The position numbers and the translations under genes were made by a program. Of a stretch of DNA of 64,000 nucleotides, positions 1 through 64,000 are shown piece after piece. Every line of letters begins with the position of its first letter. The stretch's first letter is position 1. Source of the DNA: Sedimenticola sp. (GTDB lineage Bacteria; Pseudomonadota; Gammaproteobacteria; Chromatiales; Chromatiaceae); NCBI GenBank assembly GCA_026992075.1, contig JALXAM010000038.1:1-64000 (forward strand), given 5' to 3'. The notes under the pieces were generated by a model, which was not told the origin of the DNA, made no database searches, and saw only the letters and a program-made list of their open reading frames with translations.

Positions 1-2118
1 GGTATAGGTGGCGGGGTTGGAGCGGGGGGTGCGGCCAATGGGGGACTGGTCGATCTCCACCACCTTGTCGAAGTGCTCCAGGCCGCGGATGGCCTCGAAG
101 GGCGCCACGTCCTGGCTGGCGCGGTTGAGCTGGTTGGCGGCCAGGGGGTAGAGGGTGTCGTTGATGAGGGTGGACTTGCCGGAGCCGGAGACGCCGGTGA
201 CGCAGGTGAAGAGCCCCACCGGCAGCTCCAGGGTCACCTTTTTGAGGTTGTTGCCGCTGGCCCCCTCCAGCACCAGCAGGCGGTCGGGGTCGCGCGGGGT
301 GCGCAGGGGCGGCACCTCGATGCGGCGCTTGCCGGAGAGGTACTGGCCGGTGAGGGAGTCGGGGTTGGCGGCCACCTCGTCGGGGGTGCCCTGGGCCACC
401 ACCCGGCCGCCGTGGACGCCGGCGCCGGGGCCGATGTCCACCACCTGGTCGGCGGTGCGGATCGCCTCCTCGTCGTGCTCCACCACGATGACGGTATTGC
501 CCAGGTCGCGCAGGTAGGTGAGGGTCTTGAGCAGGCGGGCGTTGTCGCGCTGGTGCAGGCCGATGGAGGGCTCGTCGAGGACGTACATCACCCCCACCAG
601 GCCGGCGCCGATCTGGCTGGCCAGGCGGATGCGCTGGGCCTCGCCGCCGGAGAGGGTGTCGGCGCTGCGGTCGAGAGTGAGATAATCCAGCCCCACGTTC
701 ACCAGGAAGCCGAGGCGCTCGCGGATCTCCTTGACGATGCGGGCGGCGATCTCGCCCCGCTTGCCGGGCAGCTCGAGCTGTTCGAAGAATTCCAGGCAGC
801 GGCCCACGGACAACGCGGTCACCTGGGGCAGGCTGTGGCCGGCGATGAAGACGTTGCGCGCCGCCTCGTTGAGCCGCGCGCCGCCGCAGGCGGGACAGGG
901 GTGGCTGGAGAGGTAGCGCGCCAGCTCCTCGCGGATGACGTTGGACTCGCTCTCGCGGTAGCGCCGTTCCATGTTGGGGATGATCCCCTCGAAGGTGTGG
1001 CTGCGGCGCACGCGGCGGCCGCGGTGGTTGATGTAGTCGAAGTCGATCTCCTCGTCGCCGCTGCCGTAGAGAATGATCCGGCGGATGCGCTCGGGCAGTT
1101 CCCGCCAGGGGGTCTCGGGATCGAAGCCGTAGTGGCGCGCCAGCGAGCGGAGCATCTGGAAGTAGTAAGCGTTGCGCCGATCCCAGCCGCGCACCGCGCC
1201 GGCGGCCAGGGAGAGCTCGGGGTGGGCCACCACCTTCTGCTCGTCGAACACCTGCTGCACCCCCAGGCCGTCGCACACCGGGCAGGCGCCGGCGGGGTTG
1301 TTGAAGGAGAAGAGCCGCGGCTCCAGCTCCTCGATGCTGTAGCCGCACACCGGGCAGGCGAAGTTGGCGGAGAAGACCAGCTCCTCGCGCTCCGGCTCGT
1401 CCATGAAGGCGACCCGGGCGCTGCCGTCGGCCAGGCGCAGGGCGGTCTCGAAGGACTCGGCCAGGCGCAGGCGCAGGTCGTCGTCGGGGCGCACCTTGAA
1501 GCGGTCCACCACCGCCTCGATGGTGTGCTTGCGGCGCAGGTCCAGCTCGGGAGGCTGGTCCAGCTCGTACAATTTGCCGTCGATGCGGGCGCGGATGAAG
1601 CCCTGGGCGGCCAGCTCGCGCAGCAGCTTCTGGTACTCGCCCTTGCGCTCGGAGACCACCGGCGCCAGCAGCATCAGCCGGCTCCCCTCGGGCAGCGCCA
1701 TCACTTGGTCCACCATCTGCTGCACCGTCTGCGCCTCCAGCGGCAGGCCGTGCTCAGGGCAGCGGGGGGTGCCGGCGCGGGCGTAGAGCAGCCGCAGGTA
1801 ATCGTAGATCTCGGTCACCGTGCCCACGGTGGAGCGGGGGTTGTGGCTGGTGGTCTTCTGCTCGATGGAGATGGCTGGCGACAGCCCCTCGATGTGGTCC
1901 ACGTCGGGCTTCTCCATCATGGAGAGGAACTGGCGGGCGTAGGCCGAGAGCGACTCCACGTAGCGCCGCTGCCCCTCGGCGTAGAGGGTGTCGAAGGCGA
2001 GCGACGACTTGCCCGAGCCCGACAGGCCGGTGATGACGATGAGCTTGTCCCGGGGCAGTTCCAGGTCGATGTTCTTCAGGTTGTGGGTGCGGGCGCCGCG
2101 GATCTCTATGGTTTTCAT
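1..2118 (-). CDS. uvrA: UvrABC excinuclease subunit A (3' end outside window)
   Basis: ATPase that finds helix-distorting lesions and loads UvrB in nucleotide excision repair. About 706 codons are visible from the ATG at 2116-2118; the family is about 940 residues, so roughly the last quarter lies beyond position 1. The protein opens [17 protein letters not shown], followed by the first Walker A (GLSGSGKSS). CxxC zinc motifs (CPVC pairs) and an ABC signature (LSGGEAQRI) follow, and the second Walker A (GVSGSGKST) lies near the visible end. All are typical of UvrA. I found no convincing LexA box between the start and the next upstream gene. The long plus-strand frame opposite it is antisense noise from GC bias. 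Confidence 0.97.
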
Positions 2119-2193
2119 GAACGGCTTCGATGGCTACGGAACATGGGAGTCCCGTACGGGAGAATGGCGTGCAACAAACTTGCAACTATAGCA

Positions 2194-2229
2194 GGGTCGA
2201 CCCCCGGGATTCAGGCCCGGGGTCCGACC
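2194..2229 (-). terminator. Strong hairpin after the RuBisCO operon
   Basis: Two 15-base arms (2194-2208 and 2215-2229) match at 13 of 15 positions and begin directly after the stop codon of the last gene of the cbb operon. There is no T-run behind it on the minus strand, so it may be a 3'-end stabiliser or a Rho-dependent boundary rather than a classic intrinsic terminator. It separates the cbb operon from uvrA. Confidence 0.5.
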
Positions 2230-2230
2230 C

Positions 2231-2611
2231 TCAACGCCTGTTGGGGACCCACAACCGGCGGCGCTTCAACTCCGCTTCCAGAGCCTCTTGCATCAACTCC
2301 AGCACCCGGGCGCGCAGGCCACTGGCCATGAAGTGATAGTGGTTGAGGGTGCAGGCCACCGGTTCGTGCAGCCCGCGCATGGCGGGAACCTGAAAGTCCA
2401 CCCAGGCGAGTACCGGAATTTCCCCCCGGTTGTGGTCCACCACCACCCAAGCCTCCCGTTCCAGGATCAGTTCCATCTCCTTGAGCCCCGGCAGAGCCAG
2501 GTGGATGGGGCCGGGAATGCGCATGCGTGCGCGGCGCCACAGATTGTAGAGGATGGCGGGCACCTGGTCCTGACGTTGCGCGAAGACCGGGATGCCGTCG
2601 ATGCGCGACAT
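2231..2611 (-). CDS. Conserved-looking hypothetical protein, last gene of the cbb operon
   Basis: A 126-residue soluble protein starting 10 bases after the cbbO stop, same strand, so almost certainly co-transcribed with RuBisCO and its activase. No membrane segment, signal peptide or cysteine-based motif is visible. It is rich in Arg, Leu and Glu and ends in a basic stretch (KRRRLWVPNRR). I do not recognise the family. The length, tight spacing and normal codon use favour a real gene. Its position after cbbO suggests a role in RuBisCO maintenance or regulation, but that is inference from context only. Confidence 0.75.
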   Translation of the reverse strand: MSRIDGIPVFAQRQDQVPAILYNLWRRARMRIPGPIHLALPGLKEMELILEREAWVVVDHNRGEIPVLAWVDFQVPAMRGLHEPVACTLNHYHFMASGLRARVLELMQEALEAELKRRRLWVPNRR

Positions 2612-2621
2612 GGAGACCCGT

Positions 2622-4952
2622 TCAGCGGGTGAGACTGGCGAATAGCGTGGGCAGTTTCTCCGGCAACCGTTTCACGTTGTCGATGATGGTGTAGTTGGTG
2701 GCTCCGAAGATACGAGAGACATAGCGGTCGGCTTCCGGATCCAAGGTCAGGCAGTAGCTGAGCACGCCGTTTCGGCGCAACTCCTCGACCGCCTTCTTGG
2801 CATCCATGCGCAGGTACTGGGGATCTCGCTCGTCGATGTCCGCCGGTTCGCCGTCGGTGACGATGAGAAGCAGCTTGTGCTTCTCGCTGCGCTGCATCAG
2901 GTGCCGGCCGGCATGGCGCATGGCCGCGCCCATGCGGGTGGAGAGCCCGCCCTTCATACCGGCGAGACGGCTCTTGACCTCAGCGTCCAGCGGCTGCTCG
3001 AAGTCCTTGAAGCGGTAGTACTGCACATCGTGGCGGCCGTCGGAGGCGAAGCCGTGGATGGCGAAGGGATCGCCGATGCCGTTGATGGCGGTGGCCACCA
3101 GGGCGCAGGCCTCGCGGGTGAGTTCCAGCACCGTCTTGTCGGTGCCGCGCACCGTCTCGTTGGTGGATTCGGAGAGGTCGAGCAGGATCAGCACCGCCAG
3201 GTCGCGCCGGTTGATGACGTGCCGCATGGTGATGCGCATGTCCGGCTGCAGGCCGATGCGCAGGGTCACCATGGCGTCCACTGCCGCATTGATGTCCAGC
3301 TCGTCGCCATCCTCCAGCTTTCGCTGGCGCGAGACGCCCTGTGGGCGCAGGCGGTCGATGATCTGCTTGATGCGGTGGCTCACGCCCTTGTGCTCGGTGA
3401 GCACCCGGTCGATGATCTCCGGATCGCCGCGCCCCTGGCGCCGTTCGTACACGGTGGCCCAGGCGGGCCGGTGGAGTTGCACCTTGTAATCCCACTCGGG
3501 ATAGTGGAAAGGCTCGGAGATGGGTTCCTTTCCCTCCATCTCATTGTAGGAGATGCCGTTGTCCTCGTAAGGGAACAGCTCGGTGGAGAGTACCCAGACC
3601 TCCTGGGCGTCGTCGCCGGCGGTCTCCACATCCACCTCGTTGACCATCTCCATGACATTGACGTACTTGCGCACCTGGCGCTGGCTGGCAGGCAGGTAGG
3701 CGGTGTCCTGCTCCCAGGAGAATTCCTCCGCAGCCCAGATGAACCGGTTGTCGTCCCGGTAGGGGATGGCCAGACCCTCCAGAACCCGCAGACTGGGCAC
3801 GTCCCGCCGACGAGTGAACAGGCCGAAAAGTTCCAACCCCAGATCGATGGAGAAGCGGGTATTGTCCATGTTCTCGGCGATGTGGTCATGGAAGCGTTCC
3901 ACAATGGAATCCACCTCCTCATCGCCGGTGCGGCCTTCGGGATCCAGCAAGGCGCGCGCAAGCCGCTCCAGCAGCTCCATGCCACGGTGCTCGTAGCGAT
4001 GGCTACCCTGCTCCGGCATGAGAGCACGCCAGAGGTTCTTCATGCCGGGGAATTCGCTGCCGGCGCAGTACTCCACACGAGCATCCTCGAACAGACCAAT
4101 GAAGTACTGCTGCGCAGGAGAAAGCCCTTCGGCATCCAGCGGCTCCAGGGTATAGACCATATGCGCCGCCATGTGGGCACTCATGGCGCGGTAGAGCTCG
4201 TGCCCGCTCACCTCGCCCACATCGTCCACCGCGTCGGGCAGGTGCATGGCATGCCCCTCGATGAAAGGGCGGAAACCCATGTAGTCGGCCGCCGTGGGAC
4301 GCAGGAAGAAGTCACGCCCCCAGAAGGCGCGCAGGTAGAAGTTGAGGCGGCGCTGTTCATCGATGAAGAGAGTGCCCTTGCGCTCCTGCTGCAGCACGGC
4401 GCGAGAGTCCTCGCTCTCGAGGCCGAAATAGGCAGCCTGCTTGGGCAGGTCACGGCGATAGGCGTCGGCGCCGAAGTCCACCCAGCGGCGCAGGCCGGAG
4501 AGGGTGAGCTTGGAGAGCAGCTCGTCGAGCACGTTGAGCATGGGACGCAAGCCACGCGGGGCCCGCGCCGCCAACCGGTGCAGCAGCTGCAGGTAGGCAC
4601 GCAGCAGGTCCGGATCGCCCAGGCGACGGGCGGCGGTGGGCAAGGTGGAGAGCATCAGCACCAGCACCTCGCCCGAGACCATGGAGGCGAGCTTGAGTAC
4701 CGCAGTGGCGATGTCGCGGATCACGTCATCACCACATTCGCGCGCCACCAGCGGGACCTCGTCCAGCCAAGTCACCACCAGCTCTGGCCCCTTGCCAAGG
4801 TTGACCATGCCGCGCGCACCATCCAGGTAGTCCTTGAGCCCAGACGGCGACATCAGGCGTGCCGCCTCATGGAAAGTGGCTTCCAGGGTGTCGGCCAGTT
4901 CGGGCGCGGCGGCGACCAGTTCGTCGCGGTAATCGTCGAGGTTGACGCTCAT
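2622..4952 (-). CDS. cbbO: CbbO, von Willebrand factor A protein of the RuBisCO activase
   Basis: 776 residues. The C-terminal part is a von Willebrand factor A domain with a MIDAS metal site (DLSES near residue 585, then a later TDGEPAD segment). The long N-terminal part is the CbbO/NorD-type helical region. In autotrophs with form I RuBisCO, CbbO is the adaptor that links the AAA+ motor CbbQ to inhibited RuBisCO so that sugar-phosphate inhibitors can be removed. It lies 46 bases downstream of cbbQ on the same strand. Length and motifs are as expected for the family. NorD is the paralogous alternative, but the cbbLSQ context decides it. Confidence 0.95.
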   Translation of the reverse strand: MSVNLDDYRDELVAAAPELADTLEATFHEAARLMSPSGLKDYLDGARGMVNLGKGPELVVTWLDEVPLVARECGDDVIRDIATAVLKLASMVSGEVLVLMLSTLPTAARRLGDPDLLRAYLQLLHRLAARAPRGLRPMLNVLDELLSKLTLSGLRRWVDFGADAYRRDLPKQAAYFGLESEDSRAVLQQERKGTLFIDEQRRLNFYLRAFWGRDFFLRPTAADYMGFRPFIEGHAMHLPDAVDDVGEVSGHELYRAMSAHMAAHMVYTLEPLDAEGLSPAQQYFIGLFEDARVEYCAGSEFPGMKNLWRALMPEQGSHRYEHRGMELLERLARALLDPEGRTGDEEVDSIVERFHDHIAENMDNTRFSIDLGLELFGLFTRRRDVPSLRVLEGLAIPYRDDNRFIWAAEEFSWEQDTAYLPASQRQVRKYVNVMEMVNEVDVETAGDDAQEVWVLSTELFPYEDNGISYNEMEGKEPISEPFHYPEWDYKVQLHRPAWATVYERRQGRGDPEIIDRVLTEHKGVSHRIKQIIDRLRPQGVSRQRKLEDGDELDINAAVDAMVTLRIGLQPDMRITMRHVINRRDLAVLILLDLSESTNETVRGTDKTVLELTREACALVATAINGIGDPFAIHGFASDGRHDVQYYRFKDFEQPLDAEVKSRLAGMKGGLSTRMGAAMRHAGRHLMQRSEKHKLLLIVTDGEPADIDERDPQYLRMDAKKAVEELRRNGVLSYCLTLDPEADRYVSRIFGATNYTIIDNVKRLPEKLPTLFASLTR

Positions 4953-4998
4953 CTACTTCTCCTCGCGCGGAAGCGGGGCTACGCCCCCGCCAGGCGGA

Positions 4999-5808
4999 TC
5001 AGCCGAAGAAAGTGCTGATTGCGGCCTGCAGGGTGTCGCGCATATCGGGATCGTCGGTCAGGGGCTCGACCAGCGCCATCTGGCAGGCGTTGGCGGCAGG
5101 AATCCCCTTGCCGATGAGCTGACCGGCATAGATGAGCAGGCGGGTGGACATGCCCTCGTCCAGACCGTGGCCCTTGAGGTTGCGCGAGCGCTGCGCCACC
5201 TGCACCAGCTTCTCGGCGGTGGCCGCGTCGATGCCCGCTTCATGAGCAATGATCTCCTTCTCCACCTCCGGGTCGGGATAATCGAAGCTCATGGCGCCGA
5301 AACGCTGCTTGGTGGACTGCTTGAGGTCCTTCATCATCGACTGGTAGCCAGGATTGTAGGAGATCACGATCTGGAAGTCGGTATGCGCCTTCACCAGCTC
5401 ACCCTTCTTTTCCAACGGCAGCTCGCGGCGATGGTCGGTGAGCGGGTGGATCACCACCGTGGTGTCCTGGCGCGCCTCCACCACCTCGTCGAGGTAGCAG
5501 ATGGCGCCGATGCGCGCCGCCACGGTGAGCGGACCATCCTGCCAGCGGGTGCCATTGATATCCAGCAGGAAGCGACCCACCAGATCGGAGGCGGTCATGT
5601 CCTCGTTGCAGGCCACGGTGATCAGCGGCTTGCCCAGCTTCCAGGCCATGTATTCCACGAAGCGCGATTTGCCGCAGCCGGTGGGGCCCTTGAGCATCAC
5701 CGGCATGCGCACGTCGTAGGCCGCCTGGTATTTTTCCACCTCGTCGCCCACGGGGCGGTAATAGGGCTCTTCCTTGATCAGGAAATCGTTCTTGTCGATG
5801 TCGGTCAT
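4999..5808 (-). CDS. cbbQ: CbbQ, MoxR-type AAA+ RuBisCO activase motor
   Basis: 269 residues from the ATG at 5806-5808. A GTG nine bases further upstream is possible, but a GAGG lies about 8 bases before the ATG. Walker A is GPTGCGKS at residues 41-48, Walker B is AICYLDEV, and a sensor-1 Asn lies in VISYNPGYQS. This is the MoxR-family ATPase that with CbbO remodels RuBisCO. It is separated from cbbS by about 100 bases holding two very strong hairpins, which probably lower its expression relative to cbbLS. Confidence 0.95.
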   Translation of the reverse strand: MTDIDKNDFLIKEEPYYRPVGDEVEKYQAAYDVRMPVMLKGPTGCGKSRFVEYMAWKLGKPLITVACNEDMTASDLVGRFLLDINGTRWQDGPLTVAARIGAICYLDEVVEARQDTTVVIHPLTDHRRELPLEKKGELVKAHTDFQIVISYNPGYQSMMKDLKQSTKQRFGAMSFDYPDPEVEKEIIAHEAGIDAATAEKLVQVAQRSRNLKGHGLDEGMSTRLLIYAGQLIGKGIPAANACQMALVEPLTDDPDMRDTLQAAISTFFG

Positions 5809-5831
5809 CACGCACACCTCATGATTCGGAG

Positions 5832-5900
5832 GGGGGTTTTGGTGAGGCCAGGCTCGCCTGGCCTCACCAAAACCCCCGCAGGGGCAGGCGCCCCTGCGGG
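5832..5900 (-). promoter_or_regulatory. Two overlapping perfect hairpins between cbbS and cbbQ
   Basis: Positions 5832-5853 pair perfectly with 5856-5877 (22 bp, very short loop). Positions 5875-5885 pair perfectly with 5890-5900 (11 bp, 4-base loop). They share three bases (5875-5877), so both cannot be fully formed at once. There is no T-run, so they look like mRNA processing or stability elements, or attenuators, protecting the abundant cbbLS message from the weaker cbbQO message. Confidence 0.8.
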
Positions 5901-5910
5901 AGAAGGGTGC

Positions 5911-6330
5911 TTACTTGTGCACCAGATCGTAGGCGTGGACGGCGGCAGCGGCTTCCATCCGCTCCAGCACTTCGCCTTCCAGCGGTGCCTTGTAGATCAC
6001 CATGTTGGCACCCTGGGTCTGCTTGTAGTTGTCATAGCCGACCAAACGAACATGGTTGCCCGGGTTGGCCTTCTTGCACAGCTCGATCTCCTCGAGGATG
6101 CGGTCCACGTCGGTCTCGCCGAACATGGGCAGCTTCCACATGTACCAGTAGTGGCTGGCCGCGTACTGGGGCTCGGTGTGCTCGATGGCCGGGTTCCAGC
6201 CCTGATCCACGATGTACTGCACCTGCTTGCGGATCTGGTCGGCATCCATCTCGGGAAGATAGGAGAAGGTGCCCATCTTGCGGCTGGTTGGATCGGACAG
6301 CCGCGATTTGTAGTCTTGAACTTCGCTCAT
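5911..6330 (-). CDS. cbbS: RuBisCO small subunit, form I
   Basis: Small subunit of ribulose-1,5-bisphosphate carboxylase/oxygenase. 139 residues, with family segments [22 protein letters not shown] and [10 protein letters not shown]. Typical form IA small subunits stop soon after the VRLVGYDN strand and its following strand, at about 118 residues. This one carries an extra C-terminal tail of about 20 residues rich in Ala and Glu and ending DLVHK. It lies 37 bases downstream of cbbL. The absence of carboxysome genes and the cbbQO neighbours indicate the non-carboxysomal IAq arrangement. Confidence 0.97.
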
Positions 6331-6367
6331 GGTCGTTTCCTCTGTTCATAATCAGTGGCGGAAGGGA

Positions 6368-7786
6368 TCACTTGTGCGCAACGTCGAGCTTGTCGACGGT
6401 ATCGAACTCGAACTTGATCTCCTTCCAGGTCTCCATGGCCATCTTCAGCTCGGGGCTGTGCTTGGCAGCCTTGGTGAGGATGTCCTTGCCTTCCTTCTCC
6501 AGCTCACGGCCCTCGTTGCGTGCCTGGACGCAGGCCTCCACCGCCACGCGGTTGGCTGCGGCGCCGGCTGCGTTGCCCCAGGGGTGACCCAGGGTGCCGC
6601 CACCGAACTGCAGGCAGGAGTCGTCACCGAAGATGGAGACCAGCGCCGGCATGTGCCAGACGTGGATGCCGCCGGAGGCCACCGGCAGCACGCCGGGCAT
6701 CTGACCCCAATCCTGATCGAAGAAGATGCCGCGGGAGCGGTCTTCCTTGATGTACTTGTCACGCATGATGTCGATCCACCCCAGGGTGGCGGCGCGGTCG
6801 CCTTCCAGCTTGCCCACCACGGTGCCGGAGTGCAGGTGGTCACCACCCATCAGGCGCAGCATCTTGGTCAACACGCGGAAGTTGATGCCGTGGGCAGGGT
6901 TGCGGTCGATGACCCCGTGCATGGCGCGGTGCACGTGCAGCAGGATGCCGTTGTCGCGGCACCACTTGGACAGGGAGGTGTGCGCCGCCCAGCCCAGGGT
7001 CAGGTAGTCGGACATGATGATGCGGGCGCCGATCTCCTTGGCGAACTCGGCGCGCTTGTACATCTCCTCGACGGTGGGCGCGGTGACGTTCAGGTAATGA
7101 CCCTTGCGCTCGCCGGTCTCGGCCTCGGCCTTTTCGCAGGCCTCCTGCACGAACAGGAAGCGGTCACGCCAGCGCATGAAGGGCTGGGAGTTGACGTTCT
7201 CGTCGTCCTTGGTGAAGTCCAGGCCACCACGCAGGCCTTCGTAGCAGGCGCGACCGTAGTTCTTGGCGGACAGGCCCAGCTTGGGCTTGATGGTGCAGCC
7301 CAGCAGCGGACGGCCGTACTTGTCCAGCTTGTCGCGCTCCACCTGGATGCCGTGGGGCGGTCCCGGGTTGGTGGTGACGAACCACAGCGGGAAGCGGATG
7401 TCTTCCAGGCGCAGACCGCGCACCGCCTTGAAGCCGAACACGTTGCCCACGATGGAGGTCATCACGTTGACCACCGAGCCCTCTTCGAACAGGCCCATGG
7501 GGTAGGCGATGAAGGCATAGAATGCTTCGTCGTCGCCGGGCACGTCCTCGATGGCATAGGCACGGCCCTTGTAGTAGTCGAGGTCGGTGAGCAGGTCGGT
7601 CCAGACGGTGGTCCAGGTGCCGGTGGAGGACTCTGCGGCCACGGCTGCAGCGGCCTCTTCACGAGGGACACCCGGCTGAGGGGTTATCTTGAACACGGCA
7701 AGGAGATCGCTCTCCTTGGGCTCGTAGTCGGGTTCCCAATAGGTTTCGCGGTACTCTTTGACACCCGCTTGGTAAGTCTTGCCCAT
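6368..7786 (-). CDS. cbbL: RuBisCO large subunit, form I
   Basis: 472 residues. Carries the RuBisCO active-site signature GLDFTKDDE, the conserved [16 protein letters not shown] segment with a catalytic Lys, and the phosphate-binding end region ([10 protein letters not shown]). It catalyses CO2 fixation onto ribulose 1,5-bisphosphate. First gene of the cbbLSQO-hypothetical operon, divergent from cbbR across 122 bases. Form I, most likely IA by its partner genes. A GGAG lies about 11 bases before the ATG. Confidence 0.98.
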
Positions 7787-7908
7787 AGCTGTAGTCTCCG
7801 GTTTTTCAGGTTGGATGATTCACGGTCTCAACCGCACGTGGACATTCTGCGAGAAAGCAGATATAAACAAAAATAGATAGTTTCGATATTTTACATAGAC
7901 GGTTATCT
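7787..7908. promoter_or_regulatory. Divergent cbbL/cbbR promoter with CbbR-type inverted repeats
   Basis: A 122-base spacer between cbbL and cbbR, markedly AT-rich in its right half. ATAGATA (7873-7879) is matched by TATCTAT (7904-7910). A second inverted repeat, ACATAG (7893-7898) and CTATGT (7907-7912), overlaps the cbbR start codon. LysR-type regulators bind such interrupted palindromes and CbbR activates cbb operons from a divergent position, so these are the probable CbbR operators, with one placed for autoregulation of cbbR. Confidence 0.65.
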
Positions 7909-8895
7909 ATGTCTTCCCTGACTCCAGACCACCTCATCCGCCATCTCACCCTGCGTCAGCTGCAAATTTTCGAAGCGGTGGTCCGGCTCGGCGGCTATAC
8001 CCGGGCCGCCGAGACCCTGCACCTTACCCAACCCACCATCTCCGCGCAAATCCGGAAACTCACGGAGTCACTGGGCGTGCAACTTCTCGAACAGGTGGGA
8101 CGTGACGTGCGCCCCACGCCAGCCGGGCGGGACGTCTTTCTCGCCGCCCAGGAGATTCTCGAACGACTGGCCACCCTGGGTGAAACCACGGCCGAAAGGG
8201 AACGGGTGGTCAAGGGCCCCCTGCGCATTGCCGTGGTGACTACTGCAAAATATTTCATGCCGCACCTTCTTGGCGCCTTCATCAGCCGCTATCCGAAGGT
8301 GGTGCCCCACCTCACCGTCACCAACCGGGCCAAGGTGCTCCAACGCATCAAGACCGGCGAGGACGACCTGCTGATCATGGGTCAGGTACCCGGAGACCTC
8401 CCGGTGGTGGCAGTACCCTTCCTGGACAACGAGCTGGTGGTGGTGGCACCGCCCAACCATCCGCTGGTGGGAGAGCGGAACATCAGCTTGGCGCGGCTGA
8501 ACCAGGAACGCTTCCTGGTGCGGGAACCGGGATCGGGCACCCGGCAGGCAATGGACCGGCTGTTTGCTGCCCACGATTTGAAGATCACACCGTACATGGA
8601 GCTGGGCAGCAGCGAAGCGATCAAACAGGGGGTGATCGCCGGCCTGGGGCTCTCCGTGATCTCCCTCCACAGCCTGCGGCTGGAGTTGGCCGGCCGTCAC
8701 TTGGCCGTGCTGGACGTCCAGGAGTTTCCCTTACAGCGGCGCTGGTACGCAGCCCATCTCAAGGGCAGACATCTCTCCCTGGCAGCACGAACCTTCCTCG
8801 AGTTCATCCTCCATGAGAGCCGGAAGGTACTCGCTCGGGAACCAGCCCAGCTTGAACTTTCCCATACGCAGGCACAGCAAAACCAAGTACCATAA
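7909..8895 (+). CDS. cbbR: LysR-type regulator CbbR
   Basis: 328 residues. The N-terminal winged helix-turn-helix reads LRQLQIFEAVVRLGGYTRAA then LHLTQPTISAQIRKL, followed by a LysR substrate-binding domain (about residues 95-300). Divergent from the RuBisCO operon, the classic place for CbbR, which senses Calvin-cycle intermediates and activates cbb transcription. There is no clear ribosome-binding site before the ATG and the N-terminus is about 10 residues longer than in many CbbRs, so a leaderless or slightly later start is possible. The inverted repeat over the start codon suggests autoregulation. Confidence 0.92.
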   Translation: MSSLTPDHLIRHLTLRQLQIFEAVVRLGGYTRAAETLHLTQPTISAQIRKLTESLGVQLLEQVGRDVRPTPAGRDVFLAAQEILERLATLGETTAERERVVKGPLRIAVVTTAKYFMPHLLGAFISRYPKVVPHLTVTNRAKVLQRIKTGEDDLLIMGQVPGDLPVVAVPFLDNELVVVAPPNHPLVGERNISLARLNQERFLVREPGSGTRQAMDRLFAAHDLKITPYMELGSSEAIKQGVIAGLGLSVISLHSLRLELAGRHLAVLDVQEFPLQRRWYAAHLKGRHLSLAARTFLEFILHESRKVLAREPAQLELSHTQAQQNQVP

Positions 8896-8926
8896 GCGGC
8901 TTTCCAGCGCCTCCCCGACCTTGGAG

Positions 8927-10132
8927 ATGCCCCCCGACAAGAACGGATTGAATCCGCAGGAACGCCGCACCACCATCGGCCTGGCCGCCATCTATGGCTC
9001 ACGCATGCTGGGCCTGTTCCTGATCCTGCCTGTGTTCGCCCTCTACGCCGAACACCTGCCATCGGCCACGCCGGTGCTCACCGGCATCGCCATCGGCATC
9101 TACGGCCTCACTCAGGCGGTGCTGCAGATCCCCTTCGGGCTGGTGTCGGACCGCATCGGCCGCAAGCCGGTGATCGTGGTCGGGCTCATCCTGTTCGCCA
9201 TCGGCTCGGTGGTGGCGGCCACCGCCGACGACATCTGGATGATCATCGCCGGTCGCGCCATCCAGGGGTCTGGCGCCATCGCCGCGGCGGTGATGGCGCT
9301 GCTGGCCGACCTCACCCGGGACGAATACCGGACCCGGGCCATGGCCACGGTGGGGGTGACCATCGGCTTCTCCTTCACCGTCGCTCTCATTGCCGGTCCC
9401 CTGCTCAACGCCTGGATCGGGGTGCCGGGGTTGTTCTGGCTCACCGCGGCCCTGGCGCTGGTGGGCATCGCCATTCTGCTGGGGGTGATCCCCACCCCGG
9501 AGCGGAGCAGCGTCCATGGCGAGGCCGAGCCGGTGCCCGGCCTGTTCGGCAAGGTGCTGCGCGATCCGCAGCTGCTGCGCCTGGACCTGGGCATCTTCTG
9601 CCTCCACCTGGTGCTCACCGCCCTTTTCCTGGCGGTTCCGCTGGAGCTGGTGGAGGCCGGTCTGGCGGAGAACCGCCACGCCTGGCTCTACCTGCCGGTG
9701 ATGATGGGGGGCATGGGGTTGATGGTGCCCTTCGTCATCAAGGCCGAAAAAGGCGGCAAGATGAAAGAGGTGTTTCTGGGCGGCATCGCGCTGCTCGGAC
9801 TGGCGCAGCTCGGCCTCTACGCCACCCAGGGCAGTATCTGGGGCATCGGACTGGCGCTGCTGGCCTTCTTCACCGCCTTCAACCTGCTGGAGGCCACCCT
9901 CCCCTCGCTGGTCTCCAAGCTGGCGCCGGGCGCCATCCGCGGCACCGCCATGGGGGTCTACTCCACCTCCCAGTTCACCGGCGCCTTCATGGGCGGCCTC
10001 ACCGGCGGTTGGGTGCACCAGCACTACGGCACCGCCATGGTCTTCGTCACCAGCGCCATCATCACCCTGATCTGGCTGCTGGTGGCGCAGGGGATGGTGG
10101 TGCCAAAGAAACAAGTAGGCCATTTTCCCTGA
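8927..10132 (+). CDS. MFS transporter (YajR-like) next to ssb
   Basis: 401 residues from the ATG at 8927 (the frame is open further upstream but overlaps cbbR). About 12 hydrophobic segments, with the MFS motif A variant GLVSDRIGRKPV between helices 2 and 3 and a central cytoplasmic loop near residue 190. It resembles the YajR/major facilitator group but ends without the extra ferredoxin-like C-terminal domain of YajR. The substrate is unknown. In pseudomonads a similar transporter sits between uvrA and ssb; here it is still beside ssb but parted from uvrA by the cbb operon. Confidence 0.88.
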   Translation: MPPDKNGLNPQERRTTIGLAAIYGSRMLGLFLILPVFALYAEHLPSATPVLTGIAIGIYGLTQAVLQIPFGLVSDRIGRKPVIVVGLILFAIGSVVAATADDIWMIIAGRAIQGSGAIAAAVMALLADLTRDEYRTRAMATVGVTIGFSFTVALIAGPLLNAWIGVPGLFWLTAALALVGIAILLGVIPTPERSSVHGEAEPVPGLFGKVLRDPQLLRLDLGIFCLHLVLTALFLAVPLELVEAGLAENRHAWLYLPVMMGGMGLMVPFVIKAEKGGKMKEVFLGGIALLGLAQLGLYATQGSIWGIGLALLAFFTAFNLLEATLPSLVSKLAPGAIRGTAMGVYSTSQFTGAFMGGLTGGWVHQHYGTAMVFVTSAIITLIWLLVAQGMVVPKKQVGHFP

Positions 10133-10156
10133 TCTGGCGCGTGAGGCACTCACCAT

Positions 10157-10232
10157 CGTAGGAGCGGCCTCCCGGCCGCGAACGTCACGCCACGCTGCAC
10201 CCGGGGTTCGCCCCGGGGACGGGGCTCCTACG
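10157..10232. repeat. REP-like palindrome between the MFS gene and ssb
   Basis: CGTAGGAGC at 10157-10165 is the perfect inverse of GCTCCTACG at 10224-10232, with further GC-rich hairpins inside. This GTAGGAGC...GCTCCTAC type is a widespread extragenic palindrome in gammaproteobacteria. Confidence 0.7.
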
Positions 10233-10302
10233 AGGAGGCGGATTCCGGTAGAATTCGATCTTCGGACTCAATTGCCAGGGAAGGAACCACGAGGAGGAAA
10301 TC

Positions 10303-10749
10303 ATGGCAGGCAGAGGCGTCAACAAGGTCATTCTCATCGGCAACCTGGGGGCGGACCCGGAATCGCGCACCACCCCCAGCGGCATGGCCATCACCCGGAT
10401 CCGGCTGGCCACCACCGAGCGGCGCAAGGATCGCGACAGCGGCGAGTGGACCGATCACACCGAGTGGCACCGGGTGGTGCTCTTCGGCCGCCTGGGCGAG
10501 GTGGCCGCGCAGTACCTGCGCAAGGGCTCCAAGGTCTACGTCGAGGGGAGCCTCCGCACCTCCAAGTGGCAAGGCCAGGACGGCCAGGACCGCTGGACCA
10601 CCGAGATCATCGCCAACGAGATGCAGATGCTCGACAGCCGCGGTGGCGGCGATGCCCCCTTTGCGCCCCAACCTTCCGCCGCCGCCACCCAGCCGGCCGC
10701 GGCCGGCCCGGCACCGGTGGACGACTTCGAGGACGATATTCCGTTCTGA
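10303..10749 (+). CDS. ssb: Single-stranded DNA-binding protein
   Basis: 148 residues. An N-terminal OB fold ([40 protein letters not shown]) occupies about residues 1-110. A Pro/Ala-rich linker follows, then the acidic tip DDFEDDIPF that recruits partner proteins. It coats single-stranded DNA in replication and repair. GAGGAGG lies just upstream of the ATG. A strong terminator follows 28 bases after the stop codon. Confidence 0.97.
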
Positions 10750-10777
10750 GAAGAAAGTTTCTTTTCCAGGACGAACG

Positions 10778-10805
10778 AAGCCCCGCACGAAGCGGGGCTT
10801 TTTGT
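10778..10805 (+). terminator. Intrinsic terminator of ssb
   Basis: Nine-base arms 10778-10786 and 10792-10800 with a 5-base loop, followed by a T-rich end. It sits directly before the 3' end of the oppositely oriented tRNA-Gly gene, so it may stop transcription from both sides. Confidence 0.85.
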
Positions 10806-10879
10806 TGGAGCGGGTGATGGGAATCGAACCCACGTCATCAGCTTGGGAAGCTGAGGTTCTACCATTGAACTACACCCGC
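10806..10879 (-). tRNA. glyU: tRNA-Gly (anticodon CCC)
   Basis: Read on the minus strand, a 7-bp acceptor stem GCGGGTG/CACCCGC closes the cloverleaf. The D-arm contains AGTTCAATGGTAGAA, the anticodon loop is TTCCCAA (anticodon CCC), and the T-loop is GGTTCGATTCC. The 3' CCA is encoded (TCCA at the end). It closely resembles E. coli glyU. It lies 26 bases after fadD on the same strand. Confidence 0.95.
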
Positions 10880-10904
10880 AGTGCGTGCGGATTATACCCG
10901 AAAC

Positions 10905-12743
10905 TCATTTCGTGGGGCCCTCGGAGTACATCGCCTCCACCTCCTGGGCGAACCGTTCCAGCACCTTGGGACGCTTGACCTTGAGGGTGGGGGTGATGAG
11001 CCCCGCCTCGATGGTCCAGGGCTCCAGGGTGAGGTGCACCTTGCGGATCTTGGCGTAACCGGGAAAGTCCTTGAGCGCCTCCTTGATGCGTTTGAGCACC
11101 TCGGCGTGGGCTACCTTGTCGTTCAGACTGACGGGATCCTCGGGGTCCAGCCCCAGCCCGGGGGCGACCTGGCGCCACTGTTCGGGGTTGAGCACCACCA
11201 GGGCGGTGAGGTAGGGGCGCCCCTCGCCCACCACCATCACCTGATCCACCAGGGGGTCGAGGGAGATGGCCAGCTCCATGTCGGCCGGGGGGATCTTCTC
11301 GCCATTGGAGAGCACCAGAATGTCCTTGATGCGGCCGGTGATGAAGATATGCCCACTTTCGCCAATGCGAGCCTGGTCTCCGGTGTGGAGCCAGCCGTCG
11401 GGATCGATGGTCTCGGTGGTGGCCTTGTGGTTGTTCCAGTAGCCGAGCATCACCCCGGGACCGCGCACCAGCAGCTCGTCGTTCTCGCCGATGCGCACCT
11501 CGGTGCCGCGGATCGGCAGCCCCACGCTCTCGGGAATGTTGTTCTCCAGCGGGTTGACGCTGATCACCGGGCTGGTCTCGGTGAGCCCGTAACCCTGAAC
11601 GATGGGGATCCCCAGTCCGATGAAGACCCGCGCGATCTCGGGGGCGAGGGGAGCGCCGCCGCTCACCGCCAGCCTGAGCCGGCCGCCCAGCTTTTCCACC
11701 ACCCCTCGCGCCACCAGCCGCTCCAGCAGCGGCCAGAGCAGCAGGCGGGGGGACCAGCCGGCCCGCCCCTGCTGATACTCGAAGCGGCGCCAGCCGGTAT
11801 CCACCGCCAGGTCGAAAAGCTTCCGCGCCACGGGCCCCTTTTTCTGCAGCTGCTCCTGGATGCGACCGTAGACCTTTTCAAAGATGCGGGGCACCGCGAT
11901 GATGGCGGTTGGCCGCACCTCCATCAGGTCGTTGCCCAGTTGCGCCACCGAACGGGAAAAGGCCACCGATGCCCCGGCCATCATGGGCAGGTAGTAACCC
12001 GCAGTGCGCTCCAGGGTGTGGGAGAGCGGCAGGAAGGAGAGAAACTTGTCCTCCTCGTAACAGTCGAGCATGGTGAGCCCGCCATGGGCCACCGAGAGCA
12101 TGTTGTGGTGGCTGAGCATCACCCCCTTGGGGCGACCGGTGGTGCCCGAGGTGTAGACGATGGAGGCCAGCTCGTGGGGATCGGCCTGTTCCCGCACCTG
12201 CAGCTTGCCGCCCTCCTCCGGCAGCCAGCGGGAGGCCCGCACCACCCGGTCGTCGTTGCGCTCGAACTTCTCCGCCTCCTTGCTGTCGTCCAGCAGCACC
12301 ACCCGCTGCAGGGCCCCTTCCCCCTCCTCGGGCAGCACGGGGGCCAACCGTTTCCAGCGGCCGGCATCCTGCACCAGCATCGCTTTCACCCCCGCCTCGT
12401 CGAGGATGTAGGCGACATTGTCGGGGCGGTCGTCGGTGTAGAGCGGCACCGTCACCAACCCCAGGCTGAGCGCAGCCTGGTCCCACATCAGCCACTCGGG
12501 GCAGTTGCGCAGCAGCACCGCCACCCGGTCACCGGGCTTCAGCTCCTCCTGCTGCAGCGCCCGCTGCCAGCGCGCCACCGCGTCGGCCATCTGCTGCCAG
12601 GTGAGGCTGTGCCAGGACTTGTCACCACGGTGATGGAACTGGTAGGCGAGTCCGCCGGGGGAGCGGTGCACCCGCCGCGCCAGCAGGCCGTCCAGCGTCC
12701 TGGCCTCTTCTACCGAGATGAGGTTTTCGTGGAAGGGTTTCAT
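10905..12743 (-). CDS. Long-chain acyl-CoA synthetase (AMP-forming)
   Basis: 612 residues from the ATG at 12741-12743 (a GTG two codons upstream is possible; GGGGTG lies just before the ATG). An AMP-binding enzyme of the FadD/FAA1 class. The ATP/AMP-binding motif is YTSGTTGRPKGVM, with later motifs QGYGLTETSP and GWLHTGD and the C-terminal catalytic-Lys region (GRIKDILVLSNGEK). It activates long-chain fatty acids to acyl-CoA, probably for lipid recycling in an autotroph. It stands alone, divergent from thiS, and its 3' end runs toward tRNA-Gly. Exact chain-length preference cannot be read from sequence. Confidence 0.92.
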   Translation of the reverse strand: MKPFHENLISVEEARTLDGLLARRVHRSPGGLAYQFHHRGDKSWHSLTWQQMADAVARWQRALQQEELKPGDRVAVLLRNCPEWLMWDQAALSLGLVTVPLYTDDRPDNVAYILDEAGVKAMLVQDAGRWKRLAPVLPEEGEGALQRVVLLDDSKEAEKFERNDDRVVRASRWLPEEGGKLQVREQADPHELASIVYTSGTTGRPKGVMLSHHNMLSVAHGGLTMLDCYEEDKFLSFLPLSHTLERTAGYYLPMMAGASVAFSRSVAQLGNDLMEVRPTAIIAVPRIFEKVYGRIQEQLQKKGPVARKLFDLAVDTGWRRFEYQQGRAGWSPRLLLWPLLERLVARGVVEKLGGRLRLAVSGGAPLAPEIARVFIGLGIPIVQGYGLTETSPVISVNPLENNIPESVGLPIRGTEVRIGENDELLVRGPGVMLGYWNNHKATTETIDPDGWLHTGDQARIGESGHIFITGRIKDILVLSNGEKIPPADMELAISLDPLVDQVMVVGEGRPYLTALVVLNPEQWRQVAPGLGLDPEDPVSLNDKVAHAEVLKRIKEALKDFPGYAKIRKVHLTLEPWTIEAGLITPTLKVKRPKVLERFAQEVEAMYSEGPTK

Positions 12744-12808
12744 GGCCACCCCGAGTGAACGCTTTGGTGTAGAATCGCAGCCGGAATCATACCTTGCAAC
12801 CCATTCCC

Positions 12809-13009
12809 ATGCAGATCACGGTCAATGGCGAAACCCGGGAGGTGGCGGAGGACCTGCTGCTGTCGGACCTCATCGCCGAGCTGTCCCTGGAGGGCAGCCG
12901 CTATGCGGTGGAGGTGAACGAGGAGCTGGTGCCCCGCAGTGAGCACAACCGCCACCGGCTGCAGCCGGGCGACCGGGTGGAGATCGTGCAGGCCATCGGC
13001 GGCGGCTGA
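12809..13009 (+). CDS. thiS: Sulfur carrier protein ThiS
   Basis: 66 residues from MQITVNGETREV, a ubiquitin-fold protein ending in the required Gly-Gly (IGGG). The C-terminal glycine is adenylated and converted to a thiocarboxylate that donates sulfur for the thiazole of thiamine. Directly upstream of thiG, its partner; 45 bases separate the stop from the thiG start. Confidence 0.95.
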   Translation: MQITVNGETREVAEDLLLSDLIAELSLEGSRYAVEVNEELVPRSEHNRHRLQPGDRVEIVQAIGGG

Positions 13010-13054
13010 GTGATAGAATTCTTCTCCTTTCCTTCCCGAAAGCAGTATCCCTCC

Positions 13055-13843
13055 ATGAACGAAAACCGAGACACTTTCACCGTGGCAGGCCGCGAGTTCC
13101 GCTCCCGCCTGCTGGTGGGCACCGGCAAGTACAAAGACCTGGACGAGACCCGGCGCGCCATCGAGGCGAGCGGCGCCGAGATCGTCACCATCGCTGTGCG
13201 CCGCACCAACATCGGCCAGAACGCAGACGAACCCAACATCCTCGACGTGCTGCCGCCGGAGAAGTACACCATCCTGCCCAACACCGCCGGCTGCTACGAC
13301 GCCAAGACGGCGGTGCGCACCTGCCGCCTGGCACGCGAGCTGCTGGACGGCCACAACCTGGTGAAGCTGGAGGTGCTGGGGGACGAGAAGACCCTGTTTC
13401 CCGACGTCATCGCCACCCTGCACGCCGCCGAGGAGCTGATCAAGGACGGCTTCGACGTGATGGTCTACACCAACGACGACCCCATCATCGCCCGCGAGCT
13501 GGAGCAGCTCGGCTGCGTGGCGGTGATGCCGTTGGCGGCGCCCATCGGTTCGGGGCTGGGCATCCGCAACCCACTCAACATCCGCACCATCGTGGAGAAC
13601 GCCAAAGTGCCCATCCTGGTGGACGCCGGCGTGGGCACCGCCTCGGACGCGGCGGTTGCCATGGAGCTGGGCTGCGACGGGGTACTGATGAACACCGCCA
13701 TCGCGGCGGCCCAAAACCCGGTGCTCATGGCCTCGGCCATGAAGAAAGCGATCGAGGCCGGCCGCGAGGCCTACCTGGCCGGGCGCATGGCGCCCAAGCG
13801 CTTCGCCTCCGCCTCCTCGCCCATGGAGGGGCTGTTTTTCTGA
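13055..13843 (+). CDS. thiG: Thiazole synthase ThiG
   Basis: 262 residues from [15 protein letters not shown]; the frame is open to just after thiS but this is the family start. A TIM-barrel enzyme that makes the thiazole phosphate from 1-deoxyxylulose 5-phosphate, dehydroglycine and ThiS thiocarboxylate. The Schiff-base Lys is in VKLEV (residue 104) and the phosphate-binding [15 protein letters not shown] segment is present. Other thiamine genes are not in this window. Confidence 0.96.
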
Positions 13844-13870
13844 GAACCCGGAAGCACTCTGTTACCTGTA

Positions 13871-13932
13871 GGTCGGGCTTCAGCCCGACAGAAACGACGT
13901 CTGGGTGTCGGGCTGAAGCCCGACCTACAGTC
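13871..13932. repeat. Inverted pair of REP palindromes
   Basis: A 22-base unit beginning GTAGGTCGGGCTTCAGCCCG, itself palindromic, is followed after a short spacer by its exact reverse complement. The same unit occurs as pairs or single copies at 29361, 45957, 46127 and 61464. This is a REP/BIME-type extragenic repeat between thiG and trmB. Confidence 0.9.
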
Positions 13933-13975
13933 ATTCCCGGGTTCGGCGCGGTGAGTTTTCCCTTTCTTCTGTTCC

Positions 13976-14674
13976 ATGAACGATACCAGCCAACCCCGCA
14001 AGATCCGCAGCTTCGTGCTGCGCGGCGGCCGCCTGACCAAGGGCCAGCAGCGCGCCTTCGAGCGCAGCTGGCCCCGTTTCGGTGTGGAATACCAGGAGCA
14101 CCCCCTCGACCTGGAAGCGCTATTCGGTAACGACCATCCCGTCTGGCTGGAGATCGGCTTCGGCAACGGCGAGTCCCTGGCCGCCATGGCCGCCGCCCAC
14201 CCCGAGCGCAACTGGCTCGGTATCGAGGTCCACCCGCCCGGCGTGGGCCGCCTGCTGATGCGCATCGAGGAGCAGGGGCTCACCAACATTCGCATCATCC
14301 GTCACGACGCGGTGGAGGTGCTGGAGAAGATGATTCCGCCGGCCTCCCTGGCCGGCATCCTGCTGCTCTTTCCCGATCCCTGGCACAAGAAGCGCCATCA
14401 CAAGCGGCGCATCGTGCAGCCGGCCTTCGTGGAGCTGGTGGCCAGCCGCCTGCGGCCCGGGGGTCTCTTCCACGCCGCCACCGACTGGGTGCCCTACGCC
14501 GAGTGGATCCTGGAACGGTTCGAGGCGCGGCCCGACCTGTTCGAGAACCTGGCCGGACCGGGTGGGTACGCAAAACGCCCCGAGACGCGGCCGCTCACCA
14601 AGTTCGAGGCGCGCGGCCAGCGCCTGGGGCACGAGGTCAGGGACCTGCTGTTCCGCAGGACCGGATCAGCTTAG
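13976..14674 (+). CDS. trmB: tRNA (guanine-N7-)-methyltransferase
   Basis: 232 residues. SAM-binding motif [10 protein letters not shown] and the family hallmark [15 protein letters not shown]; the C-terminal [12 protein letters not shown] segment is conserved. Methylates G46 in the variable loop of tRNA. REP-type palindromes flank both ends, so it is probably transcribed alone or with thiSG. Confidence 0.96.
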
Positions 14675-14681
14675 CGGTCAT

Positions 14682-14752
14682 TGTAGGGTGGGCAAAGCGC
14701 AGCGTGCCCACCAGTTGATGGGCACGGCCTGGCGGCCTTTGCCCATCCTACC
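14682..14752. repeat. Second-type extragenic palindrome (GTAGGRTGGGC family)
   Basis: GTAGGGTGGGCAAAGCGCAG at the left is mirrored by a GGGCAAAGG...-type arm ending in CCCATCCTAC at the right. A single half-unit of the same family occurs at 29437-29466, where it supplies the stop codon of hisG. Confidence 0.75.
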
Positions 14753-14764
14753 CTTCCTTGAACA

Positions 14765-15109
14765 TCAATAGACGCTGCCGAAGGAGAGGTCCACCACGTG
14801 GGCGGGCATGGGGATGCCGGCGATCTTGCTGGCCTGGAACACCGGTCCGCCGGGGAACAAGGTGTAGAGATAGCGCTTGCCTCCCTTGTCGGCATACCGC
14901 TTGGCCAGCGCCTGGCTCACCTGGCGGGCGGAGCACTCGGTGCCTTCCGTCTGGCAACGCTCGCGCAGGTAGTGGATCACGTCCCAGTGCTCCTCGTTCA
15001 ATTCGATGCCTTCGGCAGCGGCCAACGCCCGGGCCACCTCCTCGTCCCACGCATCGAAATCGGTGGTGCTGAGATGATCCGGCATCTGCTCTTTGGCTAA
15101 TGCACTCAT
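14765..15109 (-). CDS. DsrC/TusE-like protein lacking the conserved cysteines
   Basis: 114 residues from the ATG at 15107-15109, with GGAG 8 bases upstream. DsrC/TusE fold segments are clear: DFDAWDEEVARALA, EHWDVIHYLRE, KRYLYTLFPGGPV, KIAGIPMP. In sulfur-trafficking DsrC and TusE the C-terminal arm ends with one or two Cys (around QGCKIAG and the PTGCV end). Here those positions read QASKIAG and PAHVV, so neither Cys is present. It therefore cannot carry a persulfide in the usual way. Cysteine-free DsrC homologues have been proposed as regulatory sulfur proteins. It is monocistronic, with no dsrAB or tus genes nearby. Confidence 0.88.
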   Translation of the reverse strand: MSALAKEQMPDHLSTTDFDAWDEEVARALAAAEGIELNEEHWDVIHYLRERCQTEGTECSARQVSQALAKRYADKGGKRYLYTLFPGGPVFQASKIAGIPMPAHVVDLSFGSVY

Positions 15110-15328
15110 GATATGCTCTCCTCCTCGTCTTTCTCGTAGTGTGTCCAGGATGGGAGCCACCCCCTTGGGCGGCCGACCCTTCCGATTTCCACCCCGTTGC
15201 AGGGTGGGTCACACAAAGCGTAGTCCAGTTTCCGGAAATTGCCAGTCCACCCGCCCCGCGAACAGCGGAATCCGCATTTTTGGGACAGGCGCCCACTGTG
15301 GCGGTGGCGGAGAATACCCTCGTCATTC

Positions 15329-15967
15329 ATGACTTTGACCGAGCGATCTCGTGAGATGTTCAGGCTGGAAATCCAGCATCTCCAGCCTCCCGGGTCTTCG
15401 TCTTACTCGCTTCGGGTACCCTCCGGTTGCACATGCCTGGTGCAAGGGCCGTCCGGCTCCGGTAAAACGCTGCTGCTCCGTTCCATCGCCGACCTGGACC
15501 CGAACCGGGGCGAAGTGATCCTGGGCGATATCCGACGCAGCGAAGTGCCCGCCCACCACTGGCGGAGGCTGGTGGGATACCTGCCGGCGGAGAGCCACTG
15601 GTGGGAAGACCGGGTAGGCGACCACCAGCAAAAATGGCCCCTGGATCTCCTGGCCACCCTGGGATTCGAGCCGGACGTGCTCGAATGGTCGGTGGCGCGC
15701 CTTTCCACCGGCGAGCGCCAGCGGCTGGCGCTGGCCCGGCTGCTGGCCAACGAACCCAGGGCCCTGCTACTGGACGAGCCGGTGGCCAATCTGGATGCAG
15801 ACAATGCCGAACGGGTATTGCAGGTGGTGCACCGCTACCAGACAACGCAGCATTCCCCCATGTTCTGGGTGAGCCATGGCAGCGAGGGTACCGACACCTT
15901 CTCCTGCATCGGCAGGATGTGGCTGCGGCACAATGGGGTCGAGCGCATGGAGCTGCCATGGAGCTGA
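15329..15967 (+). CDS. fetA: Iron export ABC ATPase (FetA-like)
   Basis: 212 residues from the ATG at 15329; an ATG at 15356 would also give a complete ATPase. Walker A GPSGSGKT, signature LSTGERQRLALARLL, Walker B ALLLDEPVANLDAD and switch His in FWVSHG. The partner permease overlaps its end by 10 bases and belongs to the FetB family, so this is the FetA half. In E. coli FetAB exports iron and improves resistance to oxidative stress. The short length fits FetA. Confidence 0.88.
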   Translation: MTLTERSREMFRLEIQHLQPPGSSSYSLRVPSGCTCLVQGPSGSGKTLLLRSIADLDPNRGEVILGDIRRSEVPAHHWRRLVGYLPAESHWWEDRVGDHQQKWPLDLLATLGFEPDVLEWSVARLSTGERQRLALARLLANEPRALLLDEPVANLDADNAERVLQVVHRYQTTQHSPMFWVSHGSEGTDTFSCIGRMWLRHNGVERMELPWS

Positions 15968-16752
15968 TCCCCCTTTCCGCACTGGACCTGGCCATTGCAG
16001 CGGCGCTGGTGGGACTGCTGGCACTGCTCTCCTGGCTGCTTCACCTGAGGGTGGGGAGGCGACTGCTCATTTCGGCGGCGCGCAGCACCGTGCAACTGCT
16101 GTTGCTGGGGCTGGTGCTCAAGACGCTCTTCGCCCAGACCAGCCTGCCGCTGCTCGGGCTGATGGCGCTGGTGATGCTGGCAGTGGCGGGGTACGAGGTG
16201 ATGGCACGCCAGCAGCGCCGTTTCCGTGGCCCCTGGGGCTACGGGCTGGGCACCCTCTCCATGTTCCTCTCCTCCTTCACCATCACTTTAGTGGCGCTCA
16301 CGGTGGTGATCCAGGTGAAGCCCTGGTACCAGCCCCAGTACCTGATCCCCCTGCTGGGCATGTTGCTGGGAAACACCATGTCGGGCATCGCCATCGCGTT
16401 GGACAATCTCACCCGCACCGCCTGGGAACAGCGTGAGCGTATCGAGGCGCGGCTGATCCTGGGCCACAGCTGGCAGCAGGCTATCGAGGGGGCGAGACGG
16501 GATGCCCTGCGTTCCGGGCTGATTCCCATCATCAATGCCATGACCACCGCCGGTATCGTCAGTCTGCCCGGCATGATGACCGGCCAGATCCTGGCTGGCA
16601 GCCCGCCCATGGAGGCGGCCAAGTACCAGCTCATGATCCTGTTGCTCATTGCCGCCGGCACCGGCCTGGGCAGCATGGCGGCGGTGTGGGGCGGAAGCCG
16701 CCGGCTGTTCGACGAGCGGGAAAGGTTGCGGCTGGACCGGCTGAAGGGCTGA
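15958..16752 (+). CDS. fetB: Iron export ABC permease (FetB-like, UPF0014)
   Basis: 264 residues with about 6-7 membrane segments. The family-specific cytoplasmic segment GNTMSGIAIALDNL and the end-region MTTAGIVSLPGMMTGQILAGSPP are both present. It starts inside the fetA 3' end (10-base overlap), so the two are translationally coupled. Confidence 0.92.
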   Translation: MELIPLSALDLAIAAALVGLLALLSWLLHLRVGRRLLISAARSTVQLLLLGLVLKTLFAQTSLPLLGLMALVMLAVAGYEVMARQQRRFRGPWGYGLGTLSMFLSSFTITLVALTVVIQVKPWYQPQYLIPLLGMLLGNTMSGIAIALDNLTRTAWEQRERIEARLILGHSWQQAIEGARRDALRSGLIPIINAMTTAGIVSLPGMMTGQILAGSPPMEAAKYQLMILLLIAAGTGLGSMAAVWGGSRRLFDERERLRLDRLKG

Positions 16753-16760
16753 AACCCGAG

Positions 16761-16997
16761 CTACGACCTGTTCCCCTGCCCGGCGAGCTGGCGGTCGCGC
16801 CAGTATTTGACGATCGCCAGTACGAAGGGCGCTGCGTGAAGAAAGAGATCGAAGATGTCGATGGGCCGGACCAGGGTGCCGTTGGCCAGCATCTTGAGCT
16901 TTTCCCAGACGTGGGGCTCAGGGGTGAAGGGCGCCAAGCCAAAGAACAGCATGGCCACGATGATGAACAGCCAGGGAATCTCGTCGATCCACTTCAT
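16761..16997 (-). CDS. Small conserved membrane protein
   Basis: 78 residues with two hydrophobic segments (about residues 8-26 and 48-64), starting [17 protein letters not shown], with the motif [11 protein letters not shown] between them. Similar short proteins are common in proteobacteria, but no function is known to me. Its ATG overlaps the stop of the macrodomain gene (ATGA-type), so the two are coupled. Confidence 0.75.
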
Positions 16998-17518
16998 TGG
17001 CAGAATTCCTCGATCACTTCTCGATAGATGGCGGCATCCTGTTCACTGTAGGCGCAAAAGAGGATGCGCTCGAACTGCTGCGCCCACTGCAGCGCCTCCG
17101 ACACCGCGATCCGCGCCGCCGGTAGCTTGGGATAGCCGTAGACGCCGGTGCTGATGGCGGGAAAGGCAATGGTACGTACCCCCTTCTCCACCGCCAGTTC
17201 CAGGCTGCTCCGATAGGCACGTCGCAACAGCTCCGGCTCACCCTGGCTGCCACCCCGCCATACGGGGCCCACCGTGTGGATGATCCAGCGGGCCGGCAGG
17301 CGGAATCCCGGTGTCACCCGGGCCTCCCCGGTGGGGCAGCCGCCCAGGGTTCGGGTGAGATCCAGCAGCTCCGGCCCCGCAGCCCTGTGGATGGCACCGT
17401 CCACACCGCCGCCCCCCAGCAGGGAGTTGTTGGCCGCATTCACCACGGCATCCACTTGGAGTCTGGTAATATCCCCGGTGCAGACCTCCAGGCGTCTGCA
17501 GGCTTCTTTTCTATCCAT
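16994..17518 (-). CDS. Macrodomain protein, probable O-acetyl-ADP-ribose deacetylase
   Basis: 174 residues from the ATG at 17516-17518 (a Met directly before it is equally possible). Macro domain motifs are [21 protein letters not shown] near the N-terminus, then [13 protein letters not shown], and later [13 protein letters not shown]. The family removes ADP-ribose-type groups from proteins or hydrolyses O-acetyl-ADP-ribose. It is followed by and overlaps the small membrane protein gene, and its start is only 22 bases from the divergent DUF3301 gene. Confidence 0.92.
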
Positions 17519-17540
17519 CATCCAGGCCCGTTTACTGGCA

Positions 17541-17930
17541 ATGTTGACCACACTCGCGCCCCTGCTGCTGCTCGGCCTGCTGGCCATGATCTGGTACACC
17601 GGCGCCCGCGCGCGGGAGACCGCCGTGGCCATCAGCAGGGCTGCCTGCCAGAAGGAAGGATACCAGCTGCTGGACGACACCGTCGCCCTGCAGCGATTCG
17701 CACCGCGCTGGACCTCCTCGGGGCTGCGCATGCGCCGCATGTACCGGTTCGAATACAGTGTGGAAGGCACCTTGAGGGAAACCGGCTACGTGCTCCTGCT
17801 GGGAAACACCCTGGAATCGGTGCACATCCAGGGTCGCCATACCATCGAACAGCCCCCGGAAGAGGAAGAAGAGGCGGAATCGCGGCCCGCTGCCAAGGTG
17901 ATCCCCTTTCCCGGAAATCGGCGGCGATAA
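17541..17930 (+). CDS. DUF3301 membrane-anchored protein
   Basis: 129 residues. One N-terminal membrane anchor (about residues 3-20, [17 protein letters not shown]), then a small domain containing [28 protein letters not shown] and a C-terminal acidic stretch before a basic end. It matches the DUF3301 family found in gammaproteobacteria; function unknown. The start is ATG 17541 with a poor ribosome-binding site. Convergent with sspB, 10 bases apart. Confidence 0.85.
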
Positions 17931-17940
17931 ACGTCAGCAG

Positions 17941-18333
17941 TTATTTGACCACTTTGAGAGAAGGCTTTCCGCCGGCAGGACGGGGCGGCTCCGGCTCGTC
18001 GTCACCGGGCTCCGGCGGCTCCTCCTCAGGAAAGAGCATGCCCTGCCCGTTCTCCCGGGCATAGATCCCCAGCACCGCATGCACCGGGACCACCACCTCC
18101 ATGGGCGTGCCGGAAAAGCGGGCGCCGAACAGGATCTCCTCGTTGCCCATGTGCAGATCCCGCACCGCATTGGCACCGATGTTGAGTACGATGCGGCCAT
18201 CCTCCACGAACTGACGCGGCACCACCACGCCCTCCCGCGTGGCATCCACCAGCAGATGGGGAGTCATGCCGTTGTCACTGATCCACTCCCAGATGGCCCG
18301 GATCAGGTAGGGACGATTGGAGGTCATTTCCAT
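17941..18333 (-). CDS. sspB: ClpXP adaptor SspB
   Basis: 130 residues. The N-terminal substrate-binding domain has RPYLIRAIWEWISDNGMTPHLLVDA and the conserved LNIGANAVRDL. An acidic, Pro-rich flexible linker follows, ending in the ClpX-binding tail GGKPSLKVVK. Delivers ssrA-tagged proteins to ClpXP. It follows sspA by 11 bases, as in most gammaproteobacteria. Confidence 0.97.
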   Translation of the reverse strand: MEMTSNRPYLIRAIWEWISDNGMTPHLLVDATREGVVVPRQFVEDGRIVLNIGANAVRDLHMGNEEILFGARFSGTPMEVVVPVHAVLGIYARENGQGMLFPEEEPPEPGDDEPEPPRPAGGKPSLKVVK

Positions 18334-18344
18334 GGTACGCCCGT

Positions 18345-18962
18345 TCAGAGTCGCATCTCCTTCTCCGCCTCAGTGAGGCTCCGGGCAAAGGCCGGCCGCT
18401 TGAAGAGGCGGGCAGCGTAGGCGTTGTAGACGTTGGCCACCTTGCCGCTCAGATCGATTCCCAGGTGGGGCAGGCGCCAGAGCAAAGGGGCGATACTGGC
18501 GTCCACCATGGAGAATTCGTCGCTCATGAAGTAAGGCTTGGCCGCGATCACCGGCGCCCCCGAAATGAGGCTCTCCCTGAGCTCCTTGCGTGCCTTGTCG
18601 GCCTTTTTCCCACCCCCCAGGATATCCTCCACGCGGCTGTACCAGTCCCTTTCCACACGGTAGATGTACATGCGGAAGGTGGCGCGGGAGACCGGATCCA
18701 CCGGCAGTAACGGCGGGTGAGGATAACGTTCGTCGAGATACTCCAGGATGATGCGGGAGTCGTAGAGCACCAGGTCACGATCCACCAGGGTGGGCGCGGT
18801 TCCATAAGGGTTGAGGTCCATCACGTCCTCGGGCAGGTTGAGCGGATCCACGTCCACGATCTCTGCGGCAACATGCTTTTCCGCGAGCACCAGCCGCACG
18901 CGATGACTGTGTATATCGGCAGGATCGGAATAGAGAGTCATGATCGAATGTCGATTCATCAC
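18345..18962 (-). CDS. sspA: Stringent starvation protein A
   Basis: 205 residues, glutathione-S-transferase fold: N-terminal thioredoxin-like half (TLYSDPADIHSHRVRLVLAEK, with PYGTAPTLVDRD and LYDSRIILEYLDERYP) and an all-helical C-terminal half. SspA binds RNA polymerase and modulates stationary-phase transcription. It lies upstream of sspB and downstream of petCBA, the usual order. Confidence 0.96.
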   Translation of the reverse strand: MMNRHSIMTLYSDPADIHSHRVRLVLAEKHVAAEIVDVDPLNLPEDVMDLNPYGTAPTLVDRDLVLYDSRIILEYLDERYPHPPLLPVDPVSRATFRMYIYRVERDWYSRVEDILGGGKKADKARKELRESLISGAPVIAAKPYFMSDEFSMVDASIAPLLWRLPHLGIDLSGKVANVYNAYAARLFKRPAFARSLTEAEKEMRL

Positions 18963-19058
18963 GAATTAAACACCTGGAACAGGCTACCGCCCAACGGAAA
19001 AAGGCGCACAGTATAGCAGACTGTGCGCCTTTCCGGCTTTCATGGCTGAGTTCAGCCC

Positions 19059-19793
19059 TCAGTGCACGTCCTTCCAATACTCCTTCTTCAACATGAAGGA
19101 GACGATGAAGAAGATGAACAGGAAGAGCATCACCCAGAAACCGATCCGCTGACGCTCCAGCTTCATCGGCTCGGCGACGTGGGTGAGGAAGGTGGCGAGA
19201 TCCTTGGCCACCTGATCGTACTCTTCCGGCGAGAGCTTGCCAGGCTGTACCAGCTTGAGTTCTTTCACATGCTTGTTGCCGTGCTCATCGGTTTCGATCA
19301 CGGCCTCCTGCATGCCCTGAAGGTCAAGCAACACATGAGGCATGCCAACATTGGGGAAGACTACGTTGTTCACACCAAAAGGTCTGCTGTCATCCTTGTA
19401 GAAGCCCTTCAGATAGGTGTAGATCCAGTCTCCCCCACCCGGCTTGAGCCGTGCAGTCAGAGTCAGGTCCGGCGGTGCGGCACCGAACCAACCAGCAGCC
19501 TGCTCCGGATCGAAGCTGTTGGTCATCAGATCCCCCACCTTCTTGGTCTTGTCGAAGAGCAGGTTCTCCTTGATCTGCTGCTTGGTGAGCCCGAAGTCCT
19601 GCATCCGCTCGTAACGGAAGTACTTCAGGGTGTGGCAACCTTGACAGTAGTTGACGAAATACTTGGCGCCACGCTGCATGGCCGCATGATCGGTGAGATC
19701 GATGTCAGCGGACTCCAGTTCCGGACCCTCGCTACTGGCAAAGCCGGCAAGGGGCAGCAGGGCCAAAGAAAGGATTGCGATCAGCTTTTTCAT
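19059..19793 (-). CDS. petC: Cytochrome c1 of the bc1 complex
   Basis: 244 residues with a cleavable signal (MKKLIAILSLALLPLAGFA), the haem c motif CQGCH near residue 50, a probable axial Met region (NVGMPHVL) and a C-terminal membrane anchor (FWVMLFLFIFFIVSFML). Passes electrons from the Rieske protein to soluble cytochromes. Its ATG overlaps the stop of petB. Confidence 0.97.
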   Translation of the reverse strand: MKKLIAILSLALLPLAGFASSEGPELESADIDLTDHAAMQRGAKYFVNYCQGCHTLKYFRYERMQDFGLTKQQIKENLLFDKTKKVGDLMTNSFDPEQAAGWFGAAPPDLTLTARLKPGGGDWIYTYLKGFYKDDSRPFGVNNVVFPNVGMPHVLLDLQGMQEAVIETDEHGNKHVKELKLVQPGKLSPEEYDQVAKDLATFLTHVAEPMKLERQRIGFWVMLFLFIFFIVSFMLKKEYWKDVH

Positions 19794-21022
19794 TGGGTCA
19801 CCCTCTCCGGTACTGGTTTGGTCTTATCGATTTTGCTGTAGATGGGCATGGCCAGGAAGAACAGGAAGTAGTAGATGGTCCCGATCTGCGCCACCAGGGT
19901 ACGCCCCGGGGTGGCCGGCTTCATGCCCAGGTAGCCCAGCACCAGAAAATCGATCACGAACAGGGCGATCATCACCTTGAAGATCGGCCCCTTGTAACGG
20001 ATGGACTTCACCGGACTCTTGTCCAGCCAGGGCAGGAAGAAGAGGATGACGATGGAAGCACCCATCACCAGTACGCCCCACACCTGGGTGCCACCGAAAC
20101 TAGGCACCGCCCGCAGCATGGCGTAGAAGGGGGTGAAGTACCAGACGGGGGCGATGTGCTCCGGTGTCTTCAACGGGTTGGCCGGCTCGAAGTTGGGGCG
20201 TTCGAGGAAGTAACCGCCCATCTCCGGCAGGAAGAAGACGATGGCCAGGAAGATGATGAGGAACCCTGCCACGCCCACGATGTCCTTCACCGTGTAATAG
20301 GGGTGGAAGGGAATGCCATCTGCAGGGGCATCCGGGCTCCAGCGATTACCTTTGGGGCCCTTCTTGATCTCGATACCATCCGGGTTGTTGGAGCCGACTT
20401 TGTGCAGCGCCACGATATGCACGAACACCAGTGCCGCCAGGATGAAGGGCAACAGATAGTGAAGCGCGAAGAAGCGGTTCAAAGTGGTATCGGAGATGAC
20501 ATAGTCACCCCGAATCCAGATGGAAAGGTCTTCACCGATCACCGGGATGGCAGCGAACAGGTTCACGATCACCTGAGCCCCCCAGTAGGACATCTGACCC
20601 CAGGGCAGCAGATACCCAAAGAAGGCGGTGGCCATCATCACCAGATAGATGACGACTCCGATGATCCACAACAGTTCGCGCGGCTTGCGGTAGGAACCGT
20701 AGATAAGACCGCGGAACATGTGCAGATAGATGACGATGAAAAATGCAGAAGCGCCCGTGGAATGGAGATAGCGTATCAGCCAACCCCAGTTCACATCGCG
20801 CATGATGTATTCGACGGAGGCGAAGGCCAGATCTGCATCCGGCTTGTAGTTCATGGTGAGCCAGACGCCGGTGACGATCTGGTTCACCAGCACCAGCATG
20901 GCCAGCGAGCCGAAGAAATACCAGAAATTGAAATTCTTGGGCGCGTAATACTCGGCCAAGTGTTCTTTCCACACCTTGGTGAGCGGGTAGCGCTCATCGA
21001 TCCATTCGATCAGGCGGCTCAT
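19790..21022 (-). CDS. petB: Cytochrome b of the bc1 complex
   Basis: 410 residues, eight or nine membrane helices. The b-haem helices (with HSTGASAFFIVIYLHMFRG and related His) and the Qo-site PEWF-equivalent region (reads APVWYFTPFYAML) are visible. Quinol oxidation linked to proton translocation. Overlaps petA by 4 bases and petC by 4. Confidence 0.97.
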   Translation of the reverse strand: MSRLIEWIDERYPLTKVWKEHLAEYYAPKNFNFWYFFGSLAMLVLVNQIVTGVWLTMNYKPDADLAFASVEYIMRDVNWGWLIRYLHSTGASAFFIVIYLHMFRGLIYGSYRKPRELLWIIGVVIYLVMMATAFFGYLLPWGQMSYWGAQVIVNLFAAIPVIGEDLSIWIRGDYVISDTTLNRFFALHYLLPFILAALVFVHIVALHKVGSNNPDGIEIKKGPKGNRWSPDAPADGIPFHPYYTVKDIVGVAGFLIIFLAIVFFLPEMGGYFLERPNFEPANPLKTPEHIAPVWYFTPFYAMLRAVPSFGGTQVWGVLVMGASIVILFFLPWLDKSPVKSIRYKGPIFKVMIALFVIDFLVLGYLGMKPATPGRTLVAQIGTIYYFLFFLAMPIYSKIDKTKPVPERVTQ

Positions 21023-21615
21023 GCGGCACCTCCTTGGTCTTCACCAATGAGAATCACGGTATCGCTCAGGTATTTGTGCGGAGGCACCACCAGGTTCGTC
21101 GGTGCCGGCACGCCCTTGTAGACCCGGCCTGCCAGGTCGAACTTGGAGCCGTGGCAGGGGCAGAAAAAGCCACCTTTCCAGTCGGGACCCAGATCAGCAG
21201 GAGCCAGCTCCGGTCGATAGGTGGGTGAGCAGCCCAAATGGGTACAGATTCCCACCGCCACCCAGTACTTGGGCTTGATGGAACGGTGCCAGTTCTTGCA
21301 GTACTCGGGCTGCTGGGGAACCTCCGAATCGGGATCCACCAGGTGTGAGGTGTTCTCCTTGAGGTCCTTCAGCATCTCCTCGGTGCGGTTGACGATCCAG
21401 CAAACCTTGCCGCGCCATTTCACCCGCAGCAGCGCACCGGGTTCGAGCTTGCTGATGTCGGCCTCCTCGGGTGCGCCAAGCGCCTTGGCGCGGGCACTGG
21501 GCTGCCAGTAACTGATGAAGGGAACGAGGGCAAAGCCCACGCCTACCGCACCCACGCCGGCCGTGGCCGTGATGAGCATGCGGCGTTTCTTGAGGTCCAC
21601 GCCTTCTGAGCTCAT
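21019..21615 (-). CDS. petA: Rieske iron-sulfur protein of the bc1 complex
   Basis: 198 residues from MSSEGVDLKKRRMLIT; an open frame continues upstream but this Met fits the family. A Tat-like N-terminus with KKRR and one hydrophobic anchor precedes the 2Fe-2S motifs CTHLGC and CPCHGS. First gene of petABC. The 215 bases before it hold the operon promoter region and an AT-rich stretch near 21680-21720. Confidence 0.97.
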   Translation of the reverse strand: MSSEGVDLKKRRMLITATAGVGAVGVGFALVPFISYWQPSARAKALGAPEEADISKLEPGALLRVKWRGKVCWIVNRTEEMLKDLKENTSHLVDPDSEVPQQPEYCKNWHRSIKPKYWVAVGICTHLGCSPTYRPELAPADLGPDWKGGFFCPCHGSKFDLAGRVYKGVPAPTNLVVPPHKYLSDTVILIGEDQGGAA

Positions 21616-21830
21616 GGATGGAAACCTCCGGTTCGAAGTTGAATGAAAGAGCTGACCCGGAAAGGCACCGGGATCAAACCAATATTCCAATTTTCAGAAT
21701 ATGCTGATTTTCTATCCTGAAGGCCACTGCGGATTCTCGCCGATCAGGCATTTGATTTCAAGGCGCGCGGCGCTTTTTCCGGTAGGCCGGAAGATCTGGG
21801 AGGAGCCCAAAGCCAGCGGGCTTTTTGGGT

Positions 21831-22580
21831 TTACACAGGGTTGGGAATATCGATGAAGCGATGCTCCAGGCCGAATTCTCGCGCAAGCTCCTCTCCAAGC
21901 GCCTGCACACCGTACCGTTCGGTGGCGTGATGGCCCGCGGCCAGGTAATGAATGCCCAACTCCCGGGCCAGGTGCCAGGTGGGTTCCGAGATCTCGCCGC
22001 TGAGGAAAGCCTGGCAACCGAGAGCGGCTGCCTGCTCGATCATCCCCTGGGCGGCACCGCTGCACCAGGCGAGGCGATCCACGGATCGATCTCCACCGGC
22101 CACCAGCAGCGGCGCTCGTCCGGTGAGCCGCTCCACCCGCTCACCCAGCGCTTCCAGCGACAGGGGCGCGGACAACCGCCCGCTCCACAACAGGCCATCT
22201 CCCGAAACCGGAGACGCACCGGCCACCTCCAGCAGCGCCCCCAGCCGGGCGTTGTTTCCCAGCTCCGGGTGAAGGTCCAGTGGCAGGTGATAGGCCGCCA
22301 AACTGATTCCATGGCGATAGAGCGCGGCAATGCGGCGCCCCTTCACCCCAACCAGAGGCTGCGCCTCCCCTTTCCAGAAGTAACCGTGATGCACCAGCAA
22401 CAGATCCGCTTGCCAGCGGGCGGCCTCATCGATGAGGGCCAGGGACGCGGTGACACCGGTGGCGATGCGCGCCACCCGGGAACCAGCCTCCACCTGCAGG
22501 CCATTGGGGCAATAGTCCTCCACGGCCGCCACATTCAGCCGCCGGTCGCAGTGGCCGATGATCTCTTCGAGCGCCGCCAT
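21831..22580 (-). CDS. Nif3-like dinuclear metal-centre protein
   Basis: 249 residues from MAALEEIIGHCDRRLN; the frame is open for another 79 codons upstream but these are non-homologous. Nif3/YbgI signatures: YCPNGLQVEAG, LLLVHHGYFW (metal His pair), and AGHHATERYG near the end. Annotated in the family as GTP cyclohydrolase type 2, but the true function is not settled. Divergent from the DegS-like protease, the same pairing as PA4445-algW in Pseudomonas. Confidence 0.93.
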   Translation of the reverse strand: MAALEEIIGHCDRRLNVAAVEDYCPNGLQVEAGSRVARIATGVTASLALIDEAARWQADLLLVHHGYFWKGEAQPLVGVKGRRIAALYRHGISLAAYHLPLDLHPELGNNARLGALLEVAGASPVSGDGLLWSGRLSAPLSLEALGERVERLTGRAPLLVAGGDRSVDRLAWCSGAAQGMIEQAAALGCQAFLSGEISEPTWHLARELGIHYLAAGHHATERYGVQALGEELAREFGLEHRFIDIPNPV

Positions 22581-22626
22581 CTCCACCTCTAAATCCAATA
22601 TAGCCCCATGGTAGAATGGCCGCCCC

Positions 22627-23772
22627 ATGAAAATCCAGCGCCTGGCCCTCTTTCTCCTGGTTTCCGTGAGCAGCGGCCTGGGCACGGCTTTCCTGTTGCT
22701 GCTGCTCTGGCCAGGACTGCTGCAACCACCCCGGGGGGTTGAAGGAAACACGAACGCCCCGGCAGTGGCATCCTGGGCCGACGCGGTGTCAGCCACCCAG
22801 GACTCCGTGGTCAACATCTACACCACCCGGGTCACCCGGGAAGCCGGTCAGCCCCTGTTTCGGAATCCCTTACTGCAGCGCTATTTCGGCGATCCCCGCG
22901 GAGCGCCACACCTGCGACTGGAGCAGAACCTGGGCTCCGGGGTCGTGGTGGACCGCAATGGCCACATCATCACCAACCATCATGTCATCGAGGGGGCCGA
23001 CGAGATCTTCATCGGCGTGGAAAACCAGGCGCCGGTGCGCGCCCGGGTGGTGGGCACCGACCCGGAAACCGACCTGGCGGTGATCCAGGCGGCGGGACGC
23101 GACCTTCCACCGGCCCGGCTGGGGGACTCCTCGAAACAGCGGGTGGGGGACGTGGTGCTGGCCATCGGCAATCCCTTCGGCGTGGGGAAGACTGTGACCC
23201 AGGGCATCATCAGCGCCATGGATCGCCAGCAGCTGGGCCTGGCCACCTACGAGGACTTCATTCAGACCGATGCTGCCATCAACCAGGGCAATTCCGGCGG
23301 CGCGCTGATCAACACCCAGGGCGAAGTGATCGGCATCAACACCGCCATCATCTCCAAAAGCGGCGGCTCCCACGGGATCGGCTTCGCCATTCCCATCAAC
23401 CTGGCCCGCCAGGTGATGCGGCAGATCATCGAACACGGCCGGGTGATCCGGGGCTGGATCGGCGCGGGAGGGGTGGATCTCACACCAGCCCTGGCCAAGT
23501 CGGCGGGGGTGGATGAAAAGCTTAAGGGGGTCTACATCACCCACGTGTTGGAAGGCGGCCCCGCGGACCGGGCCGGCATGGTTCCCGGGGACATCATCCT
23601 TGCCGTCAACGGAAAACCGGCTGGAAGCGCCTACGGGATCATGAGCCGCATCGCCGCCTCTTCACCGGGAACCGTGCTGCAGTTGCAGGTGCTGCATCAG
23701 GGGCGACAACACACCCTGCCGGTGGAAGTGCTGGAGCGACCACCACCGGAAAAGCCTTCCGGGAGATCCTGA
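22627..23772 (+). CDS. DegS/AlgW-type periplasmic serine protease
   Basis: 381 residues. An N-terminal membrane anchor (about residues 5-30), then a trypsin-like domain with the triad His119 (in TNHHVI), Asp149 (in ETDLAV) and Ser223 (in GNSGG), and a single PDZ domain (about 265-365). One PDZ and a retained anchor mark the DegS/AlgW subgroup, which starts sigma-E release by cleaving RseA/MucA. The position beside nif3 and before the his-murA region matches AlgW. Confidence 0.93.
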   Translation: MKIQRLALFLLVSVSSGLGTAFLLLLLWPGLLQPPRGVEGNTNAPAVASWADAVSATQDSVVNIYTTRVTREAGQPLFRNPLLQRYFGDPRGAPHLRLEQNLGSGVVVDRNGHIITNHHVIEGADEIFIGVENQAPVRARVVGTDPETDLAVIQAAGRDLPPARLGDSSKQRVGDVVLAIGNPFGVGKTVTQGIISAMDRQQLGLATYEDFIQTDAAINQGNSGGALINTQGEVIGINTAIISKSGGSHGIGFAIPINLARQVMRQIIEHGRVIRGWIGAGGVDLTPALAKSAGVDEKLKGVYITHVLEGGPADRAGMVPGDIILAVNGKPAGSAYGIMSRIAASSPGTVLQLQVLHQGRQHTLPVEVLERPPPEKPSGRS

Positions 23773-23816
23773 GTCCCGACTCCTCCACCCCCTCCCGGCC
23801 GACTCAAAGGTGATCC

Positions 23817-24443
23817 ATGCAGACCCGACCCTCCTCCACCGCCATTCTTCTCTGGCTCGCCCTGTTCTTCGGCGTGCTGACCTGGTCCGCCATCGCGCCC
23901 AAGGACCGCTTCACCTGGTTCCTGGAGGTGGCGCCCGCCCTCATCGGGCTGGTGGTGCTGGCCGCCACCTGGAAACGTTTTCCCCTCACACCCCTGGTCT
24001 ACTGGCTGATCCTGGTCCACGCCATCATTCTCATGATCGGCGGTCACTACACCTATGCCGAGGTGCCGTTGTTCGACTGGATCCGTGACCAGTTCCACCT
24101 GCAGCGCAACAACTACGACAAGGTAGGGCACTTCGCCCAGGGATTCATCCCCGCCATGATCGCGCGGGAGCTGCTGATTCGTTTACAGGTGATCCGGGGC
24201 ACGGCCTGGCGCAACTTCTTCATTCTTTGCTTCGTGCTCGCCCTGAGCGCCTTCTACGAGCTCATCGAGTGGTGGGTGGCGCTGGCCAGCGGCGACGACG
24301 CCGTGGCCTTTCTCGCCACCCAGGGCGACCCCTGGGATACCCAGTCGGACATGCTGCTGGCGCTGCTCGGCGGCATCGCCTCGCTGGCCACCCTGGGCCG
24401 GTGGCACGACCGCCAGCTTCGCCCCTTTCTCCGGGAGAACTGA
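23817..24443 (+). CDS. DUF2238 inner-membrane protein (YjdF-like)
   Basis: 208 residues with about five membrane helices. Family segments GGHYTYAEVPLFDW, NNYDKVGHFAQGF and FYELIEWW plus DPWDTQSDML near the end. Function unknown. It lies 44 bases after the protease gene and converges on the glutathione reductase gene (6 bases between stops). Confidence 0.9.
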   Translation: MQTRPSSTAILLWLALFFGVLTWSAIAPKDRFTWFLEVAPALIGLVVLAATWKRFPLTPLVYWLILVHAIILMIGGHYTYAEVPLFDWIRDQFHLQRNNYDKVGHFAQGFIPAMIARELLIRLQVIRGTAWRNFFILCFVLALSAFYELIEWWVALASGDDAVAFLATQGDPWDTQSDMLLALLGGIASLATLGRWHDRQLRPFLREN

Positions 24444-24449
24444 GGAGCT

Positions 24450-25832
24450 TCAGGCCGCCGCCACCACGGCTTCGTCCGGCCCGGGCTCCGGCTCCTTCAG
24501 GGTCACCAGCTCTTCGGCGGCCACCGGGTGGATGGCGATGGTATTGTCGAAGTCGGCCTTGGTGGCCCCCATCTTCACCGCCACGGCGAAGCCCTGGAGC
24601 ATCTCGTCCACCCCCTCGCCCACCAGGTGGATCCCCACCACCCGCTCCTCCTCGCCGGCGCAGACCAGCTTCATGGCGGTGGTGCCGCCCCGCGCGGAGA
24701 GGGCGTGGCGCATGGGGGTGAACTCGGTGCGGTAGACGGTCACCTTCCCGTGCCGCGCCCGTGCCTCGGGCTCGGTGAGCCCCACCGTGGCCACGGGCGG
24801 GTGGGCGAAGACCACGCTGGGGATCAGCTCATAGTCGACCCGGCTCTGCGGCTGCCCGCCGAAGAGCCGCGCCGCCAGCCTCCGGCCCGCGGCGATGGCC
24901 ACCGGGGTGAGGGGCGCGCGGCCGGTGATGTCCCCGATGGCGTAGATGCCCGGCACATTGGTGTTCTGGTACCCGTCGGTGGGGACGATGCCGTTGGCAT
25001 CCACCTCGACACCCGCCGCTCCCAGGTTGAGGTACCGGGTGTTGGCGCCACGGCCCACGGCCCAGATGACACAGTCGAAGGGCCCCAGGACACCTTTCCC
25101 ACCCTGCACCTGTACTGCGCCCGGTTCACCCGTCAGGGCGGTGACCTCGCAGCCGGTCTCCAATACCACCCCCTGGCGCCGCATCTCGCCTTCGAGCACC
25201 CGGCTCACCATGGGATCGAAGCGTTCCAGCAGCCGCTCCTCCAGCGCCACCAGGGTCACCTCGGAGCCCAGGGCGCGCAGCACGCCGGCCAGCTCCACGC
25301 CGATGTAGCCGCCACCGACGACCGCCACCCGCCGCGGCTGCTCCTCCAGGGCGAAAAAGCCGTCGGAGGTGATCCCCAGCTCCTTGCCCGGCACCGGCGG
25401 CACCAGGGGATGGCCGCCGGTGGCGATGACGATGTGGTCCGCACGGTAGCGGACACCCTCCACTTCCAGGGTATGGGCATCGACGAAGCGGGCGTACCCT
25501 TGGATGCGGTCGATCCCCAGCCGCTCCACGTAGCCGTCCCAGTAACCGTTGATGCGGCGGATGTAGGCCTCCCGCCCCTCCACCAGCCGCCGCCAGTCGG
25601 TGGCACCACGCCCGGCGGGAATTCCGAAGCCCGGCGCATCCTCCACGGCGTGGGCCAGCTGGGCGGCGTGCCACATCACCTTCTTGGGCACGCAGCCGTT
25701 GTTGACGCAGGTACCGCCCAGGCGGTGGGCCTCCACCACCGCCACCCGGCGGCCGTATCCAGCGGCGGCCTCGGCCACGGCCAACCCGCCGCTGCCCCCG
25801 CCGATGGCGATGAGATCGTACTGTCGGTTCAT
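24450..25832 (-). CDS. gor: Glutathione-disulfide reductase
   Basis: 460 residues from [16 protein letters not shown] (GGGAG lies just upstream of the ATG). The FAD-binding GGGSGG is near residue 11 and the redox-active disulfide is C42/C47 in [13 protein letters not shown]. An NADPH-domain [11 protein letters not shown] and a C-terminal [11 protein letters not shown] with the catalytic His follow. Reduces glutathione disulfide. It is paired with a glutathione-using peroxiredoxin-glutaredoxin fusion just upstream, separated by a MITE-like element. The [10 protein letters not shown] motif separates it from mercuric and lipoamide reductases. Confidence 0.93.
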
Positions 25833-25860
25833 CTGCTTCTCCCGTGGGGTGCGGGCTTTA

Positions 25861-26020
25861 GGAACCTCTGATTTAATCCATGAACTCGCATCTTGTCCTC
25901 CTCCGGCCCGATTACTGCGTTGAAGTTCTTGCCAATAGCTTGCTATTGCCTGCGAACTTCGCCTTGTACTCGAACCGGAGGAGAACAACCTGCTTCGTCC
26001 AGGATTAAATCAGAGGTTCC
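25861..26020. mobile_element. MITE-like element, copy 1, with target duplication
   Basis: 160 bases with 19-base perfect terminal inverted repeats (25861-25879 and 26002-26020, GGAACCTCTGATTTAATCC). The 4-base direct repeat TTTA lies on both sides (25857-25860 and 26021-26024). It has no coding capacity. A second, slightly shorter copy lies at 38404-38558. Just outside the element, GGTGCGGGC on the left is mirrored by GCCCGCACC on the right, suggesting insertion into the loop of an existing hairpin, probably a terminator. Confidence 0.85.
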
Positions 26021-26052
26021 TTTACGGCCCGCACCCGGTGTTGGTGGAAATT

Positions 26053-26799
26053 TCAGGCGGCGCGCTCCTCGAGCATCTCCAGCCAGGCTTCGACGGCCTC
26101 GGAGCCGCCGATGTGCTCGCCTTCGACGAAGACCTGGGGCACGGTGTCCCGCCCGGTCATGGCCCGCAGTCCCCGCACGGGCAGGTCGCGGCCGAGAACG
26201 ATCTCGTCGAAATCCATGCCGTGTTCCGCCAGCATCGCCTTGGCCCGGGCACAGAAGGGGCAGCCGCTCCGGGTGATCAGGGTGACGGCCAGGGGCTTCT
26301 CCGCCCGTGGATCGAGGTAGTCGAGCATGGTGTCGGCGTCGGAAACCTCGAAAGGGTCGCCGGGCTTCTCGGGCTCGATGAACATCTTCTCGATGACCCC
26401 GTCCTTCACCAGCATGGAGTAGCGCCAGCTGCGCCTGCCGAAGCCCAGGTCCGACTTGTCCACCAGCATGCCCATGCCGGCGGTGAAGTCGCCATTGCCG
26501 TCGGGGATCAGGCGCACCTCCTTCACCCCCTGGTCCTCGGCCCAGGCCTCCATGACGAAGGCGTCATTCACCGAGATGCAGAGGATCTCGTCCACGCCGG
26601 CGGCGCGGAAGGCCGGCGCCAGCTCCTCGTAGCGCGGCAGGTGGGTGGAGGAACAGGTGGGGGTGAAGGCGCCGGGAAGCGCGAACACCACCACCGTCCT
26701 GCCCTTGAAGAGTTCGTCGGTGGTCACGTCCACGAATTCCCCATTTCGGCGGGTCTTGAACGTGACCTGGGGTACGGATTGGCCTTCTCGGTTTTGCAT
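26053..26799 (-). CDS. Peroxiredoxin-glutaredoxin fusion
   Basis: 248 residues. A Prx5-type peroxiredoxin ([14 protein letters not shown], peroxidatic Cys49) is fused to a C-terminal glutaredoxin (CPFC at 180-183, [14 protein letters not shown]). Such hybrids reduce peroxides with glutathione without a separate glutaredoxin. Glutathione reductase follows on the same strand, so the two form a complete pathway. Upstream, 26857-26908 holds OxyR-like palindromes. Confidence 0.95.
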
Positions 26800-26856
26800 G
26801 ATCTGTCTCCTGTATCAATGAATCACTATCTAGCGTGGAGACAGTATTGGTTTTTT

Positions 26857-26908
26857 CTATCGTTTATGGAATTGAAATATTTTTATTCAAACGATAGTCA
26901 AAAGCTAT
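26857..26908. promoter_or_regulatory. OxyR-like operator upstream of the peroxiredoxin gene
   Basis: CTATCGTTT (26857-26865) is perfectly mirrored by AAACGATAG (26889-26897). An overlapping ATAG-N7-CTAT at 26894-26908 has the OxyR half-site pattern. The region is AT-rich and lies 58-109 bases before the peroxiredoxin-glutaredoxin start. OxyR control is inferred from the pattern and from the peroxide-defence gene. Confidence 0.5.
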
Positions 26909-26954
26909 CAACCCGTCTCGGCAAGAATCAGGAGAAGGAGATCGCGAAGGGAAG

Positions 26955-28022
26955 TCAGGCGAGGAGCTGAAGGAGCCGGTCGTTCTCTTCCGGGGTGCCC
27001 ACGGTGAGGCGCAGGCAGGCATCCAGCAGCGGATGGCTGCCGTGGAGCTTCTTCACCAGCACGCCACCCGCCTTGAGCTGCTCGAAGGTCTCCTCCGCCC
27101 GGCCCGGCGCGGTGCGCACCAGGATGAAGTTGGCCTCGGAGGGGAAGGGCTCCAGCCCCGGGATCGCCTCCAGGGCGGCGAAGAGCCGTGCCCGCTCGAC
27201 GCGGATGGCGGCGGTCTGCTCCTGCAGCACGGACCAGCCGTCGGTGAGGGCGAAGGTGGCAGTGACCTGGGTGAGCACGTTGATGTTGTAGGGCAGGCGC
27301 ACCTTGTGGAATTCGGCCAGCCACGCGCGGGGACCTGCGAGGTAGCCCAGCCGCAGCCCCGCCAGCCCCAGCTTGGAGAGGGTGCGCATCACCACCAGAT
27401 TGGGAAAGTGGCCCAGCCGGTGCATGAAGGTGGCGTCGGTGAAAGGGCTGTAGGCCTCGTCGATGACCACCAGGCCGGGGGCCGCCTCGACGATCTCCAC
27501 CACCTCCTCGCCGTCGAAGAGGTTGCCGGTGGGGTTGTTGGGGCAGGCCAGGAAAACCACCGCCGGCCGGTGCCGCTCGATGGCCTCCTTCATCGCCGGC
27601 AGGTCCAGCGAGAAGTCCTCGCGCAGCGGCACCCCCACGTATTGCAGCCCGCAGAAGGTGGCGATCATCCGGTACATGACGAAGCCGGGCTCCACGGAGA
27701 GGATGGTGCGGCCCGGCCCGCCGAGGGCCAGGGCGATGAGCTGGATGATCTCGTCGGAGCCGTTCCCCAGCAGCAGCTCCATGCCCTCGGGCACGCCCAT
27801 CACCCGGCGCAGGACCTGCGCCAGCTCGCACGCTTCGGGGTCGGGATAGCGGTTCACCTCCACCTGGCGCAGCCGTTCCAGCCAAGCCCGCTTCAGGGCC
27901 TCCGGCCAGCCATGAGGGTTCTCCATGGCGTCGAGCTTGATTAGCCCCGACGCTTCCTGGACGTGGTAGGCGGCGAGCGCCCGGATCTCCGGCCGCACCC
28001 AGCGTTCGACCAGTTCCTTCAC
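26955..28022 (-). CDS. hisC: Histidinol-phosphate aminotransferase
   Basis: 355 residues, fold-type I PLP enzyme. The PLP Lys is in [24 protein letters not shown] and CPNNPTGN are also present. Starts inside the hisD stop (4-base overlap). Last gene of the mla-murA-hisGDC run, as in Pseudomonas. Confidence 0.95.
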
Positions 28023-29320
28023 GGCTTGAGGCGGTACTCGGCGGAGCGGGCGTGGGCGGTGAGCCCCTCGCCCCGCGCCAGGGTGGAGGCCACCCGGCCC
28101 AGGGTGTCGGCGCCCGCCTCCGAGGCCATGATGAGGCTGGTGCGCTTCTGGAAGTCGTAGACCCCCAGGGGCGAACTGAAGCGGGCGGTGCGGCTGGTGG
28201 GCAGCACGTGGTTGGGGCCGGCGCAGTAGTCCCCCAGGGGCTCGGAGGTGTAGCGCCCCATGAAGATGGCGCCGGCATGGCGGATCTTCCTCGCGTAGTC
28301 GCGGGCGTTCTCCACCGACAGCTCCAGGTGCTCGGGAGCGATGTGGTTGGCGATCATGGCCGCTTCGTCGAGATCCTTCACCTTGATGAGCGCGCCGCGC
28401 TCGCGGAGGGCGGTGGCGATGATCTCGCGCCGCTCCATGGTGGGGAGCAGCTCGTCGATGGCCGCTTCCACCTTGTCGATGAAGGCCGCGTCGGGGCAGA
28501 GCAGGATCGCCTGAGCGTCTTCGTCGTGCTCGGCCTGGCTGAAGAGATCCATGGCGATCCAGGCGGGGTTGGTGCGGCCGTCGCAGATCACCAGGATCTC
28601 GGAGGGGCCGGCCACCATGTCGATGCCCACCTGCCCGAAGACCGCCCGCTTGGCGGTGGCCACATAGATGTTGCCGGGCCCCACGATCTTGTCCACGGCT
28701 GGGACGGTCTCGGTGCCCCAGGCGAGGGCCGCCACCGCCTGGGCGCCGCCCACAGCAAAGACCTTGTCCACCCCGGAGACATGGGCCGCGGCCAGCACCA
28801 GCTCGTTGAGTTCGCCGCCGGGGGCGGGCACCACCATCACCAGCTGGCGCACGCCCGCCACCTTGGCGGGGATGGCGTTCATCAGCACCGAGGAGGGATA
28901 GGCCGCCTTGCCGCCGGGCACGTAGAGCCCCACCCGGTCCAGCGGCGTCACCTGCTGGCCCAGGAGAGTGCCGTCGGCCTCCTCGTACTCCCAGCCCGAC
29001 ATCTTCTGCTTCTCGGCGTAGGCGCGGATGCGGGCGGCAGCGGCCTCCAGCGCCTCACGCTGGTTGGCCGGAATGGTGTTCCAGGCCTGCTCCAGCCTCG
29101 AGAGGGGGATCTCCAGGTCGGCGGCGCTGCCCGCCTGCCAGCCGTCGAAGCGGGTGGTGAACTCCACCAGGGCCTCGTCACCGCGGGCGCGGATCTCGGC
29201 GATGATCCCGTTGACGGTATCGTTCACCGACTGGTCGGAGACCCCTTCCCAGGCCAGCAGCTCGTCGAGCTGCTGCTGGAAACCGGGAGCGCTTGCGTCG
29301 AGTTTGCGGATTTCAGCCAT
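28019..29320 (-). CDS. hisD: Histidinol dehydrogenase
   Basis: 433 residues from [14 protein letters not shown]; 13 codons further upstream are open but not homologous. Last two steps of histidine synthesis, NAD and zinc dependent. The signature [17 protein letters not shown] and the IAPEHLEL region are present. It lies 143 bases after hisG, that gap holding REP repeats, and is coupled to hisC. Confidence 0.96.
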
Positions 29321-29360
29321 GATTCTGGTTGCTTCGGGTTGATTGACGAAAGCCTGCACC

Positions 29361-29466
29361 GTAGGTCGGGCTTAAGCCCGACGATGACCCTTGTTGCCAG
29401 ACAGGGTGTCGGAATGAACCCCGACCTGCGGCGCAGCGATGGGCACGCTTCGCTTTGCCCATCCTA
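29361..29466. repeat. REP pair plus a half-palindrome between hisG and hisD
   Basis: A degenerate inverted pair of the GTAGGTCGGGCTTMAGCCCG repeat (29361-29428) is followed by one half-unit of the GTAGGATGGGC family (29437-29466). The latter overlaps the end of hisG and contributes its TAG stop codon. Confidence 0.8.
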
Positions 29467-30117
29467 CGGCTGCTGTTGCCTCCCCACCGCCTCTTCGAGG
29501 GTTTTCACAAGGGCGGTGATGGTGGCGTGTTTCATCTTCCAGCTCGCCTTGTTCACCACCAGGCGGGAGCTGATGTCCATGATGTGTTCCAGCGGCACCA
29601 GGCCGTTGGCCTTGAGGGTGTTGCCGCTCTCCACCAGGTCCACGATGAGGTCGGCCAGCCCCACCAGGGGAGCCAGCTCCATGGAACCGTAGAGTTTGAT
29701 GATCTCCACCTGCTGGCCGCGTGCCGCGAAGAACTGCTTGGTGGCACGCACGTACTTGGTGGCGATGCGCAACCGCTGGCCCTCCAGGGAGGCGTCCGGT
29801 TTCCCCGCCACCATGAGGCGGCATTTCGCGATCTTCAGGTCCAGCGGCTCGTAGAGCCCTTCGCCACCGTGCTCGAGCAGGGTGTCCTTGCCCGCCACCC
29901 CCAGGTCGGCGGCGCCCCACTGGACGTAGGTGGGCACGTCGGTGGCGCGGATCAGCACCACCTTCACCTGCTCGTGGTTGGTGTCCAGGATCAGCTTGCG
30001 CGAGCGGTCGGGGTCGTCGCGCAGCTCGATGCCGGCATGGCGCAGCAGCGGCAGGGTGTCCTTGAGGATGCGCCCCTTGGCCAGGGCGATGGTGACGGGC
30101 TGTTCGAATCTCATCAT
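29464..30117 (-). CDS. hisG: ATP phosphoribosyltransferase, short form
   Basis: 217 residues, the HisG-short type that lacks the C-terminal regulatory domain and works with His[30 protein letters not shown] and the PRPP loop region [17 protein letters not shown] are present. First step of histidine synthesis. No hisZ is present in this window. The stop codon lies within a dispersed repeat. It follows murA by 4 bases. Confidence 0.95.
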
Positions 30118-30121
30118 CTTC

Positions 30122-31381
<1,260 letters not shown>

Positions 31382-31444
31382 TCAGTGGGCCTGCCAAAAC
31401 GAGATGAAGCCCGCCATGATAAAGAAAATTCCCCGGCGAAGAAA

Positions 31445-31747
31445 TCACTCTGCGGGAAGCGGCGCCTCCTCTCCCAACAGGAAGGGCTCCACGTTGCTCA
31501 CCCGGGCCAGTTCCAGGAGCGCTTCCGGCAAGTCCAGGTAGCGCAGCCGACACCCCTCCCTGGCGGCCAGTTCCAGCCCCTCGAGCAGCAGCGCCAGGGC
31601 GGCGCTGTTGGCATGGGTCACTCCCTCGAGGGAGACTTCCAGGGCCCGTGAGCTGGCGATCCGTGCCGCCAGCTCAGGCCACAACCCGGGTACGGTGTCG
31701 AAATCGAGCCGGCCACCGAACCGACCCAGCTCCAGTCGTTCAGCCAT
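31445..31747 (-). CDS. mlaB: MlaB, STAS-domain protein of the Mla transporter
   Basis: 100 residues from MAERLELGRFGG (open further upstream but not homologous and overlapping mlaC). STAS fold with SLEGVTHANSAALALLLEGL. The cytoplasmic MlaB binds MlaF and stabilises the MlaFEDB lipid transporter. Overlaps mlaC by 8 bases. Confidence 0.88.
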   Translation of the reverse strand: MAERLELGRFGGRLDFDTVPGLWPELAARIASSRALEVSLEGVTHANSAALALLLEGLELAAREGCRLRYLDLPEALLELARVSNVEPFLLGEEAPLPAE

Positions 31748-32360
31748 CACCCTGCTTGCGGTTGTGTTTCTCCAGCGAGGCGATGAGCCCTTCGATGCCG
31801 CCCTTGCGGATCTCGGCGGCAAAGGTGCCCCGGTAGTTGGAGATCAGGCTCACCCCGTCCACCACCACGTCGTACACCTTCCATTCGCCCTGATCGTTGC
31901 GATAGAGCCGGTAATCGATGGGCACCGGCGGCGAGCCGTCGCTGGTGTGGACCTTGGTGCGCACCACCACCCGACGATCCCCCGGTTTGCCACGGAAGGG
32001 GAGATACTCCAGCCGCTCGTCGGAATAGTTGAGAAGCATGATGGCATAGGTACGCACCAGCAGTTCACGGAAATCCCGCGTCAGGCGCCGGCGCTGTTCC
32101 TCGGTGGCCCGGCGCCAGTAACGACCCAGCGCCGATCGGGTCATGCGACGGAAGTCGAAGTGGGGGATCACCTTCTCCTTCACCAGCCGGTAGATGCCAC
32201 TGTTGTCCTTCTCCAGTTCCGTCTTGTGCGCCCGTACCTCCGCCAGCACCTCCTCGGCGGTGTTGCGAACCAGCGCCTGGGGCTCTGGCTCTGCCGCCGG
32301 CAGACAGGCGGTCCAGGCGACCAGCAGCACTCCCAGCAGAATTCCCGTTCTCCTTCTCAT
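31740..32360 (-). CDS. mlaC: MlaC, periplasmic phospholipid-binding protein
   Basis: 206 residues with a signal peptide (RRRTGILLGVLLVAWTACLPAAEPE). Typical MlaC/Ttg2D segments are VIPHFDFRRMTRSALGRYW, SDERLEYLPF and VYDVVVDGVSLISNYR. Carries phospholipids between the outer-membrane and inner-membrane Mla complexes. Confidence 0.95.
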   Translation of the reverse strand: MRRRTGILLGVLLVAWTACLPAAEPEPQALVRNTAEEVLAEVRAHKTELEKDNSGIYRLVKEKVIPHFDFRRMTRSALGRYWRRATEEQRRRLTRDFRELLVRTYAIMLLNYSDERLEYLPFRGKPGDRRVVVRTKVHTSDGSPPVPIDYRLYRNDQGEWKVYDVVVDGVSLISNYRGTFAAEIRKGGIEGLIASLEKHNRKQGDG

Positions 32361-32827
32361 TTGCTTTCCTCCCTGGCCTTCCCGAAGATGAACTGGCCAA
32401 TGACCTCTTCGAGCACCATGGCCGACTGGGTGATCTCGATCTCACTGCCCTCCTTCAGGTAGGTTTCACTACCCCCGGGATCCAGTCCCACGTATTGCTC
32501 TCCCAGCAGCCCTGCGGTGAGGATCTTGGCATAGGTGTCGTCCGGGATGCGGTCGAAACGCTTGTAGATGGCCAGCTTCACCACCGCCTGGTAGCGTTCC
32601 TGGTCGAAGCCAATGCTGGCCACCCGCCCCAGCTCCACCCCGGCCATGGTCACCGGGGCCTTCACCTTGAGGCTGCCGATGTTGTCGAAATGGGCCACCA
32701 CTTCATAGGTGTCGCTGGTGTCCAGCGTGCCCAGGTTGCTCACCTTCATGGCCAGGAAGAAGAGCGCCAGCAGCCCGGCGGCCACGAAGGCGCCCACCGT
32801 GATCTCAACCGTCTTTCCCGTCTTCAT
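32357..32827 (-). CDS. mlaD: MlaD, MCE-domain membrane protein
   Basis: 156 residues. One N-terminal transmembrane helix (about 9-26) and an MCE domain (VVAHFDNIGSLKVKAPVTMAGVELGRV; GLLGEQYVGLDPGG). Forms the hexameric periplasmic ring on MlaE. Overlaps mlaC by 4 bases. Confidence 0.95.
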   Translation of the reverse strand: MKTGKTVEITVGAFVAAGLLALFFLAMKVSNLGTLDTSDTYEVVAHFDNIGSLKVKAPVTMAGVELGRVASIGFDQERYQAVVKLAIYKRFDRIPDDTYAKILTAGLLGEQYVGLDPGGSETYLKEGSEIEITQSAMVLEEVIGQFIFGKAREESK

Positions 32828-32843
32828 TGTTGTTGTCCCGTTC

Positions 32844-33617
32844 CTATTTGAACATCAGCGCCGTGAGCACGAAATCCAGTCCCAGCACCGCCAGCGAGGA
32901 GTGCACCACGGTGCGGGTGGTGGCTCGGCTCACCCCGGCGGAGGTGGGCAGGGAGTTGTAGCCCTGGAACACTGCGATCCAGGTGCAGACGAAACCGAAC
33001 ACCAGGCTCTTGATCACCCCGTTGGCCAGATCCTCGTTCCAGTCGATGCGGGCCTGCATCTGCACCCACCAGGTGCCGTCATCCACGCCCAGCAGGCCCA
33101 CCCCCACGAACCAGCCCCCCAGCACCCCCAGGGCGCTGAACAGGGCGGCCAGCAGCGGCATGGCGAGAAAACCGGCCAGAAAACGGGGCGCCAGCACCCG
33201 CCGCACCGGGTCCACCGCCATCATCTCCAACCCGGAGAGCTGCTCGGTGGCCTTCATCAGGCCGATCTCCGCGGTGAGCGCAGATCCGGCACGACCGGCG
33301 AACAACAGGGCGGTGACCACCGGCCCCAGTTCACGCAGCAGCGAGGCCGCCACCATCACCCCCAGAGCCGATTCCGCCGCGAACTGGGAGAGGATGTAAT
33401 ACCCCTGCAGGGAGAGCACCATGCCCACGAAGAGACCGGAAACGGCGATGATGAGCACGGTGAGCACCCCCACCGAGAAGAGCTGCTCCAGCAACAACCG
33501 CGGCCGCTGCAGCAGCTCGCTCTGCCCTTCCAGAATGCGCAACAGAAGCAGCAGCGCGCGCCCGAGGTGGCGCACCGCCCGGATCCAGCCCGCGCCCAGG
33601 CGTGCCAGCGCCTCCAT
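32844..33617 (-). CDS. mlaE: MlaE, permease of the phospholipid transporter
   Basis: 257 residues, five or six membrane helices, with the family segment [26 protein letters not shown] split by a helix turn, and [11 protein letters not shown]. Membrane core of MlaFEDB; shares one base with the mlaF stop. Confidence 0.95.
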
Positions 33618-34465
33618 CAGGCCGCTCCCCGGAACAGGTCCCGGGCCAGGTTGGGGGCGGGATAGTGAAAGGGAACCGGCCCATCGGGCAGACCGTGCAT
33701 GAACTGCCGGGTCCAGTCGGAACCGGACTCCAACAGCTGTTGCGGCGGTCCCTGCTCGATCACCCGCCCGTCGGAGATCACATAGACCAGGTCGGCGATG
33801 GCACAGGTCTCCTCCACGTCGTGAGAGACCAGGATGCTGGTGAGCCGCGCCGCGTCGTTGAGCTGCCGGATCAGCTTCACCAGCACCCCCATGGAGATGG
33901 GATCCTGGCCGGTGAAAGGCTCGTCGTACATGATCATCATGGGATCCAGCGCCATGGCCCGCGCCAGGGCCACCCGGCGGGCCATGCCACCCGAGAGTTC
34001 CGCTGGCATCAGGTGCCGTGCCCCGCGCAGTCCCACCGCCTCCAGCTTCAGCAGCACCAGCTTGCGCAGCATGCTTTCGCTCAGGCGGGTGTGCTCTCGC
34101 AGGGGATAGGCGACATTCTCGAACACGTCCAGGTCGGTGAGCAGGGCACCGCTCTGAAACAGCATGCCCATGCGCATGCGCAGCCGGTAGAGTTCCCTGC
34201 GCCCGAGCGTATGCACGTTCAGGCCATCCACCTCGATGGTGCCCCGATCGGGCGTGAGCTGCCCGCCGATGAGCTTGAGCAGGGTGGTCTTGCCGGTTCC
34301 CGAAGGCCCCATGATGGCGGTCACTCTGCCGCGGGGAATGTCGATGTCCACCCCATCGAAGATCTTGCGATCACCCCGACTGAAGTGGAGGTCGCGAATC
34401 TTCACCAGCATCGGTTCGCCCGGTGGCCGGGAACCGGCGACGGAAACCTCCTGCCCCTGTCTCAT
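33617..34465 (-). CDS. mlaF: MlaF, ATPase of the phospholipid transporter
   Basis: 282 residues (an internal Met at residue 19 gives the more usual length of about 264). Walker A GPSGTGKT, signature [14 protein letters not shown], Walker [14 protein letters not shown], switch His in SHDVEET. The C-terminal extension past the ATPase, [14 protein letters not shown], is that used by MlaF to clamp its twin. First gene of mlaFEDCB. Confidence 0.95.
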
Positions 34466-34588
34466 TCATGCTCCACGTTACGAAAAACAAGCGTTCGATT
34501 GTCCCGCCCGCCCCGACTGCGGTCAAGAAAAGGAATCCGCGCATCCGCGCGGGCTGTTACTCTGTTTCGGCAATGTTACGCTTTCATT

Positions 34589-34746
34589 AAGGAAGGCCTG
34601 AAAAATTCGGGCCTTCCTTCGGCACAAGGATGTGCCGGCAAAATCGATCGCTGTAAGCGATTGATTTTGTAGCAAGCCGCAAACCGCGTTTGCGGCGCAG
34701 CGCGCCCTGATAAAGCCAAGGATGGCTTTTATCAGGGGTTCCTCTA
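34589..34746. repeat. Cluster of four hairpins, possibly a diverged MITE
   Basis: The interval 34466-34797 has no gene. Within it lie consecutive perfect or near-perfect palindromes: GGAAGGCC...GGCCTTCC (34593-34618), GGCACA...TGTGCC (about 34620-34635), CAAAATC...GATTTTG (about 34639-34670), GCCGCAAAC...GTTTGCGGC (about 34676-34697) and ATAAAGCC...GGCTTTTAT (34710-34733). The right end (TATCAGGGGTTCC) resembles the end of the 160-base MITE at 25861. Confidence 0.6.
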
Positions 34747-34797
34747 AGATGCCGCGAATGCCGGTGCGGAAGATCGCCCAACCCTCACGACCCGACC

Positions 34798-34983
34798 ATG
34801 AGCAATGTCATTCCCTTCAAGCGTCCCACGACCCGGCAACGCCACCGGGGGAACACCCTCTGCCGGCATGGCCACCACAAGTGGAAGATCGACAAGGAGC
34901 GGGTCTTCGACACCAAGGCCGGACGCCTGGTGACTCGATTCGTGTGCAGCCGTTGCGGCGCGGTGCGCACGCAGGCATTGTGA
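34798..34983 (+). CDS. Small zinc-ribbon-like protein
   Basis: 61 residues with two metal-ligand pairs: CRHGHH near the middle and CSRC near the end, spaced as in a zinc ribbon. A basic N-terminus precedes it. Similar tiny proteins are found beside kdsD in gammaproteobacteria; function unknown. It lies 10 bases before the kdsD start, so they are co-transcribed. Confidence 0.75.
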   Translation: MSNVIPFKRPTTRQRHRGNTLCRHGHHKWKIDKERVFDTKAGRLVTRFVCSRCGAVRTQAL

Positions 34984-34993
34984 TCTCCCAGCC

Positions 34994-36034
34994 ATGCTAT
35001 CATCGGTCACAGCATCCAGAGCCTGGGGCGACCGCTTGAACGCATCACCGGAACTGAAGCCCACAGACCGGGAGAAGATCCGGCGGCTGGGGCTGGCCGT
35101 GCTGGAAACGGAAGCCGACGCGGTACAGGCGCTGGCACGGCGCATCGACGGCAACTTCGTGCGCGCCTGCGAGTACCTTCTCGCCTGCCAGGGCCGCATC
35201 GTGGTCACCGGCATGGGCAAATCGGGCCACATCGGCAACAAGATCGCCGCCACCCTGGCGAGCACCGGCAGCCCCGCCTTTTTCGTCCATCCGGGAGAGG
35301 CCAGCCACGGGGATCTGGGAATGATCACGGCAGGAGACGTGGTGCTGGCCCTCTCCAATTCAGGCGAAACCACCGAGATCATCACCATCCTGCCACTGAT
35401 CAAGCGGCTGGGCGTGCCGCTCATCGCCATGACCGGAAACCCCCGCTCCACCCTGGCAAGAGAAGCGGAGGTGAACATCGACGTCAGCGTGGCCAAGGAG
35501 GCCTGCCCTCTCGGCCTTGCCCCCACCGCCAGCACCACCGCCACCTTGGCCATGGGGGACGCCCTGGCGGTGGCTCTGCTGGAGGTGCGCGGTTTCACCG
35601 AGCAGGACTTCGCCCGCTCGCACCCCGGCGGCAGCCTGGGGCGCAAGCTGCTGCTGCACGTGGAGGACATCATGCATCAGGGGGACAAGATTCCCGCGGT
35701 GAACGAATCGGCCACCATCAGCCAGGCGCTGGTGGAGATGACGGCCAAGGGGCTGGGCATGACTGCAGTGGTGGACGACAATCGGCATATTCGCGGCATC
35801 TTCACCGATGGTGATCTGCGTCGTACCCTGGATCGTGGGGTGGACCTCCACGCCACTCCGGTGACCGAGGTGATGACGCCCGGAGGCATCACCACCCGTC
35901 CCGACCGCCTGGCGGCGGAGGCCCTCAAGCTGATGGAGGAGAACCGGATCAACGCCCTGCTGGTGGTGGATGAACAGGGCCGGCTCACCGGCGCGCTCAA
36001 CATGCACGACCTGTTGCGGGCCGGCGTGGTCTGA
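34994..36034 (+). CDS. kdsD: Arabinose-5-phosphate isomerase KdsD
   Basis: 346 residues. SIS isomerase domain (VVTGMGKSGHIGNKIAATLASTGSPAFF, then ALSNSGETTEI) followed by two CBS domains (from about residue 215). Makes arabinose 5-phosphate for Kdo of lipopolysaccharide. First of the kdsD-kdsC-lptCAB group. A TTG at 35036 is an alternative start. Confidence 0.96.
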   Translation: MLSSVTASRAWGDRLNASPELKPTDREKIRRLGLAVLETEADAVQALARRIDGNFVRACEYLLACQGRIVVTGMGKSGHIGNKIAATLASTGSPAFFVHPGEASHGDLGMITAGDVVLALSNSGETTEIITILPLIKRLGVPLIAMTGNPRSTLAREAEVNIDVSVAKEACPLGLAPTASTTATLAMGDALAVALLEVRGFTEQDFARSHPGGSLGRKLLLHVEDIMHQGDKIPAVNESATISQALVEMTAKGLGMTAVVDDNRHIRGIFTDGDLRRTLDRGVDLHATPVTEVMTPGGITTRPDRLAAEALKLMEENRINALLVVDEQGRLTGALNMHDLLRAGVV

Positions 36035-36063
36035 AGTCGACAACTATCCGAGACGAGCAGCCG

Positions 36064-36588
36064 ATGCAGGATATTCTGGAAAAGGCACGCGACATCCGCC
36101 TGGTGATCTTCGACGTGGACGGCGTACTCACCGACGGCAGTCTCTACCTGGGGGACGATGGGCAGGAGTACAAGGCCTTCAACTCCCGGGATGGCCACGG
36201 GATGGTGATGCTGCGCAACAGCGGCGTGGAGATCGGCATCATCACCGGACGCACTTCGGAAGTGGTGCGCATCCGCATGGAGAGCCTGGGCATCAGCCAT
36301 CTCTACCAGGGGCAGCGGGACAAGCGCCCCGCCTATCGGGAGCTGAAACAGAAACTGCAGCTGTCCGACAACCAGATCGCCTATGTGGGTGACGACGTGG
36401 TGGACCTGCCGGTGATGACCCAGGTAGGGCTGGCCATCGCGGTGCAGAACGCTCACTCTTTCACCCGCCAGCACGCCCACTGGACCACCCCTTCGCCGGG
36501 CGGCCGGGGTGCCGCGCGGGAAGTGTGCGAACTGATCATGGAGGCACAGGGCAAGCTCGCCTCCGCGCTGGACGCCTATCTTCGCTGA
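36064..36588 (+). CDS. kdsC: Kdo-8-phosphate phosphatase KdsC
   Basis: 174 residues, HAD fold without a cap domain: FDVDGVLTDGSLYL, ITGRTSEVV, YVGDDVVDLPVM. Releases phosphate from Kdo 8-phosphate. Between kdsD and lptC in the usual order. Confidence 0.96.
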   Translation: MQDILEKARDIRLVIFDVDGVLTDGSLYLGDDGQEYKAFNSRDGHGMVMLRNSGVEIGIITGRTSEVVRIRMESLGISHLYQGQRDKRPAYRELKQKLQLSDNQIAYVGDDVVDLPVMTQVGLAIAVQNAHSFTRQHAHWTTPSPGGRGAAREVCELIMEAQGKLASALDAYLR

Positions 36589-36591
36589 GCC

Positions 36592-37152
36592 GTGCGCCTG
36601 TTTCTGCTCATTGCTCTCCTGGCATTGCTGCTGCTCTCCTGGTGGGCATTGCAGCCGCCGGATTCAGCCGGAAAACTTTCGCCCGGGGCCGACGAGAAGG
36701 ACCGCATCGACTATTTCGTCCGCAATCTCGATCTCACCACCTTCGGCGCCGACGGACTTCCCCTCCGACGCCTTCGCGCAGTGGAGTTGAATCACCTGGA
36801 ACGCAGTGGCAAGACCCTGCTCACCCGTCCCCGCCTGCTGCTGTTCGAGCAGGGACGCCTGCTCTGGGATGCCCGCTCGGAAAAGGGTACGCTTTCCGGC
36901 GACCAGCAATTGCTCCAGCTGCATGGCGAAGTCCTGGTGAACCGGACACAGACTCCCAAGTTGCCCGCCATGCAACTGCAGACCCGCGAGTTGCGGGTCC
37001 GGCCCGCAGAGTCCTACGCGGAAACCGACCAACCCGTCACCGTTCTCAGCGAGGAGAACTGGATCCAAGCCCTGGGCATGCAAGCCTGGCTGCGCCCTCC
37101 CGGCAGGGTCCGTTTCCTGGCCAACACCAGAGCCTACTATGTCATCGACTAG
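36592..37152 (+). CDS. lptC: LptC, lipopolysaccharide transport protein
   Basis: 186 residues from a GTG start, N-terminal membrane anchor (LFLLIALLALLLLSWWAL) and a periplasmic beta-jellyroll. Part of LptB2FGC; overlaps lptA by 14 bases. Confidence 0.9.
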   Translation: MRLFLLIALLALLLLSWWALQPPDSAGKLSPGADEKDRIDYFVRNLDLTTFGADGLPLRRLRAVELNHLERSGKTLLTRPRLLLFEQGRLLWDARSEKGTLSGDQQLLQLHGEVLVNRTQTPKLPAMQLQTRELRVRPAESYAETDQPVTVLSEENWIQALGMQAWLRPPGRVRFLANTRAYYVID

Positions 37153-37639
37153 AACGATTTTCCTGATGCTTCTGCTCCTGGCCGCAGGCGGCGCCCTGGC
37201 CCTCCCCGAGGATCGGGACGCACCGGTGGAGATCGAATCCGACCAGGCGGATATCGATCAAGGGGAGGCGCGCACCATCTTCACCGGCCATGTCCGGGTC
37301 ACCCAGGGCACCTTCACTCTGTGGGCCGATCGGCTGGTGGTGCAGTACCGGAACGGCGAACCCTACGAGATCACCGCCACCGGCAACCCGGCACGTTTCC
37401 GCGAATTGCCGGAAAAGGGCAAGGACTGGGTGAAGGGCAGTGGCCAGCGCATTCTCTACCGCTTTCATGCCGATGACGTGGTTCTCACCGGCAATGCAGA
37501 ATTGCAGCAGAACGCCGACAGCTTTCGCAGCGACCGCATCGTCTACGACCGCAAGACGGCCCGCTTGAAGGCCGGCAAGGCGGTGGGGGGCAAGCGAGTG
37601 CACGTGATTCTCCAGCCGGCGAAGAAGGAGAATCCGTGA
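37139..37639 (+). CDS. lptA: LptA, periplasmic lipopolysaccharide bridge protein
   Basis: 166 residues with a signal peptide ([18 protein letters not shown]) and the OstA-type domain: [34 protein letters not shown]. Bridges inner and outer membranes for LPS delivery. Overlaps lptB by 4 bases. Confidence 0.95.
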
Positions 37640-38361
37640 GCTTTCTCACCGCGGAGGGATTGGAGAAACACTACCACCTGAAACCGGTGGTAGATGGAGT
37701 CTCATTGCACGTGGACGAAGGCGAGATCGTGGGGCTGCTGGGCCCCAATGGCGCCGGAAAAACCACCTGCTTCTACATGATCATGGGCCTGATCACCGCA
37801 GATGCGGGGAATATTTTTCTGGGCGGGCGTGATCTCACCCTCAAGCCCATGCACATACGGGCACGTCACGGGCTGGGCTACCTGGCCCAGGAACCTTCCA
37901 TATTCCGCCACCTGAGCGCGGAAGACAACCTGCTGGCGGTGCTGGAGCTGCGCAAGGGGCTCAATCGAGCCGCTCGCAAGGAAAGATGTGATCAGCTGCT
38001 CCATGAGTTCGGTATCGCCCACCTGCGTGACAAGCCTGCCATCAGCCTCTCTGGCGGCGAACGACGACGACTGGAAATCGCCCGCTCCCTGGCCACGGAA
38101 CCCCGTATCATTCTTCTGGACGAACCCTTCGCCGGCGTGGACCCCATCTCGGTGGCGGAGATCCAGCAGGCGGTGGCCCGGCTGGCGGCCAGGGGGATCG
38201 CCATCCTCATCACCGACCACAATGTGCGTGAGACCCTGGGCATCTGCGAGCGGGCCTACATCATGGCCGATGGCACCGTGCTGGCACAGGGGACCCCGGA
38301 AGAGATCCTGGCCAACCCCGAAGTGCGGGAGCGCTACCTGGGGGCCCACTTCCGTCTCTGA
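37636..38361 (+). CDS. lptB: LptB, ATPase of the LPS exporter
   Basis: 241 residues. Walker [10 protein letters not shown], signature [15 protein letters not shown], Walker [14 protein letters not shown], switch His ITDHNVRET. Energises LPS extraction. The usual next gene, rpoN, follows, but here a MITE-like element is inserted between them. Confidence 0.97.
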
Positions 38362-38403
38362 CATCCTTGGGAGAAAACTCTCATTGACTGTCACCATCTC
38401 CTT

Positions 38404-38558
38404 GGAACCCCTGATCCATGAACTCGCATCCTGCATCCCTCCTGCCGGATTACTGCGTTGAACTTTCTGTCAAAAGCCGGCCATTGGCTGCGAACTTCGC
38501 CTTTTACTCGAACCGGAGGGGCGCAACCTGCTTCGTCCAGGATCAAATCAGGAGTTCC
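38404..38558. mobile_element. MITE-like element, copy 2
   Basis: 155 bases, clearly the same element as 25861-26020. Ends are GGAACCCCTGAT on the left and ATCAGGAGTTCC on the right. Interior blocks such as CATGAACTCGCATC, GATTACTGCGTTGAA and GCGAACTTCGCCTT are shared, and the left arm has a short deletion. No coding capacity. Lies in the lptB-rpoN gap. Confidence 0.85.
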
Positions 38559-38658
38559 TTTGTGACCTGGATCAATAGCCACCATTTCAGTTGGCCCACC
38601 GGCATGGGCTAAACTATCCTTCAGTGACCATGGGCTACGAAGGAACCCAAACTCCCTG

Positions 38659-40119
38659 ATGAAACCCTCCATCCAGCTTCGCCTGGGGCAGCAGCTCACC
38701 ATGACCCCGCAACTGCAGCAGGCCATCCGGCTGCTGCAGCTCTCCACCCTGGAGCTGTCACAGGAGATTCAGCAGGCATTGGAATCCAACCTCATGCTGG
38801 AACTGGAGGAGGGGCAGGAAACGCTCCAGGTCAATGGCGAGGAATCCCTCGAGGCGCTGGAACAACCGGAATCCGCCGACTCCATCCAGGAGGCCGAACT
38901 GCCCTCCGAAAGCGAGACCATTCCCGAGGAGCTGCCGGTGGATGCCAGCTGGGAAGACCAATACGACATCCCGGTGGTCCGCACCCAATCCAATGGTGAG
39001 GAACAGCCCGATTTCCTGGCCCGGGAGAGTCGGGACGAGACGCTACAGGACTACCTTCACTGGCAGCTTAACCTCACCCCCTTCAGCGAACAGGATCGTC
39101 AGATCGCCACCGTCATCATCGACGCCATCAATCCGGACGGCTATCTGGAACTGTCGGTGGAAGAGCTGGTGGCGAGTCTGGGGGACGAGGAGATCGGGGA
39201 AGAGGAGGTGCTCACGGTGTTACACCGGGTACAGCGCTTCGATCCACCTGGCGTGGCGGCCCGCTCCCCCCAGGAGAGCCTGATGCTGCAGCTGGAGCAG
39301 CTGGCGCCGGACACCCCGCTGCGGGACCAGGCCCTGACCCTGCTACGCGACCACTTCGACCTGCTCACCAACGGCAACCGCACCAAGCTGCGCCGCAGCC
39401 TGAAGGTGAACGAGGAGGAGCTGGAAGCGATCCTGTCGCTCATTCGTTCTCTCAATCCCCGTCCCGGGGCCAGCATTTCGCCAGCTCAGAACAACTATGT
39501 GCAGCCGGACGTCTTCGTGCGCAAGAAGGATGGGCGCTGGGTGGTGTCGCTGAACCCCGAATGCACCCCAAAACTGCGGGTCAACCCGGTCTATGCAGCA
39601 TTGGTACGGCGATCGGATAACAGCAGCGACAATCTCACCCTCAAGGACCACCTGCAGGAGGCCCGCTGGTTCCTCAAGAGTCTGCAGAGCCGCAACGAAA
39701 CCCTGCTGCGGGTGGCCACCAAGATCGTGGAGATTCAACAGGACTTCTTCGAAAAAGGCGAAGAGGCGATGAAGCCGCTCATTCTCAAGGACATCGCCGA
39801 AGCCCTGGATCTGCATGAATCCACCATCTCCCGGGTCACCTCGAACAAATACATGCACACGCCCAGGGGCGTGCTGGAGTTCAAATATTTCTTCTCCAGC
39901 CATCTGGCCACCAGCAGCGGCGCCGATGCCTCGGCCACCGCCATCCGGGCCCGCATCAAGAAGCTGATTCTGGCGGAAGATCCCGCCAAGCCTCTGTCAG
40001 ACAACAAGATCGCCAACCTGCTCTCCCAGGAAGGGATCAAGGTGGCGAGGCGCACCGTCGCCAAGTACCGTGAAGCCATGGCCATCCCGCCATCCAACGA
40101 ACGCAAACGTCTCGTCTAA
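38659..40119 (+). CDS. rpoN: RNA polymerase sigma-54 factor
   Basis: 486 residues. N-terminal Gln/Leu-rich activator region (LRLGQQLTMTPQLQQAIRLLQLS), acidic region II, core-binding and DNA-binding domains, and the RpoN box ARRTVAKYREA at the C-terminus. Directs transcription of nitrogen, motility and other genes. Heads the hpf-ptsN-hprK phosphotransferase group. Confidence 0.97.
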   Translation: MKPSIQLRLGQQLTMTPQLQQAIRLLQLSTLELSQEIQQALESNLMLELEEGQETLQVNGEESLEALEQPESADSIQEAELPSESETIPEELPVDASWEDQYDIPVVRTQSNGEEQPDFLARESRDETLQDYLHWQLNLTPFSEQDRQIATVIIDAINPDGYLELSVEELVASLGDEEIGEEEVLTVLHRVQRFDPPGVAARSPQESLMLQLEQLAPDTPLRDQALTLLRDHFDLLTNGNRTKLRRSLKVNEEELEAILSLIRSLNPRPGASISPAQNNYVQPDVFVRKKDGRWVVSLNPECTPKLRVNPVYAALVRRSDNSSDNLTLKDHLQEARWFLKSLQSRNETLLRVATKIVEIQQDFFEKGEEAMKPLILKDIAEALDLHESTISRVTSNKYMHTPRGVLEFKYFFSSHLATSSGADASATAIRARIKKLILAEDPAKPLSDNKIANLLSQEGIKVARRTVAKYREAMAIPPSNERKRLV

Positions 40120-40134
40120 CGAAAGGAGAACATC

Positions 40135-40470
40135 ATGCAACTGAGCGTAACCGGTCATCACATCGAACTCACCGATGCCCTGCAAAATTACGTGAAGGAG
40201 AAGATCAAACGCATCGAACGCCACTTCGATCATGTGACCAACGTGCATGTCATCCTGAGCCCGGAACGCCATCAACAAAAGGCAGAAGCCACGGTCCATG
40301 TGAGTGGCGCCGACGTCTTCGCCTATGCAGTGGAAGACGACATGTATGCTGCCATCGACCTGCTGGTGGACAAGCTCGACCGGCAAATTCTCAAGCACAA
40401 GGAAAAATTGCAGAAGCGGGCCCGGGGGGCGAACGGGGCCAAGGCGGCAATGGCCGGCATGCCCGAGTAA
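40135..40470 (+). CDS. hpf: Ribosome hibernation promoting factor
   Basis: 111 residues, S30AE fold: MQLSVTGHHIELTDALQNYV, KIKRIERHFD, KAEATVHVSGADVFAYAVEDDMYAAIDLLVDKL (in two pieces). The short form that makes 100S ribosomes in stationary phase. 15 bases after rpoN, as in most gammaproteobacteria. Confidence 0.96.
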   Translation: MQLSVTGHHIELTDALQNYVKEKIKRIERHFDHVTNVHVILSPERHQQKAEATVHVSGADVFAYAVEDDMYAAIDLLVDKLDRQILKHKEKLQKRARGANGAKAAMAGMPE

Positions 40471-40656
40471 AAAACCGGAACGGGCCTGGAGACAAGACAG
40501 GAAACGCAATGCATCACAACTTTCAGCGGCGAACCCACCGGCCCCTCTTCAGGCGGCCGGCGGTCCGCCGATCCGAAAGGAGGGAACAGGAGCCGTAGCG
40601 GCTGACCTGATTCCGTATCGACGTCATTTTCCCGAAACCGAATTCCAGGCCCGGCC

Positions 40657-41136
40657 ATGCTTCCAGAAGAACTCCTCACCGAAAAACGGATCAGCCTGGA
40701 CGATCCCGTCAACAGCAAGAAAAAAGTATTGGAGAGGCTTGCCGAACTTCTCACAGTGGAGGGCAGCCCCCCCCGCAGTGAACAGATCTATGAAAAACTC
40801 CTGGAGCGGGAAAGACTTGGCAGCACAGGACTGAGCCAGGGCGTGGCCTTGCCCCATGCCCGGGTGCAAGGGCTGCGGGAACCCCGGGGTGCCCTTCTGC
40901 GGCTGCGCCAGCCAGTGGATTTCGACGCCCTGGACGGTACACCGGTGGATTTGGTTTTCGGGCTGCTGGTGCCCCAGGAAGCCACCGAGGAACACTTGGC
41001 ATTGCTGGCCGAGCTGGCCCAATTCTTTGCCGACGACCAGTTGAGCAGTAAGATGCGACGGGTCGGCAGCGCACTGGAAGTGCTGCAACTCCTCTACCCT
41101 GCTCCTTTGCCCAATGCGGCGTCGAATCACAGTTAG
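40657..41136 (+). CDS. ptsN: PTS-Ntr EIIA protein
   Basis: 159 residues, EIIA-fructose-type fold with the phosphorylated His in GVALPHARV. Regulatory rather than sugar-transporting. The 186 bases before it contain no gene. Its 3' end overlaps hprK by 23 bases. Confidence 0.95.
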   Translation: MLPEELLTEKRISLDDPVNSKKKVLERLAELLTVEGSPPRSEQIYEKLLERERLGSTGLSQGVALPHARVQGLREPRGALLRLRQPVDFDALDGTPVDLVFGLLVPQEATEEHLALLAELAQFFADDQLSSKMRRVGSALEVLQLLYPAPLPNAASNHS

Positions 41137-42061
41137 GGACCTGCTGGATGCCCTGCGCGAGCGGCTCAAGCTGCAGGTGGTGGCCGGAGAGGCCGGTCTG
41201 GATCGAACCATCTTCGATGCCTCCAGACCGGGAAAAGGTCATATCATCGCAGGCCCGCTCAACTACATCCATCCCACGCCGATCCAGATCATCGGCCCCA
41301 TGGAGAAACGCTACCTGGCATCCCTCCCTCATGAGGAGCTGAACCAGTCACTGGAACGACTCTTTCAAGCGGCTCCCGCCGCCATCCTCTTCACCAACCG
41401 TCTGAAGCCCCTGCCCCGGTTACTGGAACGGGCGCAGGAGAACGAGACGCCCCTGCTCACCTCCCCCCTTTCGGACAGCCTGGTCCTGGACAACTTGCAG
41501 TACTATGCCGCACGTTTCCTGGCGGCCAAGTCCACCTTGCATGGAGTTTTCCTGGAGGTGCTGGGCATGGGGGTGCTCATCACCGGTCATTCGGCGGTGG
41601 GCAAAAGCGAACTGGCGCTGGAACTGATCACCCGCGGCCACCGGCTGGTGGCAGACGATGCTCCGGAATTCCGCCGCATCGCACCAGACATCGTGGCCGG
41701 CAGCTGTCCACGGCTGCTGCGTGATCTGCTGGAGGTCCGGGGTCTGGGAGTACTGGACATCCGGGCGATGTTCGGCGACAGCTCCATCACAAACAGCATG
41801 TATCTGCAACTCATCATCTACCTCAAACGGATGAAGCTGCGCGAGATCGCCGACATGGAGCGATTGCAGGTGGCCTCGCAGACGCGTACCGTACTGGGAG
41901 TGGAAATTCCCCAGATCACCGTACCGGTGGCACCGGGCCGTAACCTGGCCATCCTGGTGGAGACTGCGGTGCGCAATCACATGTTGCGTCTCAAGGGCTA
42001 TGATGCCTCCCGGATCTTCATCGAGCGTCAGCGGCGTGCCATCGAGGAGTCCACGGAATGA
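41114..42061 (+). CDS. hprK: HPr kinase/phosphorylase
   Basis: 315 residues. N-terminal domain followed by a kinase with P-loop GHSAVGKS at residues 158-165 and a second motif LITRGHRLVADDAPEF. Phosphorylates HPr on a Ser, and HPr here has Ser46 at the right place. Overlaps ptsN and, by 4 bases, the EIIA gene. Confidence 0.96.
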   Translation: MRRRITVRDLLDALRERLKLQVVAGEAGLDRTIFDASRPGKGHIIAGPLNYIHPTPIQIIGPMEKRYLASLPHEELNQSLERLFQAAPAAILFTNRLKPLPRLLERAQENETPLLTSPLSDSLVLDNLQYYAARFLAAKSTLHGVFLEVLGMGVLITGHSAVGKSELALELITRGHRLVADDAPEFRRIAPDIVAGSCPRLLRDLLEVRGLGVLDIRAMFGDSSITNSMYLQLIIYLKRMKLREIADMERLQVASQTRTVLGVEIPQITVPVAPGRNLAILVETAVRNHMLRLKGYDASRIFIERQRRAIEESTE

Positions 42062-42456
42062 GCATCGGCCTGCTCCTGGTCACCCATCCCGGCATCGGAG
42101 AGGCACTGCTCTCCAGCGCCTGCACCACCCTCAGCGGCTGTCCCCTGCGCACCCGCTGCGTGGAGGTCCCCCCCGACGCCGACCCGGAACAGCTCATGCA
42201 ACAGGTGCGTAGCGCGGTGGCTGCCATCGATGACGGCAGCGGTGTGCTGGTGCTCACGGACGCCTACGGCGCCACACCCAGCAACATCGCCTGCCGCCTG
42301 CACCAGGAAGAGCATGTACGCATCGTCTCCGGGGTCAACCTACCCATGCTGATTCGTGTCTTCAACTATGCCGAGGACAGCCTGGAATCTCTGGCCAGCA
42401 AGGCGGCGGAAGGGGGATTGCGGGGGATTCAGGTCTCCTGCAGGGAAAAGGAATAA
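42058..42456 (+). CDS. PTS EIIA, mannose type
   Basis: 132 residues, starting MSIGLLLVTHPGIGEALL with the phosphorylated His at residue 10. Man-family EIIA domain with DAYGATPSN. There is no EIIB, EIIC or EIID in the window, so it probably acts as a regulatory phosphoprotein. In related genomes rapZ often lies between hprK and this gene; it is absent here. Confidence 0.93.
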   Translation: MSIGLLLVTHPGIGEALLSSACTTLSGCPLRTRCVEVPPDADPEQLMQQVRSAVAAIDDGSGVLVLTDAYGATPSNIACRLHQEEHVRIVSGVNLPMLIRVFNYAEDSLESLASKAAEGGLRGIQVSCREKE

Positions 42457-42462
42457 ATCATC

Positions 42463-42732
42463 ATGCTCACGCGCCAGGTAACCATTCCCAACAGACTCGG
42501 ACTCCATGCACGAGCCGCCGCCAAGCTGGTGACCACCGCCAGCCGTTTTGCCTCGGAGGTCTTCCTAGAAAAGGAGGAAAACCGGGTCAACGGCAAGAGC
42601 ATCATGGGGGTGATGATGCTGGCTGCAGGTAAAGGCAGCCGCCTCACCCTCATCACCGACGGGCTGGATGAATATGAGGCAATGGAGGCGCTCTACCAAC
42701 TCATCCAGGGGGGGTTCGGAGAAGAGGAATGA
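42463..42732 (+). CDS. ptsH: HPr phosphocarrier
   Basis: 89 residues. His15 in NRLGLHARAAAK is phosphorylated by PtsI and Ser46 in NGKSIMGVM by HPr kinase. Overlaps ptsI by 4 bases. The NPr-type symbol ptsO could be used equally well. Confidence 0.95.
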   Translation: MLTRQVTIPNRLGLHARAAAKLVTTASRFASEVFLEKEENRVNGKSIMGVMMLAAGKGSRLTLITDGLDEYEAMEALYQLIQGGFGEEE

Positions 42733-44456
42733 CCCTGGCGCTGCTCGGCATCGGCCTGGACGGGGGCCCCGCCATTGCAGTGGGCAAGGCGGTGGTGCTG
42801 ACCCGTGGCAATCTCCAGGCGGAGCCACGCATGCTTCAGCACGGCGACGTGGAAGCGGAGGTGAAACGATTCCTCGATGCTGTGGAGACCGCCACCGCCC
42901 AGCTCCGGGAGATCCGGGAACGGATACCACCGGACACTCCAGCCGACATTCTGGAGTTCATCGACACCCACCTGCTGATGATGGAGGACAAAGCCATCTC
43001 GGAGGCACCGGTGCAACTCATCCGCGACGAGGGCTGCACTGCGGAGTGGGCTCTGCAGCTGCGCCGCAACCAGCTGCTGCGCCTGTTCGACGAGATGGAG
43101 GACCCTTACCTGCGTACCCGGCGGGACGACCTTGACCACGTGGTGGACCGCATTATGACGGTGCTACGGGGTGAAGAGACCGCCACCCCCGAGGATATCG
43201 ATGGCAGAATCGTGGTGTCCGAGGATCTGACACCGGCAGACATCATCCTGCTGCATCACCAGGGCGCAGTCGGCCTGATCACCGAATTCGGCAGCCCCAT
43301 GTCCCACAGCGCCATCCTGGCGCGCAGTCTGGACCTGCCAGCGGTGGTGGGAGCCCATGGCGCCGCCAGTCTGTTGCGCCCCGGCGAGCTGCTGGTACTG
43401 GACGCCGCACATGGCACAGTGCTGGTGGAGTGCCCCCAGGAGACGCTGGCTTTCTTCCGTCACCGCATCGAGGTGGAACGGGCTCACCGACACACCCTAA
43501 AGGCGCTCAAGCACGCACCGGCAGTGACCCTCGACGGGCACCGCATCACGCTCCAGGCCAACATCGAACTCCCTGAAGACGTGGAAGCCGCGCTGGAGGC
43601 CGGAGCCCAGGGCATCGGCCTGTATCGCACCGAGTTCCTCTACATGAACCGGGAAGCGCTGCCCGATGAAGAGGAGCATTACCACGCCTACCTGGAAGTG
43701 GTGGAAGGGATGGGTGAAAGGCCGGTTACCATCCGCACCCTGGATCTGGGCGCAGACAAGCAGTGCGAGTACCAGCCGGAGACCGCCGCATGCACCAACC
43801 CGGCGCTGGGGCTGCGGGCCATCCGCCTGTGCCTGAAGGAGACCGCCATCTTCCGAACCCAGATTCGGGCCATTCTTCGCGCCTCCGCGGTGGGACGGGT
43901 ACAGCTCATGCTGCCCATGCTCACCAACATCCACGAGGCCCGCCTCGCCCGGGCGCTCATCGATGACGAAATCCACAACCTGCGCCAGGCCGGGATCCCG
44001 GTGGACGAAAGTTTGCCGGTGGGCGCCATGATCGAAACACCGGCCGCCGCCATCACGGCCGACCATTTCGCCCGGCTGTTCGATTTCCTATCCATCGGCA
44101 CCAACGACCTCGTCCAGTACACGTTGGCGGTGGACCGCTCCGACGACAGCGTGGCGCACCTCTATGACCCGCTCCACCCCGCCGTGCTTCAGCTCGTCCA
44201 CCAAGTGGTGGAAGCCTGCCGCCGGCATGGCAAACCGGTCTCCATCTGCGGCGAAATGGCAGGCGACCCCCGCTACCTGCCGCTGGTGCTGGGCATGGGC
44301 CTGGAGGTGCTCAGCATGCATCCCGCCTCCCTGCTGGAGGCACGCCAACAGGTCCGCCATCTCCATTGGCACCAGTTGCAGCAGGAGACCACCCGGCTGA
44401 TGCAGTCGCTGGATCCAGACCAGTTGGAACGCCAGGTGGCGCAGCTGGGCCGCTGA
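42729..44456 (+). CDS. ptsI: PTS enzyme I
   Basis: 575 residues. N-terminal HPr-binding helices, a phospho-His domain (FGSPMSHSAILARSLDLPAVVG) and a PEP-binding TIM barrel (IGLYRTEFLYMNREALP, then LSIGTNDLVQYTLAVDR). Starts the phosphate relay PtsI-HPr-EIIA. Confidence 0.97.
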   Translation: MTLALLGIGLDGGPAIAVGKAVVLTRGNLQAEPRMLQHGDVEAEVKRFLDAVETATAQLREIRERIPPDTPADILEFIDTHLLMMEDKAISEAPVQLIRDEGCTAEWALQLRRNQLLRLFDEMEDPYLRTRRDDLDHVVDRIMTVLRGEETATPEDIDGRIVVSEDLTPADIILLHHQGAVGLITEFGSPMSHSAILARSLDLPAVVGAHGAASLLRPGELLVLDAAHGTVLVECPQETLAFFRHRIEVERAHRHTLKALKHAPAVTLDGHRITLQANIELPEDVEAALEAGAQGIGLYRTEFLYMNREALPDEEEHYHAYLEVVEGMGERPVTIRTLDLGADKQCEYQPETAACTNPALGLRAIRLCLKETAIFRTQIRAILRASAVGRVQLMLPMLTNIHEARLARALIDDEIHNLRQAGIPVDESLPVGAMIETPAAAITADHFARLFDFLSIGTNDLVQYTLAVDRSDDSVAHLYDPLHPAVLQLVHQVVEACRRHGKPVSICGEMAGDPRYLPLVLGMGLEVLSMHPASLLEARQQVRHLHWHQLQQETTRLMQSLDPDQLERQVAQLGR

Positions 44457-44575
44457 ACGGCATTGCAAAAAAGGCCTAATCCGGCTGCATTCCATATTCC
44501 AGTCTGCAATCTCCATACCAAGCTGTTAAACTGGCGCCCTCCCCGCACCACCCTTCCCACAGGCAAGATCTCGAA

Positions 44576-45946
44576 ATGACCACCGGCGCCCCCCAAGACG
44601 AGAGCGAAGGCGACGTCTCCTTCCTGCTCCGCATCCAGGAACTGCTGGAAGAGGACAACTGGCGCGAAGCGGCCGACCTGCTGCGCAAGCTGCCGCCGGC
44701 GGAGATCGCCCACGTGCTGGAGGCGCTGCCCCTGACCCAGCGACAGATCCTGTGGGACCTCCTGGACATCGACCAGGACGGCGAGACCCTCATGGAGCTC
44801 ACCGAGGGGGTGCGCAACGAGCTGGTCCAGAACATGGACCAGGAAGAGATCGTCGCCGCCACGGAAAACATGGATGTGGACGACCTGGCGGACTTCATCC
44901 AGGAGCTGCCGGTGGACGTCACCCGGGAGATCCTAGAGTCTCTGGACGAGCAGGATCGCCAACGCCTGGAGACCGTCCTCTCCTATCCCGAGGACACCGC
45001 AGGCGGCCTGATGAACACCGACACGGTGACGGTGCGTCCCGAGGTGACCCTGGACGTGGTGCTGCGCTACCTGCGCCAGCTGGGAGACCGGGTGCCACGC
45101 AATACCGACCAGCTGTTCGTCACCAACCGGCAGGACAAGTACCTGGGCGCCCTGCGCCTCTCCGACCTGGTCACCCACGATCCGCAGCAGACGGTGGCCG
45201 AGGTGATGAACCTGGATGTCAAGCCCTTCAAGGCCTACGCCGATGCCTCGGAAGTGGCGCGCCGGTTCGAGCAGTACGACCTGTTGTCGGCACCGGTGGT
45301 GGACGACGAAGGCAAGCTGGTGGGGCGGATCACGGTGGACGACGTGGTGGACCTCATCCGTGAGGAGGGGGAACACCAGTTCATGGGATCGGCCGGTCTG
45401 TCCGAGGACGAGGACATGTTCGCGCCGGTACTCGAGAGCTCCAAACGCCGCGCGGTCTGGCTGGGCATCAACCTGCTCACCGCCTTTCTCGCCTCCTGGG
45501 TCATCGGCCAGTTCCAGGAGACCCTGGACAAGATCGTGGCGCTGGCGGTGCTGATGCCCATCGTCGCCAGCATGGGGGGCGTGGGTGGCACCCAAACCCT
45601 CACCCTGGCCATCCGTGGCATCGCCCTGGGCCAGCTCTCTGGCAAGAACGCCATCTACCTGGTGATGAAGGAGCTGGCGGTGGCTGCCATCAACGGCATC
45701 GTCTGGGCGGTGGTGGTGGGACTCATCGCCAGTTACTGGTTCCACAGCACCGACATCGCCCTGGTGATCGGTGCGGCCATGATCATCAATCTCATCGCCG
45801 CCGCCGTCACCGGCGCCGTGCTGCCACTGGTGCTGGAAAAACTGGGCATCGATCCTGCACTGGCTGGCGGCGTGTTGCTCACCACCGTCACCGACGTGGT
45901 AGGCTTTCTCTCCTTCCTGGGTTTGGCGACGCTGTTCCTGTTGTGA
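44576..45946 (+). CDS. mgtE: Magnesium transporter MgtE
   Basis: 456 residues. Acidic N-terminal domain, tandem CBS domains (about residues 130-260) and a five-helix membrane domain with the pore region MGGVGGTQTLTLAIRG. Mg2+ channel gated by cytoplasmic Mg2+. Intergenic palindromes directly follow the stop. Confidence 0.96.
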   Translation: MTTGAPQDESEGDVSFLLRIQELLEEDNWREAADLLRKLPPAEIAHVLEALPLTQRQILWDLLDIDQDGETLMELTEGVRNELVQNMDQEEIVAATENMDVDDLADFIQELPVDVTREILESLDEQDRQRLETVLSYPEDTAGGLMNTDTVTVRPEVTLDVVLRYLRQLGDRVPRNTDQLFVTNRQDKYLGALRLSDLVTHDPQQTVAEVMNLDVKPFKAYADASEVARRFEQYDLLSAPVVDDEGKLVGRITVDDVVDLIREEGEHQFMGSAGLSEDEDMFAPVLESSKRRAVWLGINLLTAFLASWVIGQFQETLDKIVALAVLMPIVASMGGVGGTQTLTLAIRGIALGQLSGKNAIYLVMKELAVAAINGIVWAVVVGLIASYWFHSTDIALVIGAAMIINLIAAAVTGAVLPLVLEKLGIDPALAGGVLLTTVTDVVGFLSFLGLATLFLL

Positions 45947-45956
45947 AGCAGCCAGT

Positions 45957-46148
45957 GTAGGTCGGGCTTCAGCCCGACAACCGCAATACTTTCGGGGCGC
46001 AGCCGCCCCGGTTCTCGTGGCAGGAACGCCGTGAATACATCCCTGTAGGCTCCGCCTCGGCATCCCTGCCTCGGAGGTCCTGCCACGAGAACCGGGCCGT
46101 CGGCTTGCAGGCTGACTGGGAAAGTTGTCGGGCTGAAGCCCGACCTAC
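45957..46148. repeat. Nested palindromic element: REP pair around copy A of the core repeat
   Basis: The outer REP unit at 45957-45978 is mirrored at 46127-46148. Inside, an 18-base perfect inverted repeat (46008-46025, CCGGTTCTCGTGGCAGGA, with 46078-46095) surrounds the core ACGCCGTGAATACATCCCTG...CATCCCTGCC. The core recurs at 55.5, 61.35 and 63.1 kb with different stem arms. Confidence 0.85.
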
Positions 46149-46152
46149 GCCC

Positions 46153-47115
46153 TCACCCTTCCGAGGCGCAACCGCACTCGTTGTCGCCGGGATCCGGGGT
46201 GGTGTCGGCCTCCCCTTCGCCGAGAGTCTCCTTGCGCATCATCTCCTCCACCTGGCGGTTGCGCGCCTCGATCTCGGCCTTGGTGCGCGCCTCCCAGATC
46301 TCGCGCCGCTCGGCCACCCGCTTCTCCCAGGCCCCGGGTTTCTCCGGCACCAGCTTCTCACCGAACAGCGCCTGGCGCATGAACTTGTAGGCGAACTGCA
46401 ACAGGGCCACGTCGTCCTTCTCGATCTGCTGGTAGGTCTCCTCGGGGATCTCGTAGCTGGCTTTGAACTTGTCGCTGAGGACGAAGCGGCGGAACATGTC
46501 GGTATTGTAGGAGGCCATGAAGAAGAGCTGCAGGCTCATCTCGCTCGGCTTGCCCACGCCGGGGCCGGCCGACTTCTTCTTGAGGATCAGCTCGTACCAG
46601 CCCTGGTTGTAGAAGTCGAACTCGTCGCACCCCTGCTCCTTGCGGTATTCGGCTACGGTGATCTCCCGGTCCTCCTCGTGGCCCTTGCAATGCTCCTCCA
46701 GCACCAGCGAGTACTGGGTCTTGGGCTGGCTGGAGTCCTTCTCTCGGATGGTGAGCATGGCCAGCGGGTAGTAGCGGCAGACGGTGGGGCGATCCTCGTA
46801 GACGGAGCACCCTTTCCCTTCATCGAGAAAGACACAGGCCCCCTCATCGGTGGTCTTCAGCTTCAGCCCCGGCACCTTGTCCTGGTCCATGGGGAAGGGG
46901 TAGGTGTACTCCCTGAGAAACTCCTCGGAGGTCATGCCGAAGCGTTTCTTCAGACGCAGGATGTCGTAGGGCGCCAGGGTGATGTCGGCCATCTTGCAGC
47001 AGGCGTTGAAACAGGAGATGCCGGGGTGGCAGTTGAATTTCAGCTTGCTCTCGGGCTCCAGCACCTTGGGCAGGGTGGGACTCTTGAAGGGGATGTCGAA
47101 CTTTTCGTCACTCAT
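46153..47115 (-). CDS. YkgJ-family cysteine-cluster protein
   Basis: 320 residues from MSDEKFDIPFK (GAGG 9 bases upstream). Cys-rich metal-binding cluster: CHPGISCFNACCKM, then CVFLDEGKGCSVYEDRPTVC, the pattern of the YkgJ/CxxCxxCC family, likely an iron-sulfur or zinc site. A second Cys pair CGC lies in the C-terminal tail (NECGCASEG). Found downstream of aprA here; any part in sulfur metabolism is inferred only from position. Confidence 0.85.
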   Translation of the reverse strand: MSDEKFDIPFKSPTLPKVLEPESKLKFNCHPGISCFNACCKMADITLAPYDILRLKKRFGMTSEEFLREYTYPFPMDQDKVPGLKLKTTDEGACVFLDEGKGCSVYEDRPTVCRYYPLAMLTIREKDSSQPKTQYSLVLEEHCKGHEEDREITVAEYRKEQGCDEFDFYNQGWYELILKKKSAGPGVGKPSEMSLQLFFMASYNTDMFRRFVLSDKFKASYEIPEETYQQIEKDDVALLQFAYKFMRQALFGEKLVPEKPGAWEKRVAERREIWEARTKAEIEARNRQVEEMMRKETLGEGEADTTPDPGDNECGCASEG

Positions 47116-47227
47116 GTTGGGAACCTCGGCCAGGCCCGGCCTGGCGTGGAAATCTTCAATCGACGGGAAACTGGTCAATTATCGATCAATTCGCCCTCGA
47201 TTGCAGACTGGTTTTCCGTCTGGAAAT

Positions 47228-47262
47228 CGAAAGAAAAAATCCGGGCGCCTCGCGGCGCCCGG
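47228..47262 (-). terminator. Intrinsic terminator of aprBA
   Basis: Nine-base perfect arms 47241-47249 and 47254-47262 (CCGGGCGCC/GGCGCCCGG), 4-base loop. On the minus strand the stem is followed by a run of six T. It lies 30 bases after the aprA stop. Confidence 0.92.
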
Positions 47263-47291
47263 ATTCCGTCCGTCAGACTGTCAGGCAGTGA

Positions 47292-49295
47292 TTACTTGAA
47301 CAGCTTGGACTTGTCGACCAGATCCTTGTGAGCCCGCTTGAAGCAGGTCCAGGTCTTGGTCTCCTTGTCGTAGACGGAGTTGACGAAGCACTTCCAGTTC
47401 TCCTCGTCCACGAAGTTCTTGTCCATCCGGTAGTAGAAGCCCGGATAGCGCGACTCCTCGCGGAACTGGATGTGCTTCATGTGGGCCTCCGCGGTGAGGA
47501 TGCGGTGGTAGTTCTCCCATGCGCGCAGGAGCTCGTGGAGGTCCTTGGCACGCATCTTCAGGGAGTCTTCCTTCAGCATCTCCAGCTTCTCTTCGGCCAG
47601 CTTGAGCATGTGCTCGTTGGTGGTGTAGTAGGTCGCCACGCCAGCCACATACTCGTCCATGATCTTCTGCAGACGGAACTGCAGCATCCGGGGAGTGATG
47701 TAGTTGGGGTTGACGTCGATGGCCGTGGTGTAGTCCTTGTGCTCCAGATAGTTGCGCACCGGACGGTAGATCTCCTCCACCAGCTCTTCCACCGAAGTGT
47801 CCAGCTCGGGCACCCAATCCTTGTTGTCCATGACGAACTTCACCATGGACTTGGCGCACATGCGACCCTCGGCATGGGAGCCGGAGGAGAACTTGTGGCC
47901 GGAGGCGCCCACGCCGTCACCTGCGGTGAACAGGCCGGTGACGGTGGTCATGCCACGGTAGCCCCAGTTCCAGCCCTCCGGCAGGTGGGAAGGGATCTTG
48001 TCCTTCTCGGGATGCTCCTCGGTGGTGGGGGCACCCACATCGTCGGGACCAGAGACCCAGATGCCGCAGCAGCCGGAGTGGGAACCAAGCAGGTAGGGCT
48101 CAGTGGGCATCAGCTCGGAGTTCTTCTTGTCCGGCTCGATGTTCTCGCCGGCCCAGATGCCGCACTGGCCGATGCACATGTCGAGGAAGTCTTCCCAGGC
48201 TTCCGCCTCGAGGTGCTTCACCTCGCGGGGAGACAAGGTCTCGCGCAGGTTGGCCAGGGCAGTCACGGTATCCATCCAGATGGGACCACGACCTTCGCGC
48301 ATCTCCTTCAGCATCAGGTGGTTACGCAGACAGGAGGCGGGCACGGCTGCCTGCCCGTAGGGCGGGTAGTCGTCCAGCATATCCTTGTTGCGCTCCATGT
48401 ACACTTCGCCATCGCCGTTGGTGGCCTTGGACTTGAACAGCAGGAACCAGGCACCCACGGGACCGTAACCATCCTTGAAGCGGGTGGGCACGAAGCGGTT
48501 CTCCATCATGGTCAGCTCGGCGCCGGCCTCGGCAGCCATGGCATAGGTGGAGCCGGCGTTCCACACGGGATACCAGGCGCGGCCCTGACCCTCGCCCACG
48601 GAGCGGGGGCGGAAGATGTTCACGCAGCCGCCGGCGGCCAGCATGCAGGCCTTGAACTTGTAGACGTAGAGCTTGTGCTCGCGCACGGAGAAGCCCACGG
48701 CGCCGGCCACGCGGTTCTTGTCCTTCTTGTCATTCACCAGCTTGACGATGAAGACGCGCTCCTGGATGTTGTCCACGCCCAGCGCCTTCTTGGCGGCCTC
48801 GGCGACGATCCACTTGTAGGACTCACCGTTGATCATGATCTGCCACTTACCGGAGCGCACCGGCTTGCCGCCATCCTTCAGCGGGGGCAGGCCCTCGGCG
48901 CCGTTGTGGCGCTCGCCGTTCTCGTCCAGTTTCCAGATGGGCAGGCCCCACTCCTCGAACAGGTGCACGGATTCGTCCACGTGGCGGCCCAGGTCGTAGG
49001 CCAGGTCGTCACGAGTGATACCCATCAGGTCGTTGGAGACCATGCGGGCATAGTCGGCCGGATCCTGCTCGGGACCGATGTAAGTGTTGATGGCGGACAG
49101 GCCCTGGGCCACGGCGCCGGAACGGTCCACGGCGGCCTTGTCCACCAGCTTGACGCTGATGTCCACGCCTTCCTTCTTGGCAGCATCGATCCAGGGACCG
49201 ATCTCGTAGGCGGTACCACAGGCAGCCATGCCGCCGCCGATGATGAGGATATCGACCTCTTCTTCGACGATTTCGGGGTTTCCGAATTCAGCCAT
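47292..49295 (-). CDS. aprA: Adenylylsulfate reductase, alpha subunit
   Basis: 667 residues, FAD flavoprotein. Dinucleotide site LIIGGGMAACGTAYEIGPW, then DKAAVDRSGAVAQGLSAIN; the AprA-specific C-terminus is present. Acts with AprB in reverse to oxidise sulfite to APS in sulfur-oxidising bacteria. Translated 38 bases after aprB on the minus strand and closed by a strong terminator. No aprM or qmo genes follow. Confidence 0.97.
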   Translation of the reverse strand: MAEFGNPEIVEEEVDILIIGGGMAACGTAYEIGPWIDAAKKEGVDISVKLVDKAAVDRSGAVAQGLSAINTYIGPEQDPADYARMVSNDLMGITRDDLAYDLGRHVDESVHLFEEWGLPIWKLDENGERHNGAEGLPPLKDGGKPVRSGKWQIMINGESYKWIVAEAAKKALGVDNIQERVFIVKLVNDKKDKNRVAGAVGFSVREHKLYVYKFKACMLAAGGCVNIFRPRSVGEGQGRAWYPVWNAGSTYAMAAEAGAELTMMENRFVPTRFKDGYGPVGAWFLLFKSKATNGDGEVYMERNKDMLDDYPPYGQAAVPASCLRNHLMLKEMREGRGPIWMDTVTALANLRETLSPREVKHLEAEAWEDFLDMCIGQCGIWAGENIEPDKKNSELMPTEPYLLGSHSGCCGIWVSGPDDVGAPTTEEHPEKDKIPSHLPEGWNWGYRGMTTVTGLFTAGDGVGASGHKFSSGSHAEGRMCAKSMVKFVMDNKDWVPELDTSVEELVEEIYRPVRNYLEHKDYTTAIDVNPNYITPRMLQFRLQKIMDEYVAGVATYYTTNEHMLKLAEEKLEMLKEDSLKMRAKDLHELLRAWENYHRILTAEAHMKHIQFREESRYPGFYYRMDKNFVDEENWKCFVNSVYDKETKTWTCFKRAHKDLVDKSKLFK

Positions 49296-49333
49296 TTCTT
49301 TTACCTCTAGAAGTTTCTATACCAAAAAAACGA

Positions 49334-49801
49334 TTACTTGCAGATCAGCTCGCTGGGATCGCCTTCGCGGAAACCATTGACCTGCACGAAGAAGCCGGGC
49401 TTGTCGATGTTGTTGATATCGGCCTCGGGCTTGCCGCCATAGGGATCGATGGAGCCCTCGGGGGTGGTGCGGATGGGGAACTTGAAGCGCTTCATGGTGC
49501 CGTTGCGGAACTTGATGGTCCACATGATGGAGTCGGTGCCACGCAGGGGCTGCACGGAGGCGCCCAGGGGCACGATGTCTGCATAGGGACGTGCCTCGAT
49601 GGCGTTCTGCGGGCAGATCTTGACGCAGGAGTAGCACTCCCAGCACTGATCCGGCTCCTGGTTGAAGGACTTCATGGCATGACCGGTGAGGGAGCCGTCC
49701 ATGTCCAGCTTCATCAGGTCGTGGGGGCAGATGTACATGCAAGCGGTCTTGTCCTGACCCTTGCAACCATCGCACTTATCGGTACGTACGAATGTAGGCA
49801 T
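49334..49801 (-). CDS. aprB: Adenylylsulfate reductase, beta subunit
   Basis: 155 residues. Two 4Fe-4S clusters: CDGCKGQDKTACMYICPHD and CWECYSCVKICPQNA. The rest is the AprA-embracing tail (GTDSIMWTIKFRNGTMKRFKF) of AprB. Forms the AprAB dimer that feeds electrons from sulfite oxidation into the membrane. First gene of aprBA. Confidence 0.97.
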   Translation of the reverse strand: MPTFVRTDKCDGCKGQDKTACMYICPHDLMKLDMDGSLTGHAMKSFNQEPDQCWECYSCVKICPQNAIEARPYADIVPLGASVQPLRGTDSIMWTIKFRNGTMKRFKFPIRTTPEGSIDPYGGKPEADINNIDKPGFFVQVNGFREGDPSELICK

Positions 49802-50116
49802 CGATTTCTCCTAAGGTTGTCACTGCAGTGGATTGGGGCCGCCGTAGCGGCTGCCTAAATTCGGAAGGCCCCTTGGAGCACTTCCGGAATCTCGTCATTT
49901 GCCTGCGGACCCGGGCGCTGGCCGCAAGGGTCGGCGCACAGAAAAGCCCCAGGGCAAAAGGGGTGAGTAAAAATAGTTTTTTGCCGCCAAAAAGGCCAAA
50001 CAATTTTACCGGTAGCAGCTATAAAGAGGCTTTATCTGCGGGGTTTATCACCCTTGGAAAACCCCGTGCCGGGTGTCAGAATCCTCCGAACAAGGCCATC
50101 ACTTGCATGATCTTCC
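49802..50116. promoter_or_regulatory. Divergent promoter region of aprBA and the thioredoxin-HEAT gene
   Basis: 315 bases with no gene. A conspicuously AT-rich strip lies at about 49968-50035 (GTAAAAATAGTTTTTTGCCG and neighbouring runs), the likely promoter zone of the strongly expressed aprBA operon. I cannot single out a -35/-10 pair with confidence and see no repeats here. Confidence 0.5.
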
Positions 50117-50758
50117 ATGAACCAGCAGCCCCCAGCCGACGCCCTGCTTCTCATCGCTCCCGGCTGTCCCCACTGCCAGGCGGTGCTCAACAATCTCTCC
50201 GAGATGGTGAAGAAGGGGGAGATCGGCCGCCTGGAGGTGGTCAACATCGCCGTTCACCCGGAGGCGGCGCGGGAGGCCGGAGTGCGCAGCGTACCCTGGA
50301 CCCGCCTCGGCCCTTTCGAGCTGGCCGGCGACTACACCCTGGGAGAACTCCGCGACTGGGCCCGAAAGGCGGCCGGCGGCGGCGCCACGGCCGACTACAT
50401 CCGTGAGCTGCTGGAGCAGCAACAGCTCGACGAGGCGGTGGCCTACCTGAAGAAGCATCCCGAAGCCCTCCCCGGCTTGCTGGAACTGATGGAGGAGGAG
50501 GAGCAGTCCCTGGGGGTAAAGTTCGGCGTGGGCGCCATCTTCGAGGCGCTTGCCGGAAGTGACGCTCTGCGCTCTCTGGTCCCCGAGCTGGAGAAGCTGG
50601 CCGACTCCCCTCGTGCCGACCTGCGCGCCGACGCCGCCCATTACCTGGGGCTGGCGGGCGCCTCCTCGGCGATCCCGGTACTGGAGCGACTACTCGAAGA
50701 CGAAAACCCGGACGTACGGGAGATCGCCCGGGAATCCCTGGAGACTCTGCGTACATGA
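50117..50758 (+). CDS. Thioredoxin-HEAT repeat fusion protein
   Basis: 213 residues. Residues 1 to about 85 form a thioredoxin/glutaredoxin-like domain with CPHC in APGCPHCQAVL and the cis-Pro segment VRSVPWTRL. Residues about 125-213 are HEAT-like helical repeats (DLRADAAHYLGLAGASSAIP, then DENPDVREIARESLE). No membrane segments; cytosolic. Divergent from aprBA and head of a three-gene run. The function is unknown; a redox-active adaptor for an iron-sulfur or sulfur enzyme is a fair guess. Confidence 0.85.
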   Translation: MNQQPPADALLLIAPGCPHCQAVLNNLSEMVKKGEIGRLEVVNIAVHPEAAREAGVRSVPWTRLGPFELAGDYTLGELRDWARKAAGGGATADYIRELLEQQQLDEAVAYLKKHPEALPGLLELMEEEEQSLGVKFGVGAIFEALAGSDALRSLVPELEKLADSPRADLRADAAHYLGLAGASSAIPVLERLLEDENPDVREIARESLETLRT

Positions 50759-51123
50759 ACGCCCGCGCCACCCTGATGGCGGGCGCCCTGGCAGGCTTTT
50801 TCACAGTGCTACTGGGCGCCGTGGGTGCACATGCCCTGGCCGGCCGCCCGGCCACGGAGCTGGTGCTGTGGCACAAAGCGGTACACTACCAAGGGCTGCA
50901 CGCCTTGGCGTTGCTGGTTACCGGGCTACTGTTGCGACATCGTGACAAGGGCACCTTGCGCTGGGCGGCCGGTCTCTTCCTTCTGGGCATAGGTCTCTTC
51001 AGCGGCAGCCTCTATCTGCTCGCGCTCACTGGAGCGAGACCCTTGAGCTGGGTCACTCCTTTCGGGGGCAGCGCCTTCCTGGTGGGCTGGCTGCTATTGG
51101 CTTTGGCGGTTTGGAGGACATAG
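50755..51123 (+). CDS. DUF423 membrane protein (YgdD-like)
   Basis: 122 residues with four membrane helices, the DUF423 pattern: LLGAVGAHAL at the start, WHKAVHYQGLHALALL, and a C-terminal VTPFGGSAFLVGWLLLA. Function unknown. Overlaps the preceding gene by 4 bases. Confidence 0.92.
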   Translation: MNARATLMAGALAGFFTVLLGAVGAHALAGRPATELVLWHKAVHYQGLHALALLVTGLLLRHRDKGTLRWAAGLFLLGIGLFSGSLYLLALTGARPLSWVTPFGGSAFLVGWLLLALAVWRT

Positions 51124-51129
51124 GACACG

Positions 51130-51573
51130 ATGAAAGAAAAGTTGTCCACCCTGGACCGGGGGACCAAGATCTACGCAGGCATCCTGCTGGCAGCGGTGCT
51201 CGGGCTGGCGGTGATGGCCCTGTACCAGCCGCCCAAGGTGCGCGAGCTCAACCGAAATCTGGCAGCCGATCCCCAGGTGGCCGCCTTTCCCTATCCCTTT
51301 CGCGTGGTGCGGGTGGAGAACGGCGTAGCCGTTCTGAGCACTCCCCGCTCCACCCTGGTGCCGGTGGCCGAGGTGCTGGGCCGGCTCTTCCCGGAAGTGG
51401 CCAACCTGCCCCCCGACTCCCCGCGCTTCCAAGAGATGCAGCGCCGTCTCGCCAAGGTGCAGAAAAGAGCCAAGGCGATCGTCTTGCAGGATCCCGACAT
51501 CCGTGGCGTGCGCTGGGAGCTGGACCGGAACTGGCTCCTGCAGCACGGCATCCAGGTGCCCCCTGGCCCCTGA
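51130..51573 (+). CDS. Hypothetical membrane-anchored protein
   Basis: 147 residues: one N-terminal anchor (about 14-32, IYAGILLAAVLGLAVMALY) followed by a soluble domain with FPYPFRVVRVENGVAVLSTP and a helical end. I do not know a name for this family. It lies 6 bases after the DUF423 gene and so is co-transcribed. Confidence 0.7.
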   Translation: MKEKLSTLDRGTKIYAGILLAAVLGLAVMALYQPPKVRELNRNLAADPQVAAFPYPFRVVRVENGVAVLSTPRSTLVPVAEVLGRLFPEVANLPPDSPRFQEMQRRLAKVQKRAKAIVLQDPDIRGVRWELDRNWLLQHGIQVPPGP

Positions 51574-51617
51574 GCCCCTTTTTCCGATCACGGCCCCAAG
51601 AGGTTCGACCCGCCACA

Positions 51618-51645
51618 ATGAAGAAAGGGCGCCGAAGCGCCCTCT
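51618..51645 (-). terminator. Intrinsic terminator of fba
   Basis: Arms AGGGCGC (51626-51632) and GCGCCCT (51637-51643) with a CGAA loop (TTCG on the minus strand), followed on the minus strand by a T-rich tail (TTTCTT). It ends the tkt-gap-pgk-pyk-fba group. Confidence 0.85.
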
Positions 51646-51667
51646 CCATTCATCCGCAGAACCGGGA

Positions 51668-52732
51668 TCAGCTCACCTTGGGATCCAGCGAACCGCTCTC
51701 GTAGCGCTTGTACATCTCCTCCAGAGAGATGGGTTTGATCTTGGAGGCGTGACCGGCACTGCCGAAGGCCTCGTAGCGCGCCTTGCAGATCTCCTTCATG
51801 GCCTGGGTGGCAGCCTTGAGGAACTTGCGCGGATCGAAGTTGGAAGGATTGTCGTGCAGGTGCTTGCGGATGGCACCGGTGGAGGCCATGCGCAGGTCGG
51901 TGTCGATGTTCACCTTGCGCACTCCATGCTTGATGCCTTCCACGATCTCTTCCACCGGCACACCGTAGGTCTCGCCCATGTCGCCACCATACTCGTTGAT
52001 GACCTTGAGCCACTCCTGGGGTACCGAGGAGGAGCCGTGCATCACCAGGTGGGTGTCAGGGATACGCGCGTGGATCTCCTTGATGCGGTCGATGCGCAGC
52101 ACCTCACCCGTGGGCGGCTTGGTGAACTTGTAGGCACCGTGGGAGGTGCCAATGGCGATGGCCAGGGCATCCACCCCGGTCTGCTTGACGAAGTCGGCAG
52201 CCTGGTCGGGATCGGTGAGCAGCTGGTCCATGTCCAGCTTACCTTCGGCACCGTGGCCGTCCTCCTCGCCCATCATGCCGGTCTCCAGGGAACCCAGGCA
52301 GCCCAGCTCGCCTTCCACCGAGACGCCGCCGGCGTGAGCCATCTCCACCACCTTGCGGGTCACCTCCACGTTGTACTCATAGGTGGAGGGAGTCTTCATG
52401 TCCGGCATCAGGGAGCCATCCATCATCACCGAAGTGAAGCCGGACTGGATGGAGCGCAGGCAGACACCGGGCTCGGAGCCATGGTCCTGGTGCATCACCA
52501 CAGGAATATGGGGATACATCTCCACCGCCGCCGCCACCAGGTGACGCAGGAAGGGCTCGCCGGCATAGGAACGGGCGCCCGCCGACCCTTGCATGATCAC
52601 CGGACTGTCGCACTCGTCGGCAGCCTGCATGATGGCGTGCACCTGCTCCATATTGTTCACGTTGAAGGCGGGCATGCCGAAATCGTGTTCGGCCGCGTAG
52701 TCGAGCAATTGTCGCATGGAAATCAGTGCCAT
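51668..52732 (-). CDS. fba: Fructose-bisphosphate aldolase, class II
   Basis: 354 residues, zinc-dependent TIM barrel: N-terminal [11 protein letters not shown], zinc His in VMHQDHG and in [12 protein letters not shown]. Condenses triose phosphates in the Calvin cycle and gluconeogenesis. 33 bases after pyk. Confidence 0.96.
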
Positions 52733-52765
52733 GATTCTCTCCTTTTTCGGGTTATCTGCTTGAAA

Positions 52766-54214
52766 TCAATTTTCTTCGGGAACGTAGACATCGCCCACCC
52801 GGACGATCTTCATCACGTTGGTGCCCCCCTGCACGCCGGACAGGTCCCCCTTGGTGATGATCACCAGGTCACCATCACGCACCGCGCCCCGCCTCCGCAG
52901 CTCTTCGATCACCTCGAAGTTGGCCTTCTGCGAGTTGACTCCAGTAACGTCGAAGCTCACCGGGTAGACCCCCCGATAGAGGGTCACCTTGCGGCGGGTG
53001 GAGACATGCGGGGTGAGCGCATAAATTGGGATGCCGGAGGAGATGCGGGACATCCACTTGGCGGTGGAGCCCGACTCGGTGAGGGCGGCGATGGCCTTCA
53101 CTCCCAGGTGATTGGCGGTGTACATGGCGGCCATGGCGATGGCCTCGTCGATGCGGCCGAAGACGCTATGCAGGCGATGGTCGGACATGCGCGTCACCGC
53201 CTGCTTCTCCGCCTCGGCGCAGACCCGCACCATGGCCTCCACCGCCTTCCCGGGAAACTTGCCAGCAGCGGTCTCGGCCGACAGCATCACCGCATCGGTG
53301 CCATCGAGCACGGCGTTGGCCACGTCGAACACTTCGGCGCGAGTGGGAATGGGGCTGTCGATCATGGACTGCATCATCTGGGTGGCGGTGATCACCACAC
53401 AGTTCATGGAGCGCGCCTTCTTGATCAGGTCCTTCTGCACCGCCGGCAGCTCGGCATCACCGATCTCCACACCGAGATCGCCGCGGGCGATCATGATGGC
53501 ATCGGAGGCGTCGATGATCTCGTCGATGCACTCCAGCGCCTCGGCCCGTTCGATCTTTGAGACGATGCCGCCATGCCCACCGGCCTCGCGCAGCAGCTTG
53601 CGCGCGGTATTCACATCGTCGGCACAGCGCACGAAGGAGACCGCCAGGTAGTCCGCCTCGATGGAAGCGGCGAACTTGATGTCCTCCTTGTCCTTGTCGG
53701 TGAGCGCCGGCGCCGAAAGCCCACCCCCCTGTTTGTTGAGCCCTTTCTTGTCGGAGAGAATGCCGCCCACGGTGACCTTGCAGCGCACTTCGTGGTCGAT
53801 CACCTCGTCCACCCAGAGCACGATCTGACCGTCGTCCAGCAACAGGGTGTCCCCACGGGAGACCTCTTCCGGCAATGACTTGTAGGTGACGCTCACTCGC
53901 TCCTGGTTACCGGCGTCGGCGGGCAGGGCGGCATCCAGGATGAAGTGATCCCCTTCGTGGAGCACGATGGGCCCCTCGGCGAAGGAGCCGATGCGGATCT
54001 TGGGACCTTGCAGGTCCACCAGCACCCCCACCTGCCGACCCGAAGCACGGCAGCGGTTGCGGATTCGTTCCGCCCGCTCGGCGTGCTCCTCATGGGTGGC
54101 GTGGGAGAGGTTGAGACGCACCACGTCCACACCAGCGGCGATCACCTCGTCCAGCATCTTGAGGTCGTCGGTGGCCGGGCCCAGCGTGGCTACGATCTTG
54201 GTACGTCTTGGCAT
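52766..54214 (-). CDS. pyk: Pyruvate kinase
   Basis: 482 residues. MPRRTKIVATLGPATDD, the active-site region MIARGDLGVEIGDAELP, ITATQMMQSMIDSP and a C-terminal regulatory domain. Lower end of glycolysis; placed here among Calvin-cycle genes as in related bacteria. 39 bases after pgk. Confidence 0.96.
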   Translation of the reverse strand: MPRRTKIVATLGPATDDLKMLDEVIAAGVDVVRLNLSHATHEEHAERAERIRNRCRASGRQVGVLVDLQGPKIRIGSFAEGPIVLHEGDHFILDAALPADAGNQERVSVTYKSLPEEVSRGDTLLLDDGQIVLWVDEVIDHEVRCKVTVGGILSDKKGLNKQGGGLSAPALTDKDKEDIKFAASIEADYLAVSFVRCADDVNTARKLLREAGGHGGIVSKIERAEALECIDEIIDASDAIMIARGDLGVEIGDAELPAVQKDLIKKARSMNCVVITATQMMQSMIDSPIPTRAEVFDVANAVLDGTDAVMLSAETAAGKFPGKAVEAMVRVCAEAEKQAVTRMSDHRLHSVFGRIDEAIAMAAMYTANHLGVKAIAALTESGSTAKWMSRISSGIPIYALTPHVSTRRKVTLYRGVYPVSFDVTGVNSQKANFEVIEELRRRGAVRDGDLVIITKGDLSGVQGGTNVMKIVRVGDVYVPEEN

Positions 54215-54253
54215 CTGCTCTCTTCTCCGCGAATGAAGGTGACCGGAGGCCGG

Positions 54254-55435
54254 TCAGGAATTGGCGCGCTCCTCCAGGATGGCCACCGCAGGCAGCTTCT
54301 TGCCCTCGAGGAACTCCAGGAAGGCGCCGCCACCTGTCGAAATATAGGATATCCGGTCCGCCAGACCGTATTTGTCCACCGCCGCCAGGGTATCCCCGCC
54401 GCCGGCGATGGAGAAGGCGCTGGACTCGGCGATGGCCTCGCCCAAGATCCGGGTGCCCTCCCCGAACTGGTCGAACTCGAACACCCCGACGGGGCCGTTC
54501 CAGACGATGGTACCGGCCGCCTTCATCATCTCTGCAAAGCGGGCGGCGGTCTCAGGACCGATGTCGAAGATCATGTCGTCATCGGCCACCTCGTCCACCT
54601 TTTTCACCGTGGCTTCGGCATTCTCGGAAAACTCCTTGCCCACCACCACGTCGCTGGGGATGGGGATCTCGCCGCCCTTGGCCTTGGCGGTCTCCATCAG
54701 GCGCTTGGCCTCGTCCACCAGGTCTGGCTCGTAGAGCGACTTGCCCACGCTGTAGCCGGCCGCGGCGATGAAGGTGTTGGCGATACCACCGCCGGGGATG
54801 AGCTGGTCCACCACCTTGGAAAGGCTTTCCAGCACGGTGAGCTTGGTGGAGACCTTGGAGCCGCCGACGATGGCCACCATGGGCCGAGCCGGATCGTTGA
54901 GCGCCTTGCCCAACGCCTCCAGCTCACCAGCCAGCAACGGACCGGCGCAGGCCACGGGGGCGTACTTGGCCACACCGTAGGTGGAGGCCTGAGCACGGTG
55001 AGCGGTGCCGAAGGCGTCCATCACGAAGACGTCACAGAGGGCGGCATATTTCTTGGAGAGCTCCTCGTCGCACTTCTTCTCGCCCTTGTTGAAGCGTACG
55101 TTTTCCAGCAGCACCACCTCGCCTTCGCCCACCTCGGGCGGATTGTCGAGATAGTCCTTGATCAAGCGAACCTCTTTACCAAGGATTCCCGACAGGTGGT
55201 CGGCCACCGGCTTGAGAGAAAACTGCTCGTCGTACTCACCCTCGGTGGGACGCCCCAGATGGGACATGAGCATCACCCGGGCACCGGCTTCGACACACTT
55301 CTCGATGGTGGGCAGGGAAGCGCGGATGCGCTTGTCGGACGCCACCTTGCCATCCTTGATGGGTACGTTGAGATCCTGGCGAATCAGCACGCGCTTTCCG
55401 GCCAGGTCGAGATCGGTCATCTTGATTATGGACAT
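54254..55435 (-). CDS. pgk: Phosphoglycerate kinase
   Basis: 393 residues from [14 protein letters not shown] (GGAGG 9 bases upstream; the frame is open into the repeats before it). [22 protein letters not shown] and [13 protein letters not shown] motifs. Consumes ATP for the Calvin-cycle reduction step. Follows gap, but the 315-base gap holds a dispersed repeat and two hairpins. Confidence 0.97.
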
Positions 55436-55512
55436 GATGCTGCCTCCTGCTGGATAGTCTTTGGAAACCGGTTCGCCTTGCGCCAGAACCCGCGACCTGC
55501 CCTGAGAGCGAG

Positions 55513-55607
55513 GGGCGGGGGTCTCTTGGCAAGGTTTCGGCAGCAGGGATGCTGCCGCAAAGCCTACAGGGATGTATTCACGGCGTCCCTGCCAAGAGGT
55601 CCCCGCC
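55513..55607. repeat. Core repeat, copy B
   Basis: Reverse-oriented copy of the core (GCAGCAGGGATGCTGCCGCA then CCTACAGGGATGTATTCACG). Flanked by arms 55514-55534 and 55587-55607 that pair over 21 bases with 18 identical matches, two G-T pairs and one mismatch. The arm sequence differs from that of copies A, C and D. Confidence 0.85.
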
Positions 55608-55650
55608 ACCCGCCCCCGAGGCGCTTTGGCCGGGCAAGGCTTCAAGAACG

Positions 55651-55733
55651 ATTTGCAAAGGCTCCCAGCCTTTGCAAATGGCTCTGAGCCATCGAGAGAT
55701 GGCGGCGGCTTGCCCGGCACCGGGCAAGCCGCC
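55651..55733. promoter_or_regulatory. Two perfect hairpins between gap and pgk
   Basis: Positions 55651-55663 pair with 55667-55679 (13 bp, CCC loop). Positions 55704-55717 pair with 55720-55733 (14 bp, CA loop). Neither has a T-run on the minus strand. They probably shape mRNA processing or relative expression after the gap stop codon. Confidence 0.7.
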
Positions 55734-55750
55734 GTTCCTAACCACCTACA

Positions 55751-56773
<1,023 letters not shown>

Positions 56774-56832
56774 TCAGATTGAACGAAACGACGAAGAGTG
56801 GACCCCCTCCCGTAGGAGGAGGTCGGGAAGGG

Positions 56833-58830
56833 TCAACCCATCACCCCTTTGACGGCGCCCACGACGTGATCCACGGTGAAGCCGAAATGGGGGAAGAGCA
56901 CATTGGCCGGAGCCGACTCGCCGAAGCGGTCGATGCCGATGACACGGCCTTGCGGGCCCACATACTTCCACCAGAAGTCGGTGACCCCGGCCTCCACGGC
57001 CACCCGCGCGGTGACGTCCGAGGGGAGCACCGACTCGCGATATTCATGATCCTGCAGGTCGAACACCTCGGTACAGGGCATGGAGACCACGCGCACCTTG
57101 TGGCCCTCTTCCTCCAGCTGCTTGGCGGCTTCCATGGCCAAGGCCACCTCGGAGCCGGTGGCGATGATGATCGCCTCGGGCTTGCCGCCGCAATCCTTGA
57201 GGATATAGCCACCATGGGCGATGAGGGAGAGCTGCTCGTCGGAGCGCACCTGGTGCGGCAGCCCCTGGCGAGAGAAGATCAGGCTGGTGGGACCGTCCTT
57301 GCGCTCGATGGCCGCACGCCAGGCCACCGCCGTCTCCACCGCGTCACAGGGGCGCCAGTTGTGCATGTTGGGCAACAGGCGAAGAGTGGAGATCTGCTCG
57401 ATGGGCTGGTGGGTGGGGCCGTCCTCACCCAGACCGATGGAATCGTGGGTGTAGACGAAGATGCTCTGCACCCCCATCAGGGCCGCCATGCGCAGGGCGT
57501 TGCGGGCGTACTCCGAGAACATCAGGAAGGTGCCGCCGAAGGGGATGAAGCCGCCGTGCAGCGCCACCCCGTTCATGATCGCCGACATGCCGAATTCGCG
57601 CACCCCATAAGAGATGTAGTTGCCGTCGGCCACGGTGTCGGTGATGGTCTTCGCCTCGGGCCAGGCGGTGAGATTGGAGGGGGTCAGGTCGGCCGAACCG
57701 CCCAGGAACTCGGGCAACGCCTTGGCGTAGGCGGTGATCGCCTGCTGCGACGCCTTGCGGGTGGCGGGGCTCTCGGCCGCCTCGTCCGCCGCCTTGATGT
57801 AGTCGTCGGCCACCTGCTCCCAGTTTTCCGGCAGCTCGCCCTTCATGCGGCGCTCGAACTCCGCCGCCAGCTCGGGATACTCCGCCTTGTAGGCCTCGAA
57901 CTTCTTGTTCCACGCCTCCTCGGCCTCGCGACCCTTCTCCCGGGCATCCCAGGCCTGGTAGATCTCGTCGGGGATCTCGAAGGGAGGATAGGGCCAGCCC
58001 AGGTTCTCACGGGTGGCCTTGATCTCGTCCTCGCCCAGGGGCGCGCCGTGACAGTCATGGCTGCCGCAGAGATTGGGGGCGCCGTAGCCGATGATGGTCT
58101 TGCAGCAGATCAGAGTGGGCTTGTTGTTTACCGACTTGGCCTCGTGGATGGCCTTGTCGATGGCCTCGGGGTCATGGCCGTCCACGTCCCGGATCACGTG
58201 CCAGCCATAGGCCTCGAACCGCTTGGGCGTGTCGTCGCGGAACCACCCCTCGGTGTGGCCGTCGATGGAGATGCCGTTGTCATCCCAGAAGGCGATGAGC
58301 TTGCCCAGCCCCCAAACGCCGGCCAGGGAGCAGGCCTCATGGGAGATCCCCTCCATCATGCAGCCGTCGCCCAGGAATACCCAGGTGTAGTGGTCCACGA
58401 TATCGTGGCCGGGACGGTTGAACTGGGCCGCCAGGGTGCGCTCGGCCAGGGCCATGCCCACGGCATTGGTGATGCCCTGCCCCAGGGGACCAGTGGTGGT
58501 CTCCACGCCGGGCGTGTACCCATACTCGGGATGGCCAGGGGTCTTGGAGTGGAGCTGGCGGAAGGCCTTGAGGTCGTCGATGCTCAGATCGTAGCCGGTG
58601 AGGTGCAGCAGGGAATAGATGAGCATGGAGCCGTGGCCATTGGAGAGCACGAAGCGGTCCCGGTCGTACCACTTGGGATTGTTGGGGTTGTGCTTGAGGT
58701 GGTCCCGCCACAATACCTCGGCAATGTCCGCCATTCCCATGGGTGCGCCGGGATGGCCCGACTTGGCTTTCTGGACGGCATCCATGCTCAGGGCACGGAT
58801 GGCATTGGCTAGATCTCTACGCGAGGACAT
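56833..58830 (-). CDS. tkt: Transketolase
   Basis: 665 residues. Thiamine-diphosphate enzyme: [12 protein letters not shown], the TPP-Mg motif [13 protein letters not shown], and [18 protein letters not shown]-like pyrimidine region. Interconverts sugar phosphates in the Calvin and pentose-phosphate cycles. First gene of the tkt-gap-pgk-pyk-fba cluster. Confidence 0.97.
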
Positions 58831-59135
58831 AAGCCCCTCCTTGAAAATTGTGTTGCGATCTTGACGAAAAAACTTCTGCCTCCCCCGCCCGCCAGGGATG
58901 CGGTGGATGCGGAATCCTGCCTTCAGGTGACCGACCCGCCACGAGCGCGGTGCGGCCTCATTGCCTGCTGCCCCGAAAGGAAGTCAGTTGGCCATTTTCC
59001 CAGAAGCATAACAAGGGTGACAATGGGGAAGTACCCTAGATTTTGAATATGCCCATAAGCTGAAACGGGCCCGCTGACCGGCCGCCAACCGGCCAAGGTG
59101 GACAAAACCCCCAGCCATACGATTACTTGCGCCCC
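58831..59135. promoter_or_regulatory. Promoter region upstream of tkt
   Basis: 305 bases between the thioredoxin-like gene and tkt, no gene. An AT-rich strip around 59026-59065 is the most likely promoter zone for the Calvin-cycle cluster. No confident CbbR site or repeat is visible. Confidence 0.4.
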
Positions 59136-59696
59136 TCAACTCTCCTCTTTCCACTTGATGGAACAACCCATGCTGGGAACCTGCTCTTCTGGCCCTCTTC
59201 CGGTCCGGGCCACCTGCACCATCGCCTCGAACAACTCCCGTCGCGCATCGGGCGGCGCCGCCTCCTTCCGGCTGGCGTCCAGGCGCCCACGGTACTGGAG
59301 CTCGAGGTTGGCGTTGTAGCCGAAGAAATCGGGCGTGCAGACTGCGCCGTAGGCCTTGGCCACCTCCTGGGTCTCATCGAACAGGTAGGGAAAGGGGAAA
59401 TCGTACTCCTCGGCCACCTTCTTCATGTTCTCGAAGGAGTCCTCCTCGTACAGAGAAGGGTCGTTGGACATGATGGCCACCGAACTCACCCCGTAATCGA
59501 GCAGCTCGCGCGTATCCCGCACCAGGCGGTCGCGGATCGCCTTGACGTAGGGGCAGTGGTTGCAGATGAACATCACCAGGGTGCCCTTCTCGCCCCGGCA
59601 GTCCTCCAGGGTCCAGATCTTTCCGTCCACGCCGGGAAGCGCGAAATCCACCGCCGGCTTGCCAAATTCACATACGGGGGTCTGCAGCGATACCAT
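59136..59696 (-). CDS. Thioredoxin-like/AhpC-TSA family protein
   Basis: 186 residues from MVSLQTPVCEFGKPAVDFAL. Thioredoxin fold resembling peroxiredoxin-like TlpA relatives: FALPGVDGKIWTL, and FICNHCPYVKAI, where only one Cys of the usual pair is present. Asp- and Glu-rich centre. Likely a redox protein; partner unknown. Confidence 0.88.
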   Translation of the reverse strand: MVSLQTPVCEFGKPAVDFALPGVDGKIWTLEDCRGEKGTLVMFICNHCPYVKAIRDRLVRDTRELLDYGVSSVAIMSNDPSLYEEDSFENMKKVAEEYDFPFPYLFDETQEVAKAYGAVCTPDFFGYNANLELQYRGRLDASRKEAAPPDARRELFEAMVQVARTGRGPEEQVPSMGCSIKWKEES

Positions 59697-59764
59697 GGGT
59701 CGGCTCCTCCCTCTCGAATCTGCGAAGTGGTGCAATATATCAGCGACGCGACAGAATTAAAAAG

Positions 59765-59905
59765 TTGACAATACTGCCTCTTCCTGAATAATGGCTCCGC
59801 CAGCGCCAATTTGATCTCAGATTGCGGGCGCTATAGAAATGCAGCTAAAGCGAGATTCCGGCCCAGGCCGTGAAACCCGCCTTTGCTGCGCAAGGCGGGT
59901 TTTTT
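59765..59905 (+). promoter_or_regulatory. metK leader: promoter, hairpins and intrinsic terminator
   Basis: TTGACA (59765-59770) and AATAAT (59787-59792) with a 16-base spacer form a strong promoter. About 10 bases later a transcript would begin. Hairpin one pairs AGCGCC (59802-59807) with GGCGCT (59827-59832). CGGC/GCCG at 59859-59870 makes a second. The terminator pairs 59873-59883 with 59892-59902 (AAACCCGCCTT/AAGGCGGGTTT) followed by T. GCAGCTAAAG (59841-59850) can instead pair with CTTTGCTGC (59881-59889), overlapping the terminator's left arm, as in an attenuator. A stand-alone small RNA of about 105 bases is the alternative. Confidence 0.65.
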
Positions 59906-60022
59906 CATTCCCGGTACCGATCAACCTGGTTTGCCGACCACCCTTGAGAAAATCCGGCATGGAGTCACGCCTGGCAGGCCGGCCCGGGATCATTCAAACC
60001 AAGAGACAAGGAACCATTTTTC

Positions 60023-61189
60023 ATGAGCGATTTCATCTTCACCTCGGAATCGGTTGCCGAGGGCCATCCCGATAAGGTGGCCGACCAGATCTCCGACGCC
60101 ATCCTGGATGCCATCCTCGAACAGGACCCCAACCCGGAACAGGCCCGGGTGGCCTGCGAGACCCTGGTCAAGACCGGCGCTGTGATCGTCGCCGGGGAGA
60201 TCACCACGGACGCCTGGGTCGATCTCGACGAGGTGGTGCGGGGAGTGGTGTGCGATATCGGCTACACCAGTTCCAGCGTGGGATTCGACGGCAGTACCTG
60301 CGCAGTGATGTCCCTCATCGGCAAGCAGTCGGGCGACATCGCCATGGGCGTGGACCGGGAGGCGCCGGAAAAACAGGGGGCAGGCGACCAGGGGATGATG
60401 TTCGGCTACGCCACCAACGAGACCGAAGTACTGATGCCGGCTCCCATCCACTACGCCCACCGGCTGGTGCAGCGCCAGGCGGAGATGCGCAAGACCCAGG
60501 TACTGCCCTGGCTCCGCCCCGACGCCAAGAGCCAGGTGACCCTGCGCTACCGCGATGGGCGCATCGTGGCTGCCGACGCCATCGTGCTCTCCACCCAGCA
60601 CGATCCCGATATCGATCAGGATCACCTGCGTGAGGCGGTGATGGAGAACATCATCAAGCCGGTGCTGCCCGAGGAGTGGATCACCCGCGAGACCCGCATC
60701 CACATCAATCCCACCGGCAAGTTCGTCATCGGCGGCCCGGTGGGCGATTGCGGGCTCACCGGCCGCAAGATCATCGTCGACACCTATGGCGGCATGGCGC
60801 GCCACGGCGGGGGCGCCTTCTCCGGCAAGGACCCCTCCAAGGTGGATCGCTCGGCCGCCTACGCCGGGCGTTACGTGGCCAAGAACATCGTCGCCGCCGG
60901 ACTCGCCGACCGTTGCGAGATCCAGGTCTCCTACGCCATCGGCGTGGCCGAGCCCACCTCGGTGAGCATCGAGACCTTCGGCACCGCCAGGATCGACGAG
61001 GAGAAGATCGCGCAACTGGTGCGCGAGCACTTCGACCTCACCCCCTACGGCATCCGCCAGATGCTTGACCTGATCCGGCCCATCTACCGTAAGACCGCCG
61101 CCTACGGCCATTTCGGGCGGGAGGAGCCGGAGTTCAGCTGGGAGCGCACCGACCGGGCGGAGGCGCTGCGCGAGGCCGCGGGGTTGTAA
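60023..61189 (+). CDS. metK: S-adenosylmethionine synthetase
   Basis: 388 residues. [36 protein letters not shown] and [19 protein letters not shown] motifs. Makes SAM from methionine and ATP. Begins the metK-ahcY-metF group, preceded by a leader with a terminator. Confidence 0.97.
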
Positions 61190-61226
61190 GTTATTGCAAA
61201 AAAGCGTAGACACTCTATTTCGCCTG

Positions 61227-61430
61227 AAAGCCGATGTCCCGGTGTTTGTAGCGGGGCGGCGGCGCCCCGCAAGCGCTGGGACCGCCGGGTTTGAAACCCG
61301 ACAGGACAAAAAGTGGTTCAAACGCTTTCGCGGGTCGCTGGCCGATCCTTGGTGACGGGGACGCCGTAAATACATCCCTGTAGGCTTTACGGCAGCATCC
61401 ATGCTGCCGAAACCCCGTCACCAAGGATCG
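61227..61430. repeat. Repeat block between metK and ahcY with core copy C
   Basis: The left part (61227-61260, with GCCGATGTCCCGGTGTTTGT) matches the left arm of copy D at 63070-63100. The right part is copy C: perfect 18-base arms CGATCCTTGGTGACGGGG (61343-61360) and its complement (61413-61430) around the core ACGCCGTAAATACATCCCTG then GGCAGCATCCATGCTGCC. Confidence 0.85.
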
Positions 61431-61463
61431 CCCATCGGCCTTTCGATGCCCTTTGGTTGTTCT

Positions 61464-61485
61464 GTCGGGCTGAAGCCCGACCTAC
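61464..61485. repeat. Single REP unit in front of the SAH riboswitch
   Basis: GTCGGGCTGAAGCCCGACCT followed by AC, the same REP unit seen at 13871, 29361, 45957 and 46127. It ends 11 bases before the riboswitch. Confidence 0.85.
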
Positions 61486-61496
61486 AATCCGCTTAT

Positions 61497-61550
61497 CCGA
61501 GGAGCGCTGCAACCCCACCGGGGCCAGGCTCGGAATTGACAACGGCGCTC
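61497..61550 (+). promoter_or_regulatory. SAH riboswitch of ahcY
   Basis: Starts CCGAGGAGCGCTGCAACC, continues with CCAGGCTCGG, and ends AACGGCGCTC, the consensus of the S-adenosylhomocysteine riboswitch. P1 pairs CCGAG (61497-61501) with CTCGG (61529-61533). A pseudoknot pairs GAGCGC (61502-61507) with GCGCTC (61545-61550). A CCCC/GGGG hairpin lies between. It turns on the SAH hydrolase gene when SAH builds up. Confidence 0.93.
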
Positions 61551-61584
61551 ATTTTTTCTGAATTCACCATTTGGGAGAAATGAC

Positions 61585-62997
<1,413 letters not shown>

Positions 62998-63066
62998 TGG
63001 ATGCTTGAAGCCAGGATGCCGTCTCTTGGCGTGAAAATATAAGCTACCCAAAGCACCCCAATCCGC

Positions 63067-63170
63067 ATGAAAGCCGATGTTCCGGTGTTTGTGGCGGGGC
63101 TTCGGCAGCAGGAATGCTGCCGCAGAGCCTACAGGGATGTATTCACGGCGTCCCCGCCACAAATACCCGG
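63067..63170. repeat. Core repeat, copy D
   Basis: Reverse-oriented core (CAGCAGGAATGCTGCCGCAG, then CCTACAGGGATGTATTCACG). Stem arms TTTGTGGCGGGG (63088-63099) and CCCCGCCACAAA (63152-63163) pair perfectly. The left flank repeats the 61227 sequence. Lies in the ahcY-metF gap. Confidence 0.85.
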
Positions 63171-63222
63171 ACAGCGGCGCCGGGAAAGCGCTTGGGGTAA
63201 CAGCCTCTAACAGAGCGATCCA

Positions 63223-64000
63223 ATGCACCAGACCTTCAGCTTCGAGCTCTTCCCCCCCAAGACCGAAAAGGGGATGAAAAAGCTCAAGACCACCGTCTCC
63301 CGCCTCCAGGCCCTGGGACCGGAGTACTTCAGCGTCACCTACGGCGCCGGCGGCTCCACCCGCGAGCGCACCTTCGCCACCGTGGACTGGCTGCGGAGCC
63401 AGGGCGTCGAGACCGCGCCCCACCTCTCCTGCATCGGCGCCGGCCGCGACGAGATCCTCGACATCCTGCAGCGCTACCGCAACGAGGGCATCCACCGCAT
63501 CGTCGCCCTGCGCGGCGACCTCCCCTCCGGGGCGGGACTGGGCGCACTGGGCGACTTCAACTACGCCAACGAGCTGGTGGCCTTCATCCAGAGCGAGTTT
63601 CCCGGCGAGTTCCAGATCGAGGTGGCCGCTTACCCCGAGTTCCACCCCCAGGCGCCCAGCGCCTGGCAGGATCTGGACAACTTCCGGCGCAAAGTGGAGG
63701 CGGGCGCCAGCGGCGCCATCACCCAGTATTTCTACAACCCCGACGCCTACTGGCGCTTCCTCGACGACTGCGGCCGTCGGGGCATCACCATTCCCATCGT
63801 GCCGGGAATCATGCCCATCACCAACTACGCCAGCCTGGCCCGCTTCTCCGATGCCTGTGGCGCCGAGATCCCCCGCTGGCTACGCAAGCGGCTGGAGGCC
63901 TACGGCGAGGACCAGCAGGCGGTCTTCGACTTCGGCGTGGAGGTGGTGTGCGAGCTCTGCCGCAACCTGCTGGAGGGCGGCGCGCCGGGCCTTCACTTCT
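63223..64000 (+). CDS. metF: Methylenetetrahydrofolate reductase (3' end outside window)
   Basis: About 259 residues visible of roughly 280-290. Starts MHQTFSFELFPPKTEKG, with VTYGAGGSTRERTF and PHLSCIGAGRDEI, TIM barrel typical of MetF. Makes 5-methyltetrahydrofolate for methionine synthesis, completing the methyl cycle with metK and ahcY. Confidence 0.95.
   Translation, partial: MHQTFSFELFPPKTEKGMKKLKTTVSRLQALGPEYFSVTYGAGGSTRERTFATVDWLRSQGVETAPHLSCIGAGRDEILDILQRYRNEGIHRIVALRGDLPSGAGLGALGDFNYANELVAFIQSEFPGEFQIEVAAYPEFHPQAPSAWQDLDNFRRKVEAGASGAITQYFYNPDAYWRFLDDCGRRGITIPIVPGIMPITNYASLARFSDACGAEIPRWLRKRLEAYGEDQQAVFDFGVEVVCELCRNLLEGGAPGLHF

Follow-up and report, generated by a model that had tools for sequence, protein, structure and literature searches.

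The SAM-II riboswitch (Rfam SAM_alpha, RF00521) was described in alpha-proteobacteria, and the main text of that description places a promoter usually before stem P1 and, in many members, terminators past P2 (Corbino 2005, PMC1273637). According to the main text of a later paper it occurs sporadically in gamma-proteobacteria and is for the most part linked to a terminator in alpha- and beta-proteobacteria (Barrick and Breaker 2007, PMC2258182), and a passage of PMC2704228 has it most common in the alpha, beta and gamma groups. The main texts of PMC1273637 and PMC2258182, figures and supplements aside, contain no occurrence of metK. For the SAM-II riboswitch of metZ in S. meliloti, the relevant sections of PMC9373788 predict that SAM binding causes termination and report that at high SAM the small RNA goes up and the mRNA goes down. 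The binding-site core of the SAM-V riboswitch is almost perfectly superimposable on that of SAM-II, and SAM binding by SAM-II is called virtually identical to that by SAM-V; the pocket of the SAM-V structure comprises the third-strand U's, U20 and G21, and U47, A48 and A50, and 60% of SAM-II RNAs are given a 5-bp, mostly C-G P2a (structural sections of PMC6061858). PMC5352136 has zero mentions of contact nucleotides.

Two further published elements bear on the present locus. The metXZ element of beta-proteobacteria is outlined, in the part of Leyn 2014 (PMC4239095) devoted to it, as an RNA before metX or metZ whose conserved regions form a pseudoknot and which has a terminator and a proposed antiterminator; it is presented there as new, with SAM_alpha given only for Rhizobiales and Rhodobacterales. 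Bp2_287 (RF02424, "Burkholderia sRNA") lies upstream of methionine genes and its authors suggested a cis-acting element, according to the relevant passage of PMC3521395. A full-text literature search returned no paper on a SAM-II riboswitch on metK in Gammaproteobacteria; subscription journals and supplements lay outside its reach, so that an earlier report may exist. For SAM_alpha riboswitches with metK, or for metXZ together with a SAM-II riboswitch, the full-text literature gave only Leyn 2014, and the main text of PMC3766115 mentions neither SAM_alpha, SAM-II, SAM alpha nor metK.

The DNA analyzed here (the window) is a stretch of 64,000 nucleotides from Sedimenticola sp., and its metK leader and the adjoining genes comprise the following features.

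59765..59792, plus strand: promoter-like site TTGACA-N16-AATAAT
59793..59865, plus strand: full-length match to Rfam SAM_alpha (SAM-II, RF00521), at a sub-gathering score
59801..59858, plus strand: aptamer as delimited by model R1, 82.4 bits
59802..59807, plus strand: P1 5' strand AGCGCC, pairs with 59827-59832
59809..59813, plus strand: AUUUG, presumably the third strand in the SAM-binding triplex (role by SAM-V/SAM-II comparison)
59815..59818, plus strand: pseudoknot P2 5' strand UCUC, pairs with 59852-59855
59822..59825, plus strand: UUGC, presumed SAM-pocket strand, invariant in alignments A1 and A2
59827..59832, plus strand: P1 3' strand GGCGCU, pairs with 59802-59807
59841..59850, plus strand: GCAGCUAAAG, presumed SAM-pocket strand (GCUAAAG) and antiterminator 5' strand
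59852..59855, plus strand: pseudoknot P2 3' strand GAGA, pairs with 59815-59818
59873..59905, plus strand: intrinsic terminator including the T run; 59881-59889, its 5' arm, doubles as 3' strand of the antiterminator
60023..61189, plus strand: metK (methionine adenosyltransferase, SAM-making), the putative regulated gene; ORF of 388 aa, NCBIfam TIGR01034
61493..61557, plus strand: SAH riboswitch (RF01057) 5' of ahcY; context, outside the metK switch

The leader is located between metK, whose product scores 614.5 bits against TIGR01034 (cut-off 309.4), and a divergent ORF (59136-59735, minus strand) that looks thioredoxin-fold-like by eye and gave zero matches in an NCBIfam search at E 1e-10. 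A first-pass annotation of this DNA had proposed a near-consensus promoter followed by about 105 transcribed bases that end in an intrinsic terminator 117 bases before metK. This layout was borne out: the promoter-like site agrees with the consensus at 11 of 12 positions, the transcribed leader measures about 107 bases and ends with the terminator at 59905, and exactly 117 bases separate the end of the T run (T6, 59900-59905) from the metK ATG at 60023. TTGACA was seen by eye in all 13 leaders of the genus inspected (L001-L013). The same annotation had named a metK transcription start downstream of the terminator as evidence against its reading; a motif scan of the plus strand between terminator and metK listed zero further promoter-like sites. 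At gathering thresholds, Rfam yields two matches in the whole window, namely a tRNA and the SAH riboswitch, which scores 59.3 bits (gathering 37) and whose downstream gene was assigned as ahcY by TIGR00936.

At relaxed thresholds in a 501-base search, the leader matches RF00521 over the full model (positions 1-79 of 79) with 25.6 bits and E 9.6e-4, and does not reach the gathering score of 36 bits. That cut-off is a curator's choice and corresponds to no structural feature; by score, the window copy lies outside the database family. The first-pass annotation had recommended such a scan and had left the RNA unassigned, a label superseded by this full-length sub-threshold match and by conserved relatives before metK and metZ. 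On the plus strand SAM_alpha is the only credible Rfam family. No part of the window matched SAM-I at its gathering score, and up to E 10 a match was also lacking in 59600-60100; the annotation was right that the SAM-I consensus is absent, but the passing likeness that it noted sits in the terminator and the hairpin preceding it, whereas the aptamer lies upstream at 59801-59858. SAM-V likewise produced no row up to E 10 in 59600-60100, and the metK ATG is 164 bases past the aptamer. Plus-strand matches to rnk_pseudo, anti-hemB, RybB and P9 (E 0.8-8.7) rest mostly on the terminator hairpin and are regarded as chance.

Two alignments were used to characterize the RNA. Aptamers were sought at 35 places, of which four were dropped for lack of the core (G019, G034:C97, G047:C17 and G000:C2) and one, in G010, was not located; of the 30 extracted, four identical rows (G001, G002, G008, G009) and one with an insertion (G034) were left unaligned, giving the 25 aptamers of A1, from which covariance model R1 was built. 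The match of the window to R1 holds by construction, since its sequence is part of the model. A2 consists of 21 of 35 distinct leaders, chosen by eye for a common register, with the other 14 dropped, and its pairing counts therefore lean towards pairing.

P1, a part of SAM-II, is present with six mostly invariant pairs (paired cells: 98.0% for A1 and 95.2% for A2), and P2, which joins the P1 loop to the 3' tail, is present but short (82.0% of cells paired over four pairs in A1, 95.2% over three pairs in A2). The motifs AUUU, UUGC and GCUAAA are invariant in the 25 rows of A1 and the 21 rows of A2, rows that were picked partly for having this core. By motif, the pocket strands of SAM-V would correspond to UUU at 59810-59812, UUG at 59822-59824 and UAAA at 59846-59849, and the presumed SAM-contacting positions are invariant in A2 and, except for the equivalent of A18, also in A1. 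The leader thus shares with SAM-II the P1 stem and H-type pseudoknot, the AUUU/UUGC/GCUAAAG strands, the promoter just before P1, the terminator past the pseudoknot found in many SAM-II RNAs, and a methionine or SAM gene downstream. It differs from SAM-II in its sub-gathering score, a P2 of about 3-5 pairs, a near-fixed P1 of GCGCC/GGCGC and metK as target. SAM-V, unlike the leader, is translational, with the Shine-Dalgarno sequence next to the pseudoknot, and SAM-I has only the ligand in common with it.

The near invariance of P1 and P2 leaves only thin support from covariation for the aptamer itself: double-sided changes occur in 3 of the 10 pairs of A1, a number that 83 of 500 shuffles reach, although none of the 500 attains the covariation score. 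In the terminator stem of A2, 5 of 9 pairs change on both sides (reached by 20/500 shuffles), with a covariation score reached by none of 500.

The regulatory terminator of SAM-II is also represented, with a terminator and a mutually exclusive antiterminator. In the window, GCAGCTAAAG (59841-59850) pairs with CTTTGCTGC (59881-59889) through nine pairs with one bulged U, confirming the earlier proposal that an upstream strand can pair inside the terminator, and so low a duplex energy exceeds chance, with 6 of 2000 shuffled terminator arms attaining it. The two exclusive folds postulated as riboswitch or attenuator architecture are nearly equal in energy (terminator -42.9, antiterminator -42.1 kcal/mol), and their alternative pairing is kept across leaders. 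Transcripts ending at 59889-59896, in which the 3' arm of the terminator is incomplete, prefer the antiterminator fold. In A2 the antiterminator pair of columns 42/97 is GC in 12 rows, GU in 5 and AU in 4 with no mismatch (n=21); 2 of 5 antiterminator pairs change on both sides (85/500 shuffles reach that), and the covariation score is reached by 4/500 shuffles.

The same pairing was evaluated in a wider set of 139 aptamer copies, which are not independent as several loci were fetched twice. The GCTAAA core was located in 138 of them (in L087 the wrong GCTAAA was taken), a terminator was detected in 120 of these 138 leaders, and deduplication left 111 leaders (35 of metK, 63 of metZ and 13 others). 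The mean duplex energy between the aptamer strand and the terminator arm is -9.0 kcal/mol for metK and -11.1 kcal/mol for metZ, compared with -5.3 and -4.4 for shuffled arms, and single leaders beat their shuffled arms (p <= 0.05) in 15/35 metK, 57/63 metZ and 12/13 other cases. When arms were swapped within a group, they paired as well in 1 of 200 swaps for metK and 0 of 200 for metZ, which supports co-variation of the two strands in these groups; the test fails in the 13 other leaders, where 192 of 200 swaps were as low or lower. Prefixes lacking the 3' arm of the terminator fold as antiterminator in 30/35 metK, 57/63 metZ and 12/13 other leaders (12.5, 15.6 and 2.6 expected with shuffled arms), and the full-length minimum free energy structure contains the terminator in 26/35, 30/63 and 8/13, respectively.

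Computation thus establishes the parts of the leader, their conservation, the mutual exclusivity of the two folds and the kept complementarity. We consider it a divergent SAM-II-type riboswitch with a transcription-termination platform that exerts feedback control on metK, at a probability of roughly 0.88, and we infer that it binds SAM, that termination depends on SAM, and in which direction the switch works. There is a high probability that it works like a SAM-II riboswitch, and SAM is the best guess for the ligand. When SAM is scarce, the nascent strand GCAGCUAAAG would pair with CUUUGCUGC, which belongs to the terminator's 5' arm; the antiterminator so formed would block the terminator, and polymerase would read into metK. 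When SAM is abundant, it would bind the P1/P2 pseudoknot, whose pocket is predicted to use the same GCUAAAG strand; with the pocket occupied the antiterminator would be blocked, the terminator would fold, and transcription would stop at about 59905 with metK off. Because both use the GCUAAAG strand, SAM pocket and antiterminator would be mutually exclusive, which implies an OFF switch.

Of 14 other genomes of the genus, 12 contain the leader DNA (E < 1e-24). The leader hence survived the lack of conservation among relatives that had been named as a refutation; it was not found in G010 and G014, both 84% complete. Among 55 relatives, RF00521 scores above gathering in three, the top copy reaching 42.1 bits. 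The best 24 RF00521 matches in relatives (to E 0.0167, the window included) comprise 23 with the same core and one without it (G019), and the 23 coincide with sites located by a separate search for DNA similarity. The RF00521 cut-off was reached in no locus among the 12 scanned from named relatives. At E <= 0.001, R1 matches 179 of 369 genomes sampled from the class, 162 of them with a best E < 1e-8; the other 17 may include partial or chance matches, and both that were checked (G278, G166) are partial. Its matches extend to 69 of 194 genomes from the family and 21 of 200 from the phylum, a reach that is partly by construction because the model was trained on family and class relatives. In the class sample RF00521 itself matches 117 of 369 genomes at E <= 0.001 and exceeds its cut-off in 30; about 1/6 to 1/5 of the same-looking RNA there is apparently all that the standard Rfam threshold picks up.

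Methionine or SAM genes downstream, a further feature of SAM-II, were found as well. By best BLAST assignment in the DNA fetched, the genes downstream of the 139 copies are metK in 42 cases, metZ-like in 77 and neither in 20; the metZ reference was O-succinylhomoserine sulfhydrylase (NCBIfam NF006003), and in a few cases the assigned gene is over 600 bases off or 36-45% identical. Two SAM-II-type aptamers in the "neither" group precede metF (L130 by PF02219, L131 by sequence likeness), and in L174 (267-325, genome G023) an aptamer with terminator is followed about 265 bases on by an ORF that resembles a TrkH-like potassium transporter by eye, with no methionine gene. Five family genomes (G017, G020, G024, G025 and G030) carry one copy before metK and another before metZ. 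The genome of the window also has metZ (G000:C55), where an unfiltered R1 search for a second aptamer found nothing credible (best 3.5 bits), and a weak RF00521 match elsewhere in it (G000:C2, E 0.33) was rejected, having no R1 match (L056). An exact-pattern scan of named genomes returned 35 stretches, 16 of them labelled Sedimenticola; metK follows in all 31 loci that could be read (30 by BLAST, L195 by reading), and four stretches end too early for metK to be read (L182, L184, L187, L199). The SAH riboswitch lies downstream in 8 of 12 named loci scanned, and some of the other four end early. No MetJ was found in any of 29 relatives searched, the genome of the window included, with a positive E. 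coli control. For the gammaproteobacteria near Sedimenticola, the leader provides a concrete candidate for a SAM feedback loop on the gene of SAM synthesis in relatives in which MetJ was not found.

The first-pass annotation had also allowed for a stand-alone small RNA. Under such an explanation the terminated leader of about 107 nt would act in trans, and metK would depend on read-through or on a different promoter. The leader does have its own promoter-like site and terminator, and the metZ SAM-II leader of S. meliloti accumulates as the small RNA RZ, as the corresponding section of PMC9373788 states. However, the position before metK or metZ in many genera and the kept antiterminator complementarity speak for control in cis, and the motif scan lists no other plus-strand promoter-like site between terminator and metK. 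A purely stand-alone role is unlikely since metK follows in every readable exact-pattern locus, and we rate the trans-acting explanation as quite improbable; terminated RNA may accumulate as a by-product. Because small RNA and regulated read-through coexist in S. meliloti, a small RNA would be an addition to cis control and not an alternative.

A SAM-II-derived aptamer whose ligand has shifted to SAH, methionine or a related compound, with the platform logic kept, would be compatible with a score under the Rfam cut-off, and sequence alone cannot give the ligand. We nevertheless hold such a shift to be very improbable, as the presumed SAM-contacting positions, mapped by analogy, are conserved as described above, the neighbouring ahcY already has an above-cut-off SAH riboswitch, and metK is itself the SAM-making gene. 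A constitutive attenuator or decaying relic, i.e. a promoter with a leaky terminator that responds to no ligand, could account for the two genomes of the genus without a detectable copy, but hardly for a core conserved over many genera, a full-length family match and an alternative pairing that is kept; its probability is close to negligible. The SAM-II-type riboswitch remains our preferred reading.

The minus strand was considered as the functional one on account of RF02424, which matches the window on that strand at 59776-59905 with 41.7 bits. Among the class genomes there are 24 such matches, all antisense on R1 matches (22 of the latter full-length, 2 weak and partial), and none of the 24 reaches the RF02424 gathering score of 70. 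By position, Bp2_287 is the same stretch of DNA as the leader, with the opposite strand read by the Rfam model. The minus-strand reading was rejected because the plus strand is indicated alike by promoter, T run, gene order and SAM_alpha match, and because the 24 matches are antisense to the leader RNA. Read in reverse complement, RF02424 seems to correspond to a SAM-II leader together with its terminator, and a strand error in this family is likely. The description of the metXZ element, as far as the published account of it goes, fits the present aptamers before metZ, and by this comparison of descriptions it is probably the same RNA as the leader. Taken together, this suggests that SAM_alpha, the metXZ element and Bp2_287 are three database or literature entries for a single RNA, with the strand wrong in one of them.

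Tandem arrangements were observed in ten loci (L160 521-691, L143 209-380, L067, L156, L126, L161, L162, L163, L167 and L168), in which a SAM-II copy and terminator are followed by a second, divergent aptamer 93-119 bases on (start to start). The second aptamer has a different P1 (e.g. ATCGCC/GGCGAT) and, downstream of it, a hairpin in which the ribosome-binding site is hidden, as judged by eye. For the seven of these loci that were scanned (L143, L160, L126, L163, L161, L162, L167), Rfam offered no family for the second copy at E <= 0.1. Genes downstream of the tandems are metK (L160), a MoxR-like ATPase (L143 by PF07728, L067 by likeness) and hypothetical proteins. Genome G279 (C2 and C6) contains five tandem pairs, of which the two that were read (L167 and L168) precede related proteins; L168 is near-identical to L167 and was left out of two of the analyses. 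A SAM-II/SAM-V pair before bhmt is on record in Pelagibacter, in a passage of PMC2704228. A separate model for the second aptamer (R2) was discarded as unspecific: it also matches ordinary copies, including that of the window, and for this reason its tally (124/284) is no count of the variant.

Lone aptamers of the second type, with no adjacent first aptamer found, were seen before hypothetical genes with no known SAM link (L159 776-835 on the minus strand, L172 289-348, L171 345-405 and L160 2555-2615). The one in L171 lies about 645 bases before an integrase-like gene (by eye), and for those in L159 and L172 Rfam gave no family at E <= 0.1. As a tentative and rather doubtful generalization, the RNA may represent a large coherent gamma/beta subclass of SAM-II, mostly missed by family models, in which the pocket strand doubles as antiterminator and SAM feedback acts on metK and metZ without MetJ; in some genomes it would form a two-stage tandem with a second, Rfam-unmatched aptamer before a hairpin hiding the ribosome-binding site, beside genes without known SAM link, and the ligand or role of this second aptamer may have changed.

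SAM-II-type aptamers were also encountered on plasmids, in Legionella adelaidensis (plasmid 21, L248) and Paracoccus seriniphilus (plasmid p599725, L247), with 60-61 bits for R1 and 30-31 bits for RF00521. The PLSDB gene table, which is incomplete, lists no methionine gene in these stretches; the L247 aptamer precedes a small hypothetical gene and that of L248 lies beside a vWA-domain gene. In the window itself, the region between metK and the SAH riboswitch (61190-61490) is palindromic and rich in GTCGGGCTGAAGCCCGACCTACA-like repeats, as seen by eye.
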